This document shows, one piece after another, positions 1-64,000 of a stretch of DNA of 64,000 nucleotides. The position numbers and the translations under genes were made by a program. The notes below the pieces were generated by a model, which searched no databases, was not told the origin of the DNA, and saw only the letters and a program-made list of their open reading frames with translations. Source of the DNA: Fodinibius sediminis (lineage in GTDB: Bacteria; Bacteroidota; Rhodothermia; Balneolales; Balneolaceae); NCBI RefSeq assembly GCF_900182555.1, contig NZ_FXTH01000001.1:248001-312000 (forward strand). Reading direction: 5' to 3'. Positions within the stretch are counted from its first letter, which is position 1, and every line of letters begins with the position of its first letter.

Positions 1-1097
1 GTGCTGTAGTTAATGGCCAGGCCGGTTTTGTTGGTAACACCGGTCTCGTAGAAGTTCTTAATATTATTCTCAGCAGCATCCCAGGTGGATGTTTCACCAT
101 AGTATGGGCTGTCCGGGTACATATTGTACCAGGCGATATAGGGCTCTCCGTCAAACTTGGGTCCCCAGCTTTCGTCGGCATAGCCGTTGAAGATATAACG
201 CTCACCGTCAAGGGGCTCCAGGTAGTCGGGATAGGGGAACCCTGAGTAACCGTCAGAGAAGTTCAAGGTCGTCCACTCTCCTTCACCGGAATATCCTTTT
301 CCATACTGGTTCTGGAAATTCGGCAGATAGGAAACCACATCGAAGGTGGTGGCGCTGTTCAGTTCAACGCTGACCCCGGATTGACCGGAGGCCTTGGTGG
401 TAATAATAACAACCCCGTTTTCACCGCGCTGACCATAAAGCGCCGTAGCGTTTGGCCCTTTCAGCACGTTTACATCCTGGACATTGTTCATGTCTATAAT
501 ATTGGGGTTCTCAGTGGGAACACCGTCAATAACATAGAGCGGTTCAGCCAGATCGTCCGTCAGTGAAATAGCACCGCGGATTCGAATGTTACCGAAATCA
601 CCGAGCTTGGAACCAGCTTGTCCAACCATCTGGACCCCTGCGATCTTACCGGCCAGGCCGGTCTTGATGTTCGCATCCTGGGAAACGTTCAGCTGTTCCT
701 CGGAAACTTCCTGCGTGGAGAATGAAACGCGTCGCTGCGTAACCTCTTCACCCAGAGCCGTTACAACCACTTCGTCCAGGTTTATACCTGACTGCAGCTC
801 GAAGTTTTCTACTGTCTCTTCGTTTGCAGTAATGGTAACCGAACGGCTAGCTTGGTTATAACCAATGAAAGAAACGGTGACTTCATAGGTACCGGCAGGA
901 ATATTGGTTATTTCATATTCCCCGTCTGCATTTACCGAGGATCCCGTCGAGAGCTCCGCAATAACTACGTTAGCTCCCGGCAAAGCCTCGCCAGAACCGG
1001 CATCCGTAACGGTCCCACTCAAACTACCGGTCTGGGCAAAGGCCGTACCGACAGAAATGAGACACATTATCGCCGTGTATAGTAACTTTCTAAACAT
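1..1097 (-). CDS. SusC/RagA-family TonB-linked outer membrane receptor, N-terminal part
   Basis: Partial gene that runs off the left edge, leaving about 366 N-terminal residues. It starts at the ATG read from 1097 with a clear signal peptide ending in GTAFAQ. Next comes a carboxypeptidase-regulatory-like beta domain beginning SLSGTVTDAGSGEALPGAN, then a TonB plug domain with NIRIRGAIS, a YVIDGVP motif and LKGPNATALYGQRGENG followed by VVIITT. These are the standard marks of SusC/RagA receptors, which import glycans or peptides across the outer membrane with a SusD lipoprotein and TonB energy. A SusD partner would normally follow downstream, which is outside this window, so the substrate cannot be named. 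Family is secure; substrate is unknown. Confidence 0.93.
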   Translation of the reverse strand, partial: MFRKLLYTAIMCLISVGTAFAQTGSLSGTVTDAGSGEALPGANVVIAELSTGSSVNADGEYEITNIPAGTYEVTVSFIGYNQASRSVTITANEETVENFELQSGINLDEVVVTALGEEVTQRRVSFSTQEVSEEQLNVSQDANIKTGLAGKIAGVQMVGQAGSKLGDFGNIRIRGAISLTDDLAEPLYVIDGVPTENPNIIDMNNVQDVNVLKGPNATALYGQRGENGVVIITTKASGQSGVSVELNSATTFDVVSYLPNFQNQYGKGYSGEGEWTTLNFSDGYSGFPYPDYLEPLDGERYIFNGYADESWGPKFDGEPYIAWYNMYPDSPYYGETSTWDAAENNIKNFYETGVTNKTGLAINYS

Positions 1098-1765
1098 AAA
1101 TTACCTCATTATTTGTTAACAATTTGATTGACTGAACTGCAAAAGGAAGTATAATATAACATAGCCCTGATATATTACTGATTGTCCCCTTTTAAGTTCA
1201 TCTATGCCCTAAGGGGCGAATAAGTGACCTTCTATAATAAAAAGTCATTAACGCCGTTAAGTTAGTTTATTAAACCTAAAGTTGAAAGTGTTTTTTTACA
1301 CAAAAATAGCACTCCCTTAACAATAGAGCTCAAAATAAGGCTCTGACTTAGTTATTTTGGCAATCACGGAAAATCAGGTGTTTTATCCTCATATATTAAT
1401 GTAGTGGTGGCAAATTATGTTAGTGAGTGTACGATTATCCCCCCACAGGTTGCCCTTCCCACGGCCCAGCCTCTTCATCCCTCCAGTCCAGCCACCGCCC
1501 CGTACTAACCACATGGTTATGAAAACGATGCAAGCGAGCAGTCTATTTTATTAACTATATGGTTGGTTATTTTCTGGAGGCTACACAATTCATCGCATGC
1601 CCGTAGCCTGTTCTTTTTCCTTTAGCAAAATTGCTGCAATTTCACCGGATGGGCAACAGATAATCAGTCAGGATAAAACAAGGACTCCCAAAAACCAAGG
1701 CCAGGTGGAGGCGGGTAATGTCAGCCTGAATGCGGCCGGATACCTTTCTCCTTATTATTTGATCC

Positions 1766-1781
1766 TTCCGAAGCCTCGGAA
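1766..1781. repeat. Hairpin of dispersed repeat, copy 1 (TTCCGA-4-TCGGAA)
   Basis: Six-base arms around the loop AGCC. About 38 bases here, from TTGATCCTTCCGA into CGGAATTCAT and beyond, match the reverse complement of 25700-25737. Both arms are identical in the two copies while the four loop bases differ. The function is unknown. Confidence 0.5.
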
Positions 1782-1857
1782 TTCATTATTTCAAAATGCA
1801 ATAAGAAGATGCTCATTTACCATGGCTCTAATCTAAATTAATTCCTTTTTTTATATA

Positions 1858-1883
1858 GCACCTTTTGAATGGTCAAAAGGTGC
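1858..1883. repeat. Perfect 11-bp inverted repeat
   Basis: The arms GCACCTTTTGA and TCAAAAGGTGC flank the loop ATGG. A T-rich run (CTTTTTTTATATAG) lies immediately before it on the + strand, not after it, so it does not fit an intrinsic terminator in either direction. It could be a protein-binding site or a remnant of a mobile-element end. Confidence 0.5.
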
Positions 1884-2051
1884 GTAAAAACCACCGCCTG
1901 AACCTGCTTCGGCGCACGGGATCGCTCGCTGCGGAAATAAATGAAGATGTTGATTTTTCTATAGCTTCAACCCACCTGTTGCTATGGAACACTCACTGCC
2001 TTTGCCACCGCTTCCCCATTTATTTCTTCTTCGCAGCTCCCGCTCCCTATT

Positions 2052-2084
2052 CACGCCTCACCAGTCAAGGCCGGCTGTTGGGGA
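2052..2084. repeat. Dispersed repeat block, copy 1 (inverted match after mutS)
   Basis: This 33-bp block (CACGCCTCACCAGTCAAGG and onward to TTGGGGA) matches the reverse complement of 25649-25682 with about three differences and a one-base gap. Inside it CAGTC and GGCTG can pair around AAGGCC with one G-T wobble; the other copy has CAGCC/GGCTG, so pairing is preserved. It is not part of any gene. Confidence 0.5.
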
Positions 2085-2456
2085 AGCTTACAGTTCAATC
2101 TTTAACCATGACTGAAATTCTTCCGGTGGGTTTACCGCTTTCAGTAAGGAGTAATCAGGGGTTTGGGGCTACAACCAACAACATATAGTTAAATGATTCT
2201 AGCGACGTGAGCCACGGCAGGGTGCCGAAGCTTTCTCAGCCGGCGACGTTTTTGGGTTCCCCAGCTTTGCTGGTCCCGCGCTTACGGGATGCGTCGTTCC
2301 AAAAATGGAACAAGAACATGTTCATTCAAAAAAGGAACATCCCTTGAGCGATAAAAAATGGACAAGCGTATGGTATTAATTCAAAGTGAGGAAAGAAATA
2401 AATGATTTGCCCACCCAGGTCGGCAGTCTGGGTAGCCTTGATCCAAGGCTTATCCT

Positions 2457-3266
2457 TTATCCGTTAAAATCAAGCGGCTGCAGCTTCACCAGCTTCCGGA
2501 GCGCATTGATCTCGTTTTTCTTGAGATACCGCCAGCGGCCCATCTTAACGTTCTCCAGGTTCAGGCCGGCATAGTCCACCCGCTTTAGTTTGGTCACCTC
2601 CGTTCCGAAATGAGCCATCATCCGCCGTACCAGACGGTTCCGCCCTTCAAAAATGGAAAGCATCAGCCCCCTGGGAGTACGCAGAAGGTTGTGGGCCCGG
2701 GCCGGACCATCCTCCAGCTCAATGCCATCAGCCAGCTCCTGCAGCTCATCGTCGGTAAGCCTGCGCTCAGTCTCCACTTCATAGGTCTTGCGCACCTCGT
2801 AGCTGGGATGCATCAGGCGGTTGGCCAGATCACCATCGTTGGTCAGCAGCAGCAGGCCCATGGTATGCCGGTCGAGGCGGCCGACGGGATATACCCGCTT
2901 GCCGGTAGCATCCTCGATTTTATCCATGACCGTATCCCGATTGCGCGGATCGTCGGTTGTGGTGATGGTATCCTTGGGTTTGTTAAGCAGAATATAGACA
3001 AACTTTTCCAGTCTCAGGTGCTGCCCCTCAACAACCACCTGGTCGGTGCGCTGCACCTTCACCCCCATCTGGGTAACCACTTCTCCATTAACCTTCACTT
3101 TGCCGGCCGCAATATAGTCGTCGGCCTTGCGACGTGAACAAAATCCACAGTGGGCGATGAATTTATTCAGGCGAATCTTTTCCTCTTTGCCGTAATCCTG
3201 GTCAATGGCGTGGGGCGCCTCTTTCCTGTTGGGTCTATTCCTCTTCTTTCGTTTGTTCATCCTCAC
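2457..3266 (-). CDS. rluB: 23S rRNA pseudouridine synthase, RluB/RsuA family
   Basis: A 269-residue large-subunit pseudouridine synthase that converts a specific 23S rRNA uridine to pseudouridine. After a basic N-terminal leader there is an S4 RNA-binding domain (about 29-80, with IRLNKFIAHCGFCSRRKADD), then the synthase domain with the catalytic motif VYPVGRLDRHTMGLLLL, where Asp132 is the expected nucleophile. The C-terminal part GRNRLVRRMMAHFG is typical of RluB. The start overlaps the end of scpB by 32 bp, the common scpB-rluB arrangement, so the two are probably translated together. A second in-frame Met (Met3) is an equally possible start. RluB is preferred over RluE/RluF by context; the exact target uridine is inferred from the family. 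Confidence 0.9.
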   Translation of the reverse strand: MRMNKRKKRNRPNRKEAPHAIDQDYGKEEKIRLNKFIAHCGFCSRRKADDYIAAGKVKVNGEVVTQMGVKVQRTDQVVVEGQHLRLEKFVYILLNKPKDTITTTDDPRNRDTVMDKIEDATGKRVYPVGRLDRHTMGLLLLTNDGDLANRLMHPSYEVRKTYEVETERRLTDDELQELADGIELEDGPARAHNLLRTPRGLMLSIFEGRNRLVRRMMAHFGTEVTKLKRVDYAGLNLENVKMGRWRYLKKNEINALRKLVKLQPLDFNG

Positions 3267-4089
3267 CTTCTTCTGACTGTTGCAATTCCTCTTCGTCTTG
3301 TGTTTTCATATCCTCCTCTTCATCCGGATCATCATCCAGCTGCAGCTCCTCGGCCGTAAACTCTTCCAGGTCGGGTACCTCGTCCTCGTCAATATGTTCT
3401 ACCGCCTCAATAAGCGAAAGCGCTGTCTGGGTGGCCCCTTCGTCCTCGGCTTTCTCCTGCAGTTCCTTGAGTTCCAGCTGCCGGTCGAACAGGAACTGCC
3501 GGTGCTCGGCCATATCGTCGTCCTTGAGAATTTCTTCGATCTCCCGCGGCTTGGGCAGCTCATCAATGGAGTTGATGCCGAAATGTTTCAAGAAATGCTT
3601 GCTCGTACGGTACAAAAGAGGCTTGCCCGGGGCATCCAGCCGGCCGGAGACCTCAATCAGCACTTTCTCCAGCAACTGCCGAAGGATATAGCCCGAGTCC
3701 ACACCACGGATGTCGTCCACTTCCGGCTTGGTGACGGGCTGCTTGTAGGCTACGATAGCCAGTGTTTCAATAGCCGACTGCGAGAGTTTCCGGTAGGCAT
3801 TCTCATGCTGGAAAATACTCAGCCACGGCTCATACCTTTTCTTAGTGGCAAAAGTGTAGCCCCCACCCACCAGAGTAATTTCAAAAGCCAGCCCGTTTTC
3901 TTCGTATCGCTGATTCAGCTTGTCCACAAAAGGATCGACGGCATCGGTCTCCAGTCCCAGGTTTTCTTCGCCCTTGGCGATAATTTCACAGATCTTCTCC
4001 GCCGATATAGGTTCCGGACTTGCAAAAATCAGTGATTCTATCACCGATGACAGGCGCGTACCGTCTACAAATTGGTAATCATTCATCAT
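3235..4089 (-). CDS. scpB: Segregation and condensation protein B (ScpB) with acidic tail
   Basis: ScpB is the kleisin-associated winged-helix subunit of the SMC-ScpA-ScpB condensin that organises and segregates the chromosome. Residues about 10-190 carry the two winged-helix domains: LSSVIESLIFASPEPIS near the start and the family signature QSAIETLAIVAYKQPVTKP, followed by VDSGYILRQLLEKVLIEV. The last 65 or so residues are an acidic Glu/Asp/Gln-rich tail, making this 284-residue protein longer than the usual 180-200. It overlaps rluB by 32 bp. The Met-Met start at 4089 places the conserved region at the expected distance. No scpA is seen beside it in this window. Confidence 0.92.
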   Translation of the reverse strand: MMNDYQFVDGTRLSSVIESLIFASPEPISAEKICEIIAKGEENLGLETDAVDPFVDKLNQRYEENGLAFEITLVGGGYTFATKKRYEPWLSIFQHENAYRKLSQSAIETLAIVAYKQPVTKPEVDDIRGVDSGYILRQLLEKVLIEVSGRLDAPGKPLLYRTSKHFLKHFGINSIDELPKPREIEEILKDDDMAEHRQFLFDRQLELKELQEKAEDEGATQTALSLIEAVEHIDEDEVPDLEEFTAEELQLDDDPDEEEDMKTQDEEELQQSEEGEDEQTKEEE

Positions 4090-4227
4090 GGCATCATAGT
4101 CGTGGTTCCCGGCTTGCCGGTAAAAACGGTTGAAAAATAATAAAAAATGAGGGCTTTACCGACTGTATTTCTGTTCTGTGCCGGTCCGGGCCGAAGACAG
4201 GAAGGCCCGTACGTAGAATGCGGCAGA

Positions 4228-5208
4228 TCAATGATGCCTCGCCGGTTCCTGTTCATCCCGTCCCTTGATGATAAAAAAACCGTCATTTCCCTGGGCCTGG
4301 TACAGCGGCATCAGCACATAGCCGTCGCACTGGGCTTTGATTCTGCCATAGCGGTCGGAGGCCAGCCACTGTCCTTCCTTGACCGGCTGAAAGTTCTGAA
4401 ACCCGGGGCGCATCACGAAATCATCCCCCTCTTCAATAATATGCTGGTATACCAGTTCCGTCTGCTCCGGCAGATGATGGGTCTGGGCCCTGAGATGTTC
4501 CCGGAAGCCGGCCATCTCAGGGGCCTCCTCACCTTCCCTGATACAGCCGGCCTGCTGGAGCAGTACCATGAGCGAGGCAACGATATTCTGCCGGGTCAGG
4601 CTGTTCTCATGCTGTCCGCCCTCCAGTGCAAAGGAGAAAAGTCCGCGGTTATGGTAGTACTTCAGGGCGGTACCCCGCAACGATTCCCCCACGCCCAGCA
4701 CCATGGGGGCATAAATACCGGAGAGCAGGTCAAGCTGTTCCGAACCCAGGTTGGGCAGTGTAAACATCGCCCCCTCGGCCGAGAAGGTATGGATATCCGC
4801 CAGGATCGTCGGGTGTGGATTCTGCTTCTTCTCGACCTGGTCCAGTACCCGGAGCAGCTGCTTGGCCTCCCTGCGCTCGCTCGAAGACAGCCGATGCTCC
4901 GGCGTAGATCGTATCTCTCTGATAATGGACGGGAACCAGAGGCGGTTCATATCCTCATCAACATAGCGCACCTTCTGCTCCAGGGCGCGAATATTGGCCC
5001 GCAAAGCCAGTAAACGGCCGTTAAAAGCATCCTCTCGCCCGCGCAGCCTGTCCAGTACTTCACCAACCGCCTCCACGCCGATGTATTCGTTGCCGTGCAT
5101 GCCTGCCAGCAGAACAACCTGCGGGCCTTCCCTTCCGCCCGCAAGGGATCCTATGACGCGCCGGCCTTCACCAATGGTTTTCTGTTCAGGAATTGTCTGC
5201 TTCTTCAT
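4228..5208 (-). CDS. Succinylglutamate desuccinylase/aspartoacylase (AstE/AspA) family deacylase
   Basis: A 326-residue zinc carboxypeptidase-fold deacylase. Visible marks are the zinc motif GMHGNE (His38, Glu41), the substrate-carboxylate motif DEDMNRLWF (about 84-92, corresponding to DLNR), the third zinc ligand in LADIHT (His140) and the catalytic EGG (Glu196). The C-terminal region is a small beta domain as in AspA/AstE. The family removes acyl groups from N-acyl amino acids, but the substrate cannot be read from sequence. No arginine succinyltransferase genes are nearby, so AstE itself is unlikely. Its first 23 bases overlap the end of the GCS2-CBS gene, which implies coupled translation and perhaps a shared gamma-glutamyl or N-acyl amino acid pathway (inference). 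Confidence 0.85.
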   Translation of the reverse strand: MKKQTIPEQKTIGEGRRVIGSLAGGREGPQVVLLAGMHGNEYIGVEAVGEVLDRLRGREDAFNGRLLALRANIRALEQKVRYVDEDMNRLWFPSIIREIRSTPEHRLSSSERREAKQLLRVLDQVEKKQNPHPTILADIHTFSAEGAMFTLPNLGSEQLDLLSGIYAPMVLGVGESLRGTALKYYHNRGLFSFALEGGQHENSLTRQNIVASLMVLLQQAGCIREGEEAPEMAGFREHLRAQTHHLPEQTELVYQHIIEEGDDFVMRPGFQNFQPVKEGQWLASDRYGRIKAQCDGYVLMPLYQAQGNDGFFIIKGRDEQEPARHH

Positions 5209-7138
5209 CGCTGTTCGAATGTAATGCTTTCAGCAGCCGTGCTGCTATCTTCATATAGTTCTGTTCAGTAATCATGCCAACGAGCTGGTTATTTTTCACC
5301 ACCGGAAGGCAGCCAATCTGCTGACTTTCCATAATTTCCATGGCTTCGATAATTGAGGCTTCGGGGTGTATGGTTATGGGATTCCGGATCATGATATCCG
5401 CAACGGAACCCGCAACCTCCTCTTCGTGGTTCACCGCCTGGCTGTACTCGTTGAAGACCATCCGCATAGTCACCAGGCCCACCAGGTGCTTTTTGTCATC
5501 TTCAACCGGAACATACTGAACGCCCTGCCAATATATCAAGTTGGCCACAAACTCCAGAATATCATCCTTTTGAGCGGTAAAGAGGTCGGTCGTCATGAAC
5601 TCTTCCACGATGAGGCTCGAAGGCTTCCAGTGCTTCAGATCTTCAATACGGGCCCGTCCCCACTTGTGAACCGGTTCACCCTTTTTTTGGTTCTTGATCA
5701 TCGCCGTGGTTATGGCAGCCAGGGCATGCTCCCTGGATTCGTTCTCCTTCATCAGGGCCGCATAATTGCCGAGCATCCAGTGAGAAGCGGTCTGTCCCGA
5801 CCTCACGCGGCTCTCGATGATAGACAGATAGTCGGTGATATCACTTTCGTCTATGCCGGCCTCCTGCAGTCCCTCCCGCGCAATGGGAAGCAGCTCCCCT
5901 GTTATCAGGTCGACCACATTGACCCGCTGGTCGTCAAACCACCGCAGCTTGGTATCGAGCCCCATCTTGGAGGCCGCCACAAAATTCAGCCGCGCGTCGT
6001 CAAAGTCCATTTTTTCGGGAATGTCCGGGTAGTAATCATCCATCTTGTTCATTAGTCCCAGCCAGAAGGCCGAATTGGCCACCTCGTCGGTTACCGTCGG
6101 ACCCGACGGCAGCATGCGGTTTTCGATACGCAGGTGTGCACGGCCGTCGATGACGCCGTAACAGGGCCGGTTCCAGCGGTAGATGGTGCCGTTGTGCACC
6201 TGCAGCGCATGCAGGGCGGGCGGTTGCCCCTCATCCAGCATCTTCTCCACGTCTTCATCCACCTCGGAGCTGAGCATGACCCGGTACCGGGCCGTGTCTT
6301 CCTGAAAAATCTCCAGGATTCCCTCCTTCACCCACTCATTGCCAAAGGTTACACGAGGACTGCTGTCGCGCAAATGGTCGCCAACTGTCCGGGTATCCAC
6401 CGACTGCTGGAAGAGGGCGATGCGGGTCTCATTCCAGAGGCGCTTGCCAAACAGGATGGGAGAACCCACGGCACCGGCCAGCACCGGCCCCGTGATGAGC
6501 TGGGCCACATTGTACTTGGAGACAAAATCCTGCGGGTCGATCTGCAGATGTACCTGGAAGCCGGTATTGCAGGCCTCCAGCAGCGGGGAGTCAATTTTCA
6601 TCAGCAGCTCATCCATCCCCTGAATACGCAGGTCAAAGTTTTCACTCCGCAGCTTGTTGATGGCCTGGCAGAGGGCCCGGTAGCGCTGCAGGGGCGTCAG
6701 GTTTTTCAGATCGATATCCATCTTGCGAATGGTCGGCAGGATGCCGGTCAGCAGAATATCGCCGCCCATCTCCCGGGCCACAGAACGCACCTCATCCAGT
6801 TGATGCTGCAGGTTGCGTTCCATCTGCGACAGGCAGTCGCCGCTGAATGCAAGCGGGGTCAGGTTTATCTCCAGGTTGAATTTGGCGAATTCCGTTGTAA
6901 AGCCCTCTGCCCCGCGGCTGTTGAGTTTGTCCAGGATCTCCATGGCGCGCGGCCACGCCTTGGCCTGCTGATCTACAAGACACAGCTCCTGTTCGGCGCC
7001 AATGCGTATGGGGTCGGTTTCAAACCACTCCTCTTCCCTGAGCATGCGATCCAGCGCCCGGAGATCTTTGAGCACATATTTCATAAAACGCTGCACTTCG
7101 TCCTGGCTGTCGGCCAGCTTTACTCTTGACTCACCCAT
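5186..7138 (-). CDS. Glutamate-cysteine ligase family 2 (GCS2) domain fused to a CBS pair
   Basis: A 650-residue protein. The first 500 residues match the GCS2 carboxylate-amine ligase fold: RIGAEQELCLVD near the start (metal-binding glutamates), FNLEINLTPLAFSG, NTGFQVHLQI and the arginine-rich LRIENRMLPSGPTVTDE. Residues 512-565 and 578-635 form two CBS domains (EEFMTTDLFTAQKDDI and VADIMIRNPITIHPEASI), which usually bind adenine nucleotides. The ligase part would couple a glutamate-like acid to an amine using ATP; the CBS pair suggests control by cell energy state. Substrate is unknown, and calling it gshA would be premature. It is translationally overlapped with the AstE/AspA-like gene. 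Confidence 0.85.
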   Translation of the reverse strand: MGESRVKLADSQDEVQRFMKYVLKDLRALDRMLREEEWFETDPIRIGAEQELCLVDQQAKAWPRAMEILDKLNSRGAEGFTTEFAKFNLEINLTPLAFSGDCLSQMERNLQHQLDEVRSVAREMGGDILLTGILPTIRKMDIDLKNLTPLQRYRALCQAINKLRSENFDLRIQGMDELLMKIDSPLLEACNTGFQVHLQIDPQDFVSKYNVAQLITGPVLAGAVGSPILFGKRLWNETRIALFQQSVDTRTVGDHLRDSSPRVTFGNEWVKEGILEIFQEDTARYRVMLSSEVDEDVEKMLDEGQPPALHALQVHNGTIYRWNRPCYGVIDGRAHLRIENRMLPSGPTVTDEVANSAFWLGLMNKMDDYYPDIPEKMDFDDARLNFVAASKMGLDTKLRWFDDQRVNVVDLITGELLPIAREGLQEAGIDESDITDYLSIIESRVRSGQTASHWMLGNYAALMKENESREHALAAITTAMIKNQKKGEPVHKWGRARIEDLKHWKPSSLIVEEFMTTDLFTAQKDDILEFVANLIYWQGVQYVPVEDDKKHLVGLVTMRMVFNEYSQAVNHEEEVAGSVADIMIRNPITIHPEASIIEAMEIMESQQIGCLPVVKNNQLVGMITEQNYMKIAARLLKALHSNSDEEADNS

Positions 7139-7376
7139 GGCACCCTCATTGTGTTGATATTGCGTTTATGCGCTGTAATAATCGAATTTCTTCAATAGAT
7201 TGCAAGTTGTTATAACGTATCTCATGCGGACTATTGTGTTTCGTCCCGCTAACCCACCCGGATGTCATACCGGCTCATTTGAGTTTCGCCGGAACAGCGG
7301 GAGGCAATAGCCGTATGAAACAGCAGCACATTAAAAACGAACGACAGGCAAGAATCATTCTTCCTGTCTAATCCAA

Positions 7377-7805
7377 ATGCCAAATCATTCTTTATCAACG
7401 CCTATGGATATCACACTGCAGCAAGCCGAACAAGCTATTGAAGCATCCAAAAAGAAAGCCCGTGAACTGGGTCTCAGCATGAATATTGCCGTTGTTGATG
7501 CGGGAGCGCACCTGAAAGCCTTTGCGAGAAATGACGGGGCCTGGCTCGGCTCTATCGACATCGCCATCAAAAAAGCCAGGACGGCCCGCTACTTTGATAT
7601 GAATACCGGAGAGATCGGGAAACTTTCCCAGCCGGGTGGCTCGCTCTACAATATCGAGCATTCCAATGACGGATTGATTTCATTTCCAGGCGGCATCCCG
7701 ATAAAAAACGGTGATGAAGAAGTGATAGGGGCCATCGGCGTCTCTGGAAGCACGGTTGAGAATGATCACGAGGTGGCGCAGGCCGGCGTGGAAGTCCTGC
7801 TATAG
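7377..7805 (+). CDS. GlcG/HbpS-type heme-binding-like protein
   Basis: A 142-residue small globular protein of the GlcG/HbpS family (formerly DUF336). The helix-sheet pattern [63 protein letters not shown] and [19 protein letters not shown] is diagnostic. Members bind haem or sense redox or cobalamin-type cofactors; many have no known role. No secretion signal is seen, so it is probably cytoplasmic. The homologous region begins at the internal Met at 7404 (MDITLQQ), a likelier start than 7377. It lies alone between divergent GCS2-CBS and convergent priA. Family is sure, function is not. Confidence 0.85.
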
Positions 7806-7835
7806 CACGAAGCAAACCAGCGACCGGCCCTGCAC

Positions 7836-10274
7836 TTATTCAAGTGCGTCCACATTTACATTGATGCGCACGCTGCTGGCGCCTTTTGGCTTGTCTTTCT
7901 CATAGCGGTCAAACGTCCGGTCAATCAGCTGTTCTATGGCTCCCGCGCCGTTGGTGGGCTTGATCTTGATAAAACTCTCCCAGCGGTAATAGTTCTGCAT
8001 GCGGGCGATGGGGGCCGGCGACGGCCCCAATACCGGATCCTCACTGCCTATCGTCCTTGCCAGGCTTTCGGTGAAGGCCAGCGCTACGCTGCGCACCCTC
8101 CCCTCCCGCTTGCCTTTGAAGACGAATCGAATGAGGCGGGAAAAGGGCGGGTACTGCAGGGCCTTCCGCTGGGCCAGCTCCTGCCGGGCAAATTCCCTGA
8201 ACTGGTGCTTCTGGGCGGCGACCATGGCCGGATGATCGGGCTGCCAGGTCTGAAAGAATACACGTCCCTCCTTGCCGGCTCTTCCCGAGCGTCCGGCCAC
8301 CTGACTCAACAGCTGGAACATCCGCTCTCCCGAACGGAATGAGGGGAAAGCCAATTCCGTATCGGCATCAATGACCCCCACCACCGTCACGTCGGGAAAG
8401 TCAAGTCCCTTCCCCACTATCTGGGTGCCGACCAGGATATCCGCCTCCTTGCGTTCAAAGGCTTTCAGGATGTTGGCATGGGCATTTTTGCCTGAGGTGG
8501 TGTCAAAATCCATCCTGAGCGTTTTGGCCTCCGGAAATAACGTTCCCACCTGTTCCTCCAGGCGCTGAGTGCCGCTTCCCTGCGGATTCACCGCCTCGTG
8601 CCCGCATTCCCTGCACTGCCGGGGCTGACGCTCAGCATAGCCGCAGTAATGACACCGGAGCTGTTTTTTGGACTTGTGAAACGTCAGGCTGACCGAACAG
8701 TTGGGACATTCTGGAATCTCACCACAGTGCTCACACTGCAAATAGAACGAAAAGCCCCGCCTGTTGTATAGCAGAATGGCCTGTTCCCCGCGCTCCAGGG
8801 CCTCTTCCACCGCATTGAAAAGGGGTACGGCCAGCGGACCGCGCATGGCCGACCGGTACTGCTTCAGGTCGAGAACATCTACGTCGGGCAGCGTTGCCTC
8901 GAACGGGCGCTCATTCAGGGTCAACAGCTTGCTTTTACCTTTTTTGGCCGCCTGGAGGGTCACCATGCTGGGCGTTGCCGACCCCGTGACCACAACAGCA
9001 TCGTTAATATGAGCCCTCATTATGGCCACATCCCGTCCATGGTACCGGGGGGCGGGGTCTTTCTGCTTGTAGGAGGCATCATGCTCCTCATCTACAACCA
9101 GCAGTCCCAGGTCTTGTACCGGGGCAAAAACAGCGGACCGTGCACCAATGGCAATGCGTTTTTCTCCCTGCTGCAGGGCCCGCCAGGCATCGTAACGCTC
9201 TCGGTTGGTCAGGCGGCTGTGGAGCACGGCAATGTCGTCTCCGAAAATGGTATAAAATCGTTTTACGATCTGGGGCGTGAGCCCGATTTCAGGCACCAGC
9301 ACCAGCCCGCCCCTGCCCTGGGAGAGGGCTTTCTTCAGCGCGTGGATATAAACCTCCGTCTTTCCGCTGCCCGTGACCCCGTACAGCAGGAATGAAGCAA
9401 AGCCTCCGGTTTCCAGGGCGACCTCAAGCTGCTCATAGGCCGTCTGCTGCTCCTCGTTCAGGGTCTTCAGCTGGGAAGGATCGTGGTCGTGTTTCAGGCT
9501 GAGGTTGTTCGACTCCACCTCCCGCACCCTGAGCAGCCCCTCCTCGGCGATGCGGTTGAGCGTATAATGCTCCAGCAAATCGTGGGGTGTCAGCTCGCGC
9601 TGAAAGGCCGGCAGATCCAGCCCGCTCAGTACGTTCAGCGCCCGAACCCATTTGTAATTCTTGCCCTCTTCTTCATATGCCTTCACCAGTTGTTGTGCTT
9701 CGCGGCAAGACGATTCCTTTTTCCAGTCCCACAGGTTCTCCGTACTGGGAGCCATCTTCATGGACGGCTCTTCCCAGATTTCGAGCAGCTTCTGTCCTAC
9801 CAGCTGTTGAATAATCTTGTCATTCCACCGCTTGTTGGCCTCCTTCAGCGAATAAGACCCAGCTGCCTGTACTTCTTCAACAATATTGGCTTTCTGCTCA
9901 TCCAGGTGCTCCGGGATGGACTGCACCACAGCTCTCAACCTCTTTTCAGCCTGGAAACTCAGTCCGGCCGGTAATGCCGCCTGGATGGTCTCCCCCCATC
10001 CGCAGTAGTAAAAACGGTACATCCACCGCGTCAGTTTCAGCAGCTCGCCGGACAGTACGGCTTCCTCATCCAGCACCTCCTCCACAGCCCGCGTATTAAA
10101 ATCGGGTGTTTGTTCATGAATGCGTACAACAACCCCGATCGCCTTGTGCTTCTGCAGGGGAACCCAAACACGCTTGCCCACTTCCACTTCGGCCCGCACC
10201 CGCTCATCAGGCAGCGAATACGTAAAAGGCTGACGTACAGCCGTAGGAAAAACAATATCAGCGTAAAAAGGCAA
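7836..10274 (-). CDS. priA: Primosomal protein N', replication restart helicase PriA
   Basis: An 812-residue PriA that recognises stalled or repaired forks and reloads DnaB. The N-terminal 3'-DNA-binding domain begins with YADIVFPTAVRQPFTYSLP. The helicase core has Walker A GVTGSGKTEVY (299-309), the DEEHDASYK Walker B box and ARYHGRDVA-like motifs. The zinc-binding insert has eight cysteines in four pairs (CEHCGEIPECPNC, CHYC, CRECG). GRSGRAGKEGRVFFQT is motif VI. Length and order fit the family. It is convergent with the GlcG-like gene and divergent from the phosphoesterase at 10433. Confidence 0.97.
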   Translation of the reverse strand: MPFYADIVFPTAVRQPFTYSLPDERVRAEVEVGKRVWVPLQKHKAIGVVVRIHEQTPDFNTRAVEEVLDEEAVLSGELLKLTRWMYRFYYCGWGETIQAALPAGLSFQAEKRLRAVVQSIPEHLDEQKANIVEEVQAAGSYSLKEANKRWNDKIIQQLVGQKLLEIWEEPSMKMAPSTENLWDWKKESSCREAQQLVKAYEEEGKNYKWVRALNVLSGLDLPAFQRELTPHDLLEHYTLNRIAEEGLLRVREVESNNLSLKHDHDPSQLKTLNEEQQTAYEQLEVALETGGFASFLLYGVTGSGKTEVYIHALKKALSQGRGGLVLVPEIGLTPQIVKRFYTIFGDDIAVLHSRLTNRERYDAWRALQQGEKRIAIGARSAVFAPVQDLGLLVVDEEHDASYKQKDPAPRYHGRDVAIMRAHINDAVVVTGSATPSMVTLQAAKKGKSKLLTLNERPFEATLPDVDVLDLKQYRSAMRGPLAVPLFNAVEEALERGEQAILLYNRRGFSFYLQCEHCGEIPECPNCSVSLTFHKSKKQLRCHYCGYAERQPRQCRECGHEAVNPQGSGTQRLEEQVGTLFPEAKTLRMDFDTTSGKNAHANILKAFERKEADILVGTQIVGKGLDFPDVTVVGVIDADTELAFPSFRSGERMFQLLSQVAGRSGRAGKEGRVFFQTWQPDHPAMVAAQKHQFREFARQELAQRKALQYPPFSRLIRFVFKGKREGRVRSVALAFTESLARTIGSEDPVLGPSPAPIARMQNYYRWESFIKIKPTNGAGAIEQLIDRTFDRYEKDKPKGASSVRINVNVDALE

Positions 10275-10432
10275 GATTCAGAGCTCTGTTATTTGGGGTT
10301 TACCGGCGGTGCAAAAGCATATCCATTTTACAGACATGAATCAATAACGTATCGATAAAAAATTCAATTGATAAACCCTCTTCCAGTGGGTTTCTTACAG
10401 GTGATATCCGCTATTAAAACAATCTGATTATT

Positions 10433-10921
10433 ATGCTGGTAGGAATTCTTTCAGACAGTCACGACCACATCCCGCACACCCGGCAGGCGATGGAACATTT
10501 TGAGCAGCAGGAGGTCGGGCTGGTGCTGCATGCCGGCGACTACTGCAGCCCCTTTATGGTCCCTCTTTTCGACTCCCTGCCCTTCAAAGGCGTATTGGGC
10601 AACAACGACGGGGACACCTATCTCCTGGTGCGCAAACTCAATGAAATCGGGGGCGAGCTCCTGGGCTCCTTTGGTGATCTTACGGTCGACGGATGCCATA
10701 TTGCCTTATACCACGGTACCCACGCCCCCATCACACAGGCCCTGGAACAGTGCGGCAACTTCGATGTCGTCATTTCCGGACATACCCATGAAAAAAAGCT
10801 GCACGAACAGGGGCTAACACTGGCGGTGAACCCGGGAACGGCCCACGGTTTTGGCGATGAGGCCACCATTGCGCTCCTGGATACGAAGGCCAGGACAGTC
10901 GACTTCCTCACCCTCAGCTAA
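10433..10921 (+). CDS. YfcE-type metallophosphoesterase
   Basis: A 162-residue single-domain calcineurin-like phosphodiesterase. All family metal motifs are present in order: the opening DSHDH, VLHAGDY, VLGNNDGD, an active-site HG in ALYHGTHAP, and VISGHTHEKKL. YfcE/MJ0936 proteins hydrolyse phosphodiesters in vitro with two metal ions; the natural substrate is generally unknown. The ATG at 10433 gives the normal family N-terminus (MLVGILSDSHDH). It is divergent from priA and ends 26 bp before the stop of the convergent isocitrate dehydrogenase gene. Confidence 0.92.
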   Translation: MLVGILSDSHDHIPHTRQAMEHFEQQEVGLVLHAGDYCSPFMVPLFDSLPFKGVLGNNDGDTYLLVRKLNEIGGELLGSFGDLTVDGCHIALYHGTHAPITQALEQCGNFDVVISGHTHEKKLHEQGLTLAVNPGTAHGFGDEATIALLDTKARTVDFLTLS

Positions 10922-10946
10922 CGGAGCCGTGAGCCCGGGGAGGTTC

Positions 10947-11948
10947 TTACGACAAGTTCTTGCAGACGGCCTCGGCGAAAGTACTCGTTGTCCCCGCCCC
11001 TCCGATATCAGGGGTACAGACCGTTTTATCGGCCAGCGTGGTATAAATGGACTGCCTGATTTTGTCAGCCGTATCATCTTCTTTCAAGTGGTGGAGCAGC
11101 ATAAGCGAAGAGAGCAGAAAGGCAATGGGATTGGCTTTGTTCTGCCCCGCAATATCCGGAGCCGACCCATGAACGGCTTCAAACATAGCGGCATCATCGC
11201 CGATGTTGGCAGCCCCGGTGAGGCCGAGCCCTCCAATCAGTCCGGATGCCAGGTCGGAGAGAATATCACCAAAAAGGTTGGTGGTAACGATGATGTCATA
11301 CCTTTCGGGATACATGACCATCTGCATCGCCATGTTATCAACAATGAGATCTTCATACGTAATATCCGGGTAGTCGTCGGCGACCTCGGCCCCGACTTCC
11401 CTGAACAGGCCGCTGGTATATTTCAGGATGTTGGCTTTGTGGACCAGCGTTATTTTACGGCGGCCGTTCGCCCGGGCGTACTCAAAAGCCGCCCGGATCA
11501 CCCGCTCGCTGGCATCCCGGGTAACCACCGCGATACTTTCGGCATGCCTGCCCTCCTCAATCCATCGTTCTTTACCGATGTACAGCCCTTCGGTGTTTTC
11601 ACGGAACATCACCAGATCGACATTGTCAAATCGACTTTGAATATTCGGCAGTGTTTTGGCCGGCCGAATGTTGCTGTACAGCTGAAACCGCTTGCGCAGC
11701 TCCACGTTCACCGACCGGAAGCCGGCCCCGACAGGCGTCGTCAGCGGTCCTTTCAACGCAATGCGATACCTTTCAAATGCATCCAGCGTCTCATCTGGCA
11801 GAGGGTTGCCCTGTTCCTCAAATGCGCCAAGCCCGGCTGAACAGCGAATCCAGTTGACCGGAGCACCCGCCTCCTGAAAAATGGACGTTACCGCCTGTGT
11901 TATTTCTGGTCCGATGCCATCGCCGGGAATTAGTACTACATCATGCAT
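10947..11948 (-). CDS. NAD-dependent isocitrate dehydrogenase-type beta-decarboxylating dehydrogenase
   Basis: A 333-residue member of the isocitrate/isopropylmalate dehydrogenase family. It has VVLIPGDGIGPEIT, the substrate-helix region LYSNIRPAKTLP, the NTEGLYIGKE phosphate-loop region, LVHKANILKYT, VDNMAMQMV and the metal and cofactor signature TNLFGDILSDLASGLIGGLG. The short length and the NTEGLY sequence match the isocitrate group (mitochondrial-like or homoisocitrate-like NAD enzymes) more than LeuB. It would oxidatively decarboxylate isocitrate to 2-oxoglutarate in the TCA cycle. It stands alone, between a convergent phosphoesterase and the alcohol dehydrogenase upstream. NAD preference is inferred from the subfamily. 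Confidence 0.88.
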   Translation of the reverse strand: MHDVVLIPGDGIGPEITQAVTSIFQEAGAPVNWIRCSAGLGAFEEQGNPLPDETLDAFERYRIALKGPLTTPVGAGFRSVNVELRKRFQLYSNIRPAKTLPNIQSRFDNVDLVMFRENTEGLYIGKERWIEEGRHAESIAVVTRDASERVIRAAFEYARANGRRKITLVHKANILKYTSGLFREVGAEVADDYPDITYEDLIVDNMAMQMVMYPERYDIIVTTNLFGDILSDLASGLIGGLGLTGAANIGDDAAMFEAVHGSAPDIAGQNKANPIAFLLSSLMLLHHLKEDDTADKIRQSIYTTLADKTVCTPDIGGAGTTSTFAEAVCKNLS

Positions 11949-12132
11949 ATGAATAATCGCTCTTTTTAAGAATGTTAGGCCATAAATGGTTTGCCGAAAG
12001 GCCCCTAAAATACAAATAATCCCACTGGATATCAGAATAAGAATAAAAATCCGCCACTCTCAGCCATACCTTTCTCTTCAGGCAGACCGACACTGAAATG
12101 CATGCTTTTCGCCGCCACAGGAAAAGGGCCTG

Positions 12133-13128
12133 CTATGATGCTTCATTAACGACCAGAACCGCCGACCCATTGAACGTTCCCGCCCGCAGATCCTCCAGGG
12201 CTTCATTTGCTTCCTCCAGTGGATAGGTCTGAACTGAAGATTCGACCGGTACTTCTGGCGCGAGCTGCATAAAATCCACCCCGTCCTGCCGGGTCAGGTT
12301 AGCCACCGACTCGATGGATCGCTCTCCCCACAGGTCACGGTAGGGAAAACCCGGTATGTCACTCATGTGGATGCCGGCACAAACAACCTTTCCTCCTTTT
12401 TTAACCGCCTTGAGTGCATGGGGAACCAGCTTGCCCACGGGTGCAAAAATGATTGCTGCATCCAGTTTCTGCGGGGGAGGCATTTCGGAACTGCCCGCCC
12501 AGGCAGTACCCATCGAACGGGCAAATTCCTGCCCTTTTCTGTCACCCGGCCGTGTAAAGGCATATACCTGCCGGTCCTGGTAATCGGCCACCTGGGCGAG
12601 AATATGGGCAGCGGAGCCGAAGCCGTAAAAACCAATTTTTTGGGCCGCCCCGGCCTTGCGCAAAGACCGATAACCGATAAGGCCGGCACAAAGCAGGGGC
12701 GCCGCCTGCACCGCCGGGTATTCCTCGGGGATGGGAAAACAAAAATGAGCGTCCGCGGTGGCGTACTCCGCGAATCCGCCATCTCTATCATATCCGGTGA
12801 ACCGGGCGTTGTCACACAGGTTTTCCCGGTCATCGAGGCAAAACTCACAGTTCCCGCAGGTATGGCCCAGCCAGGGAACCCCCACCTTGTCTCCTTTTTT
12901 GAAGCTGGAGACTTCGCTTCCCACCTCCCGGACAATCCCCACAATCTGGTGCCCCAGGATCAGGGGAAGGGTGGGCTTGTCGAGCTCACCGTCAATGATA
13001 TGCAGGTCCGTTCGGCAAATACCGCAGGTCAATATCTCCAGCAGCAGCTGATGCCGACCCGGACGTGGTTTTGGGACTTCCTGCAGTTCAAGCGGCTCTC
13101 CGACCGTATGTAAAACCATTGCTCTCAT
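12133..13128 (-). CDS. Zinc-dependent alcohol dehydrogenase (MDR family)
   Basis: About 331 residues, NAD(P)-dependent zinc alcohol dehydrogenase. The GroES-like half has ILTCGICRTDLH (catalytic-zinc Cys), LILGHQIVG (catalytic His) and the structural zinc set CGNCEFCLDDRENLC. The Rossmann half contains KIGFYGFGSAAHILAQVA. The GHQ variant is common in this AdhA-like subgroup. I chose the ATG at 13128 (MRAMVLH) over the one seven codons upstream because GGGAGG sits five bases before it and family members begin here. The substrate is probably a simple aldehyde or alcohol, but this is not determinable. Confidence 0.9.
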   Translation of the reverse strand: MRAMVLHTVGEPLELQEVPKPRPGRHQLLLEILTCGICRTDLHIIDGELDKPTLPLILGHQIVGIVREVGSEVSSFKKGDKVGVPWLGHTCGNCEFCLDDRENLCDNARFTGYDRDGGFAEYATADAHFCFPIPEEYPAVQAAPLLCAGLIGYRSLRKAGAAQKIGFYGFGSAAHILAQVADYQDRQVYAFTRPGDRKGQEFARSMGTAWAGSSEMPPPQKLDAAIIFAPVGKLVPHALKAVKKGGKVVCAGIHMSDIPGFPYRDLWGERSIESVANLTRQDGVDFMQLAPEVPVESSVQTYPLEEANEALEDLRAGTFNGSAVLVVNEAS

Positions 13129-13224
13129 CGGACCTCCCTCATTATTCATTTATTTATACGCCGGCTCAACCCGGCGTGATACAGCGCTGATATTATCCTA
13201 TGTCCTCCGGCAATGCTCTTATGC

Positions 13225-13656
13225 CTAATACCGGCGGCGGCGTTTCTCCAGCTTTTTATCCAGGTTATACTTGCCGGACCCTATAAATAACAGACTCAAA
13301 AAGACGATTCCCAGTTCGATGCTGTGAGAATAGAGCGTAAAAGGATCGCCTGCGCCAAGATGGGTAAATGTGGCTACCAGCATCACAATCAGCAATAACA
13401 GTACACTCGGTACAAAGAATAAACCCAGCAATAAAAACAGCCCGCCAAAAAATTCGATGATGCCCGCCATAAAGCCAAAAAACATGGGAGCAAAACCAAT
13501 ACCAATACTCTGCAGCGAAGACCCAACCTGCGACCACATTTCAGGTCCCCCAAATACCTTCGGGTATCCATGCAGCATAAACATGATTCCCAGTCCAACC
13601 CGTAGCAACAGCAATCCAATGTTGCGCATTTGTTTTTTCCGCTGGCTTCTTAACAT
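13225..13656 (-). CDS. DoxX-family membrane protein
   Basis: A 143-residue four-helix membrane protein of the DoxX/SURF4-like family. Signature segments are LLLRVGLGIMFMLHGYPKV, FAPMFFGFMAGIIEFFGGLFL and a long hydrophobic stretch before FTHLGAGDPF. Met10 (MRNIGLLLLR) is a likely alternative start that removes a basic leader. The gene starts 17 bp after the stop of a PQQ-type sugar dehydrogenase on the same strand, so the pair is probably cotranscribed. DoxX relatives are often linked to quinone-coupled or thiosulfate oxidation, so a membrane partner for the dehydrogenase is conceivable but not shown. Confidence 0.88.
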   Translation of the reverse strand: MLRSQRKKQMRNIGLLLLRVGLGIMFMLHGYPKVFGGPEMWSQVGSSLQSIGIGFAPMFFGFMAGIIEFFGGLFLLLGLFFVPSVLLLLIVMLVATFTHLGAGDPFTLYSHSIELGIVFLSLLFIGSGKYNLDKKLEKRRRRY

Positions 13657-13673
13657 AAAGGTAGTAAAATAAG

Positions 13674-14813
13674 TTAAGGATTATAGGTAACGCGATAAAT
13701 AACGCCTCTGTGGTCGTCTGAAATAAGTAGTGAACCATCCGGCATTTGGAGCAGATCTACGGGGCGTCCCCAGACGGCATCATTATCCTGCAGCCAACCT
13801 TCGATAAAGGAGTCGTAAGAAACGGGCTCTCTATTTTTCAGTGATACCACTGTTATACGATACCCGATTTTCTGACTTCTGTTCCAACTTCCGTGTTCAG
13901 CGATAAAAATTTGTCTCCGGTATTCATCGGGGAACATCGACCCGGTGTAGAACATCATGCCCAGCGGGGCCACATGCGGCCCCAACTCCTGTTCGGGCGG
14001 CTGAAATGACTGCCCCGCCCTTTTGGCCTCTTCTCCAAATTCGGGATCCCAGATATCCGCCCCGTGTTTATACGGATATCCAAAATGCTGCCCGTCTTCC
14101 GACACATGATTCAATTCGCATGGCGGCTGATTGTCGCCCAGCCAGTCGCGCCCGTTGTCGGTAAACCAGAGTTCCCCGGTTTCAGGATGCCAGTCGAAAC
14201 CCACGGAATTCCGCACCCCGTGCGCTACGATCTCCCGGCCGGTGCCGTCGGGGTTTACCCTGGTGATGGTCGCATATATTTCCTCCCCGGGATTACAGAT
14301 GTTGCACGGGGCTCCCACCGGTACATACAGCTTGTCATCCGGGCCAAAAGCAATAAACTTCCAGCCGTGGTGGCCCTCGGTGGGGTAGCTGTCGGTAACC
14401 ACCACCGGATCAGGGGGATCTTCCAGTCGGTCATCAATGTTGTCATAACGAAGAATCCGGCTGACAGCCCCGACATACAAGGCCCCGTCGCGGTATGCCA
14501 CCCCGCTGGGCAGGCGCAAATCTTCATCCACGGTATAGACCGTGTCTGCATGAAAATCATTATCCTGGTCTATAATAGCATATACCTTCCCCGCATCCCG
14601 GCTCCCCGCATATACCACGCCGGGGGCTCCAAGAACCATCTGCCGGACATTCGGAACCTCACCGGCATATACCTCAATAGCAAAACCCTCCGGGAGTTGC
14701 AGTTTCTCAAGTACCTGCTGGGCATTGCTGTCAAAGGAGGTGCACCCCCAGAGAACCCCAAAAACCGTGAGGCCCATCAAGAGAATGCTATGCTGTTTAA
14801 TTTTTATTTTCAT
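13674..14813 (-). CDS. PQQ-dependent sugar (glucose/sorbosone) dehydrogenase-like lipoprotein
   Basis: A 379-residue six-bladed propeller of the soluble glucose/sorbosone dehydrogenase family. The N-terminus is a lipoprotein signal with lipobox VLWGC, so it should be anchored in a membrane facing the periplasm or outside. Family marks include LPEGFAIEVYAGEVPNVRQM, LPSGVAYRDGALYVG, EGHHGWKFIAFGPDDKLYV, HGVRNSVGFDWHPETGELWF and IFIAEHGSWNR. Such enzymes oxidise sugars or related polyols with bound PQQ; no PQQ synthesis genes are in this window, so cofactor and substrate are family inference. It forms a probable operon with the DoxX gene directly downstream. Confidence 0.87.
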   Translation of the reverse strand: MKIKIKQHSILLMGLTVFGVLWGCTSFDSNAQQVLEKLQLPEGFAIEVYAGEVPNVRQMVLGAPGVVYAGSRDAGKVYAIIDQDNDFHADTVYTVDEDLRLPSGVAYRDGALYVGAVSRILRYDNIDDRLEDPPDPVVVTDSYPTEGHHGWKFIAFGPDDKLYVPVGAPCNICNPGEEIYATITRVNPDGTGREIVAHGVRNSVGFDWHPETGELWFTDNGRDWLGDNQPPCELNHVSEDGQHFGYPYKHGADIWDPEFGEEAKRAGQSFQPPEQELGPHVAPLGMMFYTGSMFPDEYRRQIFIAEHGSWNRSQKIGYRITVVSLKNREPVSYDSFIEGWLQDNDAVWGRPVDLLQMPDGSLLISDDHRGVIYRVTYNP

Positions 14814-14941
14814 TTATCATTTCGACTGTGATCAGAAGAACCCGATATCTGACCTGTATACATACAGTTAGCAAAATATTACGGACGGTAATTGATACGT
14901 GATGGAGTAATGTATCTTTTGCCCGTGCCTTTGTCAATCCA

Positions 14942-14974
14942 TAAAAAAAGCGGGATGGGATCTTCCCAGCCCGC
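14942..14974 (-). terminator. Intrinsic terminator after the DJ-1/PfpI gene
   Basis: Read on the minus strand, GCGGGCTGGGA and TCCCATCCCGC pair around AGA with one mismatch, followed by seven T residues. It lies 31 bp past the stop of the gene at 15006-15587. Confidence 0.85.
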
Positions 14975-15005
14975 TGCAGATTCCATGGTGGTTGCCCCCT
15001 GTGGA

Positions 15006-15587
15006 TTAGGGTGATATTTCCGTTCCCAGAACATCCAGGAATGCCGCCAACCATTTGGGGTGGCCCGGCCAGGCCGGTGAAGTGACCAGGTTTCCGTCAA
15101 CCACAACCTCGGTAGCGGCTACATCCTTATAATCAGCGCCGGCGGCCTGCATCTCAGGTCCGCAGGCAGGATAGGCCGTTAGGGTCTTTCCCTCGACAGC
15201 GTTGGCCGCAGACAGCAGCTGCAGGCCGTGGCAGACGGCAGCTATAGGCTTGTCACCCTCAACAAAGTGACGGATCATATCCAGCACGCCCTCCTCACGC
15301 CGCAGGTATTCCGGAGCCCGTCCCCCGGACAATACCAGCGCATCATAATCAGCGGGATCAATGTTGTCAAAGGTGGCATTCAGCGTGAAATTATGACCCG
15401 GTTTTTCACTGTAGGTCTGGTCACCTTCAAAGTCATGAATAGCCGTCTTTATCGAATCGCCTTCTTGTTTACCCGGACAAACGGCATGAACCGTGTGCCC
15501 GACCATCTGCAATGCCTGGAAGGGCACCATTATTTCGTAATCCTCTCCATAGTCACCAACAATCATCAATAGTTTTTTAGCAGCCAT
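15006..15587 (-). CDS. DJ-1/PfpI family protein
   Basis: A 193-residue DJ-1/PfpI-superfamily (class I glutamine amidotransferase-like) protein. The nucleophile elbow AVCHG carries the conserved cysteine; the opening [20 protein letters not shown] supplies the acidic residue that normally activates it; [16 protein letters not shown] is also characteristic. Its closest named relatives are bacterial DJ-1-like chaperone, protease or deglycase proteins. The actual activity cannot be predicted. It has its own intrinsic terminator and begins 18 bp after the end of the long dehydrogenase reading frame. Confidence 0.88.
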
Positions 15588-15605
15588 AGTTGATCTGTTT
15601 TAAGT

Positions 15606-16907
15606 TTAAAATAACATGTTATCCATAAGTGCTATCACAACTACAAATACCGTACTAACGTTCTGTACGACTGCAACGATCGATAAGCCGTCCGATAAAC
15701 GCGCTTTGCGCCGGCAGAATTTTCCTGCGTGCCTCAAAAGGGCCAAAATACTCAATGCGATCCATCTCCGGGAAGGATTCAACTTTCCCCGAGTTCGGCG
15801 GCCATTCCACCTCAAACCAGTAGGGTTCGAAAATAAAGTCATCCGGCAGGTTATAGGCCACGGCCCAAATTTGAATGCTTTCATCCTCATCGTCAGCGGC
15901 AGTCCCCAAATCGAGGTATTCACCGTCCGGAATGAAACCGAATATCTCCCTGAACTGCTGTTTGGCAACAAGCAGCGGATCGGCGTTATCTGCTGCGGAA
16001 CCGGTAGGGATAATCCATCCTCCCTCGTCTTCCTTCTGCCACATGGGACTTCCGGGATGCGCCAGCAAAAGCTGCAGATGAGGTTTTCGGCGAAAAAGCA
16101 AGATTCCTGCATTAACCATGGCCATCGAAAAAGATCATTTATTGGGTATTCAGTGCAATAGGGATTCTCACATCCGGTCCATATCCATTGCGGGGTTAGC
16201 TTGAGCAGCCAGGCGACCAGACGCCATCGCCTGGTAATATAGCTGTGATCCAGCTGGCGTTCAATGGCATCCGCCATCTGGCGGGCCGCCCTCGAAGCCG
16301 GTGCCGCCCAGAAAAGCCCGTCCCTCCCTTTCGTCATCTCCGATTCCACGTAGCCCGGAACAAGATTCGTCACAGCGATATCAGCTGTGGAATGGCGGGC
16401 TTTCTGGCGATAGCCCTGCAGGTAGCGGTTCACAAAAGCCTTGGAGGCATTATAGGGAGCCGAAGCCCCCCAGCCAAAAAGTGAAGCGATGGATGAAACG
16501 CCCACAAGATGTCCATAGCCCTGTTCTTCAAACCGCTCAAAAGCATGGGCGGCCATCCCTGCGAAGCCGTTGACATTGACCGCTATAACCTCCAGGTCAT
16601 CCCTGCAGCGTCCGGATGACCCGGAAACGGAGGTAGAGATACCGGCGTTGAGTACAATGATATCCATACTTTTCATGCGTCTCAGCAACACCTCAAGATC
16701 TTCGGTGGCCGCCCCGGGCCGGGATACATCCATGGCTTGGATAAAGAGGCGTTCACCCAGCTCCTGTTTCAATGCTTGCAGGCGCTCTTGTCTGCGGCCT
16801 GTAGCCCCGACGACATACCCCCGGTGGTGCATTTCGCAGGCAAGCGCCCGGCCTATCCCGGAGGTTGCCCCGATGATAACAATTTTTTTAGCCTTGTCGC
16901 TGGACAT
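15606..16907 (-). CDS. Short-chain dehydrogenase (SDR) whose frame runs past its expected stop
   Basis: Residues 1-245 from the ATG at 16907 are a classical SDR: VIIGATSGIGRALACEM (nucleotide-binding TGxxxGIG-like), LNAG, the catalytic Ser in VGVSSIASL and YNASK (Tyr-x3-Lys). The family region ends RWRLVAWLLKLTPQWIW. The frame then continues about 190 codons with no stop, across the downstream Nudix gene in another frame, and that extension resembles no protein. One base added just before 16175 would give Arg-Met-stop with TGA at 16170-16168, the usual end for this subgroup, 42 bp before the Nudix gene. A one-base deletion or sequencing error is likely. The start overlaps the upstream BtuF-like gene by 20 bp; a longer upstream Met at 17051 adds no homology. 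Substrate is unknown. Confidence 0.8.
   Translation of the reverse strand: MSSDKAKKIVIIGATSGIGRALACEMHHRGYVVGATGRRQERLQALKQELGERLFIQAMDVSRPGAATEDLEVLLRRMKSMDIIVLNAGISTSVSGSSGRCRDDLEVIAVNVNGFAGMAAHAFERFEEQGYGHLVGVSSIASLFGWGASAPYNASKAFVNRYLQGYRQKARHSTADIAVTNLVPGYVESEMTKGRDGLFWAAPASRAARQMADAIERQLDHSYITRRWRLVAWLLKLTPQWIWTGCENPYCTEYPINDLFRWPWLMQESCFFAENLICSFCWRIPEVPCGRRKTREDGLSLPVPQQITPIRCLLPNSSSGRYSVSFRTVNTSIWGLPLTMRMKAFKFGPWPITCRMTLFSNPTGLRWNGRRTRGKLNPSRRWIALSILALLRHAGKFCRRKARLSDGLSIVAVVQNVSTVFVVVIALMDNMLF
15655..16125 (-). CDS. Nudix-fold protein of the COG4119 type with degenerate Nudix box
   Basis: A 156-residue protein that aligns along its length with the predicted Nudix NTP pyrophosphohydrolases of COG4119: AGILLFRR, LLLAHPGSPMW, GGWIIPTG, IWAVAYN, FEVEWPPNSGKVESFPEMDR and ARRKILPAQSAF. 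In the Nudix box the expected AxREFxEETGF reads AKQQFREIFGF (residues 54-64): Arg and two metal-binding Glu are replaced by Gln, Gln and Ile, leaving only one Glu of the REUxEE core. It is therefore probably inactive or has changed chemistry. It is intact in length and follows the SDR gene, which itself seems frameshifted. Confidence 0.85.
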   Translation of the reverse strand: MAMVNAGILLFRRKPHLQLLLAHPGSPMWQKEDEGGWIIPTGSAADNADPLLVAKQQFREIFGFIPDGEYLDLGTAADDEDESIQIWAVAYNLPDDFIFEPYWFEVEWPPNSGKVESFPEMDRIEYFGPFEARRKILPAQSAFIGRLIDRCSRTER

Positions 16908-17838
16908 TCCGGTGAAAGTGATGGGTATAAAGATTAATCCATTTTCCGTTCTCAGCCGGCGACGTGCAAAAACGGGAGGGATGTATAATTTCAGCCAGAA
17001 TACGAGCAGAATCCACCAGCCGCGGACCGGGCCTGTTAAAATAATCATCACCGTTCATAATATATACCTGGTGATTTTGTACGGCTTTGAGCTCATGCCA
17101 CCGCGGCCGGCCGGTCAGTGCAATCTCTTCGGAAAGGGTGTTTGCGATACCATAACCACACGGAGAGACTGTTATGATATCCGGGTTCAGCCTCCGTACC
17201 TTATCCCAGTCCAGCGCCCTGGAACAGGACCCGGCCGCCGTGGCAACAGGAATTCCGCCGGCGATCTGAACGAGTTCAGGCATCCAGTTGCCCGCCACCA
17301 TCAGCGGATCGAGCCATTCTATGCAGAGCACTTCCGGCGCACTCAGGGAGATCGTCTTCTCCTGAATCCCCTCCAGGTCACCTTTCATCCGTTCGATCAG
17401 CTCCGCCGACTCTTCCTCTGCCCCTATAGCCCGACCAACGATTCGAATCGCTTCAACCGCCGAGGAAAGATCATCCGGCGAAACCGAAACAATCTCCACG
17501 TCCTCATTGCATGACGCCTCAGCCGCATGCTGAACATCCTTCATTGAGGCAGCACAGACTTCGCAGTGGTCCTGCGTTAAAATGATATCAGGCTCCAGCC
17601 GGGCGAGCTGTTCCACGTCCACCCGGTAAACCGAAAGTCCCTCCCGGAGAATGTCTTTCAGGCGCTGATCGATTACACCACTTTCTCCGCCGGAGTCGAA
17701 TTTGGGTTCTGTACAAACAGGTAATGCAGTAACCTCCGGCGGAAAGTTACACTCATGCGAACGACCTACAAGCTGTTTCTGACGGCCCAAGGCAGCGACA
17801 ATTTCAGTAAGACTCGGGAGCAGGGAGACTATACGCAT
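16888..17838 (-). CDS. BtuF-like cobalamin/iron-complex binding protein without signal peptide
   Basis: A 316-residue protein of the periplasmic-binding-protein helical-backbone family used by cobalamin and siderophore ABC systems. RIVSLLPSLTEIVAALG at the start and LEPDIILTQDHCEVCAAS and LNPDIITVSPCGYG in the lobes are characteristic of a subgroup commonly named cobalamin-binding protein. No signal peptide or lipobox precedes the first strand, so it appears cytoplasmic, and no BtuC/BtuD genes are adjacent. It could be a cobalamin chaperone or sensor rather than a transport component (inference). It overlaps the SDR start by 20 bp. Confidence 0.82.
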   Translation of the reverse strand: MRIVSLLPSLTEIVAALGRQKQLVGRSHECNFPPEVTALPVCTEPKFDSGGESGVIDQRLKDILREGLSVYRVDVEQLARLEPDIILTQDHCEVCAASMKDVQHAAEASCNEDVEIVSVSPDDLSSAVEAIRIVGRAIGAEEESAELIERMKGDLEGIQEKTISLSAPEVLCIEWLDPLMVAGNWMPELVQIAGGIPVATAAGSCSRALDWDKVRRLNPDIITVSPCGYGIANTLSEEIALTGRPRWHELKAVQNHQVYIMNGDDYFNRPGPRLVDSARILAEIIHPSRFCTSPAENGKWINLYTHHFHRNVQRQG

Positions 17839-18109
17839 AAGCGGGGGACGATCCTTATTTTACGTTCACGGTAACTTAGAATATAAAAGACGATATCAAA
17901 ATACACTGTTCCGGCCCGCAATAAAAGGACAAATAATAACTTCTCCGGTCGCCATCGGCGCTTCTGAATTGACGGCCTGCACCAATGTTTTATATCGTCA
18001 TACAATATTTTAAGTCCCTGTGGGTTGTTTTAAATCGGAACAAATTATCTCTATATTGGTCCAAATTAATTACAGAAGAGGATATTAATTCTAATTTAGA
18101 TTCCATTTT

Positions 18110-18601
18110 ATGAAGTGTTTCAAAACAATGACGGCTCTTTTTCTCGGTTTGTTTTTTCTTACCGGGACCGCTATCGCGCAGATTCAGCAACCGCAGGCAC
18201 AACAACCTGCACAGGCAGACAGCATCTCTGATGCCGAATTAAAGAAATTTGCCAACGTAACGACTGAAGCTCAAGAAGTGCAGCAGCAGATGAGAGATCA
18301 GGTTGATTCCATGCTCGCTGAAAAAAATATGGAAATGGAGCGATTTCAGCAGATTATGATGAGCAAGCGCAACCCCCAGATGGCCGATTCCGTTGAAGTT
18401 ACTGAGAAAGAACAGAAAACGATGAAAGAAATTCAGCCCAAGCTGATGCAGATGCAGCAGAAGTCGCAGCAGCAAATGGTTAGCATCATCCAGGACAACG
18501 ACCTGCAGCCACAGCGTTTTCAGCAGATTATGCAGGCTGTCCGTACCAATCCTGAAGTCATGAAACGCTTTCAGGAGCTTTCGGGCAACGGGCAGAACTA
18601 A
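18110..18601 (+). CDS. Secreted DUF4168 protein
   Basis: A 163-residue protein with a signal peptide ending GTAIAQ, a Gln/Pro/Ala linker, then two copies of a helical motif typical of DUF4168: ISDAELKKFANVTTEAQEVQ and, near the end, DNDLQPQRFQQIMQAVRTN. It is rich in Gln and Met and should lie in the periplasm as a helical bundle. The function of the family is unknown. It is a lone + strand gene between two minus-strand groups, with an intrinsic terminator at 18627-18660. Confidence 0.85.
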   Translation: MKCFKTMTALFLGLFFLTGTAIAQIQQPQAQQPAQADSISDAELKKFANVTTEAQEVQQQMRDQVDSMLAEKNMEMERFQQIMMSKRNPQMADSVEVTEKEQKTMKEIQPKLMQMQQKSQQQMVSIIQDNDLQPQRFQQIMQAVRTNPEVMKRFQELSGNGQN

Positions 18602-18626
18602 CATATTTACCTCTACCGCAGATTCC

Positions 18627-18660
18627 AGGGTTCATTCTCACGGATGGACCCTTTTTATTT
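18627..18660 (+). terminator. Intrinsic terminator after the DUF4168 gene
   Basis: AGGGTTCAT and ATGGACCCT pair (one G-T wobble) around TCTCACGG, followed by TTTTTATTTT. It ends inside the last codons of the convergent glycosylase gene. Confidence 0.8.
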
Positions 18661-19263
18661 TGTGCTTACCCACCGGCTTCCTTCTACATAATGCCGCCAG
18701 GGCAGCCGGGCATCCTCGCCGGCATAATCAACCCCAATACGGCAGGCAGCATTAATATCGCTGACTGCCATCTGGATTCCCCGGTCTTCAATCCAGATGG
18801 CATCCCCGGTAAGATCGGTGCCGTCGTCATCTTTTGAAATATGTAACGCCTGGCTGAGCCGGCCCGGGCCAGCGGTAAGTGCAGGAGCCACCGGCCGACC
18901 GTTCCGGCGCTGCTGCATAACTGACTCCCCTTCCAGCGGTTTGATCGCCCGGATGAGCACCGCATCGGCCTGTCCCTCATGGTTGGTAACCACATTGAAG
19001 AGATGATGGATCCCGTAACAAAGATAGACATAGGCGATGCCTCCCGTCCGGAACATCGTTTCGGTGCGATCGGTCCGTCGCCCGTTATAGGCATGCGAGG
19101 CCCGGTCATTGCGTCCGCAGTATGCTTCGGTCTCGGTGATGATGCCGCTCGTTAGCGGCCGACCATCCACCCGCGTACATAAAACCTTCCCGATTAGCTC
19201 CCTGCTGATCTGTACCACATCAGGGCGGCGATAAAAGGACGGGGAAAGTTTCTGGGCCGACAT
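18655..19263 (-). CDS. 3-methyladenine DNA glycosylase, AAG/MPG family
   Basis: A 202-residue alkyladenine DNA glycosylase that excises alkylated purines in base-excision repair. Family motifs: SPSFYRRPDVVQISRELIGK, ITETEAYCGRNDRASHAYNGR (catalytic Glu in TEAY), YVYLCYGIHHLFNVVTN, AVLIRAIKPLEG and TAGPGRLSQALHIS. It lacks the N-terminal extension of the human enzyme, as usual for bacterial members. It begins 7 bp after the YihY gene on the same strand, so they may share a transcript. Confidence 0.94.
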   Translation of the reverse strand: MSAQKLSPSFYRRPDVVQISRELIGKVLCTRVDGRPLTSGIITETEAYCGRNDRASHAYNGRRTDRTETMFRTGGIAYVYLCYGIHHLFNVVTNHEGQADAVLIRAIKPLEGESVMQQRRNGRPVAPALTAGPGRLSQALHISKDDDGTDLTGDAIWIEDRGIQMAVSDINAACRIGVDYAGEDARLPWRHYVEGSRWVSTK

Positions 19264-19269
19264 GAGAGG

Positions 19270-20181
19270 TTACGAAATAACAGTGTAGGGGTTGCGGGGG
19301 ATGGAACGGTCCCTGATAAAGACCTGCTGGTAGGCGCGGGCGATGATCGTACTCAGCACAAAGAGCGCAGCTGAATAAAAGGCCCAGACCCCGATGATAA
19401 CCAGGATGGTATAGCCCTGGTAGAAGTACCGGTAGGCATGGAGAGCATAGCCCAAATACCAGCCCACTCCGAATTTGGCAAGCTCAAACAAGGTGGTGAA
19501 AATGACGGCGGCAAGGAGCGCTACCCTGGGCTGCATCCGTTTTTCAGTGATGTAGCGGAAAATGATGTAGAAGAGAGAAAAAGTAAACAGAATGGGAATG
19601 AGAATATTCAGGAACTCGTAGACCCAGCTGAGTTCAACCACCATATCCGTAAAGGGAAGCGGGAGCTCATTGATGGATACCAGGGAGAGAAGAGAGATTG
19701 TCAGGCTGAAAAAAAGGAACACGCTTCCCACCAGACCAAAAGTGAAAAAGTTGTAGACCATCTCCAAAATGGGATGACGACGGTCTTCAATATCGAAAAT
19801 ATCAAAAACCACGTGTTTGAGCGTATGAAACAGTCCCTGGGAGAAGAACACCAGGATGATGGTCCCCATGATTCCAAATATGCGGCGGGCCCCGATGAGC
19901 GGATTCAGCAGGGTTTCCAGGGTTACCGCCCCACGGTATACATCACCGGTTTGTGACTCATAGGTAAAACTGGGAAACAGCTCACGGCCATATCGAAGAA
20001 TCTCATTGAAAGCCTCTTCATAGCTGAGAACATAACCGATGATGGATATCATCAGCAGCGTGAAGGGGATGGCACAAATAAACAGATTGAAAGTAATAGC
20101 TGATGCACTGAAAAAAATATCCTTTCCCTTCAGCAGCTTTACAATAAGTTGCCAGAAATCCTTGTACTTCTGCACTGTCAT
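19270..20181 (-). CDS. YihY/BrkB-family inner membrane protein
   Basis: A 303-residue polytopic membrane protein of the YihY/virulence-factor BrkB family. The signature KGKDIFFSASAITFNLFICAIP is followed by about six transmembrane segments (for example FGLVGSVFLFFSLTISLLSLV, VALLAAVIFTTLFELAKFGV and YTILVIIGVWAFYSAALFVL). Its function is unsettled; it was once misnamed RNase BN. It is upstream of and close to the glycosylase gene. Confidence 0.92.
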   Translation of the reverse strand: MTVQKYKDFWQLIVKLLKGKDIFFSASAITFNLFICAIPFTLLMISIIGYVLSYEEAFNEILRYGRELFPSFTYESQTGDVYRGAVTLETLLNPLIGARRIFGIMGTIILVFFSQGLFHTLKHVVFDIFDIEDRRHPILEMVYNFFTFGLVGSVFLFFSLTISLLSLVSINELPLPFTDMVVELSWVYEFLNILIPILFTFSLFYIIFRYITEKRMQPRVALLAAVIFTTLFELAKFGVGWYLGYALHAYRYFYQGYTILVIIGVWAFYSAALFVLSTIIARAYQQVFIRDRSIPRNPYTVIS

Positions 20182-20387
20182 TTTGCTAAGTTAGAAAACA
20201 GCTGAAAGATAACCGCTGACTCCTCTTAATGCTAACTTTAATTTAGTTTGAACAAAGCGATATCGGCCATAATTCCCGCTGCTGCCGGCGGCGGGGCGAT
20301 ATTCAGCGGGGCCCAGCGGGATACCCTTCAACAATGCGGCAGCCCTGTGTCCTTCGTTGTTTGGCCGACGAAGGCAGGACCAGAGAC

Positions 20388-22019
20388 TCATGGGCGGCTG
20401 TCGTATAACTGATCCAGCAGCCGGTAGCGTTCACGGTGCTGTGCATCCCTGAGCACGGTCCGGGGACCAATATGGATTACGCTGGGCGTCTCATCCTCAT
20501 TAACCGCCGACCAGTAGGGTACACCCAGGCCGTTGGGATTTTTGGACCTGATAAAATTGGCGGCATAAGTCTGGAAAATAGCCGATACCTTGTAATCTTC
20601 CCGTGTCCACGCATAGACCTCGTTGTAGGGCAGGTTTCCCATTATGTACTCAATTTCAACCGCGTGAGCCGCCCCCTCCGGTTCGGGATAGCTGGACGAT
20701 CCGCTCTCCCCTTCCCGGTGCCCTGCTGACTCTCTCATGGGCGGGCGGGGATGGGTGTAATAGTAGCGGTACACCGGCTGTGAAGCGGTCCGGCTGTGCA
20801 GGTCGCTCCATTTCCAGGTGCTGTAGCCGATGAAACGGTCACTGGCCAAAGCCGTGGCGGAATAGACGACCTCCTCCGTTGTAGCGCCGGGATAATGCTC
20901 CAGCACCCGGTCCGCATTTTCCCCGTACAGGGTCCGTACTTTTTTCCTGTAGTTCTCCGGGGTGGGTTCCTCGCCCTGCATGATAAATTGATAGCCTGTC
21001 TCCCTGGAATTCCAGCCCACGAAAAGGGGCACATCCGCCTGCTCGCCGGCAGCGTAAATATCAGCCGGTGGCTTCGGTAGAAAATATCCATCAACGGTGG
21101 GCGAAAACCGGGGCGTATCAGGCTGTGTGGTAGCCTCCAGAAGCTTTTCCGCCGGAAGGGCCCGCAGCGCCGACAGCGACGAAGCCCCCAGGCGCTCCCC
21201 AAACCGGGCCCCCTCTTTCTCGGCCTCTTCAAGTGGCACGGCCGGCAGCGTACCCATGATGGACCCACTCTCCCCGATAGCACCCGCAATCAGATTCCGC
21301 GACAGCGGGGAAGCCATCTGGGCACTGACCGATATGGACCCGGCCGACTCCCCCGCAATGGTGATATTGTCAGGATCTCCGCCAAAAGCCGCAATATTAC
21401 CTTTAACCCATTGCAGCGCCTTGGCCTGGTCCAGCAGGCCATAGTTTCCGGAAGCGCCGCGGTGTGATTCGCTGGTAAGGCCGGGATGTGCCAGAAATCC
21501 AAAAACCCCCAGCCGGTAGTTTACGGTAACTGCAATGATCCCATGATTTCGAGCCATGCTGGCCCCGTCATAGCGAGGCTCCGATCCATCCCCGGCCAGG
21601 AATCCACCCCCGTAGTAATAAACCAGGACCGGCAGCTTCTGATCCCCCCTTCGGGCGGGCGTCCACACATTGAGGTACAGGCAATCCTCACTCTGGCCAT
21701 CCGCACGGAAAACCATGTCTCCAAACACCGGAAGCTGCATACAAGCGGGACTGAATGCCTTGGCTTCGAGCACGCCCTCCCAGTTTTCTGCATCCCGGGG
21801 CGGCTGCCAGCGCAGCTGGTCCACCGGTGGCCGGGCATAGGGAATGCCTTTAAAAATGGCGATCCCGGAGTCATACTGTCCCTCGATGATTCCATTCCGG
21901 ACGCTGACCCGGGGATCCATCGTCGAACTGGATTGAGCAAAGGCGCTTGAGGGCATAAATAACAAACCAAGGAGTATTATAGATAAAATTACAAAAGCCG
22001 GTTTTGTGCTGGTCATCAT
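20388..22019 (-). CDS. Type-B carboxylesterase/lipase
   Basis: About 543 residues, secreted. The alpha/beta-hydrolase core has the oxyanion-hole motif YYYGGGFLAG, the nucleophile elbow IAGESAGSISVS, and the catalytic His in GAAHAVEIEYIMGN. RVSVRNGIIEG and FKGIPYARPPV are usual type-B N-terminal sequences. I start at the Met-Met pair at 22019, which opens a clean signal peptide (LSIILLGLLFMPSSAFAQ); the longer frame from 22094 puts 25 unlikely residues in front. It is likely periplasmic or outer-surface and hydrolyses carboxylic esters; no specific substrate can be inferred. The 206 bp between its stop and the YihY start contain no credible gene. Confidence 0.92.
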   Translation of the reverse strand: MMTSTKPAFVILSIILLGLLFMPSSAFAQSSSTMDPRVSVRNGIIEGQYDSGIAIFKGIPYARPPVDQLRWQPPRDAENWEGVLEAKAFSPACMQLPVFGDMVFRADGQSEDCLYLNVWTPARRGDQKLPVLVYYYGGGFLAGDGSEPRYDGASMARNHGIIAVTVNYRLGVFGFLAHPGLTSESHRGASGNYGLLDQAKALQWVKGNIAAFGGDPDNITIAGESAGSISVSAQMASPLSRNLIAGAIGESGSIMGTLPAVPLEEAEKEGARFGERLGASSLSALRALPAEKLLEATTQPDTPRFSPTVDGYFLPKPPADIYAAGEQADVPLFVGWNSRETGYQFIMQGEEPTPENYRKKVRTLYGENADRVLEHYPGATTEEVVYSATALASDRFIGYSTWKWSDLHSRTASQPVYRYYYTHPRPPMRESAGHREGESGSSSYPEPEGAAHAVEIEYIMGNLPYNEVYAWTREDYKVSAIFQTYAANFIRSKNPNGLGVPYWSAVNEDETPSVIHIGPRTVLRDAQHRERYRLLDQLYDSRP

Positions 22020-22149
22020 ATTCACTTTTTGCTGTGAAACCTGTGCTGAAGGATTGCAGGCGAAGAAAGCTCCAGTTGCTGCAACAGGAAACAATAGTAA
22101 TCATTTTAGCATTAAGCCACCAGTAAAAGCATATTCGGCAGGGCTTGTG

Positions 22150-22838
22150 TCAATGTGCGAACTCTTCTCCTGTGATCAAAACCAGCCAACAGCATAATGA
22201 CGGAAACAACCAGTACCGGTTTCCTTGTCCCCCGGGCGGATTTGCCCGCTGGGAATAAGATCTGAATACGGCGGGCACACGGATGCCGGCCGAACGAACG
22301 GGACTCGAACAGTTCCGCCTTGAACAGGTCCCCGGGCCAGGCACGACCCGGCCCCAAGCGCATGGTCATGAAGGAAAACGGGCTCGCAGCCACTGACGAT
22401 CACTGGCTGCTTCCGCGGTTTATCTCCGTCGGTTATGGTCAGCTTCAGGCAGGCTCAGCCCCTACGGTACTGCCTCTCAGTCAGTTACCGGTGGCACGAC
22501 ATCGACCCCCTGCCTGTCCTGCTCCGGAATCATCGACCCACTATTGCCCACTGCAGAAAAATATCGACCACAAAACCATCAGCTTAAATCTACTTGACGA
22601 AGTGTTAACAATGAGTGATCTTCAGAACTTGTATGGAATAATGCTGGATAAGAAGCTCAACCGCGCCGGGTTTCACAGAACGATGACGAATGCTGAACAC
22701 CTGGAACGGATGGGCAAAAAGATAACGCCAGGATGCATCAATCGCCCTGTTTACACCCATTCGTTGATGACCGGGCCTTCTTTTGCAATCGGATGGCCGC
22801 ACCTGGATAAACTTCCATATATTACAGGGTCAGGCTAA
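22150..22838 (+). pseudogene. Eroded Nudix-type transcription regulator (NrtR/AraR-like)
   Basis: No intact gene is present, but translated remains of one lie in order. In one frame CPPGGFARWE, then a TAA stop (22256-22258), then DLNTAGTRMPAERTGLEQF and RLEQV match the LPGGF...Nudix-box...EETGL...LEQV stretch of Nudix regulators. After a frameshift, RFISVGY (about 22420) matches the following RVISVAY strand. The same frame later gives LLDEVLTMSDLQNLYGIMLD and KKLNRAGFHRTM (about 22590-22720), the C-terminal winged helix of NrtR-like proteins. There is no start codon, at least one frameshift and one stop. It lies just upstream of mutS. What it regulated is unknown. Confidence 0.6.
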
Positions 22839-22907
22839 CCTCCCGGGTTTGCATAATACGTACCTCCTGTTGAACCAACATGCAATTAACGTAATCCATA
22901 TTCACTT

Positions 22908-25592
22908 ATGAGTCCCAAAAAGAAAAAGAAGCTAACCCCCCTGATGCAGCAGTATCATGACATCAAGGAAGAGCATGAAGGAGCTATCCTGCTGTTCAGG
23001 GTGGGCGATTTTTATGAGACCTTTGCCGACGATGCCGAGCTTGTAAGTGAAGAGCTGGGCATTACGCTTACCAAACGCAACAACGGCAGTGACCAGACCC
23101 CGCTGGCCGGCTTCCCCTACCACGCCCTGGATACCTATCTCCCCAAGCTGGTAAAAAAAGGGCATCGCGTAGCCGTTTGCGAACAGGTGGAAAACCCGTC
23201 AGAAGCCAAGCAGGCCGGACGTAAAATCGTATCCCGCGAGGTGACGGAAATCACGACCCCCGGCGTCACGATGTCTGAGAAGCTGCTGGAGCACAAGCGC
23301 AACAACTATGCAGCCGCCGTCTACTGGGAAGGGAAAACCGCAGGCGTGGCCTTTTCCGATGTCTCCACGGGTGAATTTGCCCTCAGCCAGGTGGCCAAGC
23401 GGCAGCTCAACGACCTGCTGCAATCCGTAACCCCGGCCGAACTGCTGCTGCCCCAGCGCCTGAAAAACAGTGTGCCTGAATCCCTGCTGGACTATAACCT
23501 GACCTTCATCGAAGACTGGGTGTATGAAGGGGACTACGGCTACAACCTGCTGACCGACCATTTTGAGACCCACTCACTGAAAGGGTTTGGCGTTGAACGA
23601 CAGGAGATCGCCCACACCGCCGCCGGGGCCCTTATGCACTACCTGCAAGAAACACAGAAGGCCTCGCTTGGACACATCAAGCGACTGCAGGCGTATGAGA
23701 ACCAGGAATACATGGCCCTGGACGGATCCACCAAGCGAAACCTCGAGCTCACTACCACCATACAGGAGGGGCAGAGCGAGGGAACACTCATTTCAATCCT
23801 CGACGATACCATCACAGCGATGGGGGGACGCCTGCTGCGGAAATGGATTATGCGCCCCCTGAAACGCATGGAGCCCATCCGCGACCGGCTGAATGCGGTG
23901 GAGGCCCTGCACGTAAATCACGAGGTACGAGAAAAACTGCGTGACGAGCTGGGCCAGGTGGGCGACCTGGAACGGCTTATTTCACGAATCTGCGTAGGCC
24001 GCGCCAACGCCCGGGATCTTGCCAAGCTGAAGACGTCGCTGGCGCAGGTTCCCCGTATCAAGATGCAGTTCAACCAGCTCCAGGAACCCCTGCTGGATGA
24101 CATCCTGAACCGGCTCAAGCTTCTGGTGGACGTACAGGAGCGGATTGAAAAGGCTATTGTGGATGACCCGCCGGCCAGCGTGCGCGACGGCGGCATTTTT
24201 GCAGATGGCTTCAACGAAGAGCTTGATGAGCTTCGCAACATTGCCCGCAACGGCAAAAACTACATCACGGAGATCAAGGATGAGCTCTCGGCCGAGACGG
24301 GCATCAACTCGCTGAAAATTGGCTATAACAAAGTCTACGGCTATTACATCGAGGTCACCAATACCCACACCGACAAGGTGCCCGAACACTTCATTCGCAA
24401 GCAGACACTGGTAAATTCTGAGCGCTATATCACCCCTGATCTGAAAGAAGTGGAGGAAAAGATACTCTCCTCCGAAGAACGCAGCAAAACACTGGAGTAC
24501 GAACTCTTCGAGGACCTCCGCCTGTATGTTGCGGAATATGCGGAGCAGGTACAGCAGATTGCCCAGGCCCTGGCGGAACTGGACTGCCTGCAGAGCTTTT
24601 CCGAGATCGCCTATCGCAATAACTACTGCAAACCGGCCATCGCCGACGACCAGGTCATTGACATTACCAAGGGCCGGCACCCCGTGGTGGAAAAAACGCT
24701 GCCGCCCGGCGACCCCTTCATCCCCAATGATATCCACCTGGAAAACGAGGAGGAGCAGATCCTGATCATCACCGGACCCAACATGGCTGGAAAAAGCATC
24801 ATCCTTCGCCAGACCGGCCTCATTGTCCTCCTCGCCCAGATCGGCTGTTTTGTACCCGCTGAAGAGGCCCATATCGGACTGGTAGACAAAATCTTCACCC
24901 GGGTTGGGGCCTCCGACAACCTGGCGGCCGGGGAAAGCACCTTTCTCGTGGAAATGAACGAAGCGGCCAACATACTGAACAACGCCACCCGCAATTCGCT
25001 TATCCTGCTGGATGAAGTGGGTCGCGGAACCAGCACCTTCGACGGGCTCAGCATTGCCTGGTCGCTGGCCGAGTACCTGCACAACCAGCCGTCGGTGGCC
25101 GCCAAAACCCTCTTTGCCACCCATTACCACGAGCTGAATGAGCTCGAGAACATGTACGACCATATTGTCAACTACAACGTCTCGGTGAAAGAGCATGACG
25201 GTAAAGTAATCTTCCTGCGCAAGCTGGTCCGGGGTGGAGCAGATCACAGCTACGGCATACAAGTGGCCGATATGGCCGGACTGCCCTCTATCGTCATTGA
25301 ACGGGCCAAGGAGATCCTGCAGAACCTCGAGAGCCACAGCCTGGATGTAACCGACAGCAACGGGACGCTTGAAGAGGGTGCCAAGAAAAAGAAAGCCGCT
25401 GTCAAGAAGGCCGCCCGGGAGATGGAGAAACAGGAACAGATCGATCAGATGTCGCTGTTTCAAACCCAGGTTGACCCCAACATCGAGATGCTCATGGACA
25501 AGCTTGAGGCCTGCGACCCCAACCGCATGACGCCCATAGAATCACTGATGCTGGTTTCAGAGCTCAAGAAGCTGGTGGACAAGAGCAACTAG
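22908..25592 (+). CDS. mutS: DNA mismatch repair protein MutS
   Basis: An 894-residue MutS that detects mismatches and small loops and recruits MutL. The mismatch-reading motif is GDFYETF (Phe35, Glu37). The connector, lever and clamp regions follow (PIRDRLNAVEALHVN, ETGINSLKIGYNKVYGYYIE). The ATPase has Walker A GPNMAGKSIILRQ (about 623-635), the N2 loop region GESTFLVEMNE, Walker B ILLDEVGRGTSTFDG and ATHYHELNELE. The C-terminal part is a lysine-rich linker plus a short helix pair for dimerisation. It appears monocistronic, with eroded DNA on both sides. Confidence 0.97.
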   Translation: MSPKKKKKLTPLMQQYHDIKEEHEGAILLFRVGDFYETFADDAELVSEELGITLTKRNNGSDQTPLAGFPYHALDTYLPKLVKKGHRVAVCEQVENPSEAKQAGRKIVSREVTEITTPGVTMSEKLLEHKRNNYAAAVYWEGKTAGVAFSDVSTGEFALSQVAKRQLNDLLQSVTPAELLLPQRLKNSVPESLLDYNLTFIEDWVYEGDYGYNLLTDHFETHSLKGFGVERQEIAHTAAGALMHYLQETQKASLGHIKRLQAYENQEYMALDGSTKRNLELTTTIQEGQSEGTLISILDDTITAMGGRLLRKWIMRPLKRMEPIRDRLNAVEALHVNHEVREKLRDELGQVGDLERLISRICVGRANARDLAKLKTSLAQVPRIKMQFNQLQEPLLDDILNRLKLLVDVQERIEKAIVDDPPASVRDGGIFADGFNEELDELRNIARNGKNYITEIKDELSAETGINSLKIGYNKVYGYYIEVTNTHTDKVPEHFIRKQTLVNSERYITPDLKEVEEKILSSEERSKTLEYELFEDLRLYVAEYAEQVQQIAQALAELDCLQSFSEIAYRNNYCKPAIADDQVIDITKGRHPVVEKTLPPGDPFIPNDIHLENEEEQILIITGPNMAGKSIILRQTGLIVLLAQIGCFVPAEEAHIGLVDKIFTRVGASDNLAAGESTFLVEMNEAANILNNATRNSLILLDEVGRGTSTFDGLSIAWSLAEYLHNQPSVAAKTLFATHYHELNELENMYDHIVNYNVSVKEHDGKVIFLRKLVRGGADHSYGIQVADMAGLPSIVIERAKEILQNLESHSLDVTDSNGTLEEGAKKKKAAVKKAAREMEKQEQIDQMSLFQTQVDPNIEMLMDKLEACDPNRMTPIESLMLVSELKKLVDKSN

Positions 25593-25648
25593 GAGGCGAG
25601 CCTGTCTGTGATGGCTGCAGAAGATATGTTGGATGTTGAGAATCAATA

Positions 25649-25682
25649 TCCCCAAACAGCCGGCCTTGGCTGGTAAGGCGTG
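25649..25682. repeat. Dispersed repeat block, copy 2 (inverted)
   Basis: Its reverse complement begins CACGCCTTACCAGCCAAGG and ends TTTGGGGA, matching 2052-2084 at about 30 of 33 positions. It contains the CAGCC/GGCTG dyad. Confidence 0.5.
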
Positions 25683-25713
25683 GGAAGGGTACTTCCATTT
25701 TTTCAATCATGAA

Positions 25714-25729
25714 TTCCGAATGCTCGGAA
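25714..25729. repeat. Hairpin of dispersed repeat, copy 2 (TTCCGA-4-TCGGAA)
   Basis: The same six-base arms as 1766-1781, with the loop ATGC on this strand. Flanking bases also match copy 1 in the opposite orientation. Confidence 0.5.
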
Positions 25730-25802
25730 GGGTCAAGCCAAAAGTGGTCTATATAAAAAGAATATTCATATTATAAGAAAGAGAAACAGGTAACACATCA
25801 AC

Positions 25803-26162
25803 TGATGCGTTCTTTTGTAAGGTTACCCGGCGGACGCAATAATGTATTTTCAAGCTCTGGCGAGAAATCTCCTATTATCCGGGTACTGCGGACCTCCAGA
25901 CGGTAGGTTCCGGCGGACAGGCTCCCGGAGTTCGCAAGGCCAGTGTCTTCTGCGGCAAAGTAGTTGGGAGGAAAGCGATCGCATCACATAATCCACCATC
26001 TTTGGGCAAGGATTTTTTAGTATTGCTGGTGCTGCAGGCAGAACGTATCCTGCTTCCTGCCCCTCCTGCGAATGAGTGCCTGCAAGCTGCTGTGTCGATG
26101 GCTGGAACAAAGGATGAAAGCCGACAAGTGAAATATCGAATTTTATGATTCATGCTGATTTA
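25803..26162 (-). pseudogene. Decayed minus-strand coding remains, family unassigned
   Basis: Two coding-like fragments. One ends at the TAA at 26162-26160: a frame reading FLDSGGPLDTNGEILPGEGG and QEDWAD before the stop, with an in-frame TAA about 27 codons upstream. Nine bases later an ATG (26153) opens a second frame that loses sense after about 35 codons; in another frame, YFAAEDTGLANSGSLSAGTY and RLEVRSTRIIGDFS run to a stop at 25803. The latter resembles the C-terminal AGTYRLRxxALRxFGD strands of some subtilisin-like proteases, but the match is weak. No intact product is possible. Confidence 0.35.
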
Positions 26163-26516
26163 ATCGGCCCAGTCCTCCTGACCTCCTTCACCAGGGAGGA
26201 TCTCACCGTTTGTATCGAGGGGCCCGCCAGAGTCTAAAAATTACTCCCTGCCAATGTTGGCGGCAGCCGGTATGCTCGGCCCAAGCACCATCCCACGCCT
26301 GCATCCCGGATGGTCCAGGGCAAGCCGGATGCATCCACGGCTGGTTACCGGCCATCCGTGGGCGTCGAAAACAGGTAATGAGAATCCCCGATAAAACTGA
26401 TATCTTCACAAAGATTGTTGTAATCCCGATATTACGCCAGTTACTTAGTCATTAATCCAGCAAAACGCAACGCTATCCAGACTTCTGCCAAATATATCGC
26501 CGACCGCATTCGCCTG

Positions 26517-27368
26517 ATGATTGCCACCAAGCAGTTCCAGGTAGGGGAAACGCTGCCCTCCACCCGGCAGCTGGGACAACAGCTGGAATCCAGCTTCCAT
26601 ACCGTACGGAAGGCATACCACATTCTGGCCGATGAAGGGCTCATCCGGGGGGAGCGCGGCAAGGGGTTCATTGTTGAACGGCAGAACACCAATCTCGACA
26701 AAGCCGACCGCCTGGAGGTAGGCGCCGAGAAGATGCGCAAACTCCTGGAGGAACTGATTGGCTACGGGCTGGATGAATCGGAACTGGATGAACTTTTCCA
26801 GGAGCAGCTGAGCTTTATGGACTGGCCCGACCGGATCGAAAGCTGTGCCAGCATCGGGGAAACGGATGAGCTGGGCAAGATGATTGCTGAAGCCATCAAA
26901 AAAGAGGTGGGGGTTCGCAGCCGCGTTCTCAATGCCAATCAGTATAACGAGACGGTCAAATATGATGCCCTCTTTGTTCCCATCCAGCTGGTCAACAAGT
27001 TCCGGGAGTTCGCAGAAAAGGGCCGCCTGCTGCCGATTGTCTACAGTATCAATCCCGATACACTGCTGTCCATTGTTGACCGGGCGGCCATAGAAACCAT
27101 CGGGCTGGTGACCGCCGAGGACCAGACGATCCCCAAAATCATTGATGAACTCAAGGTGAGCATAAAGTTCGGCGGTTCTTTTGTAGCCGGGGCCACCTAT
27201 GGGAAGTCCCTGCCCTTGTTTGTCCGCGAGGCTGACCTTATCCTATATACGGCGCAGAGCGCGTACCTGGTGGAACAGAAAATTCCCGAACGACGGCGTA
27301 TCAAGCTGGAGTATCACATTTCTCAAAAAAGTGCGGATACCATCCGCGCCGAACTGTGGGATCAATAG
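26517..27368 (+). CDS. GntR-family regulator with periplasmic-binding-like sensor domain
   Basis: At least 283 residues. The N-terminal winged helix has QVGETLPSTRQLGQQLESS and HTVRKAYHILADEGLIRGER, then a linker helix, then a C-terminal alpha/beta domain (about 125-280) with GVRSRVLN, YDALFVPIQLV, TIGLVTAED and READLILYT, resembling PBP-like sensor domains of some GntR regulators. The ATG at 26517 cuts into the first helix of the DNA-binding domain; homology-like sequence continues upstream (TSAKYIADRIRLM) to an ATT at 26451 with no ATG, GTG or TTG before an in-frame TAA. The true start may be ATT, or an original ATG has been lost. It lies 69 bp before a UPF1-like helicase on the same strand. 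Effector is unknown. Confidence 0.8.
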   Translation: MIATKQFQVGETLPSTRQLGQQLESSFHTVRKAYHILADEGLIRGERGKGFIVERQNTNLDKADRLEVGAEKMRKLLEELIGYGLDESELDELFQEQLSFMDWPDRIESCASIGETDELGKMIAEAIKKEVGVRSRVLNANQYNETVKYDALFVPIQLVNKFREFAEKGRLLPIVYSINPDTLLSIVDRAAIETIGLVTAEDQTIPKIIDELKVSIKFGGSFVAGATYGKSLPLFVREADLILYTAQSAYLVEQKIPERRRIKLEYHISQKSADTIRAELWDQ

Positions 27369-27437
27369 AAAGGTGGAAACCGGGTTGCAGGTCTGCCGGC
27401 TGATTCCATCGTCAGATTCAAGAAGCCAAACCAAGCA

Positions 27438-29414
27438 ATGACAGATAAAAAAATTAAAAAACTCATCAAACGGGCACTCGAAGCGGTCAGTGCCGAAATT
27501 GAGTCGGTCCGTGACAAGCCCGCCCAGGACGTGCTGTTTGACGGCGTGCTCTCGGAGAACCATCCGCCAGGCGTATTCTACTATGAATTCGAATCCAAGA
27601 ATACGTCCCTGCGGTTTGCCGAAGTCATCCGCGCCGAGATGGACGGCTATGATGAGGAGGTGGAACTTTACCCGGTGGAGATATCCGACGAAAAAGCGAT
27701 TCTGCACTTTCCCCATAACTTTGGGCCCTCCCTGCCCAAGGTCAGCCTGGAGTGGGAAAATGACTTCGTGCTGAGGCGGCTCCGCACCGAGCTTCAGAAG
27801 CTGCTCGACAATGACAACCGGCAAACGCGAGAACAGATGGGACGCCTGTTTTATCCCGATGCCGGTAAACATCACCGCGCTGACCCGGATACCCGCGTGC
27901 TTGATGACAGCAAGCGAAACGAGGCGCAGCATGAATCATTACTGAAGGCCCTTCAAAATGAGGTACTCTATGTGTGGGGGCCGCCGGGAACCGGCAAAAC
28001 GTCCACCCTCGGCTTTATGATTGCCAACTACCTGATTAAAGGGAAACGCGTGCTTTTTGCCGCCAACACCAACCGTGCAGTAGACGTGGGACTGCTGAGT
28101 GCTCTTGAGGCCCTGACATCGGTTGAGAAGGAACACCTGGAAAAACAGGCCACCCGATTCGGGGAGATAGCCCTGGACAGCGAGCGGCTGGAGAAGATCC
28201 TCTTTGACCGCCATATTGAAGAGAAAGCCAGAAAACAGGAACGCAAGGCGGCCGACCTTTCCAACCTGCTTGGTCGCTACCAGAAGCTCCAAAAGGAGAT
28301 CGACAACCTCATGGATTACGGTGAATCGGTGCCCCCCGAGCTGGATGAGGAAATTGCCAAGCTGGGGGACCGCCTTGATGAGCACGGCGGAGAGGCCGCC
28401 CTGGAGGAGAAGGTGGATCGCCTCATCACCGTCAATGAACGCATGGAGCTTGAACGCATGCAGCTGGTAGGCACGACCCTGGCCAAAGTCTGCACCTCCG
28501 ACCTCTTTGACGGGCAGGAGTTTGATGCCGTTGTAATCGACGAGGCCTCCATGGCCAACCTGCCGTACCTGATGGTGCTGGCTGCCAAAGCAACAACGCA
28601 TATCGTGGCGGTGGGCGATCCCATGCAGCTGCCGCCCATTGCACTAGCAGAGGATGCAGAGGCCCGCCATTTCCTCGAAAAGGATATTTTCACCTATGCA
28701 TCCAAGGCTGAGAGCACAGAAGACCTGTTTGCCTGGCACGATCAAAACCGTCCCCTTACCACCTTTTTTGACACCCAGTACCGCCTGAACAAAGACCTTG
28801 CGGACGTTCTGAGCACCGTATTCTATGAAGGCCGGCTGAAAACGGCCACCGGGGACGAGCAGCCGGATGAGCATCTGACAACCCAATCGGTTCCCAGCCC
28901 TACCGTCAATGTAATTGACAGTCAGAAATACGGTCCCGAACTGACCCAGAAAGACGAGGGGCGCGGATTCAGCCCGGTCAACGAAGTGCACACTGCCATT
29001 CTCACCCGGATCCTGAAGCGGCTAATCCTGAAAAACCATGTTCCCGTTGAGGAAATTGGCATCATCGTCCCTTTTCGAAGCACCGTATACGACATCCGCG
29101 GAGCGCTCTATGAACAGGGGATGGATGCCGTAGAGGTAGGAACAATCCACACCTTCCAGGGACGCGAAAAGAAGGTAATCATTTTCGACACCGTGATGAG
29201 CGGAGAAGGGGCCTACGGCCACAGGCGGCACTATTCGGTACGCCCCTTTGATGAGGAAAAAAACGGGCTGGCCGTGCCCCGCCTGCTCAATGTCGCCCTC
29301 TCACGGAGCAAAGACCGGCTGGTCATCCTGGCAGACATGGATCACATCAACAAAGTATATGCCCGGAAATTTCTGGGGCGACTGCTGCATCGATTTCAGG
29401 AACGGGAGGCCTGA
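27438..29414 (+). CDS. UPF1/DNA2/IGHMBP2-like SF1B helicase
   Basis: 658 residues. Residues 1-150 form an unassigned alpha/beta N-terminal domain. From about 155 there is a superfamily 1B helicase: Q-motif region NEAQHESLLKAL, Walker A GPPGTGKTST (about 180-189), the coiled-coil insert 250-330, Walker B AVVIDEASMANLP, motif III VGDPMQLPPI, motif IV region IIVPFRSTVYDIRGAL, motif V GTIHTFQGREKKVIIFD and motif VI NVALSRSKDRLVIL. It should translocate 5'-3' on nucleic acid with ATP. Substrate (RNA or DNA) and role are unknown. The GntR regulator just upstream on the same strand may control it. Confidence 0.9.
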   Translation: MTDKKIKKLIKRALEAVSAEIESVRDKPAQDVLFDGVLSENHPPGVFYYEFESKNTSLRFAEVIRAEMDGYDEEVELYPVEISDEKAILHFPHNFGPSLPKVSLEWENDFVLRRLRTELQKLLDNDNRQTREQMGRLFYPDAGKHHRADPDTRVLDDSKRNEAQHESLLKALQNEVLYVWGPPGTGKTSTLGFMIANYLIKGKRVLFAANTNRAVDVGLLSALEALTSVEKEHLEKQATRFGEIALDSERLEKILFDRHIEEKARKQERKAADLSNLLGRYQKLQKEIDNLMDYGESVPPELDEEIAKLGDRLDEHGGEAALEEKVDRLITVNERMELERMQLVGTTLAKVCTSDLFDGQEFDAVVIDEASMANLPYLMVLAAKATTHIVAVGDPMQLPPIALAEDAEARHFLEKDIFTYASKAESTEDLFAWHDQNRPLTTFFDTQYRLNKDLADVLSTVFYEGRLKTATGDEQPDEHLTTQSVPSPTVNVIDSQKYGPELTQKDEGRGFSPVNEVHTAILTRILKRLILKNHVPVEEIGIIVPFRSTVYDIRGALYEQGMDAVEVGTIHTFQGREKKVIIFDTVMSGEGAYGHRRHYSVRPFDEEKNGLAVPRLLNVALSRSKDRLVILADMDHINKVYARKFLGRLLHRFQEREA

Positions 29415-29457
29415 CCAAGCTCCTCTCCCGGTACCGGTGCCTGCCGTCCTGTCTGCC

Positions 29458-30300
29458 TTACTCTTCCTCCCTCTCGGAATACAGCTTTGCCAGGTCGTTG
29501 ATCATCTCTTCGTTGATCCCGGCCGTTACAAAACCGCCGTCATGATATAGATTCTGCATGGTCACCTTGCGGGTGAGATCTGAAAACAGCGTTACGCAGT
29601 AATCCGCACATTCATCAGCCGAGGGATTACCCATGGGCGCCAGTTTATCGGCAAAGGTGTACATACCGTCAAATCCCTTGATGCCGGTACCCGCCGAGGT
29701 CTGGGTGGGCGCCTGTGATACCGTATTCACGCGAATGCCCCGCTCTGCCAGCCGGCTGCCGTAATTGCGGGCAATACTCTCGAGCAGTGCCTTGGCGTCG
29801 TTCATATCACTGTATTTGGAGAAGATCCGCTGGGCTCCAATATAAGAGAGGGCGACAATGCTGCCCCCATCGTTCAGGATTCCCGCTTCATCAGCATAGC
29901 GGATCACCTTATGCAAAGAAACAGCGGAGATATCCAGCGTCTGCTGCATCCAGTGGTAATTCAAGTTCTCATAGCCGGTATTCTTACGGACATTGGGCGA
30001 CATCCCAATAGCATGAAGGATAAAATCAATCGAACCGTGCTCCTCTTTCACATTCTGCATCAACTCCTCAATCTCATCTTCCTTGGTGACATCACATGGA
30101 AAAACCTCGGCTCCTGTTATCTCCGACAGCTCGTCAAGATCTCCGAACCGCAGGGCCACCGGTGCATTTGACAGAGAAAATTCCGCCCCTTCGCGATTAC
30201 AGGCCAGTGCGATGCGCCACGCAATGCTGCGGTCATCCAGTGCTCCAAAAATGAGTCCTTTTTTCCCTTCCAACAAGCCATATCCTTGTCCGTCTGCCAT
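29458..30300 (-). CDS. fabI: Enoyl-[acyl-carrier-protein] reductase FabI
   Basis: A 280-residue FabI that performs the last reduction of each fatty-acid elongation cycle using NAD(P)H. Motifs: KKGLIFGALDDRSIAWRIA (the GxxxxxSIA nucleotide site), FPCDVTKEDEIEELM, FILHAIGMSP, and the catalytic pair in SYIGAQRIFSKYSDMNDAKA (Tyr-x6-Lys). Sequence after the motif (SRLAERGIRVNTVSQAP) is as expected. Unlike the Escherichia protein it carries a longer acidic C-terminus, and Phe-Ser replaces the usual Val-Val before the active Tyr. It is divergent from ffh. Confidence 0.93.
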   Translation of the reverse strand: MADGQGYGLLEGKKGLIFGALDDRSIAWRIALACNREGAEFSLSNAPVALRFGDLDELSEITGAEVFPCDVTKEDEIEELMQNVKEEHGSIDFILHAIGMSPNVRKNTGYENLNYHWMQQTLDISAVSLHKVIRYADEAGILNDGGSIVALSYIGAQRIFSKYSDMNDAKALLESIARNYGSRLAERGIRVNTVSQAPTQTSAGTGIKGFDGMYTFADKLAPMGNPSADECADYCVTLFSDLTRKVTMQNLYHDGGFVTAGINEEMINDLAKLYSEREEE

Positions 30301-30427
30301 AAAAAATGTACCTCAGTCAATTTCTTTGCGTTAGTTATGCTCCCGAAAATAATAAAAGTTATCAATCAAATCCGAAATGGTTTTTAATCATTTGCCAGGC
30401 GCGGGCCCTTTAAAAGTGCGAATACTG

Positions 30428-30457
30428 TTGATAATAGTCTTCATTGTCCTTATTTTG
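30428..30457 (+). promoter_or_regulatory. Possible Bacteroidota-type promoter for ffh
   Basis: TTG at 30428-30430 and TATTTTG at 30451-30457, 20 bp apart, approximate the TTTG / TAnnTTTG promoter pattern of this group. It lies upstream of the 17-bp repeats and of ffh. This is a pattern match only. Confidence 0.3.
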
Positions 30458-30479
30458 CGAAACTTTGTGTCCGTACCTG

Positions 30480-30547
30480 TTAATGCATAGTACGAATTAA
30501 TGCATAGTACGAATTAATGCATAGTACGAATTAATGCATAGTACGAA
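30480..30547. repeat. 17-bp tandem repeat, four perfect copies
   Basis: TTAATGCATAGTACGAA is repeated four times with no spacer or mismatch, ending 29 bp before the ffh start. Each unit contains the palindrome ATGCAT, and junctions create GAATTAAT. It probably lies in the ffh leader. It is too short and spacer-free to be CRISPR. Confidence 0.95.
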
Positions 30548-30576
30548 CTGAAAACCCTTTAGAAACGACAAAACTC

Positions 30577-31929
30577 ATGTTTCAAGATCTCTCGTCAAAA
30601 TTAGATCAGGCCTTCCAGACTCTGAAAGGTGAATCTAAGATTACCGACGTCAATATTGCGGAGTCGGTCAGGGAGATACGTCGCGCCCTGCTCGATGCCG
30701 ACGTGAACTACGAAGTTGCCAAAAAGTTCACGAACGGCATCAAGGAGCGTGCCATGGGGGAAGATGTATTGACTGCGGTAAACCCCGGCCAGCAGTTTAC
30801 AAAAATTGTTCACGATGAACTGACGGAGCTTCTGGGACAGGAACGGGTGGATTTGTCCGTTGCCGACACACCGCCCACCGTCATTTTAATTGCTGGCCTG
30901 CAGGGATCGGGAAAGACCACCTTCAGCGCCAAGCTGGCCCGCTACCTCAAGCAGGAAAATAATCGCAGCCCCATCCTGGCAGCCGCCGACGTCTACCGTC
31001 CCGCGGCCATCAACCAGCTGAAGACATTGGCCGACAGCATTGACGTCCCTGTTTACTCCATCGGCCAGAAAGATGCCGTACGCGTGGCCAAAGAGGCTGT
31101 ATCCATGGCCAAAAGCCTGGCTCTTGACACGGTTATTATTGATACCGCCGGGCGCATGCACGTGGACGAAGAGATGATGACCGAGGTGGCCGAGATCAAA
31201 GAAGCAGTCCAGCCCCATGAAACCCTCTTTGTTGTCGACTCCATGACGGGGCAGGATGCCGTAAATACGGCCAAGGAATTTAACGAGACCATCAATTACG
31301 ACGGCGTTGTACTGACCAAGCTTGACGGTGACACCCGCGGCGGGGCGGCCCTGTCGATCAAGACTGTGGTCCAAAAACCGATTAAGTTTGTCAGTACCGG
31401 CGAGAAGCTTGATGCTCTCTCCCCTTTCTATCCCGACCGGATGTCGCAGCGAATCCTGGGTATGGGCGATGTAGTCTCGCTTGTTGAAAAAGCCCAGAAA
31501 GAGTTTGATGAGAAAGAAGCCCAGAAGCTGCAGAAGAAGATCAAATCCGACAGTTTCGACCTGGAAGACTTCTACGAGCAGCTTCAGCAGGTAAAGAAAA
31601 TGGGCGACCTCTCGGACCTGGTTGGCATGATCCCCGGCGCCGGAAAGGCGTTGCAGGATGCCGACATCGACGATGATTCCTTCAAACCCATTGAGGCGAT
31701 CATCTGTTCCATGACCCCGGAGGAACGAAACAACCCGGATATTTTAAATGCCAGTCGGCGCCGGCGCATTGCCCGCGGCTCCGGCACCCGTGTACGAGAC
31801 ATCAATGACCTGATAAAACAGTTCAACCAGATGAAGAAGATGATGAAGTCGTTCTCAGGCATGGGTAAAATGGGCAAAATGATGCAGGGCATGAAAGGAA
31901 TGAAAAACAAATTACCGTTTGGTAGATAA
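30577..31929 (+). CDS. ffh: Signal recognition particle protein Ffh
   Basis: A 450-residue SRP54/Ffh GTPase that binds signal sequences and the SRP RNA for co-translational membrane targeting. The N domain helix bundle (SSKLDQAFQTLKGESKITD, EIRRALLDADVNYEVAK) precedes the G domain with G1 GLQGSGKTTFSAKLARYL, G3 DTAGRMHVDEEMM and TKLDGDTRGGAALS. The methionine-rich M domain (from about 320) ends in repeated Met-Lys-Gly helices (MKKMMKSFSGMGKMGKMM), with SGTRVRDINDLIKQF as the RNA-binding motif. It lies upstream of rpsP-rimM-trmD-rplS, a common order. No SRP RNA gene was recognised nearby. Confidence 0.97.
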   Translation: MFQDLSSKLDQAFQTLKGESKITDVNIAESVREIRRALLDADVNYEVAKKFTNGIKERAMGEDVLTAVNPGQQFTKIVHDELTELLGQERVDLSVADTPPTVILIAGLQGSGKTTFSAKLARYLKQENNRSPILAAADVYRPAAINQLKTLADSIDVPVYSIGQKDAVRVAKEAVSMAKSLALDTVIIDTAGRMHVDEEMMTEVAEIKEAVQPHETLFVVDSMTGQDAVNTAKEFNETINYDGVVLTKLDGDTRGGAALSIKTVVQKPIKFVSTGEKLDALSPFYPDRMSQRILGMGDVVSLVEKAQKEFDEKEAQKLQKKIKSDSFDLEDFYEQLQQVKKMGDLSDLVGMIPGAGKALQDADIDDDSFKPIEAIICSMTPEERNNPDILNASRRRRIARGSGTRVRDINDLIKQFNQMKKMMKSFSGMGKMGKMMQGMKGMKNKLPFGR

Positions 31930-32047
31930 TCAGAAAAACCGGTGTCGTGTACCGTTTAGCCCGGTCCGGCATCGCTTATTTAAGCGTATTGCGCAAGATT
32001 CCGACAACATCCTCTATAAAAATCAACGCAAATTAAAAGTTATAACT

Positions 32048-32053
32048 AAGGAG
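32048..32053 (+). promoter_or_regulatory. Strong Shine-Dalgarno sequence deciding the rpsP TTG start
   Basis: AAGGAG lies eight bases before the TTG at 32062. There is no ATG or GTG near the N-terminus of bS16, and the TTG gives the invariant Met-Leu-Arg-Ile-Arg beginning, so the site fixes the start. Confidence 0.75.
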
Positions 32054-32061
32054 ATAATCCA

Positions 32062-32976
32062 TTGTTAAGAATTAGATTACAACGTAGAGGTCGAAAGAAA
32101 CGACCTATCCATCATATTGTAGTGGCCGACAGCCGTAAACCCAGAGATGGACGCATTATTGAAGACTTAGGTCGTTTTGACAACATCACACCAAAAAACC
32201 AGCTTGAACTGAACCGGGACCGTGCTCTTTACTGGTTGAAACAGGGAGCACAGCCCTCTGATACGGTTCGATCCATCTTCAAGAATCAAGGCATCATGTA
32301 CGAAATGCACTTGATCCGATGGGGTAAATCGGACGAGGAAATTGAAGCAGCATTAACGGAATGGCGTGAAAATCGCGAGGAAAAGGAAGAGAAAGTACCT
32401 ACCCGCAAAGAACGCCAGAAAGCGTTGCTGGAAGCTGAAGAACGAGAGTTCCAGAAACAGCTCAAGAAAAAAGCGGAAGAGGCAGCCCGTGAAAAAGCCA
32501 AGCAGGAGGCCCTCGCTGCGGCAGAAGAAGAGGAGAAGGCCGAAAAAGAAACCGAAGAAGCTGAAGCTGCTGACGAAGAGGAAGCCGAACAGGAGGAACC
32601 TCAGCAAGAAGCAGAAGCCAGTGAAGAACAGGAAGAGGCTGAAGCCCGGGAAGAAGCTGAATCGGAAGAGCAGGAAGAAGCTGCCACTGATGAAGCTGCC
32701 GAAGAAGAGGAAGCGGAAGTTTCTTCTGATGAGGAAGCAGAGGAAGAAGCCGCTGAAGAGCAGGAGCAGGAAGATGAAGAGGCCGGGGAAGAAAAAGAAG
32801 AAGCAACGGCCGAGACCGCTTCTGAGGGACAGACGTCTACCGACATGCTGGCAAAAGAGGCTATTTCTCATATCGAGAACACCCCGCTTGACGAGCTCGA
32901 AGGCTTTGTCACGGATGAGGAAGACCGGGTGACCGTTCGGCGTGCCTGGGACGACAAGCACGACGAGGAAGAATAA
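32062..32976 (+). CDS. rpsP: Ribosomal protein bS16 with a very long acidic C-terminal extension
   Basis: Residues 1-85 are bS16 (LRIRLQRRGRKKRPIHHIVV, DGRIIEDLGRFDNI, DRALYWLKQGAQPSDTVRSI). The remaining 200 or more residues are unlike normal S16 (80-90 aa): first a charged coiled-coil-like part rich in Glu, Lys and Ala (about 105-160), then an extremely acidic Glu/Ala-rich stretch (160-265), then a more ordinary tail ending with TPLDELEGFVTDEEDRVTVR and DDKHDEEE. Extended S16 tails are familiar in Bacteroidota, but this one is long. Translation starts at TTG with a strong AAGGAG. It heads the rpsP-rimM-trmD-rplS operon and assembles into the 30S body. Confidence 0.95.
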   Translation: MLRIRLQRRGRKKRPIHHIVVADSRKPRDGRIIEDLGRFDNITPKNQLELNRDRALYWLKQGAQPSDTVRSIFKNQGIMYEMHLIRWGKSDEEIEAALTEWRENREEKEEKVPTRKERQKALLEAEEREFQKQLKKKAEEAAREKAKQEALAAAEEEEKAEKETEEAEAADEEEAEQEEPQQEAEASEEQEEAEAREEAESEEQEEAATDEAAEEEEAEVSSDEEAEEEAAEEQEQEDEEAGEEKEEATAETASEGQTSTDMLAKEAISHIENTPLDELEGFVTDEEDRVTVRRAWDDKHDEEE

Positions 32977-33026
32977 TAAAAAAGGACTTCACCTGCGTCT
33001 AAATACGCAGGGAAGCTACCCAGATA

Positions 33027-33566
33027 ATGCTGGAGTCAATAGAAAACCAGTATCGCAAAATCGGGTATATTGCCCGGTCTCACGGCGTAGGCGGAGATGT
33101 TTTGATGATCTCCGAAATTTACGCTCCAACACTTTTTGACTCACTTGACCTGGTATGGATTGAAAATGCCAGGGGGGATCTGGTCCCCGCCCGTATTGAG
33201 TCGGTTCGGGTGCAGGAAAAGAACAACCGGCTTTCGTTCTTTGTAAAATTTGAGCACGTGACTGACCGTACCCAGGCCGATGCACTGAAACAGTTTTCGG
33301 TGTATGCCCGGCACGATCAGGTCGACCACCTGCTGCAGCAGGAAGATGAAACGATGGATATGACCTCCTATGAAATCTGGGTGGACCACACCCGGGTTGG
33401 ATCTGTAGAAGAGGTCATTCCCAATCCGGCTCATCCCATCCTGCGAATCAGGATGCATGATCAGCAGCAGCTATTGGTACCGCTGGTGGAAGAATATGTC
33501 ACGGCCGTGGATGAAGAGCGTCAGCAAATACAATGTCAAAACCTGGAACAACTGATGAATTTGTAA
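33027..33566 (+). CDS. rimM: 16S rRNA processing protein RimM
   Basis: A 179-residue RimM, which binds ribosomal protein S19 and helps mature the 30S head. The N-terminal beta-barrel begins KIGYIARSHGVGGDVLM and continues to FVKFEHVTDRTQADALK; the C-terminal PRC-barrel-like part includes YEIWVDHTRVGSVEEVI, ILRIRMHD and LLVPLVEEYVTAVDEE. Its stop is one base from the trmD start, consistent with coupled translation in the rpsP operon. Confidence 0.93.
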   Translation: MLESIENQYRKIGYIARSHGVGGDVLMISEIYAPTLFDSLDLVWIENARGDLVPARIESVRVQEKNNRLSFFVKFEHVTDRTQADALKQFSVYARHDQVDHLLQQEDETMDMTSYEIWVDHTRVGSVEEVIPNPAHPILRIRMHDQQQLLVPLVEEYVTAVDEERQQIQCQNLEQLMNL

Positions 33567-33567
33567 T

Positions 33568-34263
33568 ATGATGCGCATCGATATCATTTCGGCCGTCCCA
33601 CAGGTGTTGAGCGGGCCCCTGGACCACAGTATTGTGGGCAAGGCCCGGGAAAACGAGCTTGTGGAAGTCCACATACACGACCTGCGTGACTATTCGGAAG
33701 ACAAGCACAGGAAGGTAGACGACTATCCCTATGGCGGTGGCGCCGGGATGGTGCTTACGCCTCAGCCGATATTTTCCTGTATTGAACATTTGACCGATCA
33801 GCGTGATTATGATGAAATCATCTTTCCCGCGCCCGACGGTGATGTTTTCACACAGGAGGATGCCAATGCGCTTTCCATCAGTCAAAACCTGATGTTTTTA
33901 TGTGGTCATTACAAAGGGGTTGATCAGCGCGTGCGCGATCAATTGATTACCCGAGAATACAGCATGGGCGACTATGTGCTTTCCGGCGGGGAACTGCCGG
34001 CAATGACTATGACGGATGCCATCGTGCGCCTTCTGCCGGGGGTCCTGGGTGATGCAGAAAGTGCCCTGACCGATTCCTTCCAGGATGGATTGCTGGAGGG
34101 TCCCGTGTACACGCGGCCGGCCACATTCCGAGGGCTGGAAGTACCCAAGGTACTGCGTTCGGGTGATCATCAAAAAGTGAACCAATGGCGATTGGAACAA
34201 TCGCTGGAGCGTACCAGGAAAGTACGTCCTGAGATGTATAAAAAATTTCGAAATGAACAGTAG
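33568..34263 (+). CDS. trmD: tRNA (guanine-N1-)-methyltransferase TrmD
   Basis: A 231-residue SPOUT methyltransferase that makes m1G37 in tRNAs with G36. Motifs: RIDIISAVPQVLSGPL, HDLRDYSEDKHRKVDDYPYG then GGAGMVL, LCGHYKGVDQRVRDQL, and the trefoil-knot cofactor loop YSMGDYVLSGGELPAM. The C-terminal tRNA-binding helices follow (GDHQKVNQWRLEQSLERT). It overlaps or abuts its neighbours in the standard rpsP-rimM-trmD-rplS order. Confidence 0.97.
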   Translation: MMRIDIISAVPQVLSGPLDHSIVGKARENELVEVHIHDLRDYSEDKHRKVDDYPYGGGAGMVLTPQPIFSCIEHLTDQRDYDEIIFPAPDGDVFTQEDANALSISQNLMFLCGHYKGVDQRVRDQLITREYSMGDYVLSGGELPAMTMTDAIVRLLPGVLGDAESALTDSFQDGLLEGPVYTRPATFRGLEVPKVLRSGDHQKVNQWRLEQSLERTRKVRPEMYKKFRNEQ

Positions 34264-34275
34264 CAAAGATCAATC

Positions 34276-34701
34276 ATGGATAAGTTAAAATTAGCAGAAC
34301 AGACATTAATGAATAACCAGTATCCCGAGTTTAAAACCGGTGATACTGTCAATGTACACTATCGTGTACGTGAAGGAGAAAAGGAACGCATTCAGAAGTT
34401 TGAAGGCCTTGTCATCTCCCGACACGGTTCCGGTGCAAACCAGACGTTTATGGTACGCAAGATATCAGCCGGCAACATCGGGGTGGAACGTATTTTTCCG
34501 CTCTTCTCACCCTTTATCGCCAAGATTGAACTGAAGAAGCAGGGGGATATCAAGCGGTCCAAGCTCTATTACCTGCGTGAACGACAGGGTAAGTCGGCTC
34601 GCATCAAGGAGAAGGATCAGAACCAGAATACTGTTCGTGAACTCAACCGTCAGGCTGAAGAACGAGCAAAGGCAGCAGCGGCAGCCAGCGAAGAGGAGTA
34701 A
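34276..34701 (+). CDS. rplS: Ribosomal protein bL19
   Basis: 141 residues. bL19 lies at the 30S-50S interface. Characteristic sequences are [59 protein letters not shown] and [19 protein letters not shown] short Ala/Glu-rich tail extends it past the normal 115 residues. It is the last gene of the operon and is followed by an intrinsic terminator. Confidence 0.97.
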
Positions 34702-34730
34702 GAACAACCGCTGTGTTGACTTTAAGCTAT

Positions 34731-34768
34731 AATGGAGACCACGGCATAGTGGCCTCCATTTTTAGTTT
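34731..34768 (+). terminator. Intrinsic terminator of the rpsP-rimM-trmD-rplS operon
   Basis: AATGGAGACCAC and GTGGCCTCCATT pair with one mismatch around GGCATA, followed by TTTAGTTT. It ends just before the convergent methyltransferase gene. Confidence 0.85.
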
Positions 34769-34778
34769 ATTGATTCAG

Positions 34779-35327
34779 CTATTTTCTGGCTTCGTATATC
34801 GTCATGGGAGGAATATTACGCCATTCCCACCCCGTCTTACTATTGCCAAAGGCCTTTACAAGCGGCTCTTTCAGATGCCCGGAGGTCTGGTATGCCAAAA
34901 ATTTGCCGCCCTCTCTCAACAGTTCCACACTTTGCTCAAGGACGGATTTCCTGGTTTGCTCATCCAGAAATGAAAAGGGAATACCTGAAATGATGTAATC
35001 TGTTTTACCGATAAACTCTTCAGGCAGCAGCTGTAGGACATGCTCGACGCTTTCATTATAGAGGAGCAGCCGCGGATCGTCCATTTTTTTCAGTTTTTCA
35101 AACAGCAGCTCATTGGTCTCAAAAAGGACCAGGCGGGAGTCCGGTGTCATTCTGGGAAGCAGATACTTCGCAAAAACGCCGGCGCCGGCGCCGTATTCAA
35201 CAATAAGCTGGTCCTTTTCCAAATCAATCGGCCGGCAGACGCGCTGAATGCAAAAGCGCGAAGTCGGGGTCACCGAAGCGACATCCTTGTCTTTGAAGAA
35301 GCTTTTCAAATACGTTAAAGTGCTCAT
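34779..35327 (-). CDS. Class I SAM-dependent methyltransferase (phospholipid N-methyltransferase-like)
   Basis: A 182-residue Rossmann methyltransferase. QLIVEYGAGAGVFAKYLLP is the SAM-binding motif I, RLVLFETNELLFEKL is motif II and DYIISGIPFSFLDEQ resembles motif IV (NPPY-like). The N-terminal SVTPTSRFCIQRVCRPIDL is typical of proteins annotated as PmtA-like phosphatidylethanolamine N-methyltransferases or rRNA dimethylase relatives. The acceptor substrate is not certain. It lies between the convergent ribosomal operon and uvrB. Confidence 0.8.
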   Translation of the reverse strand: MSTLTYLKSFFKDKDVASVTPTSRFCIQRVCRPIDLEKDQLIVEYGAGAGVFAKYLLPRMTPDSRLVLFETNELLFEKLKKMDDPRLLLYNESVEHVLQLLPEEFIGKTDYIISGIPFSFLDEQTRKSVLEQSVELLREGGKFLAYQTSGHLKEPLVKAFGNSKTGWEWRNIPPMTIYEARK

Positions 35328-35391
35328 GGGGAGTGTCTGTCTGCTTTTATAGGGACTGTCGGGTATACATCTTTATCGGCTACGGCCCGCC

Positions 35392-37440
35392 TCAGAGTTC
35401 ATTCTCAAGCTGTTCAATTTGATCACGGATGCGGGCGGCCTCTTCAAATTCCATATTCCGTGCGGCCGTCTTCATCGACTCATGCAGATAATCCAGGAAT
35501 TGCTCCTTGTCTTCGAAGGTCACCTCTTTCATGGCCGGATTTGCTTTGTACTTGATTCCCTCCTCTGCAACTTTTACCATTTCCAGCGGCTCCTCAGAGG
35601 CTTCTCCCTCCTCTTCAAGATCAAAGCTCCTGGACGAAATAAGCGCAGGATCGACCAGCGGCTTAAGTTCTTTTTCAATCGTTTTTGGGGTAATGCCGTG
35701 CTTCTCATTGTATTCCTTCTGAATCTTACGCCGCCTTTCCGTCTCGTCAATAACGGTTTTCATGCTGTCGGTAATTTTGTCGGCATACATTATGGCCTTG
35801 CCATCGACATTCCGTGCTGCACGTCCCACAATCTGAAAAAGCGACGTCTCCGAACGCAGGAACCCTTCCTTGTCGGCATCCAGAATAGCCACCAGGCTCA
35901 GCTCCGGGATGTCGATCCCCTCCCGCAACAGGTTAATGCCCACAAGCACGTCAAAGTCGCCCCGCCGGAATTTGTAAAGTACCTCTACCCGTTCCATAGC
36001 ACTGAGCTCGCTGTGCATATAAGCGGCTGAGATGCCCACGCTTTTGAGATATTCACTCAGCTCTTCACTTAATCGCTTGGTGAGCGTGATGCAAAGCACG
36101 CGGTCTCCCTTGTCCACCCGCTTCCTGATTTCCTCCAGCAGATCATCAATCTGGTTATCCACCGGGCGCACTTCAATTTCCGGCTCCATCAGTCCCGTTG
36201 GACGTACGATCTGCTCAACAAACACCCCACCGCTCTTTTCCAGCTCGTAATCACTCGGCGTTGCACTCACAAAAATAGCCTGGTTGGTGACACTCTCCCA
36301 CTCATCGAAGGTCAGCGGACGGTTGTCCAGTGCTGAAGGCAGCCGGAAACCGTGCTCCACCAGCTCCGTCTTCCGCGAACGGTCGCCCCCGTACATGGCT
36401 GATATCTGGGGTACCGTCTGGTGGCTCTCGTCAACCACCAACAGAAAGTCATCCGGGAAATAGTCAAACAGGCAGTAGGGACGTTCACCGGGTTTTCGGT
36501 TGCTCAGGTAACGCGAGTAGTTTTCAATACCCGAACAGTATCCAATCTCCTGCATCATCTCAATATCAAAGAGGGTACGCTGTTCCAGACGCTTGGCTTC
36601 CAGGTGCTTGCCTTCATCGGTAAGGGTCCCGATCCGCCAGTTCAGCTCATCGCGTATCTGGTCAATGGCCTGTTCCAGCCGGTTTTGGGTCGTCACATAA
36701 TGTGAGGCCGGATAGATATGGAACTCATGCACGCGCTCAAGGACATTTCCCGTATCAGGGTCCACAATTTCCATCTTCTCAATTTCATCTCCCCAGAAGG
36801 AGATGCGCAGTCCATCCTCTGCATAAGCCGGGTAGAGGTCCACGACATCCCCCCGAACACGAAAGGTGCCGCGGGTAAACTCGCGATCATTGCGGGTATA
36901 GTGAAGGTCCACCAGGTCATACAGCAGCTTGTTGCGGGCCACCTGCATGCCATCCCTGAGGGTGATAATCAGTTTTTCATACTCCGACGGCGAACCGATA
37001 CCATAGATACAGCTGACCGAAGAAACAATGATAACGTCCCGGCGTCCGGACAGCAGTGAACTGGTGGCCCGAAGCCTCAGCCGCTGAATCTCGTCATTAA
37101 TCGACAGATCTTTTTCTATATATTTGTCCTGCGATGATAGATAGGCCTCCGGCTGATAGTAATCATAGTACGAAATAAAGAACTCAACCCGGTTGTTGGG
37201 GAAAAAGTCGCTCAACTCACGATACAACTGAGCGGCCAGCGTCTTGTTGTGACTCATCACCAGCGTGGGCCGCTCCACCTGATCAATAACATCGGCTACC
37301 GTCCTTGTTTTCCCGGAACCGGTTATCCCCAGCAACGTCTGATACTTATCGCCGTTTTGAACTCCTTCCACCAGCTCCTTGATGGCCTTGGGCTGATCTC
37401 CCGCCGGCGGCCAGGGAGATTGTAAATCAAATTGAGACAT
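35392..37440 (-). CDS. uvrB: Excinuclease ABC subunit B (UvrB)
   Basis: A 682-residue UvrB, which with UvrA verifies DNA damage and with UvrC directs incision. Walker A GITGSGKTRTVADVI, the beta-hairpin region YYDYYQPEAYLSSQDKYIEK, LLVVDESHQTVPQISAMYGG, VSATPSDYELE and GINLLREGIDIPELSLVAI are all intact. The C-terminal UVR motif TAARNMEFEEAARIRDQIEQ binds UvrC/UvrA. It stands alone and is divergent from tyrA across 239 bp. I saw no obvious LexA-type site in that gap. Confidence 0.98.
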   Translation of the reverse strand: MSQFDLQSPWPPAGDQPKAIKELVEGVQNGDKYQTLLGITGSGKTRTVADVIDQVERPTLVMSHNKTLAAQLYRELSDFFPNNRVEFFISYYDYYQPEAYLSSQDKYIEKDLSINDEIQRLRLRATSSLLSGRRDVIIVSSVSCIYGIGSPSEYEKLIITLRDGMQVARNKLLYDLVDLHYTRNDREFTRGTFRVRGDVVDLYPAYAEDGLRISFWGDEIEKMEIVDPDTGNVLERVHEFHIYPASHYVTTQNRLEQAIDQIRDELNWRIGTLTDEGKHLEAKRLEQRTLFDIEMMQEIGYCSGIENYSRYLSNRKPGERPYCLFDYFPDDFLLVVDESHQTVPQISAMYGGDRSRKTELVEHGFRLPSALDNRPLTFDEWESVTNQAIFVSATPSDYELEKSGGVFVEQIVRPTGLMEPEIEVRPVDNQIDDLLEEIRKRVDKGDRVLCITLTKRLSEELSEYLKSVGISAAYMHSELSAMERVEVLYKFRRGDFDVLVGINLLREGIDIPELSLVAILDADKEGFLRSETSLFQIVGRAARNVDGKAIMYADKITDSMKTVIDETERRRKIQKEYNEKHGITPKTIEKELKPLVDPALISSRSFDLEEEGEASEEPLEMVKVAEEGIKYKANPAMKEVTFEDKEQFLDYLHESMKTAARNMEFEEAARIRDQIEQLENEL

Positions 37441-37679
37441 CTGAAACGATCAAATTTTCTTTATTTAAATACAACGCAATAGATTGGATTAGATTGTCAA
37501 TCGGATCTGTCATCCTCTTCACAACTCTCAGGATCATCATCTCTGATCACTCGATAATCCATAACGAAAATAACGCAAAATCATTCATATAAAATCACAT
37601 TTTTTTAGGGCAATTGACAGTAATACTTTAATTTAACGGCTTCGTTCTAAAAAAATCACCATGGTAACAACGAACCAGC

Positions 37680-38813
37680 ATGACTAAAGACGAAAAGAAA
37701 TTAGGGCCCCAGCGCGAACGCATTGATGAGATTGATCAGCAACTGCTGGATCTGCTCTCCGAACGCAATCGTATTGTTCATGAAGTCATTGAAAAGAAAA
37801 TCCAGAATCAGCTGCCTATTTTTGTTCCCAAGCGGGAAGATGAGAAAACGGATAAGTTTCGAAAGATGGCCGCCGACCGGGGACTTGATCCCGACTGGGC
37901 TGAGGATTTTCTCCGGATGATCATGGCTTCCTCGCGGGCAAGCCAGTCCTCTGATGAGTTTCCACGAGCCACGGAGGCCCCCAAGCATATCCTCATTGTG
38001 GGAGCCCGGGGCGGCATGGGCCGTCTGTACGCCCGGGTTTTCGAACAGTCGGGCCATATTGTTCACAAAATTGACAAGCACAACTGGTACGAACTGGAGG
38101 AGATGGCCCCGAAGCTGGACCTGGCTATTGTAACGGTTCCCATCAATGTGACAGAGGATGTAATCAGGCGCCTGGCGCCCAAGCTGAAGAAGGAGACCAT
38201 CCTTGCCGACTTCACGAGTAACAAAACGGAACCCATAAAAGTGATGATGGAAGTCCACAGCGGACCGGTTCTGGGCCTCCACCCCATGCATGGCCCCGAT
38301 GTCAACAACCTCTCAAAGCAGCTCATGGTTGCATGTGCGGGCCGCGATGCTGAAGCCTCCCACTGGGTGGTTGAGCAGTCCCGCCTCTGGGGCATGCGCG
38401 TCATAGAGGCCGACCCTCAGAAGCACGACCATGTGATGCACCTGGTACAGGGCCTTCGACACTTTGTTGCCCTGCTCCACGGCTCCTTTATGAAGACCTA
38501 CGATCTCAATCCACGGGATATCCTGGACTACTCCAGTCCTATTTATCGCGGAGAATTGATGATGACAGGGCGTATCTTTGCCCAGAGCGCCGAGCTTTAC
38601 GCCGACATTGTATTTTCCAATGAAGAACGCAGGCAACTGCTGCTCAAGTTCATCGAACACAACGACCGGCTGGCCAAGATGGTACGGGAGGATGATAAAA
38701 AGGGATTTGTCAAAGAGTTTGAAGCTGTCACTGATTTTTTTGGCAGCTTCGCCAACCAGGCCCTCGAGGAGAGTGGCTACCTGATTGACCGGCTGACTGA
38801 TCGCTTTGCCTGA
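37680..38813 (+). CDS. tyrA: Bifunctional chorismate mutase/prephenate dehydrogenase (T-protein)
   Basis: 377 residues. The first 95 are an AroQ-type chorismate mutase (RERIDEIDQQLLDLLSERN, with the Arg/Lys/Gln helix residues and DFLRMIMASSRASQ). From 100 on is the NAD-dependent prephenate dehydrogenase: ILIVGARGGMGRLYARVF (GxGxxG-like, 108-114), VTVPINVTEDVIRRLAP, the prephenate motif GLHPMHGPD and HDHVMHLVQGLRHF. Together these make 4-hydroxyphenylpyruvate for tyrosine. This two-domain order is the enteric T-protein type. It lies at the head of a + strand run with two outer-membrane genes, although the 64-bp gap leaves cotranscription open. Confidence 0.93.
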   Translation: MTKDEKKLGPQRERIDEIDQQLLDLLSERNRIVHEVIEKKIQNQLPIFVPKREDEKTDKFRKMAADRGLDPDWAEDFLRMIMASSRASQSSDEFPRATEAPKHILIVGARGGMGRLYARVFEQSGHIVHKIDKHNWYELEEMAPKLDLAIVTVPINVTEDVIRRLAPKLKKETILADFTSNKTEPIKVMMEVHSGPVLGLHPMHGPDVNNLSKQLMVACAGRDAEASHWVVEQSRLWGMRVIEADPQKHDHVMHLVQGLRHFVALLHGSFMKTYDLNPRDILDYSSPIYRGELMMTGRIFAQSAELYADIVFSNEERRQLLLKFIEHNDRLAKMVREDDKKGFVKEFEAVTDFFGSFANQALEESGYLIDRLTDRFA

Positions 38814-38876
38814 CTTCGCAATGGCCACCTATTTCATATAACCTGCTTTTAGATTAGAAGGGCCTCAAGATCCGTT

Positions 38877-39491
38877 ATGCTCAGAAAAGCTACCGCCTTT
38901 TTTCTTTTTTTGCTTTCGATGGCCGCTGCCGGGCGCGCTCAGCAGTCCTCCTACGAGCAGATCCGCCTGGATGCCAGCGGTGCCCTCTCTCTCCTTGACA
39001 ACAGTTTTAGCCGTCATTGGGAAAGCTCACCCGGATTTCATATTGGGACGCGGATCAACTATCATGCCGGCAACCTGGAGGCCGGAGTCCGATATTCCAA
39101 CTACAGCGCCCGGGACCCGGCCTACGATGAGGCAAGTTTCTCCGCTTATTTCATCTATATTGGCTGGGAATACCCTTTCCGGCTTGCCAGGCAGCTCACC
39201 TTTGCTCCCGGGCTTCGTTTTGGCAACACTTTTCTTGCCTTTCGTAACCCCGCCACCTACCCGGCGGCGGGCGTATGGGCCGAGTATGTGTTCGATTCCC
39301 ACGAAAGCGAATTTGCCTATGAACTGTTTGGACGGCTGGAATATAAACTGGGCAACAGCCCATGGCACCTCCACTCCAGTTTCTCCTACAACCGAACGCT
39401 GACTTACCATCCCCTGCCGGTGGGACTTCTCTCCCTCGGCATAAGCCGCTCCTTAAGCACCCCCTCCTGGCTTAAAAACTTTCTGCAATGA
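38877..39491 (+). CDS. Small outer-membrane beta-barrel-like protein, unknown function
   Basis: A 204-residue protein with a signal peptide (FLLSMAAAGRAQQ) and alternating aromatic and hydrophobic strands such as FHIGTRINYHAGNLEAGVRYS, FSAYFIYIGWEYPF and QLTFAPGLRFGNTFLAF, fitting an 8-10-stranded barrel. I recognise no family. Its last four bases overlap the start of the next gene as ATGA, so the two are translationally coupled and may form one outer-membrane unit. Confidence 0.75.
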   Translation: MLRKATAFFLFLLSMAAAGRAQQSSYEQIRLDASGALSLLDNSFSRHWESSPGFHIGTRINYHAGNLEAGVRYSNYSARDPAYDEASFSAYFIYIGWEYPFRLARQLTFAPGLRFGNTFLAFRNPATYPAAGVWAEYVFDSHESEFAYELFGRLEYKLGNSPWHLHSSFSYNRTLTYHPLPVGLLSLGISRSLSTPSWLKNFLQ

Positions 39492-41461
39492 TACGACGAC
39501 TATTTATCCTCCTTCTTTTTCTCTGCTGCAATACCCCGGATGTTCTCGGGCAGGCTACGACCGAAAAGAAGGATAGTCTTGCCACTTCGATCCTTATAAA
39601 ACCCAATGATATTCTGCAGGCCATCCCGGAATGGACTGCAGCCACAACAGATGGGTTTGCCTACCGGGTGCATTCGGGCCGGTATGGCTTTTATGGGCCT
39701 CAGCCGACGGTCTACATCGATGACATTCCTATTGATTTTTCGTATTTCAACTGGCAGAACCTCAACATGCTGCCGCTTTCCACGGACCAAATCAAAGTAA
39801 TCGGCTATCACTCCGATCCCCGGGCGCACCATGGCATGCTGGCCCGTTCGGGCTACCTCGACCTTCGTACGCTTCCCCCCGACACCGGTTTCAGCATCTA
39901 CAGCTCCATCACCGTCGGTAACCAGATAGAAGATCCAGGACCCTGGAGCTATGACCCGTCAAGGGTGACCCCCAACATCGACCGGCGCGGTCCTCATTAT
40001 ATCTCAGAGATTGCATACGGCGGCTCCCGCTGGTACGCCAAAGGACACCTCTCTCTGCGACAGCACCAGCCAACCAACCTGAACAACAACCATCGCATCG
40101 GAAGCTATTCCTACGTTGATGGTGTCTGGCACCCCGTCAAGACGACGGTGGGCAACGGCCTTGCCGAAGTCGGGTTCCACACGGGCAACTGGTCGTTTCG
40201 AACACGCGGCCTCCTGAGCACCAATGATGAATATGTCTTCTTCCAACCCTTCGGGCGTGAAATACCTGCCGTCACCGGCTACCGCCAACTGGCCGTGAAG
40301 GCCAGCCGCAAAACCGGGTCCTGGTCGCTCAGCGCCCGGTACCTGGCCAACCACAAGTCCATGGAATACCGGGTCAACAACAAGGGCTATAATTTTGACT
40401 GGTGGAGGATTAACCATCTATTTTCACTCTCCTCCGGCTATCAAAACAGGTGGCTTTCGCTGGAGTCGGGGGGAATCCTGGAAATCAGCAATGCCCGTGG
40501 ACTGCAGATGGTAAACCAACAGTCGCTGGCCACCCTTTACGGATCCATTAGCTCCCAGCTGCATCGAGACCACAGCCTCCGGGCCGGCCTGAATATCGAC
40601 ATTGCCACCCACGAGACCGCCACCTCACTCTCCATTGGCTCAACGCATCAGCTAACGGACGACTGGAGCATCTCGGCAGTACTCGATTATAATGAAATGC
40701 TAAATTACCGGCAGGAAAGCAGCACCTACTGGTACAGGCGGGGCTATGACCTGTTCTCCCAGCTTGGCATAACCCATTCCCGGCCGTTCAGCTCACAAAA
40801 AAACAGCAGCACCCAGGTCAAGCTGACCAATGACTATACCCTTGCTCCGGCTGTATCCCTCACCCTTGAGGGCACATACATTGACCATCACACCCTGAAT
40901 ATCCCCTGGCAGGTGGTCGCCCATGATGAAGAACAATACACCGGGATCTACACTCATCCCCGGGACTTTGCATTTACCGCTGAGCACGGCAGTCGCTTCA
41001 GATTAAAACTCGGACTTACCCAAAAGGTAGGCCCTGGCTTTACCCATGAACTTAATATGATACACCGGTACAACCGTGACGGAACCGCCCGGTACCACAG
41101 CTATTGGAAACAGATCCCGAAGCAGCAGCTTCGCTATGCAGTCAAGATTCGTCCTGTAACCGATCTTTCCTTTTCAGCAGCCGCCTTTTACCGCAGTACG
41201 GCTAACTGGAAGGAGTACCAGAACCTCGAAGGGGAACAGTATCGCTCCCTGCAGCCCCAGTACCCGCTCCAGTATGGCACCTTTCATACCAGGACCCCCT
41301 CATTTTTCAACATAGACATCACGGCCAGGAAATGGTTCTGGGACCGGCGGTTGGCCACCACCTTTTCCTTGCGGAATCTTCTAAACACCGAGGTACGCTA
41401 CCATACCCTGGGCCCGGACCAGGCCATGCAATTCATCATCAAGGCCTCCCTCTCCCTGTAG
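39488..41461 (+). CDS. TonB-dependent-receptor-like outer membrane protein with reduced plug
   Basis: A 657-residue protein with a signal peptide (FILLLFLCCNTPDVLGQ). Residues about 35-125 resemble a short plug domain (LIKPNDILQAIPEWTAATTD, then QPTVYIDDIPIDFSYFN and ARSGYLDLRTLPPD), but no carboxypeptidase-like domain and no clear TonB box are seen. The rest is a barrel ending in an outer-membrane signature (FSLRNLLNTEVRYHT ... MQFIIKASLSL). Whether it imports a ligand with TonB is unknown. It overlaps the preceding barrel gene by ATGA. Confidence 0.78.
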   Translation: MIRRLFILLLFLCCNTPDVLGQATTEKKDSLATSILIKPNDILQAIPEWTAATTDGFAYRVHSGRYGFYGPQPTVYIDDIPIDFSYFNWQNLNMLPLSTDQIKVIGYHSDPRAHHGMLARSGYLDLRTLPPDTGFSIYSSITVGNQIEDPGPWSYDPSRVTPNIDRRGPHYISEIAYGGSRWYAKGHLSLRQHQPTNLNNNHRIGSYSYVDGVWHPVKTTVGNGLAEVGFHTGNWSFRTRGLLSTNDEYVFFQPFGREIPAVTGYRQLAVKASRKTGSWSLSARYLANHKSMEYRVNNKGYNFDWWRINHLFSLSSGYQNRWLSLESGGILEISNARGLQMVNQQSLATLYGSISSQLHRDHSLRAGLNIDIATHETATSLSIGSTHQLTDDWSISAVLDYNEMLNYRQESSTYWYRRGYDLFSQLGITHSRPFSSQKNSSTQVKLTNDYTLAPAVSLTLEGTYIDHHTLNIPWQVVAHDEEQYTGIYTHPRDFAFTAEHGSRFRLKLGLTQKVGPGFTHELNMIHRYNRDGTARYHSYWKQIPKQQLRYAVKIRPVTDLSFSAAAFYRSTANWKEYQNLEGEQYRSLQPQYPLQYGTFHTRTPSFFNIDITARKWFWDRRLATTFSLRNLLNTEVRYHTLGPDQAMQFIIKASLSL

Positions 41462-41989
41462 CCAGGAAGATAAATCTGTTGCTTTTCCGATGCTGACCGA
41501 TGGACCCGACGATGGGTTCGTATATATCCAATGATTCCATGGCAACCGCCCGCAATCTCAAACCCGCCTGATGGATCCTCTTTATCTTTCCATGCATTAG
41601 AGCCGAAAATAATGGTGGACCAAAAAGCCGACTTCATCGGTTTCCCGTTAATTCGCAGACATTTATTGCAGCCTCTTCTCTCCGAAAAATACTGATTCGC
41701 TCTATACATCCCTTGTCTTACCCCCAGGGCCAATATGAATGATCTGTTGACGTCCTCCGCATATGGACCTCAGCTGGATGATTTCCTGCACAAAATGATC
41801 TTTGGTGATCACGCCCTGCAGCAGAACTTCACGAGCATAACATTCTGAGGCCACACAAACGGGGCCTTGTTGTACAAGCACAATACTTATTTGGATAGGA
41901 GGATACACCGGCGGCAGGCAAGAGTTTTTTTATCTGCGACAATACAACTGCTGGCAGATATCCGGTGTTCGCATTCTCAGAACAAGCTT
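41462..41989. other. Gap with one doubtful minus-strand ORF
   Basis: No confident gene. A GTG-started minus-strand frame at 41702-41908 (68 codons; contains AREVLLQGVITKDHFVQEII) looks more protein-like than its surroundings but has no recognisable family and no clear ribosome site. The rest shows no feature apart from the ompA terminator at the right end. Confidence 0.4.
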
Positions 41990-42023
41990 AAAATAAAAAA
42001 GGCCCCGCTGAAACAGCGGGGCC
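41990..42023 (-). terminator. Intrinsic terminator of ompA
   Basis: GGCCCCGCTG and CAGCGGGGCC form a perfect 10-bp stem around three bases, followed on the minus strand by TTTTTTATTTT. It lies 29 bp past the ompA-like stop. Confidence 0.97.
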
Positions 42024-42051
42024 TTTCTTGAGCTCTTGAGCTTTTCGCACG

Positions 42052-43500
42052 TTACAGTTGCGAAACTTCGATTTCTACTCGACGGTTTTGTCGTCGTTCT
42101 TCTCGATTCGCATTCTCGATCTTAGGCTGAGATTCACCCAATCCTTCAGTAAAGATGCGATCACCGCTTACACCGCGACCTTCCAGGTAACTCTTGACGG
42201 ACTCGGCACGACGCTGTGACAGACGCAGGTTGTACTGCGCAGGTCCAATACGGTCGGCGTGACCTCTCAAGGTTGCCTTGAGGTTGGTGTTGTCCATTAA
42301 TTCATTGGCCAGGCGATTCAGTTCATCTTCGAACTGTGTTTCGATATTGGATCTATCGAAGGCGAAGTTGACGTCAGCGAAGTCGAAGTCGACTTGCGGA
42401 CAACCGTTATTCGCTTCAATACCTGGTGTTTCAGGACATTCATCTTCGTAGTCCGGAATACCGTCGCCGTCGGTGTCAGGGCAGCCGTCAAATTCAGCTT
42501 CGCCTGCTACTTCAGGGCAGCGATCATCTTTATCCGGGATGCCGTCGCCATCGGTGTCAGGACAGCCATCGAATTCGGCTTCGCCTGCAACTTCAGGACA
42601 GTCATCTTCGTAATCCGGAATGCCGTCGCCGTCGGTGTCAGGGCAGCCGTCAAACTCGGCTTCGCCTGCAACTTCAGGACAGCGATCATCAATATCCGGA
42701 ATGCCGTCACCGTCGGTGTCAGGACAGCCATCGAACTCTTCCGGCCCCGGTGTCTGCGGACAACGATCTTCCTTATCAGGAATACCATCGTCATCAGCAT
42801 CAGGAGCAGGACTGATGTTAAACTTGAAACCAACAGAAGTGACTAAAAAGTCATCGTGGCTTTTGTTGTCGATGTTGCTGTCGACGTTGCTGGTTGATCG
42901 ACCAAGGCCATCAGCCTGCCCATCAAAACCATCAACAAACGTACGGTTGTACGTAGCTTTTAAAAACAGCTTTGTTTTCTCCGACAGGCGGATATCAAAT
43001 CCAGCTGCAAGTGGAATGCCAAGCCCTACGCGGCTGTCAATATCGTTTCCGCTCTGGCCTTCGTAAATATTGTCGCTACCGCCGAAATAAGGGGTAACAC
43101 CAAGACCAGCAGCCAGAAATGGCTGGAGCGTTGCATCCTCACTAAATATATAACCGTTGGCCAACTTATACCGTAGCATTAAGTTGGCATTAATATATTT
43201 GGTACCAAAGCTGTTATCAGCTTTGACTGGATTTGAATCATCCTGGTTCTTGTAATCCAGGTATCCGTATTCCAAAATGGCATCAAAGTCGAAAGACGGA
43301 CTCAGATATTGGTGAAAGCCAATACCGGCAGACCAGTCAGTGTCGACCTCATACTCGAGCATCTCGTTGCCGAGATCACCGTCATACTCATTATGCCCGA
43401 TATGGATGCTCATCCAAGTTGGACGATCCTCCGTTTGCGCTTGCAGAGCAGGCACAAAAAAGCATAACATAGTTGCGGCTAAAAGTAGCTTCTTTAACAT
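42052..43500 (-). CDS. OmpA-family outer membrane protein with thrombospondin type-3 repeats
   Basis: 482 residues. A signal peptide (FFVPALQAQ) precedes an eight-strand barrel (about 30-230), then five 27-residue calcium-binding thrombospondin type-3 repeats (234-368) of the form TDGDGIPDxxDxCPEVAGEA with EFDGCPD, then an OmpA-like peptidoglycan-binding domain (370-482) with DVNFAFDRSNIETQFEDEL, LRGHADRIGPAQYNLRLSQR and NREERRQNRRVEIEV. It would tether the outer membrane to peptidoglycan through a stiff acidic Ca-dependent linker. It has a strong Shine-Dalgarno and its own perfect terminator, fitting an abundant protein. Confidence 0.95.
   Translation of the reverse strand: MLKKLLLAATMLCFFVPALQAQTEDRPTWMSIHIGHNEYDGDLGNEMLEYEVDTDWSAGIGFHQYLSPSFDFDAILEYGYLDYKNQDDSNPVKADNSFGTKYINANLMLRYKLANGYIFSEDATLQPFLAAGLGVTPYFGGSDNIYEGQSGNDIDSRVGLGIPLAAGFDIRLSEKTKLFLKATYNRTFVDGFDGQADGLGRSTSNVDSNIDNKSHDDFLVTSVGFKFNISPAPDADDDGIPDKEDRCPQTPGPEEFDGCPDTDGDGIPDIDDRCPEVAGEAEFDGCPDTDGDGIPDYEDDCPEVAGEAEFDGCPDTDGDGIPDKDDRCPEVAGEAEFDGCPDTDGDGIPDYEDECPETPGIEANNGCPQVDFDFADVNFAFDRSNIETQFEDELNRLANELMDNTNLKATLRGHADRIGPAQYNLRLSQRRAESVKSYLEGRGVSGDRIFTEGLGESQPKIENANREERRQNRRVEIEVSQL
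42397..42801 (-). repeat. Five 81-bp in-frame tandem repeats inside the ompA-like gene
   Basis: Each unit encodes one thrombospondin type-3 repeat of 27 residues. The three central copies are nearly identical at DNA level, while the first and last are more diverged. Such arrays can change copy number. Confidence 0.9.
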
Positions 43501-43928
43501 AAAACCTCCTAAGATTAATTATAATTTCAGGCCAACGCCTGATTGTTTTTATGTAATTTTGACGTTGTAACGTTTATTAAAAGCTCAATACAGCTCATAA
43601 GTTCCCTAATTTTTCTAAATATTAACAATATTTTTTTTCAAACTATTTCACCTCCATTGTGCAATATACAAACCATTGATTTTTATATACTTAAGTCACT
43701 TAAAACTTATACTTTTTAAAGTAACAATCAATTGTCTGCACTTAATTCTTAATAAATTTAAATTATAAATGAGCGAATATGAATTCCGGTGAATCTATTA
43801 AATACTTCACACTACATACCTAACTCTCTTGCAGATAATAAAATAGAAGTTTTATACAACCCCCTATTTACCCAACCAGGCCGGTATTTTAGGCCTCTTT
43901 TAACAAGAATAACAAGGCCCGCTCCGCA
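43501..43928. other. AT-rich intergenic region upstream of ompA
   Basis: Markedly more AT-rich than its surroundings, with an AATATT-AAC-AATATT dyad near 43615 and a CAGGC/GCCTG hairpin near 43530. No gene is visible. It should contain the ompA promoter on the minus strand and the 3' end region of the gene at 43929. Confidence 0.6.
43505..43510 (-). promoter_or_regulatory. Strong ribosome binding site of ompA
   Basis: On the minus strand TAGGAGG lies four bases before the ATG at 43500. Such strong sites are uncommon in this group and fit a highly expressed envelope protein. Confidence 0.7.
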
Positions 43929-46109
43929 TTACTCTACAGCACCATCCTTATACCGGTTACCCTGACTTACTTCTCTGTCGGCGAGGTATGCATTCCACTC
44001 CATCTCCTTCCTCAGCCGTTCTCGATGCCGGGGGCGCAGCGACTGTTCGCCGAGCTTTTGGATCCATGCCTCTGCGGCCTCCCTCCTCCCCTGAAAAGCC
44101 AAATGATGTATCAACCTCAAATAGTCGTCAAAAAAGACCTCATGAAAAGAGCCCTGAAGCAATTGTCCCGCATACAGATTGAATACCGCCCATTCCTCCT
44201 GTTCCAGGGCAGCTTGCACAGCTCGTATCTGAGTACGGTAGACCGCCTCATCGAAGGTCGTCGAATCCGGAAGCCGGTGCTCATACATTAACCGGCGGTA
44301 GATCTGCCACTGCCGGTTATCGCTGCGCGTTTCCAGGGCCCACTTTTTCATGGCATTGGGCGGGGAAGTCGTAAGTTTCCGTGCCGCTTCAACATGGCGC
44401 TTTGCCACTTCTGCATTTCCGGTCTGTGCATAGGCATCGGCATAAAGTAACTGCAGGTCCAGGGTTGTATCCTCCAATGAAGCCACTTGCTGAACCGAAT
44501 CATATTTCCGGGCCTCCAGATGCCGAAAGCTCCATTCTGTCTTGACCGCCGCCAGGCTGTCCGACAGTTTAAATACCTTATCCACCGTCTCCAGCATCCG
44601 GGTGGTATCCCCCCTGATTTCAAAATACCGGTATTTGTCCCATGCTGAAGCTAAGTTGGAAACAGTATGTGGACAGGGTTTTTCCAATAGCGAGGGAATA
44701 GCATATATCCGACTGGCGCGGCGCCGGTCGACGGAGTCAACCTCCGTGGAGTCCAGGTGCTCGTGCCACTGCTTTACCATCGTCTCCCATTTCTGCGGGT
44801 AGGCTTCAATAATATCCCCCGTGCGATATGCTTGTTTCAGCATTTCAACGGGGAAGCGACGCAACAGGTACTGCACAAATGAACCGCTGGTTATATAGTT
44901 GACGCCGGACCGGCCGCTGTAAAAACCCCACGGCGAAAAAGCCAGCCGAAGAGTATTCGGGCCGGGATAAGGGGTCTGGGAAGCCACCACCTGGTCAATT
45001 GTTGTTGTCGGCAGGGAACCGCCCGTCAGGGCAACAGCCGTACCCTCGATCAAGCCAATGCTCCAGCTGGCATTCAGCAATCGATTGCCAAACTGCTTGG
45101 CGGCCACGTGCACCAGTTCATGTTCCAGGCTTCCCTCGAGTTGCTGCTGGGCGATATGCAACTGATCCTGCTCCAGCCAAACCGGTACGTAGCTTGTATA
45201 TTTGGCTCCGACCAATTGTTTTTTTTGCCAGGGATTTGCATAGAGATAGCTTTCAATCTTAGTGGTTGGATCTGCGACATCCAGGTCGAACACAGCCTCA
45301 ATCTGTTCCAGATAAAATTCATGCTCTCGGGCTGTCATCTGAACTTCATACTCACTGTATGCTTCCTGATCATAATAAAGACGAAAACGTTCGGTGTCAT
45401 GGCTTCCTCCAAGTACTTCCTGGATATGCCCGGGGGGCGATAAAATACCCGTCTCAGCCATCCGGATATAGCTGAACCCAAGAAAAAGGATCGCAAGTCC
45501 CACCATCCACATGGAAAGCCGGTCTTCAGAGAGGGAGGGAAGATGCCAGAGCAACAGCACCCAGCACATGGTCATCGAACGAAAGAACAGCACAGCAGCA
45601 CTGAGGGTAACCGTCTCGTCATAAATGGGTCCCGGCCATCCTCCCCATACATGATTAAAAAAGTACACCTGCGGATAGTTGAAAAATTCAAAGACAAGAA
45701 CTCCCACGCCAATCAATAACAAGATCACGGTTGTACCAATTCGGCGGTAGGGACACTGCCACTTTCGCATCAGGCGTCCAATGGAATAGCCGAAAAATAC
45801 ACTGGGGAGGGGGAAAAGAAGCCAAAAAGCCAGCCCGTGAACCGAAAAACACCCACTGAAAACCGCATATAACAGCAGTGGTAACCCCGCCAGATAAAGA
45901 TAGCCTGCCAAAAACAGGGCATTATTGAAATCTCTGCGTCCGGAAGCGCTGCGGCAGCCTCTCAAACCCGCCCAAAAGCAGCCAACGAGGGCGGCCAGGA
46001 TGGCTGACTCGAAATGAAAATCGCCCAGCAGCGGCACAAAAAGCAATCCTCCTCCTGCCAGAAGAGAAAGAAATACCCCCCGCCATTTATCACCTATTGT
46101 CAGGGACAT
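43929..46109 (-). CDS. Polytopic membrane protein with HExxH (Peptidase_MA-like) domain and helical repeat tail
   Basis: 726 residues. About seven to eight transmembrane segments occupy residues 10-215. From about 240 there is a soluble part with the zinc motif SLEHELVHVAAKQF (His330, Glu331, His334) and a possible third ligand Glu355 in SIGLIEGTA, followed by SGSFVQYLLRRFPVEMLKQ as in Peptidase_MA-like (PF13485-type) gluzincins. Residues 480-715 are helical and repeat-like (TPR-like). It is probably a membrane-anchored zinc protease or a degenerate relative. The substrate is unknown. A perfect 12-bp palindrome lies just upstream of its start. Confidence 0.75.
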   Translation of the reverse strand: MSLTIGDKWRGVFLSLLAGGGLLFVPLLGDFHFESAILAALVGCFWAGLRGCRSASGRRDFNNALFLAGYLYLAGLPLLLYAVFSGCFSVHGLAFWLLFPLPSVFFGYSIGRLMRKWQCPYRRIGTTVILLLIGVGVLVFEFFNYPQVYFFNHVWGGWPGPIYDETVTLSAAVLFFRSMTMCWVLLLWHLPSLSEDRLSMWMVGLAILFLGFSYIRMAETGILSPPGHIQEVLGGSHDTERFRLYYDQEAYSEYEVQMTAREHEFYLEQIEAVFDLDVADPTTKIESYLYANPWQKKQLVGAKYTSYVPVWLEQDQLHIAQQQLEGSLEHELVHVAAKQFGNRLLNASWSIGLIEGTAVALTGGSLPTTTIDQVVASQTPYPGPNTLRLAFSPWGFYSGRSGVNYITSGSFVQYLLRRFPVEMLKQAYRTGDIIEAYPQKWETMVKQWHEHLDSTEVDSVDRRRASRIYAIPSLLEKPCPHTVSNLASAWDKYRYFEIRGDTTRMLETVDKVFKLSDSLAAVKTEWSFRHLEARKYDSVQQVASLEDTTLDLQLLYADAYAQTGNAEVAKRHVEAARKLTTSPPNAMKKWALETRSDNRQWQIYRRLMYEHRLPDSTTFDEAVYRTQIRAVQAALEQEEWAVFNLYAGQLLQGSFHEVFFDDYLRLIHHLAFQGRREAAEAWIQKLGEQSLRPRHRERLRKEMEWNAYLADREVSQGNRYKDGAVE

Positions 46110-46121
46110 AAAATAAATAGA

Positions 46122-46133
46122 GTATTCGAATAC
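46122..46133. repeat. Perfect 12-bp palindrome GTATTCGAATAC
   Basis: It lies 13 bp upstream of the membrane metallopeptidase start on the minus strand, a position where a repressor could act. No known operator is recognised. Confidence 0.35.
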
Positions 46134-46178
46134 AAGAACGGAGCAATACCGACACCAGAGCCGTTCCTAGAATTAGTT

Positions 46179-47030
46179 TTACTGCTTAAACAGGGTTGAA
46201 AGTACAAACCAGATGTTTTCCTTCCGCTCCATAAGCCGTCGCTTGAAATAGGGAAACCACATGGTTCCGAAGGGAACATAAACCCGGGTATTGTAGCCTT
46301 CCTGGGTCAGTTTCTCCATGGTATCCTGCCGCAATCCATAGAGCATCTGGAATTCAAAACGGGAGGGGCTTATCTTATAATCCGATGCATATTTCCTGAT
46401 CCAGCCAAGCAGCTCATCGTCGTGGGTTGCCATGCGGGGATAAGGCGTTTTTTCAATCAGTATTCTGGCGTATTCCTTGAAGGCTTCCCTGATCTCGCTC
46501 ATATTCTGCAGTGCTATATCCCCCGGTTCCTTATAAGCCCCCTTGCAAAGACGTACATCGGCCCCGAGCTCGGCCAAATCTTGAATATCCTCTTCCGTTC
46601 TGTGAAGATAAGCCTGGATCACAATGCCTACATGTTTCCCATATTGGCTGACTGCCTCCTTGTACAGGTCGATAGTCTGCTGGGTATAATCAGATCCCTC
46701 CATGTCAATGCGCACAAACTGTTCGTTCTCGCGGGCCACATCCAATAGCCGGTACAGATTATCCCTGCAGTAACCAAAACCGACATCCAGCCCCAGCATG
46801 GTAAGTTTTATGGAGATTGTACTGTCTATGCCGGCACTTCCGATGTTTTTCAGGAGCTCGACATAATTTGCCACCATTTCATCGGCCATTTCCCGGTTAT
46901 CAACGTTTTCGCCCAGCAGATCCAACGTAACCTTGATATCTTTTTGGTTCAGATCTGCAACTTTGGGAACTGCTTCCTCAAAAGTTTCACCGGCTACAAA
47001 ACGCTTGGCAAGGATAAAGGGTAACTTCAT
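46179..47030 (-). CDS. Proline dehydrogenase (monofunctional PutA-type domain)
   Basis: A 283-residue FAD-dependent beta/alpha-barrel enzyme that oxidises proline to pyrroline-5-carboxylate. Typical sequences: VTLDLLGENVDNREMADEM, STISIKLTMLGLDVG, VRIDMEGSDYTQQTIDLYK, VIQAYLHRTEEDI, RLCKGAYKEPGDIA, ATHDDELLGWI, FEFQMLYGLRQD and YVPFGTMWFPYFKRRLMERK. It is slightly shorter at the N-terminus than Bacillus relatives, but no earlier start exists in frame before a stop. The pyrroline-5-carboxylate dehydrogenase is not in this window. Confidence 0.94.
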   Translation of the reverse strand: MKLPFILAKRFVAGETFEEAVPKVADLNQKDIKVTLDLLGENVDNREMADEMVANYVELLKNIGSAGIDSTISIKLTMLGLDVGFGYCRDNLYRLLDVARENEQFVRIDMEGSDYTQQTIDLYKEAVSQYGKHVGIVIQAYLHRTEEDIQDLAELGADVRLCKGAYKEPGDIALQNMSEIREAFKEYARILIEKTPYPRMATHDDELLGWIRKYASDYKISPSRFEFQMLYGLRQDTMEKLTQEGYNTRVYVPFGTMWFPYFKRRLMERKENIWFVLSTLFKQ

Positions 47031-47190
47031 AAAATCGCCTGATTGAGGTTCCTTTCAAAAGGATGGAAAATAAGAAATTGCAGGCATCTCTCCTATCCCC
47101 CGCCTTTGGTTCTTCTTTAAAAGGTGAAACATTCTTCAGTCACTGATCGTACTGCCTGTGTGTCCCCAAACAATAAAACCATAAAATATC

Positions 47191-48117
47191 ATGGATACAC
47201 GAAACAGCTTCCTGCTTAAGATAACACTTACCTTTTTGCTTTCCTTCCTCGTTACATTCTGGATAACCAAACCGGCAAAAGCTGACGGCAATGCGGGTAA
47301 CAGCATCACCGTTGACGAGCCCTACCGGACAGAGACCTTCAATGCGACGGGTTCCGATCTGCTCGATATAAAAACTTCCGGCGGACATATTACCGTGGAA
47401 GGATCCAATTCCAATGCGGTGCGCATCGAAATGTACGTCCAGAAGAACGGCCGGGACCTTTCCCCCGATGACACAGATTTGGCCAACTGGGATATTGATA
47501 TTTCCCAGTCCGGAAATACCATTACAGCGCATGCCCGCCGCAAAAAGAGCGGGTGGAATATCTTTGGCAGTGACAACCGTATTTCCATCTCCTTTGTCAT
47601 TCATGCTCCCCGGGAAATTGAAACAGACCTCGCCACCAGCGGAGGTCATCTTGAAGGCCACGGGCTTGCCGGAACCCATACAATGAAAACAAGTGGCGGC
47701 CATATCACCCTCTCTGACATAGAAGGCCGGGTAAAGGCACGAACATCAGGTGGACACATCAGCGTCAACAGCCTTGATGGTGACCTTGACGCCCAGACCA
47801 GCGGCGGGCATATCCACCTGGAAGACATCCGCGGAACCTCCGTTCAAGCGAGCACCAGCGGTGGCAATATTGAAGCCGACTTTCTTGCGTTAGGCAGTGT
47901 TATTGATCTTAAAACCAGCGGCGGCAACGTTAATCTTCAGCTTCCCGAACGTTCGGCCTTCGACCTCGACCTGAAAGGCAATCTCGTGAACGCGACTCTT
48001 GATAATTTCTCAGGGAAGGCAGAAAGGGATGAAATAAAAGGAAAAGTAAACGGAGGCGGTCCTTCTGTTTCAGCCAAGACCTCCGGTGGGATTGTCTCCC
48101 TTTCATTTAAGTCGTAA
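47191..48117 (+). CDS. DUF4097 beta-solenoid-like envelope protein
   Basis: 308 residues. An N-terminal signal-anchor (KITLTFLLSFLVTFWITK) precedes a DUF4097 beta-strand-repeat domain. TSGGHI or a close variant (TSGGHIT, TSGGHIS, TSGGNI) recurs at least six times at 18-20-residue spacing, forming a repetitive right-handed beta structure. It probably lies in the periplasm or faces out. Members are often linked to membrane stress or adhesion, but no function is assigned. It is divergent from proline dehydrogenase and stands alone. Confidence 0.85.
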   Translation: MDTRNSFLLKITLTFLLSFLVTFWITKPAKADGNAGNSITVDEPYRTETFNATGSDLLDIKTSGGHITVEGSNSNAVRIEMYVQKNGRDLSPDDTDLANWDIDISQSGNTITAHARRKKSGWNIFGSDNRISISFVIHAPREIETDLATSGGHLEGHGLAGTHTMKTSGGHITLSDIEGRVKARTSGGHISVNSLDGDLDAQTSGGHIHLEDIRGTSVQASTSGGNIEADFLALGSVIDLKTSGGNVNLQLPERSAFDLDLKGNLVNATLDNFSGKAERDEIKGKVNGGGPSVSAKTSGGIVSLSFKS

Positions 48118-48230
48118 TGATGTAGTATGCCGATCCCCGTGTCGTACTCGTGTGGATCTATCACAAGTGATCGGCCCATCATGCGGCTGCGCGGGTGCAC
48201 AATAAACCAGCACCCATGACCTCATCAGTA

Positions 48231-48869
48231 CTATGGAGCTGGAACTTTTTTATTGACTTTCTCTCCAGTCGAGATCATGATATGAGCCCAGGGGGTTCCC
48301 GGTTCCATAAGCCAGGGGGCCCCTTTGCTGAACGGTCTGAGGGGTAAACCGGTCGATTCGGCCGTGGCATTGGGCAGGTAAACAACATAGAGCGGGGAAA
48401 CATCATCAATAGCTCTCTCTTCATAATCAACAGCATCATCCGGTCCTGACAAGGCATAAAGGGCCATCGCACGTTCGGGCATCGGTATTTTTCCAGACCT
48501 TATCTCAGAACGCCGAATCAGATCTATTTCCTTTCGAGACATGCCCTTTGCCTTGAGCTGCCGTCCCCTTTTCATGAAGGGCTCCAGATCTTGGTGATAA
48601 CAGGCGACATGGAAATCAGTACTCTTCGGGTCATCCGCGATGCAAATCAACTTATTGGTTCCCTTTCTAAGTACTGACAGGGTGCTGTCGGAAGCAGTCT
48701 GATAACCCAAGACCGTAGCCTCGGCCTGCAGACTTTCAGGGGCCGCACTCACAGCTGCCATTATCTGCTGTTCTTCCGTCGGCAAGGCCGATTGTGCCAC
48801 CACAACCTGAATGCAAAGAAAAAACAAGGCGACAGCGAGAGTAGAAGATCGAAGAAAAGAATACATCAT
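48231..48869 (-). CDS. Secreted protein of unknown function
   Basis: A 212-residue protein with a clean signal peptide (VALFFLCIQVVVAQS). The body has the segments LPTEEQQIMAAVSAAPESL, CIADDPKSTDFHVACYHQDL and LVYVVYLPNATAESTGLPL-like sequences (actual: SPLYVVYLPNATAES) and ends PGTPWAHIMIS. Two cysteines (in LICIAD and VACYH) could form a disulfide in the periplasm. I do not recognise the family. It is convergent with the DUF4097 gene and has no clear operon partner. Confidence 0.7.
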   Translation of the reverse strand: MMYSFLRSSTLAVALFFLCIQVVVAQSALPTEEQQIMAAVSAAPESLQAEATVLGYQTASDSTLSVLRKGTNKLICIADDPKSTDFHVACYHQDLEPFMKRGRQLKAKGMSRKEIDLIRRSEIRSGKIPMPERAMALYALSGPDDAVDYEERAIDDVSPLYVVYLPNATAESTGLPLRPFSKGAPWLMEPGTPWAHIMISTGEKVNKKVPAP

Positions 48870-49005
48870 AAACTAAGCTTTGGTATCATAATTGACCAAA
48901 AGATACAAATACAATTCAGCTTTTCATCATATTTTCTTATATATAACAACAAGAGGAAATCATCCGGCATCATCCTTTTCATCATTTCAATAATCAACGG
49001 GTATT

Positions 49006-50166
49006 ATGAACTATTCAAGACGTGATTTTATTTCTCACCTTTCATTTGGACTGGGTTCACTGGCCACCCTGCCCGGGCTAACCATGTATAGAAATATTGA
49101 ATCGTTCCTTTCTGAATCAGGATACACCGAACTGCCTGATGACCAAAAGCTGGGAGTGGCTCTTGTGGGACTTGGAAGATATGCCTCTGGGCAGCTGGCC
49201 CCGGCCCTCCAGGAGACAAAAGTCTGCAGGCTGGCCGGCATCGTAACCGGCACGCCCCGGAAGGAAAAAGAGTGGGCCCGGAAATATGACATTTCCGAAA
49301 CCAACATCTACAATTATGACAATTATGATCAAATTGCCGAGAATGAAGATATTGATATCATTTATGTAGTATTGCCCAACAGCATGCATGCGGAGTATAC
49401 CATCCGTGCAGCCGAGGCTGGCAAGCACGTGATTTCGGAGAAACCCATGGCAACTTCTGTACAAGATTGTCAGCGGATGATTGATGCCTGCCGCGCAGCT
49501 GGTCGCAAGTTATCCATCGGCTACCGGCTGCATTTCGAACCTCACAACAGAGAACTCATGCGATTAGGGCGTAACGAGGTCCTGGGGCCGGTCCGGAAGA
49601 TGAGCGGGGCACACAGTTTTCCCCTGAACGACCCTTCGGCCTGGCGCCTGGATAAAGAACTGGCGGGCGGGGGTCCGCTGATGGATGTGGGCATCTATGT
49701 AATTCAGGCCAGCATCTACACCCTGGGAAAATTACCGACTTCCGTCAGGGCATGGGATGAAACGAAGGATCCCGAACAGTTTCCCGAAGTAGAAGGCACC
49801 ATACGATGGGAGTTGTACTTCCCGGAGGGGGTGGTGCTTCATGGATCCTCGAGCTATGAGGACAGCGGCAACAATTTTCGGATGGAAGCCACCGACGGCT
49901 GGGCCGAACTGAGTCCCGCCTACAGCTACAGCGGTATCGAGGGTGAAAGCAGCAACGGTCCAATCCGCTTTCCTCAGGTCAATCAACAGGCCTTGCAAAT
50001 GGATGATTTTGCACGCTGCATTTTGGAAGATGAGCCGAGTATCGTGCCCGGAGAAATGGGCAAGCGCGACATGATCATTATGGAGGCTATTTACGAATCC
50101 GCACAGAAAGGCCGCAAGGTGGATCTTGTGTTTGAAGACGGTTTTATTGATCCATTTAATACATAG
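49006..50166 (+). CDS. Gfo/Idh/MocA-family oxidoreductase, glucose-fructose oxidoreductase-like, possible Tat substrate
   Basis: 386 residues. The N-terminus has the twin-arginine motif NYSRRDFISHLSFGLGSLA, so it is probably exported folded with its cofactor. The Rossmann domain has GVALVGLGRYASGQLAPAL, then IIYVVLPNSMHAEYTIRA and the family motif GKHVISEKPMA; the C-terminal domain includes GYRLHFEPHNRELMRLG and GGGPLMDVGIYVIQ. It resembles periplasmic glucose-fructose oxidoreductases that keep NADP(H) tightly bound. Sugar substrate is unknown. Confidence 0.9.
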   Translation: MNYSRRDFISHLSFGLGSLATLPGLTMYRNIESFLSESGYTELPDDQKLGVALVGLGRYASGQLAPALQETKVCRLAGIVTGTPRKEKEWARKYDISETNIYNYDNYDQIAENEDIDIIYVVLPNSMHAEYTIRAAEAGKHVISEKPMATSVQDCQRMIDACRAAGRKLSIGYRLHFEPHNRELMRLGRNEVLGPVRKMSGAHSFPLNDPSAWRLDKELAGGGPLMDVGIYVIQASIYTLGKLPTSVRAWDETKDPEQFPEVEGTIRWELYFPEGVVLHGSSSYEDSGNNFRMEATDGWAELSPAYSYSGIEGESSNGPIRFPQVNQQALQMDDFARCILEDEPSIVPGEMGKRDMIIMEAIYESAQKGRKVDLVFEDGFIDPFNT

Positions 50167-50232
50167 CTTCTATGGCCTGCATATACTGATTCCCGGAAGA
50201 CTGGATGTCCGAAAACCGGAGACGGCCGTCCG

Positions 50233-51057
50233 CTACTCCAGTACAAATCGGAAGGTTATTGTCCCCCACTGCGACTGCTGGGGCACCCCCGAAGGAAGCC
50301 TGGAAAAACGCCAGCTTCGCAGCGTTCGCATCACTTCACGCTCCAGCTCGGGATTCATTTTTTTAAGCGGGACTATACGGCCCAGTGTGCCGTCCGGCTT
50401 CACCTCAAATCGGATGGTCAGCGTGGCTTCTGAATCCGTCGGATTACTGGGCAGGGGCTGAACCATCGGTGATCGCTCGATATCTCCCTCCCACTGCAAT
50501 TCGTAAGGAGCTGATTTCTCTTGCTCATTCCCCGTCCCCTGATCTGCTTCAATATCCCCGGTATTGCCCTGCTGATCACCGCTGCTTTCCGCCCCCTGCT
50601 GCTGAACATCAGCCTGTTCGGTTTTGGGCGGTACCGTTACTTCTTTCTGGGCTTCCGTGGCCGTTTCCTGTTCAGGATCGACCTTATCCGTTTCAGGCGT
50701 TTTTATTTCCTCTTCCTGAACCTCTTCCTGCTGATCGGGAGCATCAACGGATTTTACCGTCTCATCAGTGGTCTGCTGTTGTTCCTCCACCGGTTCGGGC
50801 GTTTCAGGATCCGGGTTTTCAGGTTCCACTTCCGACGGATTAGGGCGTGTGGCCACCTCTTCGTTTTGCTGTTCGGCAAACTCAGCCGGTTTGCCCGACT
50901 GCAGCTCGCCAAACTGAACCTCGATAAAAGAGGGTCGGGCCTTCATTTGGATCGTGAATGTATATAACAGAAAGATGATCACCAACACTACATGCACTCC
51001 CCCCGTTACCATCAGGGCGAAGCGATCTTCTTCATTTTGTAATGTAGGTAGTTCCAT
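50233..51057 (-). CDS. tonB: TonB-family energy transducer
   Basis: 274 residues. A short cytoplasmic start is followed by one transmembrane helix (about 15-37, MVTGGVHVVLVIIFLLYTF), then a long Glu/Pro/Gln-rich periplasmic spacer (55-180), then a TonB C-terminal domain (about 200-274) with ATLTIRFEVKPDGTLGRI, ELEREVMRTLRSWRF and TITFRFVLE. It carries energy from ExbB-ExbD to outer-membrane receptors. It is the last gene of the exbB-exbD-tonB set, 14 bp after exbD. An alternative Tol-type role (TolA-like) is possible given the neighbouring SPOR protein. Confidence 0.88.
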   Translation of the reverse strand: MELPTLQNEEDRFALMVTGGVHVVLVIIFLLYTFTIQMKARPSFIEVQFGELQSGKPAEFAEQQNEEVATRPNPSEVEPENPDPETPEPVEEQQQTTDETVKSVDAPDQQEEVQEEEIKTPETDKVDPEQETATEAQKEVTVPPKTEQADVQQQGAESSGDQQGNTGDIEADQGTGNEQEKSAPYELQWEGDIERSPMVQPLPSNPTDSEATLTIRFEVKPDGTLGRIVPLKKMNPELEREVMRTLRSWRFSRLPSGVPQQSQWGTITFRFVLE

Positions 51058-51071
51058 GTCAATCAGCGTCG

Positions 51072-51482
51072 TTATTGAGAAGTTTGTTCCGTAGCCATGA
51101 CAATATTCAGCTGCAGGGCCTTGGCGACATTCATGACACGAACTGCGTTGTCGACAATGGCATCTTTATCAGCCCGCAATACCAACGTACTTTCCGGATT
51201 CTTATTCTTTTCCTCCTGCAGGGCCGATGCCAGCATTCCGCGCCCCGTCAGCTCGCCATTCACATAGAATTCTCCCTCCTTGGTAACGGCTACATTAATA
51301 AACTGCGATTCAGTCTGTGCCCCTGTTTCGGCCTTCGGAATATTCACTTTGATGCCAAAGTTGGTGACAAAAGAAGACGTCAACAGAAAAAAGATAAGCA
51401 ACAGCAGTACAATATCCGTCAGTGACGACTGGGAAAACAGCGTCAGGGGCTCCATTTGATTTTCGTCTTTTCTAAAATCCAT
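51072..51482 (-). CDS. exbD: ExbD/TolR-family protein
   Basis: 136 residues. One transmembrane helix near the N-terminus (LTDIVLLLLIFFLLTSSFVT) contains the conserved Asp (Asp at LTDIVLL), then a small periplasmic domain (INVAVTKEGEFYVNGE, TLVLRADKDAIVDNAVRVMN). It forms a proton channel with the ExbB-like protein. Its start overlaps the exbB stop by one base (TAATG). ExbD and TolR cannot be separated from sequence; TonB next door favours ExbD. Confidence 0.9.
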   Translation of the reverse strand: MDFRKDENQMEPLTLFSQSSLTDIVLLLLIFFLLTSSFVTNFGIKVNIPKAETGAQTESQFINVAVTKEGEFYVNGELTGRGMLASALQEEKNKNPESTLVLRADKDAIVDNAVRVMNVAKALQLNIVMATEQTSQ

Positions 51483-52234
51483 TACTGCACCTTTTGTGCT
51501 TCTCTTTTTTTCTTGTTAGAGGGTGACTGCAGCATATCGATAAAATCGGCGGATGCATTTTCCAGCTCGTGGACCGTACGATTTATTTTGCCGAGCAAGA
51601 AGTTATAAAAACCATAGGCAATGATACCGACGATCAGACCAGTTGCCGTGGTAATAAGCGCCTCCCAGATACCACCGGCCAGTACGCTGGGGTTTACATT
51701 TCCCTGCAGCGACTGAATATCCATAAAGGCTTCAATCATGCCGGTTACCGTTCCGGTGAATCCAATCAGCGGAGCTACACCCGCAATGGTTGCGAGCCAG
51801 TTCATCCGCTTTTCAAGATGGTAAATTTCTTTCTTCCCGGCATTGCTGATGGCGTCTTCAATATCCCGGATGGAGCGGCCAAGACGCCGGATGCCGGCTT
51901 TCAGGATACGCGCCAGCGGCTTGTCGATGCCATCGCAATAGGTCAGGGCGCGCTGCCGGTCCCCATCTTTTAACATCCCTTCAACCGTCCGCAGAAAACC
52001 ATCCACCTCGATACGTGAATTATTGAGTGACCGCCATCGCTCAGCAATTACAAAAATAGCCAATACCGAAAGTATAAAAAGAGGAATCATCAGCACGCCT
52101 CCTTCGGCAAGTAATTCAAACATCGACATGTTTTCCTGCTGAGCGGCTAAACTCAGGCTGTCAGCTATGGCCGAGGTATCACCGGCTGCAGTATCTGGTT
52201 GAGACTGTATCCAAAAGAAAAGTAAGGCTTGCAT
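51482..52234 (-). CDS. exbB: MotA/TolQ/ExbB proton channel protein
   Basis: 250 residues with three transmembrane helices: GGVLMIPLFILSVLAIFVIAE, NWLATIAGVAPLIGFTGTVT and LITTATGLIVGIIAYGFYNF. The ExbB/TolQ signature GVAPLIGFTGTVTGMIEAF is intact. It begins with a short hydrophobic segment and a periplasmic part. With ExbD it converts proton flow into force for TonB. It is second-to-last in the same-strand operon starting with the barrel gene at 55291. Confidence 0.92.
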   Translation of the reverse strand: MQALLFFWIQSQPDTAAGDTSAIADSLSLAAQQENMSMFELLAEGGVLMIPLFILSVLAIFVIAERWRSLNNSRIEVDGFLRTVEGMLKDGDRQRALTYCDGIDKPLARILKAGIRRLGRSIRDIEDAISNAGKKEIYHLEKRMNWLATIAGVAPLIGFTGTVTGMIEAFMDIQSLQGNVNPSVLAGGIWEALITTATGLIVGIIAYGFYNFLLGKINRTVHELENASADFIDMLQSPSNKKKREAQKVQ

Positions 52235-52265
52235 AAAATTAATCCTCTATATTACGAATATATGG

Positions 52266-53372
52266 TTAAAATCGATTGATAAAGTTGTTGCTCTTATATG
52301 GTTCGGGTAATTCACGGATGGCCTCCTGGGCGGCCTTGACCGTGGCAAACTGGCCAACGCCAACCCGGTAATACGTTCTTCCGTTAACATCCGCCTCATT
52401 GATCCTGGTGCGAAAGCCCTCGTCGACTAATATCTGTTTTTTTTCTTCAGCCAATTCCATTGTGCGCAGAGAATGAACCACGATGGTATAAAAGCCATTG
52501 GTCAAATCCCGGCTCGGTTCACCATACAGTCCATAGGTTTCTGTATTAACGGATGAGGCAGGGCTCAGATTGTCCTGTGTTTCCTGCAGGCCGGCCTGCT
52601 CAGCGGGCGATGCGTTATCTTCTTCCGCCGCACCGATATTCGGCGTTACCTCGCTTTGCTGGGTTCCACTTTGCTGTTGCTCGACCGGCGGATTACTGCC
52701 AGGCGATGGACTGCCGCCCCCGGTCTCAGCCGATCCAAACAAGCCCAAATCATAAGCTAGCCATCCGACCACTGCTAAAGTAAGAATTACTACTATAATT
52801 ACAACAGCTTTACCCAGAGGATCTTTATTCAAAGATTTTTCGCCGGGTCCCGTCTGCTCTTCCTCTTTGACCTCGTCTACCGGTACAGCCTCCGGTTCCG
52901 CAGGCTCATCCCCTCTATCTTCAGCCGGAGAGGCCGCATCTTCAGGCTGCGCCACCGGAGGCGCGGGCGGAGGCTCCTGTTCCTGTTTTTGTAACACGCC
53001 AACTTCCTCCCTGTCCTGTTGCTCTTCCGGGGATTCAGCTTCAGATAGAGGTTCATACTCCTCCCTGGGAGGATCCGCTACCGGGATATCATCACCGTCG
53101 GGCTCCTTGAACGCACCAATGAGCTCTATGGGCCTCATCCCGGCATATTTGTTGTTGATCTCCATCGACAAGATATCGGATGGTTCAAACTCCAGGTGGT
53201 CCCCGACCGTTGTGAACCTCCCGAATCCTTCGATGTCAAAGCTATCCCTGCCGGATCCCGTCTGCTGAATCTGATCAATCAGCTTCACAAAATGCAGGTG
53301 CACCTGATCGCGATCCATTCCGGTCCGCTGTGCAAGCAAGGTTATCAATTGTTCTCTGTCAACCGTAGTCAT
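52266..53372 (-). CDS. HU-like domain / transmembrane / SPOR-domain protein
   Basis: 368 residues. Residues 1-75 form an HU/IHF-like (CCDC81-type) fold (EQLITLLAQRTGMDRDQVH, DSFDIEGFGRFTTVGDHLEF). A long acidic Pro/Glu linker precedes one transmembrane helix (188-208), then a spacer and a SPOR domain (293-368) with GFYTIVVHSLRTMELAEEKK and YYRVGVGQFATVKAAQEAI. So a DNA-binding-like domain is cytoplasmic and a peptidoglycan-binding SPOR domain is periplasmic. This architecture occurs in Bacteroidota; function is unsettled. The gene lies 9 bp after a 63-residue HU-like gene. Confidence 0.85.
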   Translation of the reverse strand: MTTVDREQLITLLAQRTGMDRDQVHLHFVKLIDQIQQTGSGRDSFDIEGFGRFTTVGDHLEFEPSDILSMEINNKYAGMRPIELIGAFKEPDGDDIPVADPPREEYEPLSEAESPEEQQDREEVGVLQKQEQEPPPAPPVAQPEDAASPAEDRGDEPAEPEAVPVDEVKEEEQTGPGEKSLNKDPLGKAVVIIVVILTLAVVGWLAYDLGLFGSAETGGGSPSPGSNPPVEQQQSGTQQSEVTPNIGAAEEDNASPAEQAGLQETQDNLSPASSVNTETYGLYGEPSRDLTNGFYTIVVHSLRTMELAEEKKQILVDEGFRTRINEADVNGRTYYRVGVGQFATVKAAQEAIRELPEPYKSNNFINRF

Positions 53373-53380
53373 GACTGGCG

Positions 53381-53572
53381 CTAATTTTCAGGCTTGAAAC
53401 TGATGGTATCCCTGGGGGGCATCATTACGACGCGACCGTTGTCGTACTGTTTCTGGTATTGCTTTTTGTGCTCCACCCGAAATGACCCAATCCCTTCAAT
53501 CTTCACCTTGTTTTTGCGGGCTATTTGCTCACGAACTACCTCCACAAATGCTTGCAAAAAATCCTGATCCAT
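53381..53572 (-). CDS. Short HU-family DNA-binding-like protein
   Basis: 63 residues, truncated relative to the normal 90-residue HU: FLQAFVEVVREQIARKNKVKI then EGIGSFRVEHKKQYQKQYDN and a tail with RDTISFKPEN. These match the HU beta arms and end, but the N-terminal helices are partly missing, so it resembles the small stand-alone HU-like genes that precede SPOR proteins. It sits 9 bp before the HU/SPOR gene and 13 bp after the barrel gene, clearly in one operon. Confidence 0.72.
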   Translation of the reverse strand: MDQDFLQAFVEVVREQIARKNKVKIEGIGSFRVEHKKQYQKQYDNGRVVMMPPRDTISFKPEN

Positions 53573-53584
53573 CGTGCTAATGAA

Positions 53585-55291
53585 CTATAATTTAAAAGTA
53601 ACTCCACCATAAATTTGCATGGGACGCTCCACATACCCTTCCCATTTCTGATATTCCTGGTCCAGCAGGTTAACGACTTTTGCATATACCCCGATATTGT
53701 CTGTTATCAGCAGATCAAGCTGTCCGCCCAGCAGCAGGTAGTCGTTGAGGTTCTGCCCTTGGTCGTTCTTGCGGAGTCCCCGGTAATCCGCCCAGCCTTC
53801 AATAGTAGCCCGATCAAACAACCGCAGGCCAAAGCCTGAATTCAGTCCCAGCTTTTCAGAAAAGGGGACACGTCCGCCGTCTTTCAGCTCCGGAAGCTGA
53901 GCATAGGCTTTTCCATGGAGCCAAAACTTTTCGGGTACAACCTGGTGTGAGGCCCCTGCATAAATACGCACCCTTGTGGCATCAGCATAGCGTACCCGGT
54001 AAAAAAGGAGCTCATCGGGCTGTGATGAGAGGGCATTGCGTTCAAAAACCGGCTGGTTGGAAATATCCTCATACCGGATTCCACCGGACAGCGAGCCTAC
54101 TTCGGAGTACTTCAGTTCCAGCTCGCCGGCTCCATACATGCGGTAGGTATGACGAAAATCATTGCCGGAACTCAGAAAACGATTCGTGGAGTGCAGGTCT
54201 TCCGCCGTCTGCACATAGGGCTTGGCTCCTATCTCACCGGTAAGAATGGCGCCCTCAAAAATAGGCAGTTCGATGGTTGCTGTCGGTCCAAAATACACCT
54301 TCTCCTCAAAAGCATTGGAGCCGTAGTAGACGCTGGCATCCACCGTCAAATTCATCTCGTAGTTGAACAGCCGCTGGTATTCCACCCCGGCCTGACCCGT
54401 CATCCACTGGTCGGCAGTGATGCTGTTATTATAATCGCCCAGCGTTCCTCCCAGCTTTGCCGTAATCATCTCCTGGGGATGTGCTCCGGCCCAGCGTTTC
54501 GATAAAGAAGCATTATAGACTCCTTCGTCGGTCATCCCGGCAAGATCACCCGCATAAACCCGTGCTTCGTAATAGCGCATATTGGCCTGGACATTCCATC
54601 CGGCCACACCATTTTTAAGCCGCTGAAGATCAGCACCGAGATTAAAGCCTCCATATTCCTTGCGCGGGCTGTCGGGAATCGACAGCGCCGTTGATTCGAT
54701 CCCATAAAGGTGGTTGAAACTGTTTTCAAGCCCCAGATCGAAACCCAGGCGCGTATCATCATCCAGCTTGGTGGCAAACTCGGCATCTGCATTCAGAAAC
54801 CGAAAGCTGCTCTTCTGATTGTCCAGGTGCCCCTCGGAGGAAGAGAGATCCAGATCGCCGCCGATATAACTTTTCTCATTCAGCCGTGTTACCCCCCAGA
54901 AAGTGGCTTCAGGACTCACGTAGCTTCCTGCCCCCAGACGTCCAAACGCATTAATATCCGGTGAATAATGAAGCTGGGTGTAGGCCGGCGGATCGGGCCG
55001 CGTCAGCTCACTGATCGGAAGGTCGGCCACCACTTCCTCGCGGCTTTCAATGTACGGCATCCGGTCGGGGTCTACGCTGTATGTACGCGAGGCCGGTTCA
55101 AAGCCAAGGATGGGCTGCCGCCGAAGCCCCGGGAAACGTGCCTTGAATTCACTTCGGATTTCAATATCCTGCGGATCAATTTCAGGGAGCATGGCATCAT
55201 CATCTCCACCCTGCCGGTCCTGGGCAGCGGACGGTAAGGCCGCAATGGCTAAGATAATTGATAAGAAAGTAACGGTTGAGATTCGTTTCAT
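53585..55291 (-). CDS. TonB-dependent-receptor-like outer membrane beta-barrel
   Basis: A 568-residue secreted protein (signal ILAIAALPSAAQ). A short N-terminal part (FKARFPGLRRQPILGFEPA) replaces a plug, then about 22 barrel strands, for example FWGVTRLNEKSYIGGDLDLS and ending VVNLLDQEYQKWEGYVERPM with a C-terminal QIYGGVTFKL. The final segment is an outer-membrane insertion signal. It is the first gene of the barrel-HU-HU/SPOR-exbB-exbD-tonB operon, so it may be a dedicated outer-membrane partner of that system. Confidence 0.82.
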   Translation of the reverse strand: MKRISTVTFLSIILAIAALPSAAQDRQGGDDDAMLPEIDPQDIEIRSEFKARFPGLRRQPILGFEPASRTYSVDPDRMPYIESREEVVADLPISELTRPDPPAYTQLHYSPDINAFGRLGAGSYVSPEATFWGVTRLNEKSYIGGDLDLSSSEGHLDNQKSSFRFLNADAEFATKLDDDTRLGFDLGLENSFNHLYGIESTALSIPDSPRKEYGGFNLGADLQRLKNGVAGWNVQANMRYYEARVYAGDLAGMTDEGVYNASLSKRWAGAHPQEMITAKLGGTLGDYNNSITADQWMTGQAGVEYQRLFNYEMNLTVDASVYYGSNAFEEKVYFGPTATIELPIFEGAILTGEIGAKPYVQTAEDLHSTNRFLSSGNDFRHTYRMYGAGELELKYSEVGSLSGGIRYEDISNQPVFERNALSSQPDELLFYRVRYADATRVRIYAGASHQVVPEKFWLHGKAYAQLPELKDGGRVPFSEKLGLNSGFGLRLFDRATIEGWADYRGLRKNDQGQNLNDYLLLGGQLDLLITDNIGVYAKVVNLLDQEYQKWEGYVERPMQIYGGVTFKL

Positions 55292-55446
55292 GGGTTTCTG
55301 TATAATTACGATAAAGACTCAATGCCAATGAAAATGAATTTTAATGTACTAATTTTTTTGGAACGAATAATGCCCAATTGCCTCCCTTTATACCTGCTTT
55401 GGGCTCTTCTGTTTCATACGAATGCGCAAAACAGAAGCTAAAAACA

Positions 55447-56481
55447 TCACACCACCGGTTTTCCGGCCTTCGTTGAACGCAACTTGTCAATAAATAATAC
55501 CACGGGCGTAATACTGGCGACAAAAATTACCATGCTGGCATGTGTAATGGTGGCATAGGCAATGCCTGTCACTGCCGGCACTGCAAATAATACCAAAAGA
55601 GACTGTTTTACAAAATAATGATACGTCCCCAATCCGCCGGGAGAAGGAATAGCAATTCCGATTGCTGAAATCACCGTAATCACCAGGGCATCCAGCATAT
55701 CCAGGCTGTAGACCTCCTGCATATCAAACATCCAAAAAGGAATATACGTCATAAGAGTATAACAAAACCATATGAGAACCGTGTAGAGTACAAAAAGCCA
55801 CCACCGCTGCACTTTCCGGGCGGAAAGAAGCCCGTCTTTAAACATCTTCAGCCCCTTCCTAGCGCGGTCAATCCAGTGTTGAAGCAGGGCAAACTTTGTG
55901 CCCAGATACAGAATCGCGCGGACCAACAGATAGCCCACAAAAGCGACAAGCCCTAAAAACAGGATACTCCATCCATAGGTCAGTAAACTGGATTCATTGG
56001 TTAGAAAGTTGATCGTTTCTTCGCCGAATATCTGTTTCAGCAGTGCAAGGTCGGCAATCAGGTAAACCGAAACAACCCCCATGAGGAATACCATAACCAG
56101 AACATCTACAATACGTTCCAGCACGATGGTGCCGATAAGCTTGGACGTACTCAGCCCCTCCTTCTTGGCCACATACATCGGCCGGGATACCTCCCCCAGG
56201 CGGGGGCCCACAATGTTCATCAGATAACCGACCAGCACGCCGGAAATCAGCGTGGAACTCTCAAGCTCTTCCTTGTCGTGTTCAATCAGCAGCCTCCAGC
56301 GTTCTGCGCGGAATACATGGCTCGAAAAAGCGGCTATTCCAAAAGGCAGGATCCACCCAAACTGAATATTCTGTGCGTATCTCCATACTTCTTGCAGACG
56401 GACGTTGCGAAAGGCCAGCCACAGGAATACAGCTCCCAGGACAAGAGCCAGACTAATTTTCAAAAACCGTTTGAATATCAT
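55447..56481 (-). CDS. Flippase-like membrane protein (lysylphosphatidylglycerol synthase transmembrane region family)
   Basis: 344 residues, about eight transmembrane segments (LGAVFLWLAFRNVRLQEVW, FGWILPFGIAAFSSHVFRAE, LLTYGWSILFLGLVAFVGYL, ALVITVISAIGIAIPSPGGL). The motifs RAERWRLLIEHD and ISAIGIAIPSPGGLGTYHYF are characteristic of the AglD/MprF-like transmembrane (DUF2156-less) family. These proteins may flip lipid-linked substrates; no catalytic synthetase domain is attached. It lies downstream of lolA on the same strand. Confidence 0.88.
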   Translation of the reverse strand: MIFKRFLKISLALVLGAVFLWLAFRNVRLQEVWRYAQNIQFGWILPFGIAAFSSHVFRAERWRLLIEHDKEELESSTLISGVLVGYLMNIVGPRLGEVSRPMYVAKKEGLSTSKLIGTIVLERIVDVLVMVFLMGVVSVYLIADLALLKQIFGEETINFLTNESSLLTYGWSILFLGLVAFVGYLLVRAILYLGTKFALLQHWIDRARKGLKMFKDGLLSARKVQRWWLFVLYTVLIWFCYTLMTYIPFWMFDMQEVYSLDMLDALVITVISAIGIAIPSPGGLGTYHYFVKQSLLVLFAVPAVTGIAYATITHASMVIFVASITPVVLFIDKLRSTKAGKPVV

Positions 56482-56529
56482 GGGTTAAGCCGAATTCTGC
56501 ACTCCTTTTAATAGATTCAATAGCATAGA

Positions 56530-57165
56530 CTAGTTTCTCATGTCAATGATTTCGGCTCCCTCCGGGTAGTCGAGAAGAAACAGTTCTTGTTCTGCGGCAA
56601 CAAATTTTCCGTTGCTAAATTGCGTCGTAATAATATTATCAACCGGGTCTACCGCACGAATTTTCACCGGGATCAGCTGCTTGGAGAGAAAGATTTCCAC
56701 CTCCTTGTAGATGGCAAACGGATCATCGGAGGTAAGTCGGACATAGAACTGATTATCCCGCTCTTCCTCTGCCTGCACCGTAAAGGTGGAATCAATGCCA
56801 TTTAAAATGCGAGAGGGCGCAAAATCATCCTCTGCCGGCTCATACTTGCTGATGATCACGCGGTTGCGATTGTTATCATAGACCATCGAGGTTTCACCAT
56901 CAACCACCACCGACTGGTGTTCCGACCGCACCTTGTACCGCTCTTGTCCTACCCAGATCCATCCATTACTCGAAACGGTGTCTTCGGTATAGGAGTCAAC
57001 AGACTGGTGGGTGAAATCTCCCGAAAAAATCTGTCCGGCCTCAAATTTTTCCTTCAGACGGGTAAACGGACTGTCCTGTGCCAAAAGCTGGTTCAGGCTC
57101 CCCCATACCAGGATCACACCAGTCAGATACAGGGTCTTTCTAACGATTGAATTCGTCCAGTTCAT
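56530..57165 (-). CDS. lolA: Outer-membrane lipoprotein carrier protein LolA
   Basis: A 211-residue periplasmic carrier that transfers lipoproteins to the outer membrane. A signal peptide (VWGSLNQLLAQDS) is followed by the LolA half-barrel: IFSGDFTHQSVDSYTEDTVSS, GWIWVGQERYKVRSEHQSVV, DGETSMVYDNNRNRVIISKY and the C-terminal RAVDPVDNIITTQFSNGKFV. It overlaps the end of ftsK by 26 bp, so translation is coupled. Confidence 0.88.
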   Translation of the reverse strand: MNWTNSIVRKTLYLTGVILVWGSLNQLLAQDSPFTRLKEKFEAGQIFSGDFTHQSVDSYTEDTVSSNGWIWVGQERYKVRSEHQSVVVDGETSMVYDNNRNRVIISKYEPAEDDFAPSRILNGIDSTFTVQAEEERDNQFYVRLTSDDPFAIYKEVEIFLSKQLIPVKIRAVDPVDNIITTQFSNGKFVAAEQELFLLDYPEGAEIIDMRN

Positions 57166-59671
57166 CTAATAATTGCTCTAATTCATCTTCATCTTCGACC
57201 AGCACATCGCGCGCCGTGCTTCCCTGGTAGGGTCCCACGATACCGGCATTAAACAACTGATCGATAATACGGCCAGCCCGGTTATAGCCAATTTTCAGCT
57301 TGCGCTGCAGCAATGAAACCGATCCCTGCTGGTGCAGTACAATAATTTTGGCGGCCGCTTCAAACAGCTCGTCAATATCTTCCAGTGGATCGGGTATATC
57401 GCCACTCGCTGATTCTTCTTGGATAACTGGTAGTTCGTACTTTTTATTATACCCGCGCTGTTTTCCGATAAAACCAGTAATTTCTTCCACTTCCTCCGTA
57501 GAGACAAAGGCATTCTGGATGCGTGTCATCCCTCCGCCGTTCGTAAACAGCATATCTCCGCGTCCAATAAGCTGGTCGGCCCCGCCCGTGTCAAGGATCG
57601 TTCGCGAGTCCACTTTGGAGGCCACCTGGTAGGCGATGCGCGCGGGAAAGTTGGCCTTGATGGTCCCTGTTATGACATTGACTGAGGGACGCTGGGTAGC
57701 CACCACCAGATGGAGTCCTACGGCACGGGCCAGCTGTGCCAGCCGTGCTATGGGCTCTTCAATCTGCTTGCCCGCCGTCATCATCAGATCGGCCAGCTCA
57801 TCAATAAGCACAACAATATAGGGGAGGTGCCGGTGGCCTTCCTCCTCGTCGAGCTCTCCGTTGTCAAACTTTTCGTTATAAGCCCGGATATCCCGCACCA
57901 TGGCATCCTTTAGCAGGTCATAACGCTCATCCATCTCCTTGGTCAGGCTCTCCAGCGTTTCCTGGGCCTTTGAGGTATCGGTAATGATGGGGTCTTCCGT
58001 TCCCGGGATGGTAGCCAGGAAGTGATCCTCGATTTTCTGGTAGAGGGAGAGTTCAATTTTCTTGGGATCAATCATGACAAACTTCAGATTGTCCGGGTGA
58101 CACTTATACAGCAGGCAGGTAATAATGGTATTGATACCCACTGTCTTACCAGAACCTGTGGCCCCGGCAATCAGCAAATGAGGCATGCGGGTAAGGTCCA
58201 CCATAAACACCTCATTCTCGATGGTCTTTCCAAAAGCCAGCGGCAGTTCGTAATCGCTTTCAACAAATTTCTTTGTATTGATCACGGACTTGATATAGAC
58301 GATTTCACGCTTACCATTGGGCACTTCAATACCCACGGCCGAGCGTCCCGGGATGGGGGCCATGATACGCAGTCCCTTGGCGGCGGTAGCCATTTTCAGA
58401 TCGTTGGCATAGCTTTCTATTTTGCTGATCTTTACATCCGGAGCAGGATCGAGTTCATAGAGCGTTACCGTGGGTCCTACAATAGCGTTGATACTGCGGA
58501 TTTCAATCTTGTGACGCTTCAGCTTATCGAGAATGATGCGCTTGTTCTCCTTGATCTCATTGAGATCCACTTCATTACCCTCATTGGGCGGGGAGTCCAG
58601 AAGTTTTACCGTCGGGAACTTATACTTCACTTTAGGCACTTCTCTGGCCTTGTCTTTGTTTTGACGGTCGAGTTCACGGGCACCCGCCTCTTCATCCCCC
58701 TCCCCCACATATACGGAAATGTCTACGTCATCCTCCTCGCCGGCAACCTGCTTCTTTTCCACCTCGGCGCGGGGTCGCTGATCCAGCGACTGCACCTCTT
58801 CCTGCTGCTGGCGCATACGCTCGCGGTCCTGCTGCTGGGATCGTTCGACAATTTCATCGATGGACTGGGATTGCGGTTCCCCCGCCGGTGGGGAGACCGG
58901 CCTGTCGGAGGACGGGCTGCCCGGCTTGCTTTGCCGGCGCATCTGCTGTTCAGCCTGCTGGCGCTGCTGTACCCTGGCCTGCTGGGCGGCCGCCTCTTCT
59001 TGTTTTTGCTGGCGCTGCTGCTCCTTCTGTGCTTTGCGCTCCTCCTGCCAGCCGCTAACCGCATCCCGGGCATCGGCAAACCACCCTTTGACAGTGTCGA
59101 CCGTCGTCTGTAGGTCCCGGTCCATAAAGGCAAGCACGGTGGTCACCAGGAGAACCCCGAGAATAATAATCGATCCGATTCCGGTGATGTTCTGAAGTAC
59201 CCGGGCCGTAGCGATGCCGGCTGAGCCATTCCAAACCGAAGAATACCAGTCATATTCATTGTTAAACCACCCCAGGATGGTTGAAAAAAGCACCATGCTC
59301 CAGATGCCGTAGACGGTTGGCCACAAGAGCTGATTAACCTGCCGGTCCCGGAAAATAAACCATCCATACAACAGAATGATGGCGGGGATAAAGAGGCTCA
59401 TATAACCAAAAAGCCTGTAGACAAAAAAATGGGCGAGATAGGCTCCGACGACGCCAAGTCCGTTTTGAATGCGGAGAGCGGGACCACGGTCGACACTCAG
59501 CAGATTGTCTGCCGAAAGTGATTGGATAAGATTGTAGTCCGAGGCGTGATAACTTAGTATACTCAACCCGATAAGGCCACCGAGGGCCATTACCAGAATA
59601 CCCACAATCTCCATTTTCCGGGATTCACTGAGACCTCCCAGAAGTGCGCCTGAACTATTCTTCTTTGCCAT
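57140..59671 (-). CDS. ftsK: DNA translocase FtsK/SpoIIIE
   Basis: 843 residues. Four to five transmembrane segments lie in the first 180 (MEIVGILVMALGGLIGLSIL, AYLAHFFVYRLFGYMSLFIP), then a long Gln/Arg/Glu-rich linker (200-320), then the alpha-beta motor with KRIILDKLKRHKIEIRSINA, Walker A GATGSGKTVGINTII (about 501-515), KFVMIDPKKIELSLY, IVVLIDELADLMMTAGKQIE, ATQRPSVNVITGTIKANFPA and DTGGADQLIGRGDML, and the gamma winged helix (SLLQRKLKIGYNRAGRIIDQ). It moves chromosomal DNA through the septum. It overlaps both comB (17 bp) and lolA (26 bp). Confidence 0.96.
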   Translation of the reverse strand: MAKKNSSGALLGGLSESRKMEIVGILVMALGGLIGLSILSYHASDYNLIQSLSADNLLSVDRGPALRIQNGLGVVGAYLAHFFVYRLFGYMSLFIPAIILLYGWFIFRDRQVNQLLWPTVYGIWSMVLFSTILGWFNNEYDWYSSVWNGSAGIATARVLQNITGIGSIIILGVLLVTTVLAFMDRDLQTTVDTVKGWFADARDAVSGWQEERKAQKEQQRQQKQEEAAAQQARVQQRQQAEQQMRRQSKPGSPSSDRPVSPPAGEPQSQSIDEIVERSQQQDRERMRQQQEEVQSLDQRPRAEVEKKQVAGEEDDVDISVYVGEGDEEAGARELDRQNKDKAREVPKVKYKFPTVKLLDSPPNEGNEVDLNEIKENKRIILDKLKRHKIEIRSINAIVGPTVTLYELDPAPDVKISKIESYANDLKMATAAKGLRIMAPIPGRSAVGIEVPNGKREIVYIKSVINTKKFVESDYELPLAFGKTIENEVFMVDLTRMPHLLIAGATGSGKTVGINTIITCLLYKCHPDNLKFVMIDPKKIELSLYQKIEDHFLATIPGTEDPIITDTSKAQETLESLTKEMDERYDLLKDAMVRDIRAYNEKFDNGELDEEEGHRHLPYIVVLIDELADLMMTAGKQIEEPIARLAQLARAVGLHLVVATQRPSVNVITGTIKANFPARIAYQVASKVDSRTILDTGGADQLIGRGDMLFTNGGGMTRIQNAFVSTEEVEEITGFIGKQRGYNKKYELPVIQEESASGDIPDPLEDIDELFEAAAKIIVLHQQGSVSLLQRKLKIGYNRAGRIIDQLFNAGIVGPYQGSTARDVLVEDEDELEQLLDELDEFNR

Positions 59672-60410
59672 AGAAATCCGAAATAATTCCTTCCTTCATT
59701 ACCGGCAGCACGTGCATCCTATTAAGCTGACAGCAATAGGAGATATCCTCTTCACTGACAATATCTTTCAGCCGAACCGCGTAGTTCGATGTTTTGACTG
59801 CCTGTTCTATATCATCACCAAATTTCTCAAAAAGACCAAAAGCTACTTTGGCACCGTCCTGTACATTTTCAGGTAAATTTCCTCCCGTAAGTTCGTAAAT
59901 AATATTTCCAGCACAAAGTAAATCCTCAAGCGCCAAACGGCCTTTCCAGCCTGCACAGACCAGCCCGATATCAGTCTCCACTGCCTGGAGATGATCAAGC
60001 AATGCTTCCAGATTGAGAAAAGAACCGATGACAATTTCTTCTGCCAGCCCGGCCCGCTTGATCGCCTTGGTTCCATTGGTGGTATTAAGAATAATCGTTT
60101 TCTTCTCCACCTTCTCCCTGCTGTAATCCAGGGGCGAGTTACCCAGGTCGTAGCCTTCAATTTTAACGCCGTCCTTTTCACCGCTCAGCAGGTAGTGCGA
60201 GGAATCAAGGTTCTGGGAAATCTTGCTGGCATCGCCCATATCGGCGACGGGAATCACCCCTTTCGCCCCATTGTAGAGTGCTGTTATCATGGTGGAACTG
60301 GCACGAAGCACGTCGACCACAACCGCCGTTTTGCCTCTCAGGTCTTCTTCCTGGAAAGACTGTGATGATATAAAAACGTCAATTTTACTATCCATTAATT
60401 TGTAGCTCAT
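59655..60410 (-). CDS. comB: 2-phosphosulfolactate phosphatase (ComB)
   Basis: A 251-residue ComB, which removes phosphate from 2-phosphosulfolactate to give sulfolactate. Diagnostic sequences are KTAVVVDVLRASSTMITALYN, GYDLGNSPLDYSREKV, ILNTTNGTKAIKRAG and GWKGRLALEDLLCAGNIIYEL. Neither comA nor comC is next to it; sulfolactate, rather than coenzyme M, is the plausible product in a bacterium of this type. It overlaps ftsK by 17 bp. The Met five codons downstream (MDSKI) is a possible alternative start. Confidence 0.9.
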   Translation of the reverse strand: MSYKLMDSKIDVFISSQSFQEEDLRGKTAVVVDVLRASSTMITALYNGAKGVIPVADMGDASKISQNLDSSHYLLSGEKDGVKIEGYDLGNSPLDYSREKVEKKTIILNTTNGTKAIKRAGLAEEIVIGSFLNLEALLDHLQAVETDIGLVCAGWKGRLALEDLLCAGNIIYELTGGNLPENVQDGAKVAFGLFEKFGDDIEQAVKTSNYAVRLKDIVSEEDISYCCQLNRMHVLPVMKEGIISDFYGKEE

Positions 60411-60437
60411 TAATCAGTTGATACTCAGTATGTTTAC

Positions 60438-61535
60438 CTATTTCTTTACAAAGGGAGGCTTCTTGACAATAGCCCTGGACTTCTTGTTACGGACCTCTAC
60501 AAACACAGCGCTGCCTTCTTCGCTGTACGGCTCCTTCACATAGCCCATGCCGATATTTTCATTCAGGGTAATGGAACGTGTTCCGCTGGTGACAAATCCA
60601 ATCTCCTGATCTTCGCTGTCATACAGTGTGTACCCCTTTCGAGGGATAGAACGCCTGTCTTCCACGACAAAGCCGACCAGCCTTCGTTCCAGGCCTTCTT
60701 CCCTGGCTCTGATCAGAGCCTCCCTGCCAATAAAGTCATCCTTGTCCAGCCTGGTCAACCAGCCCATGCCCGCTTCCAGCGGATGGGTATCCTCCGTGAT
60801 ATCATTGCCATAGAGGGCATATCCCATCTCCAGGCGCAGGGTATCGCGGGCACCGAGCCCACAGGGCTCAATGCCAAATTCCGAACCCGCATCCATAATC
60901 GCTTCCCACACAGCAGCCGGGTTTACCCTGTTCTTGTTGAAATAAAGTTCAAACCCCTTCTCCCCGGTATAACCGGTAGCCGAAAAGGTGATATCGTCAA
61001 AGCCGGCCAGCTGCCCCATATTAAAGGTATAGAAACTGACAGAAGAAAGATCCGTCTCCGTCAGTTTCTGCAACGTCTCCACGGACCGGGGCCCCTGGAC
61101 AGCCAGCAAACAGGTGTCCTCCGAAAGATCGGCAAGTTCGGCATCAAAGGAATTGTGCTTTGCGATCCAGTTGAAATCCTTTTCAATATTGGAGGCGTTG
61201 ACTACCAGGATATATTCATCCTCCGCCAGCATATACACCAGCAGGTCGTCCACCATCCCCCCGTCTTCATAACACATAGCCGAATACTGAGCCTTTCCCG
61301 GCTGAAGACGGGCAACATCGTTTATAGTCATTTTCTGGACCAGCTCAAATGCCTGGCTTCCACTCACATAAAATTCTCCCATGTGAGAAACGTCAAATAT
61401 TCCCACATTTTCACGCACCGCCTTGTGCTCTTTTCGGATACTCTCGTACTGCACGGGCATATCAAAGCCGCCAAAATCAATCAGCTTTGCTCCCGCCTTT
61501 TTATGTAATTCATAGAATGGTGTTCGTTTCAACAT
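60438..61535 (-). CDS. gcvT: Glycine cleavage system T protein (aminomethyltransferase)
   Basis: A 365-residue GcvT, which takes the aminomethyl group from lipoyl-H protein to tetrahydrofolate. Marks: PFYELHKKAGAKLIDFGGF, IFDVSHMGEFYVSG, TINDVARLQPGKAQYSAM, GMVDDLLVYMLAEDEYILVV, GYTGEKGFELYF, LGARDTLRLEMGYALYGNDI and GMGWLTRLDKDDFIGREAL. The C-terminal barrel domain is present (GYVKEPYSEEGSAVFVEVRN). gcvH and gcvP are not in this window. A short ORF lies 17 bp upstream on the same strand. I saw no glycine riboswitch-like structure before it. Confidence 0.96.
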   Translation of the reverse strand: MLKRTPFYELHKKAGAKLIDFGGFDMPVQYESIRKEHKAVRENVGIFDVSHMGEFYVSGSQAFELVQKMTINDVARLQPGKAQYSAMCYEDGGMVDDLLVYMLAEDEYILVVNASNIEKDFNWIAKHNSFDAELADLSEDTCLLAVQGPRSVETLQKLTETDLSSVSFYTFNMGQLAGFDDITFSATGYTGEKGFELYFNKNRVNPAAVWEAIMDAGSEFGIEPCGLGARDTLRLEMGYALYGNDITEDTHPLEAGMGWLTRLDKDDFIGREALIRAREEGLERRLVGFVVEDRRSIPRKGYTLYDSEDQEIGFVTSGTRSITLNENIGMGYVKEPYSEEGSAVFVEVRNKKSRAIVKKPPFVKK

Positions 61536-61552
61536 GGGAGTTTCACTCGCTT

Positions 61553-61678
61553 TTAGGCGTTCGGGAAGAATTTTGAAGCCTGCTGCTGCAGATCTGTCTG
61601 CTCATAATTGTGCAGTGCCTGCTTCTCACCGGTCACAGGGCCGTCAAAACCATAAATACCGGGATAAAAATTTCGCAT
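61553..61678 (-). CDS. Possible 41-residue protein upstream of gcvT
   Basis: ATG at 61678 to TAA at 61553, 17 bp before gcvT on the same strand. AGAGG lies immediately before the ATG; the nearest in-frame stop is five codons upstream. The product begins MRNFYPGIYGFDGPVTG, contains HNYEQTDLQQQASKFF and ends PNA; codon choice resembles neighbouring genes. No domain is recognised. It may be a small genuine gene or a chance frame in the gcvT leader. Confidence 0.45.
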   Translation of the reverse strand: MRNFYPGIYGFDGPVTGEKQALHNYEQTDLQQQASKFFPNA

Positions 61679-61850
61679 CCTCTTGCGGTTTTATGATTCA
61701 GCTTTTGACTATTTATAATTTCGGTTGCACAAAATACGTATTTCTGAATAGAATGAAGAATGAATTCTTTAGGTAATGACGTTTAGCATCTGAATTTAAA
61801 TCCTTATCTTAAGAGACTAAATTTCCTGAGCCCAAAATTACTACCCTTTT

Positions 61851-63002
61851 ATGCCTATCAACAAGCAGCAGGTTCGTACGGCCCTTACCCATGTTATCCA
61901 TCCCCAGATGGAAAAAGACCTGGTCACCCTCGATATGATAGAGGACCTTGTCGTGCAGGACAGTTTCATCACATTTACCATCGATCTTCCCGAAAAAGAT
62001 ACTAAACTGGAAACCCTCCTCAAGGAAAAATGCGAAAAGGCCATCCGTAAATATGTGGCTGAAGACGCCGTTCTCGATATTACCACGGCCGTCAATATTT
62101 CAAAATTCCGCAACAAGGAAAACAGCGGCGACTTTCCCGGTCAGGGACATCGCAGCCAAAAGAAGCAGCAAGATGAAGAGGAGCTGCTCAGCGGCGTTAA
62201 GAATGTGATTGCCGTTGCTTCGGGCAAGGGGGGCGTCGGCAAATCAACTGTTGCTGTAAATCTCGCCTGTGGACTGGCCCGAACCGGGGCAAAGGTGGGG
62301 CTACTGGATACGGATATTTATGGTCCCAGCATTCCCACCATGATGGATACCCATAAACGTCCCAATATAACCACTCAAAAAAAGCTGGTACCCCTGAAAA
62401 AATACGGGGTGCGCTTCCTCTCCATGGGCCTGCTTGTTGATCCCGACCAGGCGATGATCTGGCGCGGACCGATGGTGACCAGTGCCGTCAAACAGTTTAT
62501 GGAGGAAGTGGAATGGGGAGAACTGGACTACCTGGTGCTTGACCTGCCGCCGGGAACCGGTGATATTCAGCTGACGCTGGTTCAGACCGTGCCACTGACG
62601 GGTGCTGTTATTGTATCCACCCCCCAAACCGTTGCCCTTGATGATGCGCGTAAAGGGGTAGCCATGTTCAAGAAAGTGAACGTACCCGTCCTGGGTATGG
62701 TTGAAAACATGGCCTATTTTATACCGGAGGATATGCCCGACAAGAAATACCATATCTTTGGCAAACACGGCGCACGCAAGCTTGCTGAACGCATGGGCAC
62801 GAACTTTCTGGGTGAAATTCCACTGGAACAGGCGGTGCGTGAAAGCGGGGATGCCGGCAAGCCTATCGTGCTGCAGGAAGACCTGAAGTCAAAGTCGGCA
62901 CAGGCTTTTGTGGAGCTCTCCAACAATGTAATGCAGCAGCTGTCCATCCGTAATCAGGAGCAGGCTCCCACCGAGAAAATTGACATCAAGATTAAACCGT
63001 AG
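61851..63002 (+). CDS. mrp: Mrp/NBP35 (ApbC)-family iron-sulfur carrier ATPase, CxxC-lacking variant
   Basis: 383 residues. An N-terminal DUF59/MIP18-like domain (1-90, HVIHPQMEKDLVTLDMIEDL) is followed by the ParA-like ATPase with the deviant Walker A VASGKGGVGKSTVAVNLAC, LLDTDIYGPSIPTMMDTHKR, WRGPMVTSAVKQFMEEVEW and DYLVLDLPPGTGDIQLTLVQ. Where classical ApbC has a CxxC cluster site after ENMSYF, this protein reads ENMAYFIPEDMPDKKYHIFG with no cysteine; only two isolated Cys occur in the whole protein. The change is a known trait of many Bacteroidota Mrp proteins. It probably helps load iron-sulfur clusters but may not bind one itself by CxxC. Divergent from the gcvT operon. Confidence 0.9.
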   Translation: MPINKQQVRTALTHVIHPQMEKDLVTLDMIEDLVVQDSFITFTIDLPEKDTKLETLLKEKCEKAIRKYVAEDAVLDITTAVNISKFRNKENSGDFPGQGHRSQKKQQDEEELLSGVKNVIAVASGKGGVGKSTVAVNLACGLARTGAKVGLLDTDIYGPSIPTMMDTHKRPNITTQKKLVPLKKYGVRFLSMGLLVDPDQAMIWRGPMVTSAVKQFMEEVEWGELDYLVLDLPPGTGDIQLTLVQTVPLTGAVIVSTPQTVALDDARKGVAMFKKVNVPVLGMVENMAYFIPEDMPDKKYHIFGKHGARKLAERMGTNFLGEIPLEQAVRESGDAGKPIVLQEDLKSKSAQAFVELSNNVMQQLSIRNQEQAPTEKIDIKIKP

Positions 63003-63073
63003 AACTGCTGACCCGGGAAATGAGGAGCCCGGCGGCCTCGAGCCGTAAATGTGGCTGCTCTGCATGATGCTTT

Positions 63074-63997
63074 TTATGAGCGCTGACTCAACCCCAGCAT
63101 AAACTGCCAGATAGTGAGCGCCGCCAGTCGGGCCGTCTGGCCATCCCGGTCGTACTCCGGATTTAGTTCAGATATGTCAAAAGAGGTAACCTGCTTGTTA
63201 CGGCCAGCCAGATAAGCCGCCGTCAGCCACAGATCCGGAAGTAATCCGTTGGTACAGGGTGCACTTACGCCAGGAGCACAGGACTGATCTACCGCGTCCA
63301 TGTCGAAGGTGGCCATCAGGCGATCACTTTCGTGACTGTGGAACAAACCAGATATGGAGGTAATATTGGTCTCATCCCTGAAAAGATAATGCCCCCTGTG
63401 GCGATCGATAAATGCCAGGTGAGATGCCGCAACTGCGTGGGGTTGAAGGCCGGCCACCAGGTACGTTTCAGCGCATTGGCTGCCATGCTCCAGGGCCTGG
63501 CGAAAGGTAGATCCGGAATGCGACCGGCCCTCCTTAAGCGGCCGCACATCCGTGTGGGCATCGACATTCAATATTGAGGTTGCAAATCCATTTTCCGCAT
63601 AACCGAGAAAATGGCCATAGGCTGTTTCGTGCCCGCCCCCCATGATGATGGGAATTATGCCCTGCTCCAGGTAACGCGCAATGACAGTCCCCAATGTTAG
63701 CTGGTCGGCCTGCAAATCACCGGAGACGGGAACGTCTCCGACATCATTTGTATGCTCAAGCAATTTAATAAACCGGTCGCTGTCCTCGGCATCGGGGGTC
63801 ATGGCATAGAGCTGCCGCCGAATCTGCCCGGGGGCCGCCGAGGCACCGGCTCTTCCATCATTGCGTTTTACGCCTTCGTCGGAGGGAAAGCCTACAAGCA
63901 CTACGCCGGGCTTACCCTCATCCGGCTCACTTCGCAGCCACCTTGCCAGCCGCGGATCATCGGGAGCCGTTTCGGGAATATCTGTAGATGGTTGCAT
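63074..63997 (-). CDS. hutG: Formimidoylglutamase/arginase-family hydrolase
   Basis: 307 residues of the ureohydrolase fold. The manganese motifs are IPIIMGGGHETAYGHFLGYA, LNVDAHTDVRPLKEGRSHSG, MATFDMDAVDQSCAPGVSAP and SFDISELNPEYDRDGQTARL. GRAGASAAPGQIRRQLY near the start is frequent in HutG-type formimidoylglutamases, which yield glutamate and formamide from histidine breakdown; agmatinase-type activity is an alternative. The ATG at 63997 lies three bases from the right edge, so an upstream start or operon partner cannot be excluded. Confidence 0.85.
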   Translation of the reverse strand: MQPSTDIPETAPDDPRLARWLRSEPDEGKPGVVLVGFPSDEGVKRNDGRAGASAAPGQIRRQLYAMTPDAEDSDRFIKLLEHTNDVGDVPVSGDLQADQLTLGTVIARYLEQGIIPIIMGGGHETAYGHFLGYAENGFATSILNVDAHTDVRPLKEGRSHSGSTFRQALEHGSQCAETYLVAGLQPHAVAASHLAFIDRHRGHYLFRDETNITSISGLFHSHESDRLMATFDMDAVDQSCAPGVSAPCTNGLLPDLWLTAAYLAGRNKQVTSFDISELNPEYDRDGQTARLAALTIWQFMLGLSQRS

Positions 63998-64000
63998 CAG

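Follow-up and report, generated by a model that had tools for sequence, protein, structure and literature searches.

Decayed fragments of mosaic arrays of a covarying hairpin repeat family in the intergenic DNA of Fodinibius sediminis

The window analysed here is a 64,000-nt stretch of the Fodinibius sediminis genome (C1:248001-312000; 4.43 Mb in 50 contigs) that contains two gene-poor scars, one near its start (scar 1, 1.8-2.1 kb) and one at 25.6-25.75 kb (scar 2). Scar 1 holds a folded repeat, element A (1858..2085, plus strand; model R1 and alignments), which consists of a hairpin h1, an inverted-repeat stem whose left and right arms enclose a 73-nt loop, and a terminal hairpin. Hairpin h1 (GCACCTTTTGA-ATGG-TCAAAAGGTGC, 11 bp; 1858..1883, plus strand) was recognised by comparison of copies and by a search with model R3, and the two sides of the main stem by covariation: GCTGCG plus GAAATAAATG on the left (1928..1943, plus strand), and CATTTATTTC, a 5-nt bulge (TTCTT) and CGCAGC on the right (2017..2037, plus strand). 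Together, the arms form a long, imperfect inverted repeat built around GAAATAAATG/CATTTATTTC in which one side alone carries the 5-nt bulge. The terminal hairpin, CAGTC..GGCTG, lies at 2062-2077 (plus strand; alignments).

A preliminary description of this DNA had reported that two short blocks recur in opposite orientation in the two scars. For the 33-bp block (2052..2084, plus strand), identified by blastn, shuffles and alignment as the 3' end of element A, the inverted recurrence was borne out: it matches the reverse complement of 25649-25682 (91% over 32 nt by blastn, whole-genome E 1.2e-4 and 8e-5), and the scars compared in inverted orientation reached a local score of 51, against 22 on the same strand and a peak of 31 among 300 Markov-shuffled pairs. 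The matching part of scar 2 is the 3' end of element A in reverse (25628..25707, minus strand; blastn and repeat comparison). The reported G-T wobble does keep the terminal hairpin paired, with T at the fourth base in scar 1 (CAGTC..GGCTG) and C in scar 2 (CAGCC..GGCTG), and the spacing of the blocks differs between the scars as described. The second, hairpin block (1757-1800 versus the reverse complement of 25700-25737) stood in part: both places share TTCCGA-N4-TCGGAA, but their similarity by itself is weak (79% by blastn, genome E 0.29-0.43) and alone is not significant.

The core of this block is the hairpin TTCCGA-AGCC-TCGGAA (1766..1781, no strand assigned; pattern search and the weak blastn match to scar 2), and its counterpart in scar 2 is TTCCGA-ATGC-TCGGAA (25714..25729, no strand assigned; pattern search); read in the same sense, all four loop bases do differ (AGCC against GCAT). 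Hairpins of the form TTCCGA-N(3-6)-TCGGAA occurred nine times in 562,924 genome bases examined (stretches chosen around arrays, plus the window), and all nine fell within 26,893 bases marked by hand as array; two are the window sites, one lies in the array library and six lie outside the sequence that defined the arrays. Their loops come in six versions as read, or five when strand is ignored, with the arms fixed by the search pattern, and support for conservation of this hairpin consists only of these nine copies with varying loops. A 21-mer overlapping the scar 2 hairpin (25724-25744) has four exact matches elsewhere in the genome. At L061:6100, a TTCCGA hairpin replaces the second arm of another hairpin module, GCCTTTTGGCTTGA (L061:12050), which was also seen by eye in the DUF1456/ABC-F gap of another species (G008).

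Additional array modules were recognised in both scars. On its minus strand, module M2 (2162..2313, minus strand; blastn) is similar to the 5' half of this element design, and it contains the hairpin pair CCAGC..GCTGG / CCCG..CGGG; judged by eye, it looks related to the hairpin family, and a blastn query of 2160-2390 found matches, most of them short, in 9 of 12 genomes of the genus (E<=0.01). A further module of scar 1 (GATAAAAAATGGACAAG...; 2339..2397, plus strand) was found by blastn and repeat comparison. The minus strand of 1770..1883 may, tentatively, represent a third, decayed element that lies upstream of h1 and shares h1 with element A (R3, 14.4 bits, E 0.12). Scar 2 also contains a T-rich block with one h1 arm, which precedes h1 in arrays (25738..25829, minus strand, ends approximate; blastn), and a CTCC/GGAG palindromic module that is present in C19 arrays as well (26170..26205, minus strand; repeat comparison).

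The preliminary description had been staked on further copies in the genome, and many were found. With scar 1 as query, genome blastn at E<=10 gave 131 matching pieces, and with scar 2 it gave 83; both counts include the query places and many short or chance pieces. Strong scar 1 matches concentrate on contigs C19 (10-22 kb and 46-59 kb) and C12 (81-88 and 97.6-98.8 kb), with further matches on C4, C5, C6 and C25. The arrays occupy gaps between larger genes, and on C19 they fill these gaps (1.3-2.6 kb each); within 12.5 kb of array, 21 overlapping families of direct repeats were reported. Both scars are decayed fragments of such mosaic intergenic arrays, in which folded repeats of a single family are the main building blocks; neither the larger arrays nor the extension of the family past the genus was visible to the preliminary description. 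Some small open reading frames overlap array repeats, which argues for caution in calling such frames genes. The arrays also contain several apparently unrelated repeat families, and a palindromic module, CTCCAAGAG..CTCCTTGGAGAAGGAGGACAGGAGG (L061:7370, L061:12577), recurs by eye in the DUF1456/ABC-F gap of a relative (G001, L246).

Element A is about 250 bp long, and model R1 found 22 matches in the F. sediminis genome, one of them with a shortened loop, which is a lower bound because the R1 search scored a limited number of candidates. The h1 arms of other copies read CCACTTTTGG/CCAAAAGTGG or GCCCCTTTTGA/TCAAAAGGGGC, i.e., several compensating versions, and a GCTTCGGC word, possibly a cUUCGg loop, is present in 24 of 26 aligned copies. 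A coding origin was rejected, given the indels of one and two bases that separate copies. In a search of 92 family genomes, strong R1 matches were confined to F. sediminis, G005 and F. roseus/G011, and an exact gapped A pattern matched 3 of 128 genomes of the order (F. sediminis, G005 and G011). Genome G011 shares the same A copy with F. roseus DSM 21986 (L078), a species that NCBI places in the Balneolaceae. One A copy had no match among plasmids and phages, and the exact A pattern had none in viral contigs. In genome contigs, a first exact A pattern had no match and a second matched F. roseus and Melioribacter; the Melioribacter match (L079) was rejected by eye as chance, being without the outer stem or further likeness.

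Weak R1 matches (E 0.002-0.009), seven in number, all lay in five further genomes of the same genus, and model R2 was built from them. These seven seed sequences have one architecture, each spanning 145 nt between chosen landmarks, and they represent a wider family for which we coined the label BHE (Balneolaceae hairpin element). The basic unit of about 145 nt comprises a 5' AT-rich hairpin (h1), an A-rich linker, a stem, a loop and a 3' tail, ACCCC; the stem has 11 pairs (CTG.GGGAATYG / CRATTCCC.CAG) and closes a loop of about 75 nt in which the words AGATnTTGT and TTCCCG are kept. Among 43 copies, 42 have AGAT, 31 have TTCCCG and 29 have the ACCCC tail. Array module B of F. sediminis, on the strand opposite A, matches R2 over its full length, and R2 recovers B-type copies of this genome with E-values down to 6e-18; many B copies carry two extra hairpins inserted in the h1 loop. 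Element A and its array partner B are assigned by these models to one family of about 145 nt.

All 12 genomes of this salt-loving genus contained R2 matches, with 1 to 35 per genome at E<=0.01, counts that include fragments and A cores. Across the 128 genomes of the order, the same threshold gave R2 matches in 26: 25 belong to the family, and the remaining one, from elsewhere, matched at E 0.0099. Among 244 genomes of the class, the wider model R3 matched 44 at E<=0.001, of which 32 belong to the family and 12 do not, and 27 at E<=1e-5, all in the same family and from 10 genera; the E-values of covariance models are rough owing to shortened calibration and strict filters. We treat the 12 genomes outside the family as doubtful, with E no better than 4e-5 and most matches under 100 nt. 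Rfam 15 gave no match up to E 1 in 66 kb of F. sediminis array regions, and Rfam gave none up to E 0.1 over 14 loci of relatives.

The pairing of these elements is kept while their sequence changes. In F. sediminis the six-base stem reads GCTGCG/CGCAGC, in place of which G005 has GGTACG/CGTACC and F. roseus has GGCACG/CGTGCC; single mismatches or wobbles number four across 27 copies. In 26 A copies, 11 cells were changed on both sides compared with 1.8 in shuffles, a count in which the F. roseus row is misaligned by one base and so counts against the stem, and which omits one G005 copy that carries a deletion. For 27 A copies, the covariation term computed by RNAalifold was almost nil (0.1 kcal/mol), and 5 of 30 pairs were doubly changed. 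In the MAFFT alignment of the seven seed sequences, which was not fitted to structure, a structure obtained by folding one of them pairs 90.0% of cells (shuffles, 83.9%; slid partners, 42-57%), and 7 pairs show double changes (3.6 shuffled); the 14 pair types are not unusual, with 103 of 500 shuffles as high. For the 43 model-aligned copies, whose mean pairwise identity is 61%, 92.5% of cells pair, 22 of 23 pairs show double changes, and doubly changed cells number 129 against 29.4 +/- 4.3 in shuffles (0 of 500 as high) and 10-20 with partners slid, figures that lean upward because the alignment is structure-fitted and copies within a genome are related. The identity and fold of BHE, taken alone, are in our view highly probable. 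The preliminary description had read preserved pairing as selection for structure or as the mark of a dispersed element, and our data support both alternatives: the stem variants and the doubly changed pairs of the family model bear on structure, and at least 22 copies of subfamily A in F. sediminis, with relatives throughout the genus, bear on dispersal.

Folding of one A copy outperformed shuffles on either strand (z -3.04 and -3.09). On the model strand, A-C mismatches outnumber G-T mismatches 43 to 13, or 11 to 9 in the main stem alone, and 27 of the 43 A-C cells fall in two h1 columns. A call of the RNA strand from these counts was abandoned, with no clear signal outside h1.

Element presence differs between species. 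The elements in the DUF1456/ABC-F gaps of G001 and G008 share their position and orientation, that of G002 is inverted, and in G004 only a hairpin-like trace scores (53-63 nt, 21 bits); a site and orientation shared by two species are also compatible with a functional RNA inherited vertically. No match to the array library (best E 0.21) and no R3 element was found in three gaps of relatives, RluB-TBDT in F. roseus and mutS-GntR in both G005 and F. roseus, and these gaps align with the scars at one flank only, being too diverged for insertion boundaries. Target-site duplication was not detected at 43 copies, a few of which have uncertain ends: the mean longest flanking direct match was 3.40 compared with 3.52 in shuffles, 166 of 200 of which were at least as high. 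Among the flanks of the 43 copies, T directly precedes the element in 70%, and a AAACCGTAAAGTT-like motif follows the ACCCC tail after a few to about 14 nt at loci of several species (L193, L194, L195, L200, L201, L216 and L218), suggesting that the true 3' end may be further out. The F. sediminis genome had no match to the Y1 transposase family (PF01797, Y1_Tnp) at E<=0.01; 6 of 14 controls did.

Eight of nine stretches with several copies (two of the nine adjoin) hold a single orientation throughout, a pattern indicative of local amplification. Such uniformity is not the general rule, since A and B are opposite within F. sediminis arrays and the B copy at 97.9 kb on C12 is opposite to the B copies on C19. 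A bias relative to the replication strand was considered for element A, which looked biased on C1, C4, C12, C19 and C25, and was rejected: C5 disagreed, and the wider family, placed by GC skew, has 22 copies with and 11 against replication, or 10 stretches to 8, so that no replication bias is claimed.

Most A copies cluster by a low-GC capsule locus or a Gabija-like locus. The array clusters of C19 flank the former (GC 0.33), which encodes NeuB, Capsule_synth, sulfotransferases and Wzz and which was likely acquired horizontally; this low-GC stretch comprises L070 and the ends of L061 and L062 (C19:25-45 kb). Those of C12 flank GajA, a GajB-like C-terminal open reading frame and an HNH gene. 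In this Gabija-like pair (L063:11803-14636), the 280-aa GajB frame matches only the C-terminal part of the GajB profile (e.g., 403-662 of 663), so the helicase looks truncated. The genes scanned around the F. sediminis arrays are of ordinary kinds and lie in both orientations. In a neighbour scan of relatives that excluded G004, polysaccharide genes lay beside 3 of 5 A copies in G005, the element locus of G010 held export/capsule genes (export, UDP-glucose dehydrogenase, UDP-GlcNAc epimerase and WecG), and rhamnose synthesis genes adjoined the element in G006. Scanned neighbours in seven genomes (G001, G002, G003, G007, G008, G013 and G021) were mostly ordinary enzymes and transporters, along with an ABC-F protein, a Fic protein, glycosidases and a restriction-type methylase, and G009 and G075, each scanned at a single neighbour, gave no Pfam match. 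By this inspection, capsule, O-antigen or defence loci lie by elements in four genomes and ordinary genes elsewhere. F. sediminis (G000) and G010 have the WecA-like and UDP-glucose dehydrogenase genes in different order, and arrays or elements lie close to the junctions.

We found no earlier description of BHE in the literature searched, the scope of which left aside subscription journals and preprints. Among the known systems compared, meningococcal NIMEs appear to resemble BHE arrays most. In the account given by PMC3898611, NIMEs (dRS3 plus RS repeats) are mosaic intergenic arrays of 200-2700 bp near genes for cell-surface proteins, and dRS3 repeats are 20 bp long with inverted ends of 6 bp (ATTCCC N8 GGGAAT), their most abundant type being a phage integration site. 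The arrays described here likewise mix short repeats that fill intergenic gaps; unlike dRS3, BHE is a two-helix covarying fold of about 145 nt, and its arrays carry TTCCGA(N3-6)TCGGAA hairpins. BHE also shares with REPs and BIMEs an intergenic, palindromic, high-copy character (PMC3733652). REPs are described there as repeats of 20-40 bp with a GTAG or CGTC end tag, the CGTC type being without associated transposase genes, whereas the BHE unit is about 145 nt long and has neither tag within 8 nt of either end (0 of 43). A REP mobilised by a RAYT was rejected on the absence of end tags in 43 copies and of a Y1 transposase from the F. sediminis genome.

The reading that best explains the whole of these data, to which we assign a probability of roughly 60%, is that BHE arrays arose by fold-recognised, non-autonomous spread with local pile-up and recombination around variable loci. 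BHE would be a non-autonomous repeat whose putative mobilising enzyme sees the fold on a single DNA strand or as RNA; copies would then accumulate locally, and the arrays would provide homology and serve as recombination substrates by variable loci (capsule, O-antigen and defence), comparable to the role suggested for meningococcal NIMEs. Compensating arm changes, conserved loop words and absent target duplication would follow because the fold itself is recognised. We infer both this mobility and exchange at the arrays. A bolder form of the idea, in which BHE is a new type of SINE-like mobile element that is recognised by its fold, involves neither Y1 transposase nor target-site duplication and is copied by way of a single-stranded or RNA intermediate, with arrays as exchange joints that reshuffle Balneolaceae capsule and defence genes, strikes us as speculative and rather unlikely.

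The main rival holds that BHE is a family of functional small RNAs or cis-regulatory RNAs, multiplied by duplication and acting in trans or as leaders. Covariation with conserved loop words, presence in all 12 genomes of the genus, one copy whose site is shared by two species and the possible cUUCGg loop of most A copies would all suit such an RNA, as would the excess of A-C over G-T mismatches, as if the opposite strand were RNA; but that excess is concentrated in two h1 columns and nearly vanishes in the main stem, and the two strands of the A copy fold about equally. Together with 1-35 matches per genome at patchy sites, neighbours of many kinds and orientations, and the lack of Rfam matches in F. 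sediminis arrays or relatives' loci, this leads us to think a functional RNA unlikely. Chance similarity of two AT-rich gaps, which the non-significant hairpin block alone would allow, is already refuted by the shuffles, the genome copies, the nine hairpins that all lie in arrays and the family-wide covariation.

MITEs and Correia elements are short, non-coding, multicopy sequences with inverted-repeat structure, and BHE is like them in each respect. An ordinary MITE, i.e., a deletion derivative of a DDE transposon moved by the transposase of that transposon, would also be expected to be intergenic and variable between species; we consider this origin quite improbable for BHE, which has no target-site duplication, has arms that covary in compensating pairs instead of forming fixed, sequence-read terminal repeats, and met no parent transposon among the neighbouring genes scanned. 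Integron attC sites are imperfect hairpins with core boxes in which the fold is kept rather than the sequence, and BHE likewise keeps its fold while its sequence varies. A structure-recognised recombination site of this sort, shuffling neighbouring genes, would accord with arrays that lie between genes and with the differing WecA-like/UDP-glucose dehydrogenase order of G000 and G010, but attC core sites (RYYYAAC or GTTRRRY) were found in the expected places in 0 of 43 copies and the genes between arrays are ordinary and in both orientations, leaving this the more far-fetched of the two. An integron cassette array on C19 was rejected on the same observations.

Intergenic folded repeats are known in many bacteria, and BHE adds a covarying fold of about 145 nt in ten genera. 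Its arrays by capsule and defence loci in several species, without a known mobilising enzyme, provide a useful test case, and the covariance model and first copy census supplied here make selection for the structure of a repeat, rather than its sequence, directly testable. Proteins of the HU-type DNA-binding / DUF4469 kind adjoin repeats in F. sediminis (L062:6725-7429) and G005 (L152:4843-5541), possibly by coincidence. In an O-antigen ligase gene cluster of G005, a large DUF285 repeat protein (L148:8970-10691) is encoded beside an element copy.
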